A DNA stretch of 22,783 bases from a virus: IMG/VR virus record IMGVR_UViG_3300008266_000511, positions 1-22,783 of that record, one strand, 5' to 3'. The notes beneath the pieces were generated by a model, which made no database searches, had not been told where the DNA came from, and saw only the letters and a list, made by a program, of their open reading frames with translations. Below are positions 1-22,783 of the stretch, one piece after another. The position numbers and the translations under genes are program-made. The first letter of the stretch is position 1, and each line of letters starts with the position of its first letter.

Positions 1-597
1 TAATGTATTGCCAATGGTTGTGTCAAATGTTGTTGAGTTCACTGTGTTCCAAGCAAATCCTTGTTGAGTACCAGATGCTAATTTTAAGATATGGAATTGT
101 GACAATGCAACAATTGATGCAACACCAGCTGCTCCAATGGACCTCACTGTGAATGTTGTTGTCAGATACCACACTTGATTGGTGATTGCCGGCATAGTCA
201 ATGGTCCTGAACTACCTAATGAGACAGCTCCACTCTTTAATCTTATTGTGATGGTATTATTGTTCTGAGCACTCATCACTCCTCCCATATCAAGTCTGAA
301 AGAATCACCAACAGAGAAACCATTTGCTGGAACACTTAATGATCCAACCCCACCATCAATCAAAGTTAGTTCACTTGTTGTGCCTGTGATTGTTGGACTA
401 TTAGCTGTCTGAGCAAAGAGGCCATAGTTAGTTGTTGCAACTGGACCAGGAATTGTGACAACAGTCTTGCTGCCATTGTCTGATGCTGTGACTCCAGCTC
501 CGACAAAGTCAATGGTTGATCTCTGAGTCAAGTTTGATCCTTCATTCTGAACTGTCTCATATGCCTGAGCTGTGACATTGATAGTTGTTGTTGCCAT
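1..597 (-). CDS. Fibre-like virion protein, partial (C-terminus beyond window)
   Basis: An open frame of 199 codons runs from an ATG at 597-595 to the left window edge without a stop, so the gene is 3'-truncated by the window. The start overlaps the stop of the preceding gene (TAATG). The protein begins MATTTINVTAQAYETV and is rich in Thr, Ser, Gly and Asn, with alternating beta-strand character and no catalytic motif. A segment near residues 27-50 (STIDFVGAGVTASDNGSK) resembles the FVGAGVT-type repeat found in phage tail or head fibre proteins, as I recall the family. It lies at the end of the head/connector block, where fibres are plausible. The role as a fibre is inferred; an appendage or decoration protein is also possible. 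Confidence 0.6.
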   Translation of the reverse strand, partial: MATTTINVTAQAYETVQNEGSNLTQRSTIDFVGAGVTASDNGSKTVVTIPGPVATTNYGLFAQTANSPTITGTTSELTLIDGGVGSLSVPANGFSVGDSFRLDMGGVMSAQNNNTITIRLKSGAVSLGSSGPLTMPAITNQVWYLTTTFTVRSIGAAGVASIVALSQFHILKLASGTQQGFAWNTVNSTTFDTTIGNTL

Positions 598-1181
598 TAT
601 AAGTTGATATTTATTGTATTATTGGTTGTTGTGTCCTGTGTGAATGTATCCTCAAGTGAGCCATTGACATACACTTGATATGTTGTTGTTGGATCTCCAC
701 AATCTTGACCTGGAGGATTGCCATTCTCAAAGTCATAGTCATCATAAGGAATGGAACACCAATCATTGTAGTCATAAATTGATGCACTCACATTGATTGT
801 CCATCCAGCTGTGACATCTGGTCCTCTGTTTATGAATGGTTGTGTTGTGATATCTCCATTGATATCCATGAACTCCTCAAATCTCCATTGCTGCAATGTG
901 ATTCTGATGTCATTACAGATGCTCAGACAATCAGAATGTATCTCATTAATCTGTCTATATTCTTGGATGTTGTATTTATCACATATTGAGATGACCATGT
1001 TCACATTCACAGCTTGATCAGTCATTGATCCTGGCTGTAAAGTGACAACCATCAAAGGATATTGAGCTGCATCTCTTGAGACAGCATCAATGAAATCACC
1101 TTGAAAGAATTCGTTTATCTGCCGGTGTTGTGTTGCTATTATTTCCAGCTCTTTCATTAGCTGGTTTAACGTTCTTTCCAT
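597..1181 (-). CDS. Head-tail/tail completion protein (predicted)
   Basis: This 194-residue protein is acidic and soluble. The first ~150 residues follow a pattern I associate with a connector or tail-completion protein of Bacteroidota phages: an N-terminal helix, then FFQGDF, YPLMVV, a central strand with ICDKYN, a HSDCLSICND helix and the ending DVTAGWTINV. A Thr/Asn-rich tail of about 35 residues (DCGDPTTTYQVYVNGSLED onward) looks like an appended beta segment. It lies directly after the connector gene and before a fibre-like gene, which supports a neck or tail-terminator role. The ATG at 1181 has AAGG just upstream; Met9 is an alternative start. Its 5' end overlaps a possible 45-codon ORF. 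The exact function is inferred. Confidence 0.55.
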   Translation of the reverse strand: MERTLNQLMKELEIIATQHRQINEFFQGDFIDAVSRDAAQYPLMVVTLQPGSMTDQAVNVNMVISICDKYNIQEYRQINEIHSDCLSICNDIRITLQQWRFEEFMDINGDITTQPFINRGPDVTAGWTINVSASIYDYNDWCSIPYDDYDFENGNPPGQDCGDPTTTYQVYVNGSLEDTFTQDTTTNNTININL

Positions 1182-1233
1182 CCTTATTGAGATATGCTTT
1201 TAGTTTATCAATCTGTTTCTTTGAGAATTTCAT
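1096..1233 (-). CDS. Possible small Lys-rich ORF coupled to connector gene
   Basis: A 45-codon frame starts with an ATG at 1233-1231 that forms an ATGA overlap with the TGA of the connector gene (1230-1232), the junction type used repeatedly in this operon. The product starts MKFSKKQIDKLKAYLNKDGK and is strongly basic, helical at its N-terminus and Asn/Thr-rich later. It fills the 48-bp gap before the completion gene, then overlaps that gene by 86 nt in another frame. The coupling and the protein-like composition favour a real gene; the large overlap is against it. It could instead be leftover sequence. No function is recognised. Confidence 0.35.
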   Translation of the reverse strand: MKFSKKQIDKLKAYLNKDGKNVKPANERAGNNSNTTPADKRILSR

Positions 1234-1742
1234 TGTATCCAATTTAATGGCTTATATCCTGTTTTATCTTTCTTGACATATTCATTGCAATGGTCAGAAC
1301 ACATATCACAATACTCTGGATATTTTGTTGCCTGGTCATCCATAAGGAATCCAACAAGTCTTTCCTTGTAAAAATATGCATCCTTTCTCAACTGGTCTCT
1401 GAATTCATGAACATCAGTCAAGGTGTTTGCCTGAAGATTCTCATCAGATACTCTTCCTGTTGATTTGTTTGTCATCTTCTCATTCAAGAGTAATGCTGCT
1501 CTGTAATCAACAAATGCAACCAAACATGGCACCACATAATCATTCATTAATGTAAGATAGTCAGGAGTCCATGTGGATGTCTCAACTCTCAAAAGCAATG
1601 CATTGTAAAGCGGTGTGCCAAGAGCTGGCTGAATATGCATGTCTTGACTTCTCTTGATAGCTACTGCCAAGAGCTTTGTATCTGTATTGTTGTGGATGAG
1701 TCCTAATTTTTTAAGATTCTCCACTGATAGTAGGTAGTTCAT
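1230..1742 (-). CDS. Head-tail connector protein (DUF6712-like, predicted)
   Basis: This 170-residue, mostly helical protein starts MNYLLSVENLKKLGLI. The spacing of its helices, with KLLAVAIKRSQDMHIQPALG, then LY.ALL, then a YLTLMNDYVVPCL segment, matches the gp6-like head-tail connectors I recall from Bacteroidota phages, often labelled DUF6712. Such proteins form the ring below the portal. The gene starts 4 bp after the portal stop and precedes a completion protein, which fits a connector. A C-terminal CDMCSDHC segment (around residues 145-152) contains closely spaced cysteines and could bind metal, though that is only a possibility. The family call comes from pattern memory. Confidence 0.6.
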   Translation of the reverse strand: MNYLLSVENLKKLGLIHNNTDTKLLAVAIKRSQDMHIQPALGTPLYNALLLRVETSTWTPDYLTLMNDYVVPCLVAFVDYRAALLLNEKMTNKSTGRVSDENLQANTLTDVHEFRDQLRKDAYFYKERLVGFLMDDQATKYPEYCDMCSDHCNEYVKKDKTGYKPLNWIQ

Positions 1743-1746
1743 AGTC

Positions 1747-3681
1747 TTATCGTTTTACAACTAATTGTTGAATCCATTCATGTCTACACCATGGAGTTGA
1801 TACTTGAGTATCTGGATTGGTGTACCATCCTCCTCTGTATCTCCACACATCTCTGTAAGGTGTTAATCTTCCAGAGATAGTATTAATCTCATCCTTTGTG
1901 TATAGTCTATTAAGGCCCATTAATCTCTCGCAGAATTGTCTTGATCCACTCTTTGCTGGAGGAACATCAAGTCTTGTTCTGTATCCATATCTCACCTCAA
2001 ATCTTTCAATCGGAATCTGCTCCTCTCTCACAAGTTGAGTCCCTAATTCAGTGACCTGTCCCTTTGTGATGACCTCCCACTTCATGAGCTTAGCCATTGA
2101 CTTGGCAATCTCCTCAATGTTTGTGTTCAGAGCTGTGGCAATAGCATTGCTATCCTCACCATCTCCAATCATCTTGAGTACATTCTTGTCAAAGTCATTG
2201 AGCTCTGCTGAGATTTCTCCAATGGTTGCAAAGAGTTGATCTTGTTTTGAGAACACATCAGCCGATGGTGTATCCCAAGCTATTGGAAATGTGGCAATCA
2301 CATCATATTCATGAGCTGGCTCACCATATTGAGCAAAGTATCCTATCTCATCATCTTGATGTTCAAACTTGCATGAGCTCAATTGCTGTGCTCCTGGTTG
2401 CAATCCCACAATTCTCCTTGCTTGTGCCTCATCAATATGTGGATATGTTGTCATGATGATTGTCAATGCTGATTCACTTGATATCTTTCCATCATTCATC
2501 TTGCATACAACATCCATCAAGGCATTGATATCTTGTCTGTTGAATGCTGTCTCTTGAGCAACAGGCTGTGCTGCCACAGGAGCAACCTCAGCTGTTCCAA
2601 TTGGTTTAACATCTCTCAACTTCACAACTCCAATATCTCCAGATAGTCTGACCATTTCATTCAATATCCACTCAAGTCTTTTTTGCCTTGTGTCAACATA
2701 TGTTGTTTTAAATATCTCAAATAAATCTGCACTCTCAGCTGCATTGAATGAGCCTTCTGGAGCAACACCAAACAAAGATGGAGCAACAACTGAATGAGCC
2801 ACAAGGATGTTCTGTTGAACACTTGACTCAAGAGCATCATATCTCTTGTCAAGGTCATTGCCTGTCAAGTTCTCAACTCTTGGAGCCTGGTCAGATGATG
2901 GAGCAAATGTGATGATGATATCACCACTATTCTCAATGTTGGATGCTGGTCCTTTGATTTGATTCTTGAATGACTCCGCCTCCTCTTGAGTTTCTGGAAA
3001 GCCATCCATGAAAGTGATCATAGTTCCTGACTTGAATCCATTCTGCAATTCATACATGTGGAATTTTGAGATGTCAACATCAGTCTGGATTGCTGTGATT
3101 CCTCCTTGATATGGCGGCTTTGGATATACTCCATGCTCTTTGCGGCCTTTCTTTGCAGGATCCTTGTAATACAATACAAATGAGCCTACCTTATTAGTCT
3201 CATCAAGAGCTGGAATAGTTCTGAGATTTGTTTTCTCAGCTGATTGCTGTTGAACTGTCCAGTCATCTGATAGATAGTACATTCTTTCATCAGATGAGAT
3301 TCTGATTGCATCAATGGCAAGATACTCCCAAACAGCAACTCTTGTCCCTTCTCTGTTCCATGTGCCTTTGACAGCGAATGCTCCAAACAATTCATAATCA
3401 AATGCCAATTGTTCAACAATCTCATTCATGTTAAAGTCAGAGTATGGATTTGCAATGAATCTTGCAAGCTCACCAGAGACAACCTCAAGACCTCCACCAG
3501 CAATGTAGTGAGTTTTATTCTTGATGATTCCTTGATGCCAAGCTGAGCCATTAAAAAGATCCACTAAAAAAAATGGGTAGTCATTCTTTTTTCCCCATTT
3601 GATAAAGCCAAGCATTCTATCTTGCTCCTCAATTGGAAGGACAAAGTCCTTTCTGAATGACATTGATTCAAATTTATTCAT
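1747..3681 (-). CDS. Portal protein with winged-helix-like and MuF-like C-terminal extensions
   Basis: This 644-residue protein should form the portal through which DNA enters the head. Residues 1-70 carry the opening I associate with Bacteroidota phage portals (GFIKWGKKNDYPFFLVDL, then KTHYIAGGGLEV). Residues ~70-400 continue as a portal core with AFDYELFGAFAV, the IIITFAP strand and a SVVAPSLFGVAPEGSF loop. After ~430 two additions follow. Residues ~494-555 read like a winged helix-turn-helix (DKNVLKMIGDGE, then IATALNTNIEEIAKSMAKL). Residues ~560-644 resemble the C-terminal MuF-type motif, with SRQFCERLMG, LYTKDEI, VWRYRGGWY and CRHEW. The start overlaps the previous gene by 8 bp; Met7 is an alternative. 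The portal call is fairly secure from length, start motif and neighbours. The roles of both extensions are inferred. Confidence 0.75.
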   Translation of the reverse strand: MNKFESMSFRKDFVLPIEEQDRMLGFIKWGKKNDYPFFLVDLFNGSAWHQGIIKNKTHYIAGGGLEVVSGELARFIANPYSDFNMNEIVEQLAFDYELFGAFAVKGTWNREGTRVAVWEYLAIDAIRISSDERMYYLSDDWTVQQQSAEKTNLRTIPALDETNKVGSFVLYYKDPAKKGRKEHGVYPKPPYQGGITAIQTDVDISKFHMYELQNGFKSGTMITFMDGFPETQEEAESFKNQIKGPASNIENSGDIIITFAPSSDQAPRVENLTGNDLDKRYDALESSVQQNILVAHSVVAPSLFGVAPEGSFNAAESADLFEIFKTTYVDTRQKRLEWILNEMVRLSGDIGVVKLRDVKPIGTAEVAPVAAQPVAQETAFNRQDINALMDVVCKMNDGKISSESALTIIMTTYPHIDEAQARRIVGLQPGAQQLSSCKFEHQDDEIGYFAQYGEPAHEYDVIATFPIAWDTPSADVFSKQDQLFATIGEISAELNDFDKNVLKMIGDGEDSNAIATALNTNIEEIAKSMAKLMKWEVITKGQVTELGTQLVREEQIPIERFEVRYGYRTRLDVPPAKSGSRQFCERLMGLNRLYTKDEINTISGRLTPYRDVWRYRGGWYTNPDTQVSTPWCRHEWIQQLVVKR

Positions 3682-4042
3682 ATATATTGAATGTTATATT
3701 AGATGAGAATTCAATGGAAGGTGAATCAATCTCATAGACATGAGCTCTGCCTTCCTCAACCAAGCCATCAGACAAGTCTGGATCAAGATTGGTTGATGAT
3801 GTTTGTTGATAGATTCTGTAAGTGTAGTATCCATCATAATCAAATGTCACATCCACACCATCAACAAGCAAGAATTCATCATATCGTGATGTTGCTGTGC
3901 TGATATTAGCCAAGATGCAATAGTATTTCAAGAATGATTGCTCATGCTCAAATTCAAATAGATAGAAAACTGGACTAACTGTTGTCAGTTCCGTTACTGT
4001 TACTATCAGATTGGAAGAGGTTGCCTTCTGTATTCTCAGCAT
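3674..4042 (-). CDS. Conserved Bacteroidota-phage structural protein (function unknown)
   Basis: This 122-residue protein is mainly beta. It follows a pattern I recall as recurring in Bacteroidota phages near tail or head genes: a short N-terminal strand, LIVTVTELTTVSPVFYLFEF, an aspartate-containing middle (RYDEFLLVDG) and GYYTYRIYQQTSS followed by VEEGRAHVYE. This conservation supports the ATG at 4042 even though it overlaps the upstream gene by 68 nt. No catalytic residues are apparent and there is no signal peptide. It lies between the tail tube-like gene and the portal gene, so a virion or assembly role is likely but unproven. Confidence 0.6.
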   Translation of the reverse strand: MLRIQKATSSNLIVTVTELTTVSPVFYLFEFEHEQSFLKYYCILANISTATSRYDEFLLVDGVDVTFDYDGYYTYRIYQQTSSTNLDPDLSDGLVEEGRAHVYEIDSPSIEFSSNITFNIYE

Positions 4043-4190
4043 TTTTAATTAGTTTAGGTTTTCTTTTTTCAAAAATGTGGAGGAATCCAAGAGACACATA
4101 ATAGTCCTCTTTTCCTCTCTCAATATCAACCCATCTACTCAAGAGAGCTGACCATTGTTTTGATCCGATAAACTTTGCTTTTATTTCCAT
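3975..4190 (-). CDS. Small hypothetical protein after terminator
   Basis: This 71-residue protein begins MEIKAKFIGSKQWSALLSRW. Its first 50 residues are basic and folded-looking, while the last 20 are Asn/Ser-rich and overlap the next gene by 68 nt. It is the first gene after the intrinsic terminator, so it must depend on readthrough or on a promoter of its own. A TATATTTG string lies 5 nt upstream of its ATG and matches the Bacteroidota -7 element TAnnTTTG, but no convincing -33 element was found. I do not recognise the family. Confidence 0.5.
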   Translation of the reverse strand: MEIKAKFIGSKQWSALLSRWVDIERGKEDYYVSLGFLHIFEKRKPKLIKNAENTEGNLFQSDSNSNGTDNS

Positions 4191-4203
4191 GGTTTCAAAT
4201 ATA

Positions 4204-4232
4204 CAAAAAAAGGAGGGACACAGCCCTCCCTT
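4204..4232 (-). terminator. Rho-independent terminator after tail tube-like gene
   Basis: On the minus strand a GGAGGG stem arm, a six-base loop (CTGTGT) and a CCCTCC arm are followed directly by TTTTTTT. A-T pairs can extend the stem. This is a classical intrinsic terminator 23 nt downstream of the stop of the 177-residue gene. It divides the capsid/tube block from the portal block. Confidence 0.85.
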
Positions 4233-4254
4233 TCTTATAAGAGTTTACAATTTA

Positions 4255-4788
4255 TTAGATTGATGGAGATTGCTGTCCAATTAATGTATTGTAGATGATA
4301 GGATCAACATCTGGAACAGGATCATTTTCCAATCCTCCCATGATGATGTCATGACCTAATCTATCAGACTTTAATACTCCAGATCCATAAGCAGAGGCCT
4401 CAGCAATTTGAAGGCCTTCACCGAATCCAAGAGCAACAATAGTCCCATCAGCTTTCTCAACCAAAGCAACAACTTCATTCTGTCCAAGCAAGTGAATCTC
4501 ATTGCGTAATTCCTTTGTATCTGATGCTAAGATCATTGTCAAAGTTTGTTCATACCAAAGAGTCCCATTTCCTTTGTTCACTCGGATTGGTGCAGTGTAG
4601 CTTGATAAATTTGATTTCAATTTATACAAGAAAGTCTCTCCAGTTACAGTCAAAGTATCAACTTCATTATTTGTGTTGACATTTGCACTGGTTACATTGC
4701 CTAATGGAAACAACAACACTGACTTGATACCACCTTTTCCATTGGTACAAGTTCTGTCATTATATCCGGCAGTCATATTACAAGCCAT
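4255..4788 (-). CDS. Predicted major tail tube (or other abundant virion) protein
   Basis: This 177-residue protein starts MACNMTAGYNDRTC and continues GGIKSVLLFPLGNV. It then alternates beta strands with YKLKSNLSSYT, LWYEQTLTMIL, a VALVEKADGTIVALGFGEGL segment and a C-terminal GHDIIMGGLENDPVP. That layout resembles the tail tube-type family I recall in Bacteroidota phages, whose members end with a GDxxGYxxxxxGxE-like segment. The gene lies immediately behind the capsid gene and is closed by a strong terminator, which suggests high expression. An A-rich start region precedes the ATG. A head decoration protein is the main alternative. Confidence 0.5.
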   Translation of the reverse strand: MACNMTAGYNDRTCTNGKGGIKSVLLFPLGNVTSANVNTNNEVDTLTVTGETFLYKLKSNLSSYTAPIRVNKGNGTLWYEQTLTMILASDTKELRNEIHLLGQNEVVALVEKADGTIVALGFGEGLQIAEASAYGSGVLKSDRLGHDIIMGGLENDPVPDVDPIIYNTLIGQQSPSI

Positions 4789-4818
4789 TGTTATTTCTTT
4801 TTTTAATGTTATACAATA

Positions 4819-4838
4819 GAGAGGAGTTGCCTCCTCTC
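4819..4838 (-). promoter_or_regulatory. Perfect 8-bp hairpin with GCAA tetraloop between capsid and tube genes
   Basis: The minus strand reads GAGAGGAG, loop GCAA, CTCCTCTC. The loop is a GNRA tetraloop, which makes the hairpin very stable. It lies 10 nt after the capsid stop and is not followed by a U-tract, so it is not a standard terminator. Partial termination, RNA processing or 3'-end protection of the capsid mRNA are possible roles. Confidence 0.55.
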
Positions 4839-4848
4839 ATGTTAGTTA

Positions 4849-5820
4849 TTAGTTAGGTGAAGATGTTCCGTTCCACACTCCAATTTGATCCAAGAATGGC
4901 ACCTGAACACCAGCTCTGAACTTAGAACGTAAGTAGATTACATCATCATCTTGAGAATACCATAAGTCAAAGTTCTCAAAGTCAGAAGATAAGTCAGTTC
5001 CGAATACAAATTGAGATGCACGACCTGTGTAGATGTTATCAAGACCATTCAATCCGTTAACTTTAACAATTCTCATGTTTGTTCCTGGAAGGATCAACTC
5101 ATTCAAGTCACCAATGTTTGCTGGATTGTAATGGAATAAGTTATCATCAACCAAGTTCTTTGTCAAGAAATTAAAGTTCTCACGACCTGTGAAACAGATA
5201 AAGTCATTTGCCTCAGCAACATTTGCTGGTGTGTTAACAAAACACTCATAGAACACATCAAAAGCATTAGATGCTGAGATTGATGCAACTGATGATGTAT
5301 TCAAGTTCACACAACCATTTGCAGTTGTTAAGAATTGACGGAATCCATTCATGAATGCCAAGTTACCTGTACCAGTAGCTTTGTTACCTTTCCAGATTAA
5401 CTTGTCTAATTCAAATGAATGTAATTGCAATAAGTAGTTGATGATTTGTTGCTCAAATGGAAGAGTCTTATCTTCAGCCATTGCACCTGGGCGAAGGCCT
5501 AACTGTGTCCAGAATCCATCAAGATCCTTTTGACAGAATGATTTCATATAACCAAGAGTCTCAACTGCAATTGCTCTGTCAGTGAATACTGTATCTCCTG
5601 ATGGAGTCATAGTACAATCACCAGCTTGATATACAACTGAATCATCTAATAACTTTAATTCTTGAGATCCTTTGATCCCTTGTTGAATTGATAAATATTG
5701 TAATGTGCGAGCTTCAGTAACTGATCGTACAATCAAATCTTCTCTTTGCTCATCAACATACGCTGCAAGACCAGAAACATCCCAGTCAAATTTTCCTTTT
5801 AGATACTTTTTAAGTGACAT
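4849..5820 (-). CDS. Major capsid protein (HK97-fold, predicted)
   Basis: This 323-residue protein has the size of an HK97-type capsid protein. It starts MSLKKYLKGKFDWDVSG and carries features I associate with Bacteroidota phage capsids: VYQAGDCTMTPSGDTVFTDR, FCQKDLDGFWTQ, LPFEQQIINYLL, then ELDKLIWKG and GFRQFL. It follows a protease gene and a scaffold-like gene, the standard order for capsid assembly. Translation signals are strong: the 5' region is A-rich (AATAATAAAATG). Codon use differs from most neighbours, with Arg often CGT and Leu often TTA, and the gene contains about 11 CG dinucleotides where the tape measure has almost none. That fits translational selection in an abundant protein. 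No delta domain was evident at the N-terminus, in line with the separate scaffold-like gene. Confidence 0.8.
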   Translation of the reverse strand: MSLKKYLKGKFDWDVSGLAAYVDEQREDLIVRSVTEARTLQYLSIQQGIKGSQELKLLDDSVVYQAGDCTMTPSGDTVFTDRAIAVETLGYMKSFCQKDLDGFWTQLGLRPGAMAEDKTLPFEQQIINYLLQLHSFELDKLIWKGNKATGTGNLAFMNGFRQFLTTANGCVNLNTSSVASISASNAFDVFYECFVNTPANVAEANDFICFTGRENFNFLTKNLVDDNLFHYNPANIGDLNELILPGTNMRIVKVNGLNGLDNIYTGRASQFVFGTDLSSDFENFDLWYSQDDDVIYLRSKFRAGVQVPFLDQIGVWNGTSSPN

Positions 5821-5827
5821 TTTATTA

Positions 5828-6559
5828 TTATTTATTACGTTTCAAAAACATTTGTCTGGCTGTCAAGTTGCCAACTTTACTGAATTTCTCAGCCTCTTTG
5901 GTTTCAACTGATGGTTGACCTTTAAAAGATTCGAATTCACTTTTTAAAGAGCTCAACTCATTTACCAAAGTTGTGTTATTTTCAGCAATAGCTTTGGTCA
6001 TTTCTGCCAATCCTTCGACAGCTTTGGAGAATGCCTCCAGCTTTGCATTTACAATTGATTCAACTATCTCTGCACTCATTGACTCAGCAACTGGCATTGT
6101 AGTCTCTTCATTTATCTTAGCTATCACAGCTGTTGCTACATCATAAGCAACACCCATCTCAAGTCCTAATCTTTCAGCTATCACCTCAGTGATATCCTCC
6201 AACACTTGTGGTAACATCTCAGCAGAGATTGCTTGAAAGTCTGAGCTGGTTTCCTCAACGGCAACCTCTCCTTCACCTTCATTCACTCTCTCATCAATAA
6301 CCTCAGTGATGATTCCTTCAGCATCAACGACAATAGAAACACCGGCAAGTTCACCACTCAATGAATGTGTGCCCTCTGGAGCTGGTATTCTTTCACCATC
6401 AGCAACAACAAACACTGGCATTCCAACCTCAAGAGCATCATACTCTATCACTGTCACACCATCTGTTAATGTTGCTTGTTCAAATGTCTCAACTGATTTT
6501 GAAAATTGTGCCTTCATTTCAGCAATCAATTCCTTAATAGTTTGCAAATCTTTGTTCAT
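5828..6559 (-). CDS. Scaffold-like head assembly protein
   Basis: This 243-residue, strongly acidic protein lies between protease and capsid genes, the usual place of a scaffold. Residues 1-28 are helical. Residues ~28-100 form a small beta domain (TLTDGVTVIEYDALEVG, then PVFVVADGERIPAPEG and AEGIITEV). I have seen this kind of domain attached to head-assembly proteins of Bacteroidota phages. The remainder is Ala/Glu-rich and helical, with likely coiled coil at ~165-215, and it ends in a basic segment (LTARQMFLKRNK) that could bind capsid protein. The ATG at 6559 is preceded at 18 nt by CGAAC and by TATAATAA. The gene starts 13 bp after the protease stop. Being a protease substrate and a scaffold is inferred from position and composition. 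Confidence 0.6.
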   Translation of the reverse strand: MNKDLQTIKELIAEMKAQFSKSVETFEQATLTDGVTVIEYDALEVGMPVFVVADGERIPAPEGTHSLSGELAGVSIVVDAEGIITEVIDERVNEGEGEVAVEETSSDFQAISAEMLPQVLEDITEVIAERLGLEMGVAYDVATAVIAKINEETTMPVAESMSAEIVESIVNAKLEAFSKAVEGLAEMTKAIAENNTTLVNELSSLKSEFESFKGQPSVETKEAEKFSKVGNLTARQMFLKRNK

Positions 6560-6582
6560 ACTTTATTATAATTTATTGTTCG
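6560..6582 (-). promoter_or_regulatory. CGAAC upstream motif of scaffold-like gene
   Basis: Minus strand: CGAACAATAA, then TATAATAA, with CGAAC ending 18 nt before the ATG. It overlaps the end of the protease gene (Phe-Glu-Gln-stop). It is one of five such sites in the window. The role is unknown and could lie in translation initiation or in a phage-specific promoter. Confidence 0.45.
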
Positions 6583-7475
6583 AAAATTCCTAATTCTTTT
6601 AGCTTAGCCTCTGACCATCTTTTTGCAGCAAGTCCTCCCCATAACAAATATGAGATTGTCCCACATGCAGATTGATCACTCTCATCATAATACTCCTCAG
6701 CTCTTGACAGATAAGAATACATTCTTTTGATGACAGCTACTGAGACAGTCTGACGATTAGCTAATGTTGTTGCTCTCAATCGGCCCACTCTTGTGGCACA
6801 TTTACTTCCATACTTCTGATTGAGCTCAATTCCTTTCTTGGCATTGTTGCTCACAGCCTCTGGATAGTCATTGTAGAATGTGATATATTCCTGGACCTTC
6901 TTAAGCTCTTGATATATGGCTGTGAATTCATGCTCCCACCCTTTACCTGTCTCAAGCAATTGGAAGACTCCCTCAATTGAGAATCCTGTGAACATGCCAG
7001 CCTTGGCTGCATCATAGACATCCTTATTGGTTACCTTATAACTCACAATCCAAGAGCCATCATTCTCATCCTTGAATCTTTCTGGAGCTGTGAATCCTTT
7101 TGACTCATCAATTATGTAGCTCATGATCATATAGATTCCATCAACCACTCTCTTGCTGTCATGCTCAAGATTAACATTGTTGAAATTCTCTCTCCTTGCA
7201 TAATCAAAGACAATATCCTTGATGGATGATGGAGAAAAGTTCACATAATACTCCTCACCAGTTTGAGGATCTCTTCTGAATATGGGTGTGTTCGCAGATA
7301 TAGCAACTCCAGTGATGACTTGCTCCTCATCATTAAACTGATAAGCAATCTTTTTGGAGAATGTTTCAAATGATTTCTCATGTGCAGGATTGGCCACAAG
7401 GCTGTTGAATGATACTGTTGTTTCTGGATCATCCAAATCAATGATAATATCATACAGAGGTAGTTCTCTAATCAT
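6573..7475 (-). CDS. Prohead protease, XkdF-like, with C-terminal helical domain
   Basis: This 300-residue protein carries an N-terminal domain that matches the XkdF-like putative serine protease family as I recall it: VSFNSLVANPAHEKSFETF, VITGVAISANTPIFRRD, YYVNFSPSSI, NLEHDSKR and finally GSWIVSYKVTNKD with GMFTGFSIEG. It would mature the prohead by cleaving scaffold and capsid. Residues ~203-300 are a second domain with NDYPEAVSNNAKKGIEL, ARVG/ATTLANRQTVSV-type helices, YSYLSRAEEYYD and ISYLLWGGLAAKRWSEAK. That helical module occurs in other phage head-region proteins, but its function is unknown to me. The start is 25 bp from the divergent plus-strand gene and has a CGAAC motif 18 nt upstream. 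His in NLEHD and Ser in GFSIEG are candidate catalytic residues by family pattern only. Confidence 0.7.
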   Translation of the reverse strand: MIRELPLYDIIIDLDDPETTVSFNSLVANPAHEKSFETFSKKIAYQFNDEEQVITGVAISANTPIFRRDPQTGEEYYVNFSPSSIKDIVFDYARRENFNNVNLEHDSKRVVDGIYMIMSYIIDESKGFTAPERFKDENDGSWIVSYKVTNKDVYDAAKAGMFTGFSIEGVFQLLETGKGWEHEFTAIYQELKKVQEYITFYNDYPEAVSNNAKKGIELNQKYGSKCATRVGRLRATTLANRQTVSVAVIKRMYSYLSRAEEYYDESDQSACGTISYLLWGGLAAKRWSEAKLKELGIFEQ

Positions 7476-7498
7476 ATATTATTATGTATTTTTGTTCG
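7476..7498 (-). promoter_or_regulatory. CGAAC upstream motif of protease gene, in 25-bp divergent gap
   Basis: Minus strand: TTCGAACAAAAATACATAA, with CGAAC ending 18 nt before the ATG. The whole gap to the divergent plus-strand ATG is 25 bp. On the plus strand the same stretch contains TATTTTTG (7487-7494), which fits the Bacteroidota -7 element TAnnTTTG; it would give an almost leaderless transcript for the plus-strand gene. No clear -33 element was found. Confidence 0.45.
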
Positions 7499-7500
7499 AA

Positions 7501-8148
7501 ATGAAATTTGTTTATCCATACCACAGCAAAGCTGAGTCTGACTTTGAAATCAAGCAATCAATTGCAATGGTGCTCAGTGTATATCCTGATGCAGAGATAT
7601 GGACTGTTGGCAAAGCTGTGTCTGGAATCAACAACATTCCTTGCACTCAACATAATAACATCAGAGGATGTGATGTGACCAATAGAATGCTAACCTTTGC
7701 CAAGCAAATCGGAGGAGATTTCATCTATATGAACAAAGATTTTTTTATCACTGAATCATGGCAGCCTCATGTGGCCATTAAGATGGGATCAATCATTGTC
7801 AATGATGACCATCCTCCACACACAAAGATTGCTCAATGCAATACTCTTGAATTCCTCAAGCATAACAACTTTACAGCCTACAATTTTGAGACACATACTC
7901 CATGTGTAATGAACAGCAAAAAGTTAATTGATCTATTCGACAACATCAACTGGCAGAATGATAACCATTTCATCAAATCAATCTATTGCAATGTGTACCA
8001 GGTACCTTCAAAGGATGGATTCAATTGCAAGGTCTCTGTCCCATCCATTGGCAAAGCTCAAGAATTGATTCTGCTCCAGGGATGTTTCTCCACTGGTGAT
8101 GCATTCTGGAATAAGACTTGTGTTGAATGGATTAAAAGCTTGACTTAG
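7501..8148 (+). CDS. Glycosyltransferase-like protein (GT-A/Stealth-like), only plus-strand gene
   Basis: This 215-residue protein starts MKFVYPYHSKAESDFEIKQS and continues YPDAEIWTVGKAVSG, then a Cys/His-containing strand and FAKQIGGDFIYMNKDFF at residues ~67-82. That series resembles a phage nucleotide-sugar transferase fold with a Rossmann-like N-terminus and a (N)DD-type metal motif. Here the motif reads MNKDFF, with Lys where I expect Asp, so activity is uncertain. The true start is the ATG at 7501; the longer frame to 7354 lies antisense to the protease. The 3' end overlaps the tape measure end by 17 bp in the opposite direction. Its orientation, its place between tail and head modules and its product class suggest an accessory (moron) gene. 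Whether it modifies virion or host glycan is unknown. Confidence 0.55.
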   Translation: MKFVYPYHSKAESDFEIKQSIAMVLSVYPDAEIWTVGKAVSGINNIPCTQHNNIRGCDVTNRMLTFAKQIGGDFIYMNKDFFITESWQPHVAIKMGSIIVNDDHPPHTKIAQCNTLEFLKHNNFTAYNFETHTPCVMNSKKLIDLFDNINWQNDNHFIKSIYCNVYQVPSKDGFNCKVSVPSIGKAQELILLQGCFSTGDAFWNKTCVEWIKSLT

Positions 8149-10777
8149 CCTCTTGAACTTGCACCTTGTTTTGTGTGTTCGTGATGTCAGACTCAAGAAC
8201 AACAACTTGTGATGTCATTGTCTGGAGTTGCTGTCCTTGTCCAAGTTGTGTCAAGTCAGTTGTCTGAGTATTGGTATTGGCTGTGAATGAACTTGCTCCA
8301 GCTCCACTCAATGATGCTCCTCCTCCTCCTGATAATTGTGGAGGTGTTGGTGCAGAGCCAGCTTGATACTTCTGATTCATGATGGCCATTGCCTGTGTGA
8401 TACCAACCAATGATGCTGATGCAATTGCAAAGATACCAGCTGGTGATGGAGGAGGACCAAACTGAGCAATCCCTTTCACAATTGCTGATGCTGTGTCAAT
8501 TCCAACTTGTGCCAATCTCAGAGCTTTGTCTCTTGCAAATTGTGCCTTCTTAATTTTCTCCTCTTCATTGAATGCCTTGAGCTCAATCTGATATTTTTGT
8601 TGTGCAAAGCTTTCCTCAATCTTAGCTTTTTGATCAGCTGTCAATCCTTCTCTATTAAGTTGAGCTTGTAAGTTTGCATCAAGATTGGCAAGGTCTGCCT
8701 CTCTATTTTCTGAAATCTTGTTGAGTCTTGCCTGGTCAATTTGATTGACAAACTCATTTATTTTCTTAAGCTCATCCAATCCTCTCTGAGCTCCCTCAAT
8801 TGCAGCTGTTACTCCCTTGAGAGATTCCTCTCTTGCTTTGATTGCATTCTCTTTCTCTTGGTCAACATACTTTTTATCAAGGTCAGCTTTTTTCTTTCTG
8901 AAATCCTCATTGAGTTTCAACTGATAATCAAGATATTCCTCTTCACTGATGTTGCCATTCTTTAAATTCTCAGAGTTTATCTTCTCTTGCTCTTTGTACC
9001 ACTCATCCAAATCAAGCAATTCATTCTCCTGGTCAGAATTCAAATATCTTTGCCACTTGTTTCTTAATTCTCTTTTTTTAGCCTCAGACTCAGCAATCTT
9101 ATCAAGCTCCTCCTTGCTATATTTATTGACAATGGCAATCCTTTCAGCTGCCTCTTGTTCATCAATCTGTCTCAAGAGCTCAGCATTGTTATGAGCTTGG
9201 TCCCTCATCTTATCATATTTGATGGTTGACTCAAAGAGCTCCTTCTCTTGACCTTCTTTCATTAAGTCCAGACTCAATTGGAATTGCTCATCCTCAGCTT
9301 TGATTCTATCCTCATTTGCTTTACGCTCAATCTCAGCCAATCTCTCTGCCTCTTTCTTTGCCTCCTCTCTTCTCTTCTCAGCTCTTGCCTTGGCTTTATC
9401 AGCTCTCTCCTTTGCAGCATCTGCCTCAGCTTTTGTCTCTTCAATTCTCAATACATCAAGATCATCTTTGAGTTTCTTATTCTCTTTGTATTGTTCATTC
9501 TTATTTTTCTTGACTTCCTTCAATGATTTCTCAAGGTCTTTGACTCTATCCTCATCAACATTCTTCATGCTCTTGAGCAACTTAATCTCATCCTCATATG
9601 CTGCAATCTTTTGCTTTTGCAACTCAAGGATTGCTCTTCCTGATTTCAATGCGGCCTGGAGTTTTTTCTCCTCCATGTCCTCTGTATTCTTTCCAGCTGC
9701 CTGTGCCTTTCTTATCTCAAGAGCATAGCTTTCATCAACAGCTTGTGACCTCTTTTTTTCTGCTGATATCTTTTTATTAAGTTCTTTCTCTGTTGCATCA
9801 GTCCTGTCCTTAGCATTCTTTTTTATCTTAGCTGTGACCTCATCATCTTTAACTCCAAAGAATTCCAATGCTGAGATAATTCCTTTCATCAATGGGATGA
9901 TTGGCAATAAGGCTGTGACCAATCCCTTTCCAACTGGACCAAGTTTGTCAAACCATTTAACAGCTTTTTGAACTGCCTCCTGTACCTTGTCAAAGTTAGC
10001 TATCAATAAACCAATAGCAACAACAATAGCTCCAATCCCTGTGGCAATCAATGCCAATCTGAATAACTTCATTGCTGTTGTGGATGCTGTTGTTGATGCA
10101 GCAAGACCAACATTTGCTCCTGTCTGAGCTTGTGTTGCTGCCACTCCAGCCAATGCCGGTGCAATGGAGCCAGTCATGATAAATTGCTTAGCTTTCTCAA
10201 GACCATTCCTCACTTGAATCCCAAGGATTGCCTCCTTATTCAAGTTGTTGGAAACAATACTCACAGCATTAACCAATCCCTGAACAGCTTGCAACTTGAC
10301 CATGGTTTCTGTCAATGCCTCGGACTCAACACCAGTCAATGCAACTGCTGATTGAATTCCTTGGAAGGCCGCTGCTCCAGTCTCAACTCCTTTCAATGCC
10401 GTATCAACTCCAACAAAGTCAGATGACAATGCATTTGTCTGAGCCTTTAAATCTCCAATCTCATCCTTTAAACTCGCAGCATTCCTAATGGCTTGCTGTC
10501 CAATGGGAGTCTCCATTCCAGCTTGAGCTGCAATGTTCTGATATTCCTTCATTGTCTTGGTCATCTCCCTCATGGTGAGACCACCAGCCTCAACTCTGGC
10601 ATTCAGTTCCTGGAGCTTTTGGTCAAAGGTATCAAGACCAGTTCCATCTGCTGCTGTTTGTTGTGTTGCCTTGAGATCTTGATTCAAGTCATTGACAGCT
10701 GCATCCATTGCCTGGATGTCCTGAACACTGTTGCCAGTATTGACCTTCAGTGAGAATACAACTGACTTCTCTGCCAT
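8132..10777 (-). CDS. Tail tape measure protein
   Basis: This 881-residue protein is the longest in the window. Residues 1-230 are helical and Ala/Gln-rich, ~239-262 form a strongly hydrophobic segment (LALIATGIGAIVVAIGLLIA), and ~283-305 a second one. Residues ~330-700 are a very K/E-rich coiled coil. Near 755-805 a hydrophobic Gly/Pro patch occurs (GPPPSPAGIFAIASASL, then MNQKYQAG) that I associate with Bacteroidota tape measures. Tape length scales with tail length at about 0.15 nm per residue, so a tail near 130 nm is expected. The start overlaps the previous stop (TAATG), and the end overlaps the plus-strand gene by 17 bp. CG dinucleotides are almost absent in the coiled-coil part. Function and localisation in the tail lumen are family knowledge. 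Confidence 0.85.
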   Translation of the reverse strand: MAEKSVVFSLKVNTGNSVQDIQAMDAAVNDLNQDLKATQQTAADGTGLDTFDQKLQELNARVEAGGLTMREMTKTMKEYQNIAAQAGMETPIGQQAIRNAASLKDEIGDLKAQTNALSSDFVGVDTALKGVETGAAAFQGIQSAVALTGVESEALTETMVKLQAVQGLVNAVSIVSNNLNKEAILGIQVRNGLEKAKQFIMTGSIAPALAGVAATQAQTGANVGLAASTTASTTAMKLFRLALIATGIGAIVVAIGLLIANFDKVQEAVQKAVKWFDKLGPVGKGLVTALLPIIPLMKGIISALEFFGVKDDEVTAKIKKNAKDRTDATEKELNKKISAEKKRSQAVDESYALEIRKAQAAGKNTEDMEEKKLQAALKSGRAILELQKQKIAAYEDEIKLLKSMKNVDEDRVKDLEKSLKEVKKNKNEQYKENKKLKDDLDVLRIEETKAEADAAKERADKAKARAEKRREEAKKEAERLAEIERKANEDRIKAEDEQFQLSLDLMKEGQEKELFESTIKYDKMRDQAHNNAELLRQIDEQEAAERIAIVNKYSKEELDKIAESEAKKRELRNKWQRYLNSDQENELLDLDEWYKEQEKINSENLKNGNISEEEYLDYQLKLNEDFRKKKADLDKKYVDQEKENAIKAREESLKGVTAAIEGAQRGLDELKKINEFVNQIDQARLNKISENREADLANLDANLQAQLNREGLTADQKAKIEESFAQQKYQIELKAFNEEEKIKKAQFARDKALRLAQVGIDTASAIVKGIAQFGPPPSPAGIFAIASASLVGITQAMAIMNQKYQAGSAPTPPQLSGGGGASLSGAGASSFTANTNTQTTDLTQLGQGQQLQTMTSQVVVLESDITNTQNKVQVQEAKSSF

Positions 10778-11016
10778 TAGTTATTGACTTCGTATTTTGG
10801 AAGCTCTACATTGTTAACCCAGTCAATGATATCTTGATCATTCCAATCTGATGTATATGTGTATCCATTAAAGTCAACACCAAAGATTGTGGATGCAGTT
10901 GTGAGCAACACATTTGCTGTGCATGTTTTATTGATTATGTCATCAACTACTGTTGTGACTGTCACTGTTGGATTGATAATCTCAACATTGAACTGAGGAA
11001 ATTTATAAGTTGCCAT
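10777..11016 (-). CDS. Small conserved tail-module protein (function unknown)
   Basis: This 79-residue protein begins MATYKFPQFNVEIINPTVTV and continues DDIINKTCTANVLLTT, a GVDFNGYTY strand and a WNDQDIIDWVNNVELPKYEV helix. I recall short proteins of this layout next to tape measures and adhesins of Bacteroidota phages. Its stop overlaps the tape measure start by one base. Structure and position suggest a small virion or tail-tip assembly protein; there is no catalytic motif. Confidence 0.5.
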   Translation of the reverse strand: MATYKFPQFNVEIINPTVTVTTVVDDIINKTCTANVLLTTASTIFGVDFNGYTYTSDWNDQDIIDWVNNVELPKYEVNN

Positions 11017-11017
11017 A

Positions 11018-11785
11018 TTATGATAGTGTTGTTCCTGTTACTGTGAATGTTCTTACTGGAAAATAAGTATATGCTACTGATGATGTTTTAGTTGCTACAT
11101 TCATTACACCTATATTATTTAAAATATATGCTGATGTAGTTGCATTTAAAACTGTTGTTGAACTCCAATAAACTCTTCCTGATGAAGATAAATTAAAAGG
11201 AGAATAATTTAATAAGTTATTTTGGTCATTAGCAAAATTCATTAAATTAAATATCTCTTTCATATTTGGCAATCTCCAGCCACTGGTAAAAGTTCCAACT
11301 GAATAAGAAAGTGAATTGTCAATAGCTTGATTCCAAGTATTACCTGTTGCAATTGCAACTCTGGAAATACCCAACACAGTTGCACCATCATAAGTTGACC
11401 AATCAATCACAATGTTGTTTGTATATGTTTGTGTTCCAAGTTCTGACGTGAATCTGTTTAAATTAGAGAAAGGATTCCTCTTGGCTAATGTTGTAAAGTT
11501 TGTAGCTCTTCCAGCCTCAAGATCACCATCATCGCCTGTCCGAAAACTAGTCTGCTGCCCACTTTTGATTAGTGTTGCACCAATAGGAAATGGCTTGCAA
11601 GTTAAATTAACAGCTGCTGGATAAGTTGAGTTTGTCTCATCTCCTTCTGTCAATGTTATGTCTGGCAATATCAACGACCCTCCAGACCCAACAGTTGTGT
11701 TGTATGTGGCATCACTGTTCTGCACAGATGCATCAGCACAGGCACCTCCACCTCCACCAATTTTAAAGTTCAATGCACTTATCAT
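11018..11785 (-). CDS. Adhesin-like tail protein with DUF1566/Lcl lectin-like domain
   Basis: This 255-residue protein probably contacts the host surface. Residues ~10-63 contain a Gly run, then ASVQNSDATYNTTVGSGGSL and ILPDITLTEGD, a motif I know from Bacteroidota phage fibre ends. Residues ~145-247 match the DUF1566/Lcl domain: WNQAI, TSGWRLPNMKEI, GRVYWSSTT and a closing YFPVRTF. That family has a C-type lectin-like fold. The domain is coded by notably AT-rich DNA (about 27% GC over 11041-11280), whereas the N-terminal part reaches 50% in places, suggesting a separate origin. The ATG overlaps the previous stop (ATGA). I looked for a diversity-generating retroelement and found none. Receptor binding is inferred. 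Confidence 0.6.
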   Translation of the reverse strand: MISALNFKIGGGGGACADASVQNSDATYNTTVGSGGSLILPDITLTEGDETNSTYPAAVNLTCKPFPIGATLIKSGQQTSFRTGDDGDLEAGRATNFTTLAKRNPFSNLNRFTSELGTQTYTNNIVIDWSTYDGATVLGISRVAIATGNTWNQAIDNSLSYSVGTFTSGWRLPNMKEIFNLMNFANDQNNLLNYSPFNLSSSGRVYWSSTTVLNATTSAYILNNIGVMNVATKTSSVAYTYFPVRTFTVTGTTLS

Positions 11786-12048
11786 AGCACTAAGATAACT
11801 GATCCAGATGTTAATCTAACTGATGTAAATTTTGCACCATTCAATGGCCTGATGATTGCTCCAGATTTTACTGCTGTTGCTGTATCTTGAATGTACTCAC
11901 TTGTGACATCTGCCTCAGAGATTTCAATGTGACTGAATAATGTATCCTCAAGAGCAACAATTGCATCACAACTCATAGTGACTGCATCTGTTCCGTTAAC
12001 TATGAATGTGCCTTGAGCTGCTGATAGCACGCTTTGTGAATTTGCCAT
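11782..12048 (-). CDS. Small beta-rich structural protein (function unknown)
   Basis: This 88-residue protein begins MANSQSVLSAAQGTFIVNGT and is rich in Thr, Ser, Val and Ala, with only short hydrophobic strands. The ending VRLTSGSVILVL is a strand. It has the look of a small tail-tip or fibre-base protein. It is followed by the adhesin gene with an ATGA junction and is preceded by an A/T-rich 20-bp gap. I do not recognise a family. Confidence 0.45.
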   Translation of the reverse strand: MANSQSVLSAAQGTFIVNGTDAVTMSCDAIVALEDTLFSHIEISEADVTSEYIQDTATAVKSGAIIRPLNGAKFTSVRLTSGSVILVL

Positions 12049-12068
12049 TTATATATATTTTTTGATTA

Positions 12069-14354
12069 TCATGGGGGTGTGACTATGGTAGTTTGAATAC
12101 CTTCTCCTTCTATTATGCGAATCAGTTCGACAACTGTTGATGTATTCTTGCCACTCTGATAGTCACTAACTTTGAGTAACCTATATACAACACCATCAAT
12201 CTGAATTAAGTTTCTGAAATCAAGACTATTGATGTCTGATGCTCTGAGCATTACTGAGCATGTCACTTTCTTTCCATATCTTGATATCAATTCCTTGATA
12301 AACTTCTCATGATACAGATACAAGTTGTTGGTTGGATATGTTGGTGTGGACCAAAAGACATAGTCAGGAACACCAAAGTTAAAGTCAAATGATGGTGAAT
12401 CCAAGTTGTCCAAGTGACCAACATAAGGATATGATGTCTCATTGTGTGGTATGCCATTCTCATCCACATGAATCCAATCTCCTGTCCTCAATCCTCCCAA
12501 CTGCACAAGGAATGGCTTGCCTTTCTTTCTCTCAACTAAGCTGGTGCCATCCTCATTGAACTTAATCTGGAATACTCTTGGAACAGTTAAGTCAGTGAAT
12601 GTTCCTGGTGATGTATCTGGAATGGTTGACAATAACTTCTGGCTGAATGGTAGCTTGAAATTTGTCTCATTGGTTGCAAATTGACTTTGACTCTCCACAA
12701 TGAATGAGCCATATTGTTTCTGAACATCATCAAAATAACGGCCATTCCAATAATCATCATCTGTCTCAAAATTAAACTTATAATTCTTAGCACTAAAGTT
12801 GATGGTTGGCTCAATCTGAATCTCTTTGCTCCTGTCAAGTTTGTATGTCCAATCAATTGCATCACCACTGGATCTGTAAAAGTCACTCAATGGCTCAATC
12901 TCAAGAATGGTTGGATCAGCAACTGATGGCTTGACATAAAGATTGAATGCTGTGACAAGTCCTTTGAAGAATACATCACAAGTCATGTCTGGAAGGAATG
13001 CATCAAGATAGACTGTACCTCCAGCTGTCAATGATTGAGCTTGCTTTAATACATTTAAATCAGCTGTGTTGCTAATTACTTCAATTGAGATTCCATCATA
13101 GTTAGTTGGCCCTCCAAATATTTGAGGATTGATTAAATTAAACTCAAGATTGAAAGTTACTGCATCATTTATTAAAACGTTTATTTGTCTGGAATAATCA
13201 AATGAATAGCTTATTGAATAAGGAGCATTATTGTTCAATTGACCACTATAAACTACATCATTTGATATTAAGATATTATTCTTGTAAATCATCAATTTAA
13301 CTTGATAACTTGCTGCCATTATTTGACCTCCATTGAATGTGTCAAATGTCAAGTCATGATCTCCAACATAATTGATATTAAACAATCCCTCACTTGCTGC
13401 AATAAATAACAATGGATCAGTTGTCTGAGCTTGACTCAGTAAATCTTGATTGACCGTACAATTATAAAAATCTGTTAATGTTAAATCATTAAGCAACCAA
13501 AAACCAGAACCAGCACCAAGTGAATAACCTTGTATTGATCCATTTATGACTGCTCCTGTTGTTAAATTGTTATTTTCAGTTGTGAATAAAGAATCATTAT
13601 CAGCTTGTACTTGTGTAATGGTTGGCAAGTCCCCTCCAGGATAAGTCATCAACATTCTCTTGAATCTTTGACTCTCAAGGAATCTGCTGTTCCATGTGAT
13701 GCCACAATAGTTGAAAGCTCTTGTCAATATATCATAACAGAATACCTGTGGAGGAATCTGCTCAACTTCAAAAGTGGAAGGTGTAGAACGCGTGAATCCG
13801 TAATCAATCAAGCCGTAATAATACCCTTTACCCTTCCACCCTTGAGAGTCCTGATTGCTCACAGGACTGCCATTGAATTGGATAGTCCCATTCCATGTAT
13901 CTTGTTGGTTAGCGTATGTCAATGCATGATTGTACTCTGAATAACCAAGCTCATTTATTTTAATCTTTGTAAGTCTTGAGATATAGTCAATTGTGTCACT
14001 CACTAAGGTGATTTCAAATGACCATACTCCATCAATTAATTTGCAGCTCATTAATTGAGCCACACCATTGAACTCAAGCAAGCCATCTTGATAGTATTGA
14101 CATTCAGCTTTTACACTTGGATCAAAGTCAACAAAGTTTGAATTAGTGCCAACAATGTTATCTGTTGATGATAAAGTATAGACACTCAACATCAGAGCTG
14201 TGTTGTTCTTGGTCCCTGGCAAAGTGATAGTCTTGGACTTGTTGCCTTTCCTTGCATTTAAATCCTTGATGTCACTGATGTTGAATGTCAATGGAAAAGG
14301 AGCATCTTGGCTGATGTCAACAAGCCTCCCGTTTATGAATAATTCTCCAGCCAT
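12069..14354 (-). CDS. Large tail tip/baseplate-type protein
   Basis: This 761-residue protein starts MAGELFINGRLVDISQDA and continues FNISDIKDLNARKGNKSK and TLPGTKNN, an opening I recall from Bacteroidota phage tail proteins. Most of it is beta structure with no catalytic motif. Residues ~250-440 (13040-13600) are coded by AT-rich DNA, about 27% GC over 13081-13320, while flanks are near 40%. That segment probably forms an inserted beta-sandwich domain. The C-terminal ~250 residues contain a GIPHNETSYPYVGH stretch and end in a strand-rich region (VVYRLLKVSDYQSG). The start overlaps the previous stop by one base (TAATG). A tip, hub or side-fibre role fits the position before the tape measure, but is inferred. 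Confidence 0.55.
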   Translation of the reverse strand: MAGELFINGRLVDISQDAPFPLTFNISDIKDLNARKGNKSKTITLPGTKNNTALMLSVYTLSSTDNIVGTNSNFVDFDPSVKAECQYYQDGLLEFNGVAQLMSCKLIDGVWSFEITLVSDTIDYISRLTKIKINELGYSEYNHALTYANQQDTWNGTIQFNGSPVSNQDSQGWKGKGYYYGLIDYGFTRSTPSTFEVEQIPPQVFCYDILTRAFNYCGITWNSRFLESQRFKRMLMTYPGGDLPTITQVQADNDSLFTTENNNLTTGAVINGSIQGYSLGAGSGFWLLNDLTLTDFYNCTVNQDLLSQAQTTDPLLFIAASEGLFNINYVGDHDLTFDTFNGGQIMAASYQVKLMIYKNNILISNDVVYSGQLNNNAPYSISYSFDYSRQINVLINDAVTFNLEFNLINPQIFGGPTNYDGISIEVISNTADLNVLKQAQSLTAGGTVYLDAFLPDMTCDVFFKGLVTAFNLYVKPSVADPTILEIEPLSDFYRSSGDAIDWTYKLDRSKEIQIEPTINFSAKNYKFNFETDDDYWNGRYFDDVQKQYGSFIVESQSQFATNETNFKLPFSQKLLSTIPDTSPGTFTDLTVPRVFQIKFNEDGTSLVERKKGKPFLVQLGGLRTGDWIHVDENGIPHNETSYPYVGHLDNLDSPSFDFNFGVPDYVFWSTPTYPTNNLYLYHEKFIKELISRYGKKVTCSVMLRASDINSLDFRNLIQIDGVVYRLLKVSDYQSGKNTSTVVELIRIIEGEGIQTTIVTPP

Positions 14355-15568
14355 TAGTTAAGTTGTGATGTATATGTGTATGTTCTCTCCAATGTAATCT
14401 GCTCTTGAATCAAGCCATCTCTCCTCCTTGTCTTGAATTGATAGCTTGTGTTGGTAACTTTCACCGGCTCAAATGCTGTCCCATTATCAACCTCAAGATA
14501 TACTGATGGTGATTCAATCAAGCTCCTCACCAGCCATTGTTGAACACTCTGATAAATCCAGTCAGAATTCAATACCAACTGATCAGCTGCTGTCTTGGCA
14601 AAGTCAACCTTCTCACCTTGATACAATGGATATGTGTAGCTCGTATCATCCCAGACTCCTTTCTCTCTCTGATATCCATAGCTCTGTACTGTGGATGAAT
14701 CTGTTGAGACCAGTGAAAAAGTGAATGAATCCCATACTCCGTATTTATTCAACCAATGCAATCGCCTTGTCTCATATCTCTTACAATCTCTGTCAAGGTA
14801 AATTCTGAACACTTCACCTCCTCCAGAATATATTCCTCCAGATTGTGTTCCTCTTGGTGTTAATTCATAATAGTAACAGTCATCAAAGTTTGCTTGTGTG
14901 ATTGCAGTGTTGGCAATGATTGTCTGAGGAGATGCATCAACAACAGGAAATTGATTGGCTGTGAATGCCTCAGTATGTGCAACAATGATTGAGTTGTTGA
15001 CATCAAACAATCTGTATCTCACTTGAAAGAAACCAGGATCACCATTCAAGATACCCATGAATAATCTCTCATCATCAGCAAGATAAAATTTTCTATCTCT
15101 TGGCCAATCAGTCAACCATGTGACTCCACTTCCAGAGTTTGGATTGCTTGATGATACTGCATGGTCAAGGTAGTCCCAAGCAATAAAGTCCTGATGTCTC
15201 AAGGCTGCATTGAATCCATACAAAGTTGAGCTTGTGTCACTGGCTTGAATCTGGGGAGTTGGACTTCCATACTTCTCATAGACAATAATATAGTACTCAT
15301 TGATAGCCATATCATAGTAAGTCAACAGAGACCCATCCACAACCAATGGACTGGACAATGTACTCTGAACTGCCTCAGATACATCTATCCTCCCAAGAGT
15401 ATTGAATTGCCGATATACCTCTTGAGTCAATCTCAATGTGCTGTTGACATACAACTCAACAACAAAGCTGAAATTAGGTTGTGCAGTCTCATCACTGCTG
15501 AAAGTGAACACCAATGGATTGCCAGCTGGTGCAATCAGTTGTGGTTGATCATATAGTGTTATTGCCAT
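14354..15568 (-). CDS. Tail/baseplate-type beta-rich protein
   Basis: This 404-residue protein starts MAITLYDQPQLIAPAGNPL and is beta-rich and aromatic throughout. The segment RRLHWLNKYGVWDSFTFSL (near residues 270-290) is a motif I recall as conserved in Bacteroidota phage tail proteins. Another feature is SGGGEVFRIYLDRDCKRYET just before it. No enzymatic motif is visible. Its start overlaps the previous gene by 20 nt, and the next gene starts on its stop (TAATG), so the two large proteins are probably made together. Distal tail or baseplate placement is inferred from neighbours. Confidence 0.55.
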   Translation of the reverse strand: MAITLYDQPQLIAPAGNPLVFTFSSDETAQPNFSFVVELYVNSTLRLTQEVYRQFNTLGRIDVSEAVQSTLSSPLVVDGSLLTYYDMAINEYYIIVYEKYGSPTPQIQASDTSSTLYGFNAALRHQDFIAWDYLDHAVSSSNPNSGSGVTWLTDWPRDRKFYLADDERLFMGILNGDPGFFQVRYRLFDVNNSIIVAHTEAFTANQFPVVDASPQTIIANTAITQANFDDCYYYELTPRGTQSGGIYSGGGEVFRIYLDRDCKRYETRRLHWLNKYGVWDSFTFSLVSTDSSTVQSYGYQREKGVWDDTSYTYPLYQGEKVDFAKTAADQLVLNSDWIYQSVQQWLVRSLIESPSVYLEVDNGTAFEPVKVTNTSYQFKTRRRDGLIQEQITLERTYTYTSQLN

Positions 15569-16073
15569 TCTTAGTAAAATTTATTTCAAATAATAAACCA
15601 GTGAGCTCTGCCAAGTCTCTGCCTATCCTCTCAAGGACACTATCATTGATGACATTCTCAGTGATTCTCTTTGGTTGCAATCCTCGCTGCTTGATGTTGG
15701 ATGCCACAGCATATGCATGACTCATATCCAATCCTTTCCACTGACTGATGGCTGTTGCCATGTTGTGAGATACTCCAGGATAGTTGAATGAGAATTGACT
15801 GCCATAGTTGTTGGTGCCAACAGCATTGACTCCCTCATCAACAAATGGATAGTAATCTTCTGCCTCTAATCTGAATGACAGCTGTCCAGTTGGAACAGGA
15901 ATGATTGACGCTGCCAAGGCTCCTGTGTTACTCGCAACTTTCTTTGTGTAATCTCTGAACTCCTCAGCAAGTTTGTTGGATAGCTCAATGATGAATCTGT
16001 CATAAGCATTCTTTGGTTGCTCAGCATCTTGAGCTGATATTCCAAAATCATCAAGAAAATCAAACTCTGCCAT
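15549..16073 (-). CDS. Tail completion / HK97 gp10-like morphogenesis protein
   Basis: This 174-residue protein has a helical N-terminus, then SNTGALAASI, a strand with FRLEAEDYYPFVDEGVNAVG, a loop region and SHAYAVASNIKQRGLQPKRI followed by a C-terminal helix. This matches the layout of gp10-like neck or tail-completion proteins, where a Y.pfVDeG strand pair and a final rG..p helix occur. The ATG at 16073 has CGAAC 18 nt upstream. In the -1 frame the chaperone extension ends inside the first codons here. The completion role is a moderate inference. Confidence 0.55.
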   Translation of the reverse strand: MAEFDFLDDFGISAQDAEQPKNAYDRFIIELSNKLAEEFRDYTKKVASNTGALAASIIPVPTGQLSFRLEAEDYYPFVDEGVNAVGTNNYGSQFSFNYPGVSHNMATAISQWKGLDMSHAYAVASNIKQRGLQPKRITENVINDSVLERIGRDLAELTGLLFEINFTKNGNNTI

Positions 16074-16332
16074 TGCTTAATATGCGTTTATGTTCGTTCT
16101 CATCCACTATCCTAAAGTAGTTCATCCAGAATAATGTTGTCACATAAGGCTGTTGTGTAATCTTTGCCACACTGAGTCCCATTTCTTTGGATAGTCTATG
16201 TATGATAGTGGTCCAGCCAAACCACTCTGAATCTTTAAGTCCTGTTCCATCATCATCATTTCCATCCTCTGTCTCGCCATCTGAATCCCTAATATAGCGA
16301 GCTTCCGCTTGTGAGATAAGTCCAAAAAAAAA
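16060..16332 (-). CDS. -1 frame extension of tail-assembly chaperone (GT-like)
   Basis: Directly after a TAG in the -1 frame (16333-16335) comes the T9 run, and from there this frame stays open for 90 sense codons to a TGA at 16060-16062. It has no early ATG; the first in-frame ATG is at 16182. The translation looks like a genuine protein: FFFGLISQAEARYIRDSD, an acidic Gly/Asp linker, EWFGWTTIIHRLSKEMG, SVAKITQQPYVTTLFW and MNYFRIVDENEHKR. It also fills the otherwise unexplained 66-bp gap before the next gene and overlaps it by 14 bp, like other junctions here. The expected product fuses ~177 residues of the upstream frame to 88 of this one. Translational slippage, transcriptional slippage or a homopolymer sequencing error would all produce the picture. 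Confidence 0.6.
   Translation of the reverse strand, partial: FFFGLISQAEARYIRDSDGETEDGNDDDGTGLKDSEWFGWTTIIHRLSKEMGLSVAKITQQPYVTTLFWMNYFRIVDENEHKRILSNGRV
16074..16096 (-). promoter_or_regulatory. CGAAC upstream motif of completion gene
   Basis: Minus strand: AACGAACATAAACGC then CATATTAA, with CGAAC ending 18 nt before the ATG at 16073. It lies inside the -1 frame extension of the chaperone gene. It is one of five comparable sites. Confidence 0.4.
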
Positions 16333-16856
16333 CTAAAGAAATTTAGAAACTCATCACCAGGGAAATGCTCCTTGAATTCCTTGTATCTGTTGTCATTAGG
16401 ATTCAACACTCTGCCTCTGTCATCCTCTTGGCAATACTCCATCCCTTTCTCAAGATACATGATTGCCAATGCTTGACATGGATCCTGTGAGACATCCTCA
16501 ATCAGTTTCAAGTCAATGATCTGACCAGTTGACACATGAGCAAAGTTTTTCTCAAATCGATATATCTTGCCATTCACTTCAATCTCTGACTTTGGCTCCT
16601 GGTATTTATAACTCACCAACAACTGGAGCATGTGATTGGCAGCAACTTGGATGGATTGGATATCTGCTCTCTTTATCTTGTTGATTGACTCACCACTGAA
16701 TAGACTGAGCAACTGACATTGGAAGATTAACAACTGTGTGATGTCATCCTCCTTCTGTTCTTTCATTGCCTCAGCCATCATCAACCATCTGGTCATCTGC
16801 TCTGGTGTGCAGTCACTGATTTTGGTTGGTAGTTTTATGTCAAGTTGTTTCATCAT
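16140..16856 (-). CDS. Probable tail-assembly chaperone, frame-0 product
   Basis: I place the start at 16856, where ATG and the terminase TGA form an ATGA junction; the longer frame from 16910 runs 58 bp into terminase. The 238-residue product begins MMKQLDIKLP. Its middle has EVNGKIYRFEKNFAHVSTGQ followed by IIDLKLIED and CQALAIMYLEKGMEY, a layout I recall for chaperone-like proteins of Bacteroidota phages, in which a GQ.IDL segment precedes an ILY helix. At codon ~175 it meets AGT TTT TTT TTG, a T9 run. Beyond it the frame continues for 61 residues of Met/Lys/Gln-rich sequence that looks less natural than the -1 alternative. Unlike classical chaperones it is far from the tape measure. The role is inferred from pattern and the slippery site. 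Confidence 0.5.
   Translation of the reverse strand: MMKQLDIKLPTKISDCTPEQMTRWLMMAEAMKEQKEDDITQLLIFQCQLLSLFSGESINKIKRADIQSIQVAANHMLQLLVSYKYQEPKSEIEVNGKIYRFEKNFAHVSTGQIIDLKLIEDVSQDPCQALAIMYLEKGMEYCQEDDRGRVLNPNDNRYKEFKEHFPGDEFLNFFSFFLDLSHKRKLAILGIQMARQRMEMMMMEQDLKIQSGLAGPLSYIDYPKKWDSVWQRLHNSLM
16324..16332 (-). other. T9 slippery run (candidate programmed -1 frameshift site)
   Basis: The minus strand contains nine consecutive T residues, read AGT TTT TTT TTG in frame 0, which includes the canonical U UUU UUU heptamer. A weak 4-bp GC stem (AGCG/CGCT, 16296-16309) starts about 14 nt downstream. A -1 shift opens 90 codons. The run is also long enough for RNA polymerase slippage. Confidence 0.55.
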
Positions 16857-18055
16857 ACTCTCAAAGCCATATATCTTCCTCTGTTTGTGAATTCCTTTCT
16901 GCTGTGCCAAGCCAATGCAGTTGACATCACTCCATCATCATGCAATCCAGCTGGTGCAGAATAACTCACATTCCTGGTGTTCGGATTGTAAATATAGGAA
17001 AAATTATCAAGCTCATCAATCAACCTTTGCTCATTGATTATTGAGATAGCCTGTTGCTCAAATGCCACAGCCAAATCCTCAATGATGATTGGCTTTGTTT
17101 TGGAGCTTGTCACAAATGGATGGATGAGATTCTTGCACCTTGATTGGAGCATCTCATAGAACACATCACCTTGATTGTTGACCTCAACCAATGTCACAGC
17201 ATTGTATTGCTTAATCAACTCAGCAACCTTGTCAATGATCCTGGTCCATTCATCATGTCTCCATCTGTGAGCTGTCACCATCTGGCCATCTTGATTGAGG
17301 ATTGACAGAACAGTGTAGTCATCAGCTCGACCAATGTCAAGGCCAGCGAACATCTTTGGAGTCTTGGATGCTGAGCCAATGCACTCATGAACATTCTTGA
17401 ATATACCAGATGCATTGTCAATGAACTCAGCTAAGTACTCCTGTCTGAACACATAGTCAGGCAGTGACCTCTTTCTCTCATCCAACTCCCTTGGATCAAT
17501 CATTGGATTGTCATAAGAGGAATAATGAAAGTAAGCATAGCGATCATCATAGTTTGGTTGCATGCACAATCTATGAAAGTGATTCTTTCCTTTTGGTGTT
17601 GATATGAAGATAATCTTCTTTCCTTTGACCAAGACAGTTGCACTCAAGACCTCATCCCAAAGCTCTGGTCTTGTGAAGGCCATCTCATCCACAACCATAT
17701 AGTCGAAGGTGTTACCTCGGATGTTATCTGGTCTCTCACCTGAAAAGAATTCAATGGTTGAGCCAAAGCCATTCACCATCAGATCTGACCTATTGAAATT
17801 AAACAAGCCACTCTTTGCAACTGCTCTCTCAAGATCAGCAAAGACTTTCTTTCCTTGCTTATAAACTGGAGTAACCCAAGCTATGCGACAGCCTTTATCA
17901 TTGATGGCCCAGTATAGTAGTTGATTGATTCCAAGCAAGGTCTTGCCAAACTGCCTCCCAATGTTGAGAGCATAATACTTCTCATGGCCATGGTTAATGG
18001 CATCATGAATCTCTCGTTGTTTGTCATGTGGTTTATAACCTTTGACTGTACTCAT
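16853..18055 (-). CDS. Terminase large subunit
   Basis: This 400-residue protein is the packaging motor ATPase/nuclease. The ATPase domain has a Walker A motif GRQFGKT (33-39), a Walker B MVVDE (120-124) and a coupling motif FISTPKG (150-156). The RNase H-like nuclease domain shows GLDIGRADDYT (237-247, Asp239), an acidic VEVNNQGD (Glu290) and a final LHDDGV (Asp372/373). All expected catalytic residues are present, and the length is typical for a compact terminase. The start forms an ATGA overlap with the small subunit, and the stop does the same with the next gene. Terminase type (cos or headful) cannot be told from the sequence alone. Confidence 0.92.
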   Translation of the reverse strand: MSTVKGYKPHDKQREIHDAINHGHEKYYALNIGRQFGKTLLGINQLLYWAINDKGCRIAWVTPVYKQGKKVFADLERAVAKSGLFNFNRSDLMVNGFGSTIEFFSGERPDNIRGNTFDYMVVDEMAFTRPELWDEVLSATVLVKGKKIIFISTPKGKNHFHRLCMQPNYDDRYAYFHYSSYDNPMIDPRELDERKRSLPDYVFRQEYLAEFIDNASGIFKNVHECIGSASKTPKMFAGLDIGRADDYTVLSILNQDGQMVTAHRWRHDEWTRIIDKVAELIKQYNAVTLVEVNNQGDVFYEMLQSRCKNLIHPFVTSSKTKPIIIEDLAVAFEQQAISIINEQRLIDELDNFSYIYNPNTRNVSYSAPAGLHDDGVMSTALAWHSRKEFTNRGRYMALRV

Positions 18056-18450
18056 TCAAAGTCGAACTTCTCTACATTCTTAGTCTCAAGCTGTTGCCTG
18101 TCATGCATACCAAGTCTATTCTTAGCATAGAATATACCTTTGCCTTCGTTACCAACAATGTCAATGGCAAGGCCTTTGAATAGGTCATCTATTTTTTTAA
18201 TAGTGTCGGACTTTAGTTTATTATCTGAATTCAACCAAGCATAATAAGTATCTCTATGAATAGTCTTATCCTTTCTGACAATAGGAATCCAAATCCTAAG
18301 GAAATAGTCTATTGTTGGAATATGTCTATCCAATACCATTACGATATCTCCTTTATTAGATATCATTTCTTTCTTGTGGTTAAGACACTCCTCAATATAG
18401 ATATGAGCAAGTTCCTCCAGATGTATTATAAATTCATCGGAATATGCCAT
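18052..18450 (-). CDS. Terminase small subunit (predicted)
   Basis: This 132-residue protein lies directly before the large subunit with an ATGA junction. Residues ~50-85 contain an HTH-like arrangement (YFLRIWIPIVRKD, then HRDTYYAWLNSDNK), suited to recognising packaging DNA. The ending GIFYAKNRLGMHDRQQLETK resembles the C-terminal segment I recall from many small terminases, which contacts the large subunit. The gene is AT-richer than its neighbours and contains five CG dinucleotides in about 400 nt, more than most of the window. A CGAAC motif lies 20 nt upstream of the start. The call rests on position and these two segments. Confidence 0.75.
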   Translation of the reverse strand: MAYSDEFIIHLEELAHIYIEECLNHKKEMISNKGDIVMVLDRHIPTIDYFLRIWIPIVRKDKTIHRDTYYAWLNSDNKLKSDTIKKIDDLFKGLAIDIVGNEGKGIFYAKNRLGMHDRQQLETKNVEKFDFE

Positions 18451-18475
18451 TGTTCTTATTATATATTATTGTTCG
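18451..18475 (-). promoter_or_regulatory. CGAAC upstream motif of terminase small subunit
   Basis: Minus strand: ATCGAACAATAATATATAAT, with CGAAC ending 20 nt before the ATG at 18450. It is the only one of the five sites that lies wholly outside a coding region and could host a promoter for the packaging and tail block. No classical -33 element is seen. Confidence 0.45.
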
Positions 18476-18476
18476 A

Positions 18477-19544
18477 TTATTTACAATACTTAACATAGAA
18501 TGTGTATGGTAGTACTTTCATCTTAGTTAGAAACCACAGGAGAGCTCTGTACTTTTTAAAGTCATATCTATCAAATTCTGACCTGTCTCTCTTTCTGATG
18601 TTCACCAGTCTCAGCATCCTTTCTGCACTTGAGCCAAGTTTAGTGATGTCAAACTCTGACTTGATGTTGAACTGCTCCATGGCTTGCTCTTTGGTTAGCT
18701 TGCCACTTCTCACTTGAGCTGCAAGATAAACAATCCGTTTGTCAATGGCAAACTTCTCTGGTAATAGGAATGAGCCAACAAATTCAGTGTAAACATTCTC
18801 ACAATGCTTGCCACCATAATCTTGCCAGTTGATGAGTCTCTTCATTTCAGCCTCCATTGTATCTCTGTCAAATCCATAGTGAAATGGTCTCACATTCTTG
18901 ATACCCATTGCAGCATAGAATAGCTGGTCTTTGAAAGTGAATAGAGGATAGTTCTGGAGTCTGAGTCCAGAGTATTTGTTGTAAACTGATTGGATATACT
19001 TAGCATCCATATAAGTCCATCCCTTTGGTGTTGAGCCTTCAGTTCTGAAATCATGACCATTGAGAATATACTTGATGTTGTACTTGAATGCTGTGTCATA
19101 CATCAGCTTTGTCATTGCTATGTCGTTTGGAATATCAGCATCTGGAGTCCCAGCCCAAAGGAATGCATCATTGAGTCTATCATACTCCTCCTTATTCACA
19201 GTATATGTGATTGAGTCAACTCCGAGAATCTTCACCAATTGACTCATGTTGTGAACAGCCTCTGGAGCATTCCAGTGATTGTCAAAGTGAATGACCAATG
19301 GCTTGAGATTCCAATACTTGACAGCTGTGTATAGTAGAGTTGATGAGTCAATCCCTCCAGAGATACCCATGATGCAGTCATAGGTCTTGTCTTGACCTTT
19401 TGCTTTTATCTCTCTGATGAGATGCTTAAGCTCATGAGGATTGGCTTGTCTCTCAAGGTCATCATGTAGGTCACAGTATTCGCATTGTTCAGGACCAATT
19501 GTTGCAATGGTCTCATCAAATAAACAGCGTTGACATTCTTTCAT
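18477..19544 (-). CDS. N-acetyl sugar amidotransferase (WbpG/PseA-type)
   Basis: This 355-residue protein is an ATP-pyrophosphatase-type amidotransferase. I set the start at 19544 because MKECQRCLFDETI is the family's opening; the frame could extend 16 codons further. Four cysteines in two CxxC pairs (4, 7, 21, 24) suggest a zinc site, and SGGIDSS (62-68) is the PP-loop that adenylates the substrate. Next comes VIHFDNHWN, typical of the family. Known members convert an acetamido sugar to an acetamidino form in O-antigen or flagellar glycan, using ammonia from a HisH/HisF-like partner. No such partner is in this window, so it would borrow one from the host or use free ammonia. The start overlaps the GT-B gene end by 29 bp, making an operon of three glycan genes. 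Substrate is unknown. Confidence 0.8.
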   Translation of the reverse strand: MKECQRCLFDETIATIGPEQCEYCDLHDDLERQANPHELKHLIREIKAKGQDKTYDCIMGISGGIDSSTLLYTAVKYWNLKPLVIHFDNHWNAPEAVHNMSQLVKILGVDSITYTVNKEEYDRLNDAFLWAGTPDADIPNDIAMTKLMYDTAFKYNIKYILNGHDFRTEGSTPKGWTYMDAKYIQSVYNKYSGLRLQNYPLFTFKDQLFYAAMGIKNVRPFHYGFDRDTMEAEMKRLINWQDYGGKHCENVYTEFVGSFLLPEKFAIDKRIVYLAAQVRSGKLTKEQAMEQFNIKSEFDITKLGSSAERMLRLVNIRKRDRSEFDRYDFKKYRALLWFLTKMKVLPYTFYVKYCK

Positions 19545-20253
19545 AGTTAACAAAGTTATGATAAATTTTACTAATATACGAATTCTCAGCATGCCGAGTT
19601 GAATACTCTCTCATGATTGACTGACAGATATCATCCACTGATTGCCAAGGAATTGATGCTGGAAGATCACCATTATAAATTGACCTCCTCCCCATGAGAC
19701 CCATCTCAATGTTGGTGTTTGGACAGCCATCATGAGGAGTTAGTCTGAGATTGAGAAAGCAATGAGAGTAAACTTGATAGAGCTCTGACTTTGTGAATGT
19801 ATCATGACCAGCTCTGATGATTGGAATGTTGATTCTTTCTCTTATTTCGTTGATAAGTTGCTCACCATAATACTCTGGAGCATTACCAGAATACCAGAAT
19901 ATCTTGTCACCATTTGAGATACAAGGCCACTGATCAGGATTGACTGCATTGATTGGACACCAAATTGCCTCAATACCTTTGGATGCAAGAGTCTCAAGTA
20001 CTTGTTGACTCACAGCAATGTTGACTGAGTCCTTTACAAACTTTATCCAATCCTCTGGAAGATCCTTGGCATCTGATCCAAACCAAACAATTGTGCTCCC
20101 TCCGAGATGTGTTGCCAATGTCTCAAGATCTTCCTGTCTATACATGCCCATGAACACTGTGTCCCATGTTGCAACATTGTATGGTGTTAAATTGTATTTT
20201 TCAATGAGTCCTTTGTCAAGTCCAGCAAGTGATTCTGAGATATGTGCTTGCAT
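19516..20253 (-). CDS. GT-B-like glycosyltransferase
   Basis: This 245-residue protein is shorter than full GT-B enzymes (~350+). It contains VFMGMYRQEDLETLATHLGG (33-52), a strand VWFGSDAKDLPEDW (56-69), WCPINAVNPDQW (98-109), FWYSGNAPEYYG, then IPIIRAGHD. The C-terminal donor-site segment LRLTPHDGCPNTNIEMG (169-185) with its Glu followed by GRRSIYNGDLP is typical of GT-B transferases. It probably moves an activated sugar. The start codon overlaps the preceding gene's end, and CGAAC lies 16 nt upstream. It lies between a GT-A-like enzyme and a sugar amidotransferase, which strengthens the glycan role. Donor and acceptor are unknown. Confidence 0.65.
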   Translation of the reverse strand: MQAHISESLAGLDKGLIEKYNLTPYNVATWDTVFMGMYRQEDLETLATHLGGSTIVWFGSDAKDLPEDWIKFVKDSVNIAVSQQVLETLASKGIEAIWCPINAVNPDQWPCISNGDKIFWYSGNAPEYYGEQLINEIRERINIPIIRAGHDTFTKSELYQVYSHCFLNLRLTPHDGCPNTNIEMGLMGRRSIYNGDLPASIPWQSVDDICQSIMREYSTRHAENSYISKIYHNFVNYERMSTLFI

Positions 20254-20951
20254 TATAATAGTTGTTTAAGTTCGTTAAATTCTTTCTCCAGGATTGAGAC
20301 ATCACATCTCACTGACTTGAGAGCTCCTGACCAATGGTCAGTAAACTTATGCTTGTTATTCCATTTGTTTGTTGAGATGGATAGTAGTTGAACTGAGTTG
20401 TCACATTCCAAGATTCCAATGTCTTGATTTGATTTGATTGCCTTGAGCCACATGGACCAATCAAGACCAGAGCTGAGTTGTGGATTGAATGGAGTCCAGT
20501 TGATAGTCTCAAGGAATTCTCTGTTAAGAAAGCGACCAATGCCTATTGGCTCATTCTTTCTCATCGAGTCATGATATCCTTTCCAATGCACCAGTCTGAT
20601 ATGGTCAGAGACATCAGCAAAGTGACAGCCAAGCATTCCAATCATTCCAAAGTCTTTGCTGTGCTCCTTGCATCTTTGAATGTATCCATCACTGCACCAA
20701 TCAGATGAGCCCATAAATATCACAGCATCTGCATTGTAATTCTTTGATGCGTTAAATCCTTTGTTCCATTTGTAGCCAAGAGGATCATTGTCAATGGAGA
20801 TAAATTCAACATCCATTTGCTTTGCAATATCCATAGCCTCTCTCTCATGCCCTAAAACAATCGGTGTGACTCCTTGCCTCTTAAGTCTTGAGATAGTTAA
20901 TCTGACAAGAGGAAATCGACCAAATACAGGTATCGGAGCTGTGACTATCAT
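20253..20951 (-). CDS. GT-A-like (family 2-like) glycosyltransferase
   Basis: This 232-residue protein opens MIVTAPIPVFGRFPLVRLTI, the type of start seen in GT-A enzymes that bind a nucleotide sugar. PLGYKWNKGFNASK (57-70) and DAVIFMGSSDW (75-85) resemble the substrate-binding strand and metal-motif strand of family 2; the usual DxD reads SSD here. A later NREFLETINWTPFNP segment and GLDWSMWLKAI helix fit an acceptor domain. No membrane segment is seen, so it is cytosolic. It is the first gene of the glycan island; its start overlaps the previous stop (ATGA). Specificity cannot be read. Confidence 0.65.
   Translation of the reverse strand: MIVTAPIPVFGRFPLVRLTISRLKRQGVTPIVLGHEREAMDIAKQMDVEFISIDNDPLGYKWNKGFNASKNYNADAVIFMGSSDWCSDGYIQRCKEHSKDFGMIGMLGCHFADVSDHIRLVHWKGYHDSMRKNEPIGIGRFLNREFLETINWTPFNPQLSSGLDWSMWLKAIKSNQDIGILECDNSVQLLSISTNKWNNKHKFTDHWSGALKSVRCDVSILEKEFNELKQLL
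20254..20274 (-). promoter_or_regulatory. CGAAC upstream motif of GT-B-like gene
   Basis: Minus strand: AACGAACTTAAACAAC then TATTATAA, with CGAAC ending 16 nt before the ATG at 20253. It is contained in the 3' end of the GT-A-like gene. It is one of five comparable sites. Confidence 0.4.
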
Positions 20952-21184
20952 TGCTTGATTCCAATAAAGTGAATCTTAGGATTGAGTTGCTCACCTTCAT
21001 TGACTGATGTCAAGAGCTTGCTCATTCCATTACGGATGCAAGTTGCACATCCAATGTTGAGCTTGCCATGACCAGCAAATTTGTACCAAGCACTGAGCTC
21101 TTTTTTCAATGGAGCATTCAAAGAGAAGGATCTTGTCTTTGAGAATCTGTCCACTTGTTGCAATAGTTCATCACTTACTTTCAT
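20948..21184 (-). CDS. Small Cys-containing protein (function unknown)
   Basis: This 78-residue protein begins MKVSDELLQQVDRFSKTR. The core KFAGHGKLNIGCATCIRNGM (35-54) contains a CxxC pair (46, 49) and resembles small proteins I recall from Bacteroidota phages with a GC..C motif. Its first five residues, and the DNA coding for them, are identical to those of the next gene upstream, because a 17-bp repeat covers both starts. It ends with an ATGA junction to the glycan genes. The biochemical role is unknown; metal binding through CxxC is possible. Confidence 0.5.
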   Translation of the reverse strand: MKVSDELLQQVDRFSKTRSFSLNAPLKKELSAWYKFAGHGKLNIGCATCIRNGMSKLLTSVNEGEQLNPKIHFIGIKQ

Positions 21185-21186
21185 AG
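21170..21186. repeat. 17-bp direct repeat, copy 1
   Basis: atcacttactttcatag, an exact copy of 21538-21554. It covers the first five codons (MKVSD) of the 78-residue gene. The two copies bound one AT-rich gene and are 368 bp apart. Confidence 0.9.
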
Positions 21187-21552
21187 TATCTCCTCTCCTG
21201 TTAATGAATAATATAAATTTTGTAGTTCATGAAGATATTGTATGTGCTTATCCATCATTCCTCTTTCTCTTAGTTCATAAAAATAACCAATTCCAGTTGC
21301 TCCTTTATCATCACCCCATTCAGTTTCCCAAAGAGCAAATCCATTAAAATACCAAGTATCAACCGCAAATTCAAATCCTATCTTTAATAACCATTCTTTT
21401 GTTAATGGGATTGCCTTAAAATCTTCAATATCTCTTTCAGCAAAATGTGAACTTTGGATTAAACCATCCCAAATACAAAATCCCTCTACTACTGTTATAC
21501 CCATTCCTAATGGAGATATGTAGTTACCTATCCTTAAATCACTTACTTTCAT
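21181..21552 (-). CDS. IGNY/LTGEE small phage protein, AT-rich cassette
   Basis: This 123-residue protein belongs to a family I recall from Bacteroidota phages and prophages: an N-terminal LRIGNYISP, a central IPLTKEWLLKIGF (48-60) and a C-terminal LHELQNLYYSLTGEE (~107-121). No function is known to me. The DNA is about 32% GC while its neighbours are near 43-44%, and it contains TTA and AAT codons more often. The gene is bracketed by two 17-bp direct repeats, so its loss would leave a clean junction. Its start overlaps the previous gene by 14 nt, and its stop overlaps the next start (ATGA). Confidence 0.7.
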   Translation of the reverse strand: MKVSDLRIGNYISPLGMGITVVEGFCIWDGLIQSSHFAERDIEDFKAIPLTKEWLLKIGFEFAVDTWYFNGFALWETEWGDDKGATGIGYFYELRERGMMDKHIQYLHELQNLYYSLTGEEIL

Positions 21553-21554
21553 AG
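21538..21554. repeat. 17-bp direct repeat, copy 2
   Basis: Second copy of atcacttactttcatag. It covers the start of the AT-rich gene and the last codons of the upstream membrane-protein gene (Tyr-Glu-Ser-Lys-stop). Confidence 0.9.
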
Positions 21555-21751
21555 ATCAGTATTAAGTCAGATAATAGATAAGTAATGAATGCCAAGCCAA
21601 TCAGATGCCAATCAAAGAATGATGCAGCAATGACTGCTATCCAGAAGGATAGACAGCTCTGACAGCTGAATGGTTTCATATCAGGAAGATTGAAGCTCTG
21701 GAGAGCTCTCGCAAATCCTATTGGTAAAAGTATTATAATCAGATAAATCAT
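21539..21751 (-). CDS. Small membrane protein with CxxCxxFW motif
   Basis: This 70-residue protein has a first hydrophobic segment (MIYLIIILLPIGFARAL), a short loop with KPFSCQSCLSFW (26-37, Cys30 and Cys33) and a second hydrophobic segment to residue ~63. I recall this CxxCxxFW layout from small membrane proteins of Bacteroidota phages. Its 5' end overlaps the sigma-like gene by 71 nt. It could sit in the inner membrane with the cysteines near the surface. A lysis or superinfection role is speculative. Confidence 0.6.
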   Translation of the reverse strand: MIYLIIILLPIGFARALQSFNLPDMKPFSCQSCLSFWIAVIAASFFDWHLIGLAFITYLLSDLILIYESK

Positions 21752-22187
21752 ATTTGAATTGTTTGATTGCTAAGTGAATTGTGTCAAGACTTATTCCTGT
21801 TAAGGTCCTTATCTCTCTGTATGTCATCCCCATCAGATGCATCTTTGTGATTTCCTTCGTGAACATCTTCTGATCATCTTCAGGACTCTGATGAAGATAG
21901 TCATCCAAGAGCTCCTGTGCTTTTGTGACTTGGTAGCTCTCATCATCTGATTGTCTTGAGTCCATATCTGGAAGGTCATCGTATGTCTTGAATAACTTAT
22001 TGAATGTGGAATCTCTCCAGTTGTACTGGTTGTAAGCGTATCTGGCAAAGACTCTTGGAAGGTCCTCTTCTCTGATGCTAAGCTCATGCACCAATAGATA
22101 GACGTGGCTGACCAAGTCTGAAGATATTGGATTCCCTCCAGTGATCTTACTGGCAATGAGATAGGCTTCTTTCTTCCAAAATTCCAC
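21681..22187 (-). CDS. Sigma-70-like / late-transcription regulator
   Basis: This 168-residue protein starts MEFWKKEAYLIASKIT. Residues ~20-65 (SDLVSHVYLLVHEL, then ARYAYNQYNW) are helical and resemble the region 2-like part of small sigma-like proteins in Bacteroidota phages. Residues ~110-147 carry a clear HTH, EITKMHLMGMTYREIRTLTG then SLDTIHLAIKQFK, as in sigma region 4. The middle (70-105) is acidic. The gene lies upstream of terminase, the usual place of late-gene activators, so it may direct RNA polymerase to the phage late genes. Its tail overlaps the next gene by 71 nt. A regulator without sigma activity is the alternative. Confidence 0.6.
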   Translation of the reverse strand: MEFWKKEAYLIASKITGGNPISSDLVSHVYLLVHELSIREEDLPRVFARYAYNQYNWRDSTFNKLFKTYDDLPDMDSRQSDDESYQVTKAQELLDDYLHQSPEDDQKMFTKEITKMHLMGMTYREIRTLTGISLDTIHLAIKQFKYDLSDYNTFTNRICESSPELQSS

Positions 22188-22196
22188 ATTGCTAAG

Positions 22197-22415
22197 TTAT
22201 GATATTTTAGAATACCATTTGAACCATTTGATGTAAAAGTCCTCAGATACCTTTGACTCATTCATGAATCTCCAAAGCTGAGTTGTATTCACTCCGATAT
22301 CTTCAGCAATGTGGATCTGTTTATATCGATTGCTTATTCGTGATTTTGTTTCTCTTATCATCCATTGCTTGATGTTGTCATCTGGACTCTTGAGATAGAT
22401 TGTTATGGTTTTCAT
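22197..22415 (-). CDS. Small helix-turn-helix protein
   Basis: This 72-residue protein starts MKTITIYLKSPDDNIKQWMI. Residues ~30-68 form an HTH-like stretch: YKQIHIAEDIGVNTTQLWRF then an MNESKVSEDFYIKWF helix, which resembles Cro/CI-type repeats. Basic residues (KSRISNRYK) precede it. It forms an ATGA junction with the membrane protein before it and lies 9 bp before the sigma-like gene. A DNA-binding regulator of phage development is plausible. Confidence 0.5.
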   Translation of the reverse strand: MKTITIYLKSPDDNIKQWMIRETKSRISNRYKQIHIAEDIGVNTTQLWRFMNESKVSEDFYIKWFKWYSKIS

Positions 22416-22570
22416 TTTTTAAATCTTATTAATAGCAACCAGAATGAAGTTAGTGCTATGAACGTGAATACTCCAATGGCTCCAAAAAAATAATAAAGTC
22501 CATAATAGAACAACCCTATTCCCGCAATTAGCAAGAATAGGGATAGAATCCAAATAGTTATATCTTTCAT
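22412..22570 (-). CDS. Small two-helix membrane protein
   Basis: A 52-codon frame from ATG 22570-22568 gives MKDITIWILSLFLLIAGIGL and then a second hydrophobic stretch to residue ~48, ending IRFKK. It fits two transmembrane helices with positive residues at the end. Its start overlaps the preceding stop (TAATG) and its stop overlaps the next start (ATGA), which makes it the real gene here; a longer 60-codon frame on the same strand (22419-22601) is a shadow. The function is unknown. Phage membrane proteins of this size include holin-like and superinfection factors, but nothing singles one out. Confidence 0.65.
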   Translation of the reverse strand: MKDITIWILSLFLLIAGIGLFYYGLYYFFGAIGVFTFIALTSFWLLLIRFKK

Positions 22571-22783
22571 TAGAATAATGTTGATTCAATTTTAAAAGCA
22601 TTCAGCTTGTTGTAATACTTTCCATTGTATTCATTTCCTCTGATGTCAAAAGACACCTCAACCTCTTCTCCAATGTTGATGCCATTGAGCTGAGCCATGT
22701 TATTATTTGAGATTTGAAAGTTGATTGATTGAGGATATTTCTCATCTTGAGTCTGAATGACAAACTCTTTCAATGTGAACTTC
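22570..22783 (-). CDS. DUF3127 family protein, 5' end outside window
   Basis: The frame is open to the right edge; an apparent TTG start at 22773 is an artefact, because the family has an N-terminal strand before KEFVIQT. Visible are EFVIQTQDEKYPQSINFQIS, an IGEEVEVSFDIRGNEYNGKY segment and a closing NKLNAFKIE, which match DUF3127 as I recall it, a small OB-like fold common in Bacteroidota and their phages and probably connected with single-strand DNA. The stop overlaps the next start. The nucleic-acid role is inferred. Confidence 0.75.
   Translation of the reverse strand, partial: KFTLKEFVIQTQDEKYPQSINFQISNNNMAQLNGINIGEEVEVSFDIRGNEYNGKYYNKLNAFKIESTLF

Follow-up and report, generated by a model that had tools for sequence, protein, structure and literature searches.

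A conserved T9 run links two reading frames of a probable tail-assembly chaperone gene in a widespread group of phages

A gene on the minus strand of the viral DNA analysed here (the window: all 22,783 nucleotides of IMG/VR record IMGVR_UViG_3300008266_000511) carries a run of nine Ts that appears to connect two overlapping reading frames. Judged from its relatives, this T9 is a real and deeply conserved –1 recoding site, and a programmed –1 change of reading frame at it is strongly supported. We suggest, with a probability of about 0.68, that the gene directs two proteins from one start by slippage at T9 and that these act as a tail-assembly chaperone pair.

Organization of the gene in the window

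By direct reading of the sequence, frame 0 starts with the ATG at 16853 and its stop ends at 16140 (16140–16853, minus strand; 237 aa plus stop). It is an open reading frame with 169 family relatives and would give the short, gpG-like product. The minus-strand T9 described in the earlier note was located, also by direct reading, at 16332–16324, as AGT TTT TTT TTG with an in-frame T_TTT_TTT inside. From this run the –1 frame continues to a TGA at 16062–16060 (16060–16332, minus strand) and is predicted to encode a short helix followed by an acidic linker and, at the C-terminus, a small helical domain. The 90 open sense codons without an early ATG that had been counted there hold, and the computed fusion is 264 aa, against the earlier estimate of about 265 residues. 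The –1 frame also fills the 66-bp gap behind frame 0 and ends, as had been noticed, in a short overlap (14 nt) with the downstream gene, whose start is at 16073. Both frames are open over 16140–16323 (minus strand), where the first ~28 codons are doubly constrained and the remainder is mainly constrained in –1. A TAG directly 5′ of T9, to which the earlier note drew attention, is present in the window; it is not conserved among relatives, and in many of them the –1 frame stays open for 6–39 codons further 5′ of T9. No other A/T run in the window reaches nine, and the same is true of seven long relatives.

Conservation of T9 in two diverged families

Relatives were taken from IMG/VR searches (hundreds of matches), and duplicates were removed before counting. 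In 169/169 non-redundant members of the window's family, T9 is present exactly and in identical phase, and the –1 domain always lies in the –1 frame; an earlier tally of T9 together with the –1 domain gave 122/122. Since the sequences are kin, such counts do not represent independent events, and the lowest identity inside the family is ~45%. We found no substitutions within T9 in 104 aligned sequences. The Phe codons of the slip site are TTT in 244/244 cases versus 548/1233 (44%) elsewhere in the same genes. The codon 5′ of T9 is AGT, GGT, GCT or AAT, T-ended in all, and a slippery heptamer of the X_XXY_YYZ type, in frame, T_TTT_TTT, is present in every member.

The frame-0 product gave a usable AlphaFold2 model (mean pLDDT 78). 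A Foldseek search with it matched uncharacterised phage proteins, including those of Nonlabens phage P12024S and Flavobacterium phage 6H, and the P12024S match (175 aa) was assigned to gene 38 from its length. Gene 38 follows the terminase gene and carries T9 as CTT TTT TTT TAT, and the –1 frame reads on from T9 without a stop as far as the end of gene 39, which is annotated separately. The arrangement is the same in phage P12024L. IMG/VR relatives of gene 38 make up a second family, in which 76/77 members carry T9, 1/77 carries T10 and the domain is always in –1. The N-domains of both families are homologous (hhalign profile-profile comparison, 96%, E 1.3e–9), and their –1 C-domains give a weak profile match (P 0.003). 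Genes 38/39 resemble the window gene in having a homologous N-domain, a post-terminase place, T9 and a –1 domain, but differ in sequence (~13–20% in aligned parts) and are annotated as two unrelated hypothetical proteins. PHROGs likewise splits them (L224:23136-23830) into the unconnected phrog_32199 and phrog_38404. In the lone T10 member (L243:2435-3162), a flanking C to T change (Leu to Phe) extends the run and leaves the frame relation intact.

Selection on both frames

Substitution patterns change at the slip site. Before it, parsimony gave 2.3/0.8/9.4 changes per site at frame-0 positions 1/2/3, the pattern of single coding in frame 0. The first 28 codons past the slip gave 2.2/3.0/5.5, with both frames constrained; the following 32 codons gave 1.6/4.5/2.9, with constraint mainly on –1, of which position 3 corresponds to frame-0 position 2; and beyond the frame-0 stop the values were 1.1/6.3/2.2, with constraint on –1 only. 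In the most divergent members the –1 domain is conserved but distal frame 0 is not. The earlier view that the –1 translation is the more protein-like of the two is borne out for the distal part and overstates the case for the first ~28 codons, where both frames code. In simulations with frame-0 amino acids and codon usage fixed, the –1 frame was open by chance in 0.1–2% per clade.

These data bear on two other explanations. A miscounted homopolymer would look identical in any single genome, and the earlier note had kept a sequencing error in view. However, T9 occurs exactly in 245/246 non-redundant relatives from many independent assemblies, isolates P12024S and P12024L included; the one T10 sequence keeps the frame relation; and purifying selection acts on both frames. 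The pattern named in advance as contradictory, with homologues keeping frame 0 to its end and the –1 frame unconserved, is the opposite of what was found, as the –1 frame is conserved and conservation of frame 0 past the slip is limited to roughly the first 20–28 codons. Constancy of T9 and selection in both frames already refute an error in sequencing or assembly, or a decaying gene, and we give this reading practically no credence. It is also highly improbable that the –1 frame constitutes an independent gene and has a start of its own, as the annotation of P12024S gene 39, which opens with an ATG, would have it. In the window's family, ATG, GTG and TTG are absent from the –1 frame ahead of the conserved Trp of the domain in 121/122 members, so an internal start was rejected. 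In addition, selection on –1 starts at T9, and in P12024S the –1 frame is open all the way back to its T9. Fusion at T9 is therefore the only evident route of expression for the –1 domain.

Single-frame homologues

Homologues in which the protein is encoded in one frame (259–301 aa) were found in Duneviridae (23T, laban6-1, Ingeline), Polaribacter phage Leef and Microcystis phage Mea-Yong924-1. Their profile aligns with the entire window fusion (P 7e–4), with the N-domain of the second family (E 3.8e–9) and with its –1 domain (P 1.6e–4). By these profile alignments, the –1 fusion therefore equals a protein that is complete and two-domain elsewhere. Like the fusion, the single-frame homologues (phrog_25418 in Duneviridae) have the N-domain followed by the C-domain; unlike the window gene, they use one frame, with a junction that has no slip site. 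A mirror-image slip, in which a heptamer would lead to a short product, was sought in them, and there was none at the junction and nothing shared. In Ingeline the gene lies three genes before the tape measure gene. Taken together, conservation of the slip site, selection on both frames and the correspondence between the fusion and a protein made in one frame elsewhere emerge from the alignments themselves. The homologue in phage 6H (L225:10355-10927) is 191 aa versus 293 aa in 23T (L227:6001-6882), an indel relative to the 23T gene having brought its end forward; the remainder of the frame persists downstream, and the difference may be either real or an error of the 6H record.

Ribosome or RNA polymerase as the slipping agent

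The simplest slip would be one by the P- and A-site tRNA-Phe on T_TTT_TTT, and nearly as likely is the addition of an extra U by RNA polymerase. The same two products would result if reiterative transcription on T9 added one U and ribosomes then read –1, a possibility to which we assign somewhat less than an even chance. Nine-A/T runs make bacterial RNA polymerase slip (PMC5009743), and runs of eight or more are typical of transcriptional slippage (PMC3711429); an A/T run of this size, about nine, sits at the frame junction here. Polymerase slippage is also suggested by the nine Ts in 245/246 sequences, though seven suffice for a ribosomal slip, and by the fact that T9 is reached via different flanking codons in the two diverged families. 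Furthermore, no downstream RNA structure is evident: a stimulatory stem-loop or pseudoknot after T9 was sought in single-sequence folds (70 nt, 25 divergent members), and the structures were inconsistent. On the other hand, the flanking Ts are nearly as well explained by the coding needs of two frames. The phase of T9 does not discriminate, since an in-frame T_TTT_TTT sits in any T9, so ribosomal –1 slippage would be straightforward too. Finally, known phage tail chaperones rely on ribosomal shifts (PMC5009743). Because of this last point we slightly prefer the ribosome, the two agents being close to even.

A bacterial gene expressed by transcriptional slippage on an A9/T9-type run is Thermus dnaX (reviewed in PMC5009743). 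Genes of this type share with the window gene the nine-A/T homopolymer and products in two frames; their proteins are different, their mRNA is expected to be heterogeneous at the run, and for the window gene the polymerase is a candidate slipping agent. Tentatively, one may picture a large uncharacterised group of phages in which an invariant T9 makes RNA polymerase, rather than the ribosome, slip and so yields a tail chaperone pair, and whose single-frame relatives lost, or never had, the slip.

Proposed role in tail assembly

In the proposed scheme, the majority of readings would keep frame 0 and give the 237-aa protein, and a minority would enter –1 at T9 and give the 264-aa protein, in which an acidic linker carries a small helical domain at the C-terminus. 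On the model of lambda gpG/gpGT, coating of the tape measure protein would fall to the shared N-domain and recruitment of tail-tube subunits to the rare C-terminal domain. Production of the fusion, the long:short ratio and the chaperone role are inferred. The chaperone reading draws on this resemblance in expression scheme (described in PMC5009743), on the fact that recoding in tailed phages usually concerns tail chaperones (PMC10885494), on the position of the gene in the tail module and on the lack of another recognised candidate in the window. The gene is thus a probable tail assembly chaperone.

Like gpG/gpGT, the window gene has one start, two predicted products, a –1 slip late in the first frame, a rare C-terminal domain and a place in the tail module, here read from sequence alone. 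Chaperones of the lambda type bind tape measure and tail tube proteins, are missing from the virion and have a long form that makes up a few percent of the product. In contrast to gpG/gpGT, the window gene has no detectable sequence homology to them, a much larger first product and T9 as slip site, and its place is behind terminase, with six genes between it and the tape measure gene. Searches of Pfam, PHROG, PDB and INPHARED with the window protein or family profiles gave nothing useful, and no named chaperone family, Pfam family or solved structure matching the gene was found. The frame-0 and –1 parts were folded separately. Modelled alone, the –1 domain (mean pLDDT 65, modest) is predicted as a helix joined by a disordered acidic linker to a small helical domain, and a fold search with it gave no significant match. 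Among the non-significant BFVD matches of the fold search with the frame-0 model were two annotated tail assembly chaperones (E 0.33 and 1.1). Of the earlier proposal of a probable tail-assembly chaperone with a –1 shift, the recoding is strongly supported and the identity is likely, but named family matches are missing and the tape measure gene is not adjacent. Apart from these two points, the weak homology of the C-domains between families counts against a chaperone, and the single-frame homologues imply that two product lengths are not needed in every relative, which counts against a chaperone pair.

Several of the same observations would fit recoding in the service of a different function, such as head-tail joining by a protein that also has a minor extended form. 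The gene follows terminase and lies beside short joining-type genes, away from the tape measure gene; it has no chaperone homology, and single-frame homologues exist. We regard such a function as rather unlikely: a tail-module gene with two forms, the rare one extended at the C-terminus, reproduces the gpG/gpGT scheme, and no competing chaperone candidate was recognised in the window.

The recoded family is widespread, occurring in phage contigs from fresh and marine waters as well as in the cultured Nonlabens phages P12024S and P12024L, and databases break it into short unknown ORFs. Its slip-bearing and slip-free relatives provide a natural experiment on whether both product lengths are required for tail assembly, and the family also allows the question of ribosome or polymerase to be asked directly. 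For phage annotation, the recoded gene is a pointer to a probable tail chaperone where none is named.

Gene neighbourhood

The gene for the terminase large subunit (16853–18055, minus strand; phrog_2, E 1e–45, and gene order) lies directly upstream, as in P12024S. The next gene downstream (15549–16073, minus strand; 174 aa), which the –1 frame overlaps, may encode a tail-joining protein; no named family was found for it. The tape measure protein, the proposed partner of the short product, is encoded at 8132–10777 (minus strand; phrog_1293, E 1e–4). A possible tail tube protein, the putative partner of the –1 domain, is encoded at 4255–4788 (minus strand); it belongs to phrog_19091, a family of unknown function, and is homologous to P12024S gene 3. 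The place right after terminase, with the tape measure as the seventh gene on, agrees with the earlier description: six genes intervene, where a lambda-type chaperone gene would lie directly before the tape measure gene. Members of the group share the order terminase, recoded gene, short joining-type genes, two large tail genes and tape measure, and P12024S largely keeps it. Thus, displacement from the tape measure gene is a property of this phage group.

Other genes of the window also drew our attention. An opposite-strand ORF (7354–8148, plus strand), possibly glycosyltransferase-like by its appearance, lies between the tape measure and protease genes and recurs in three relatives (L206, L164 and L091). 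Beside the small terminase gene, the region 18477–20951 (minus strand) encodes an apparent sugar amidotransferase (CxxC, ATP-binding SGGxDS) and glycosyltransferases, and for two of these three genes similar-looking ORFs are present in L206 and L091. A 255-aa protein encoded at 11018–11785 (minus strand) contains an Lcl C-terminal domain (Pfam PF07603) and is probably part of a tail fibre or a receptor-binding structure.
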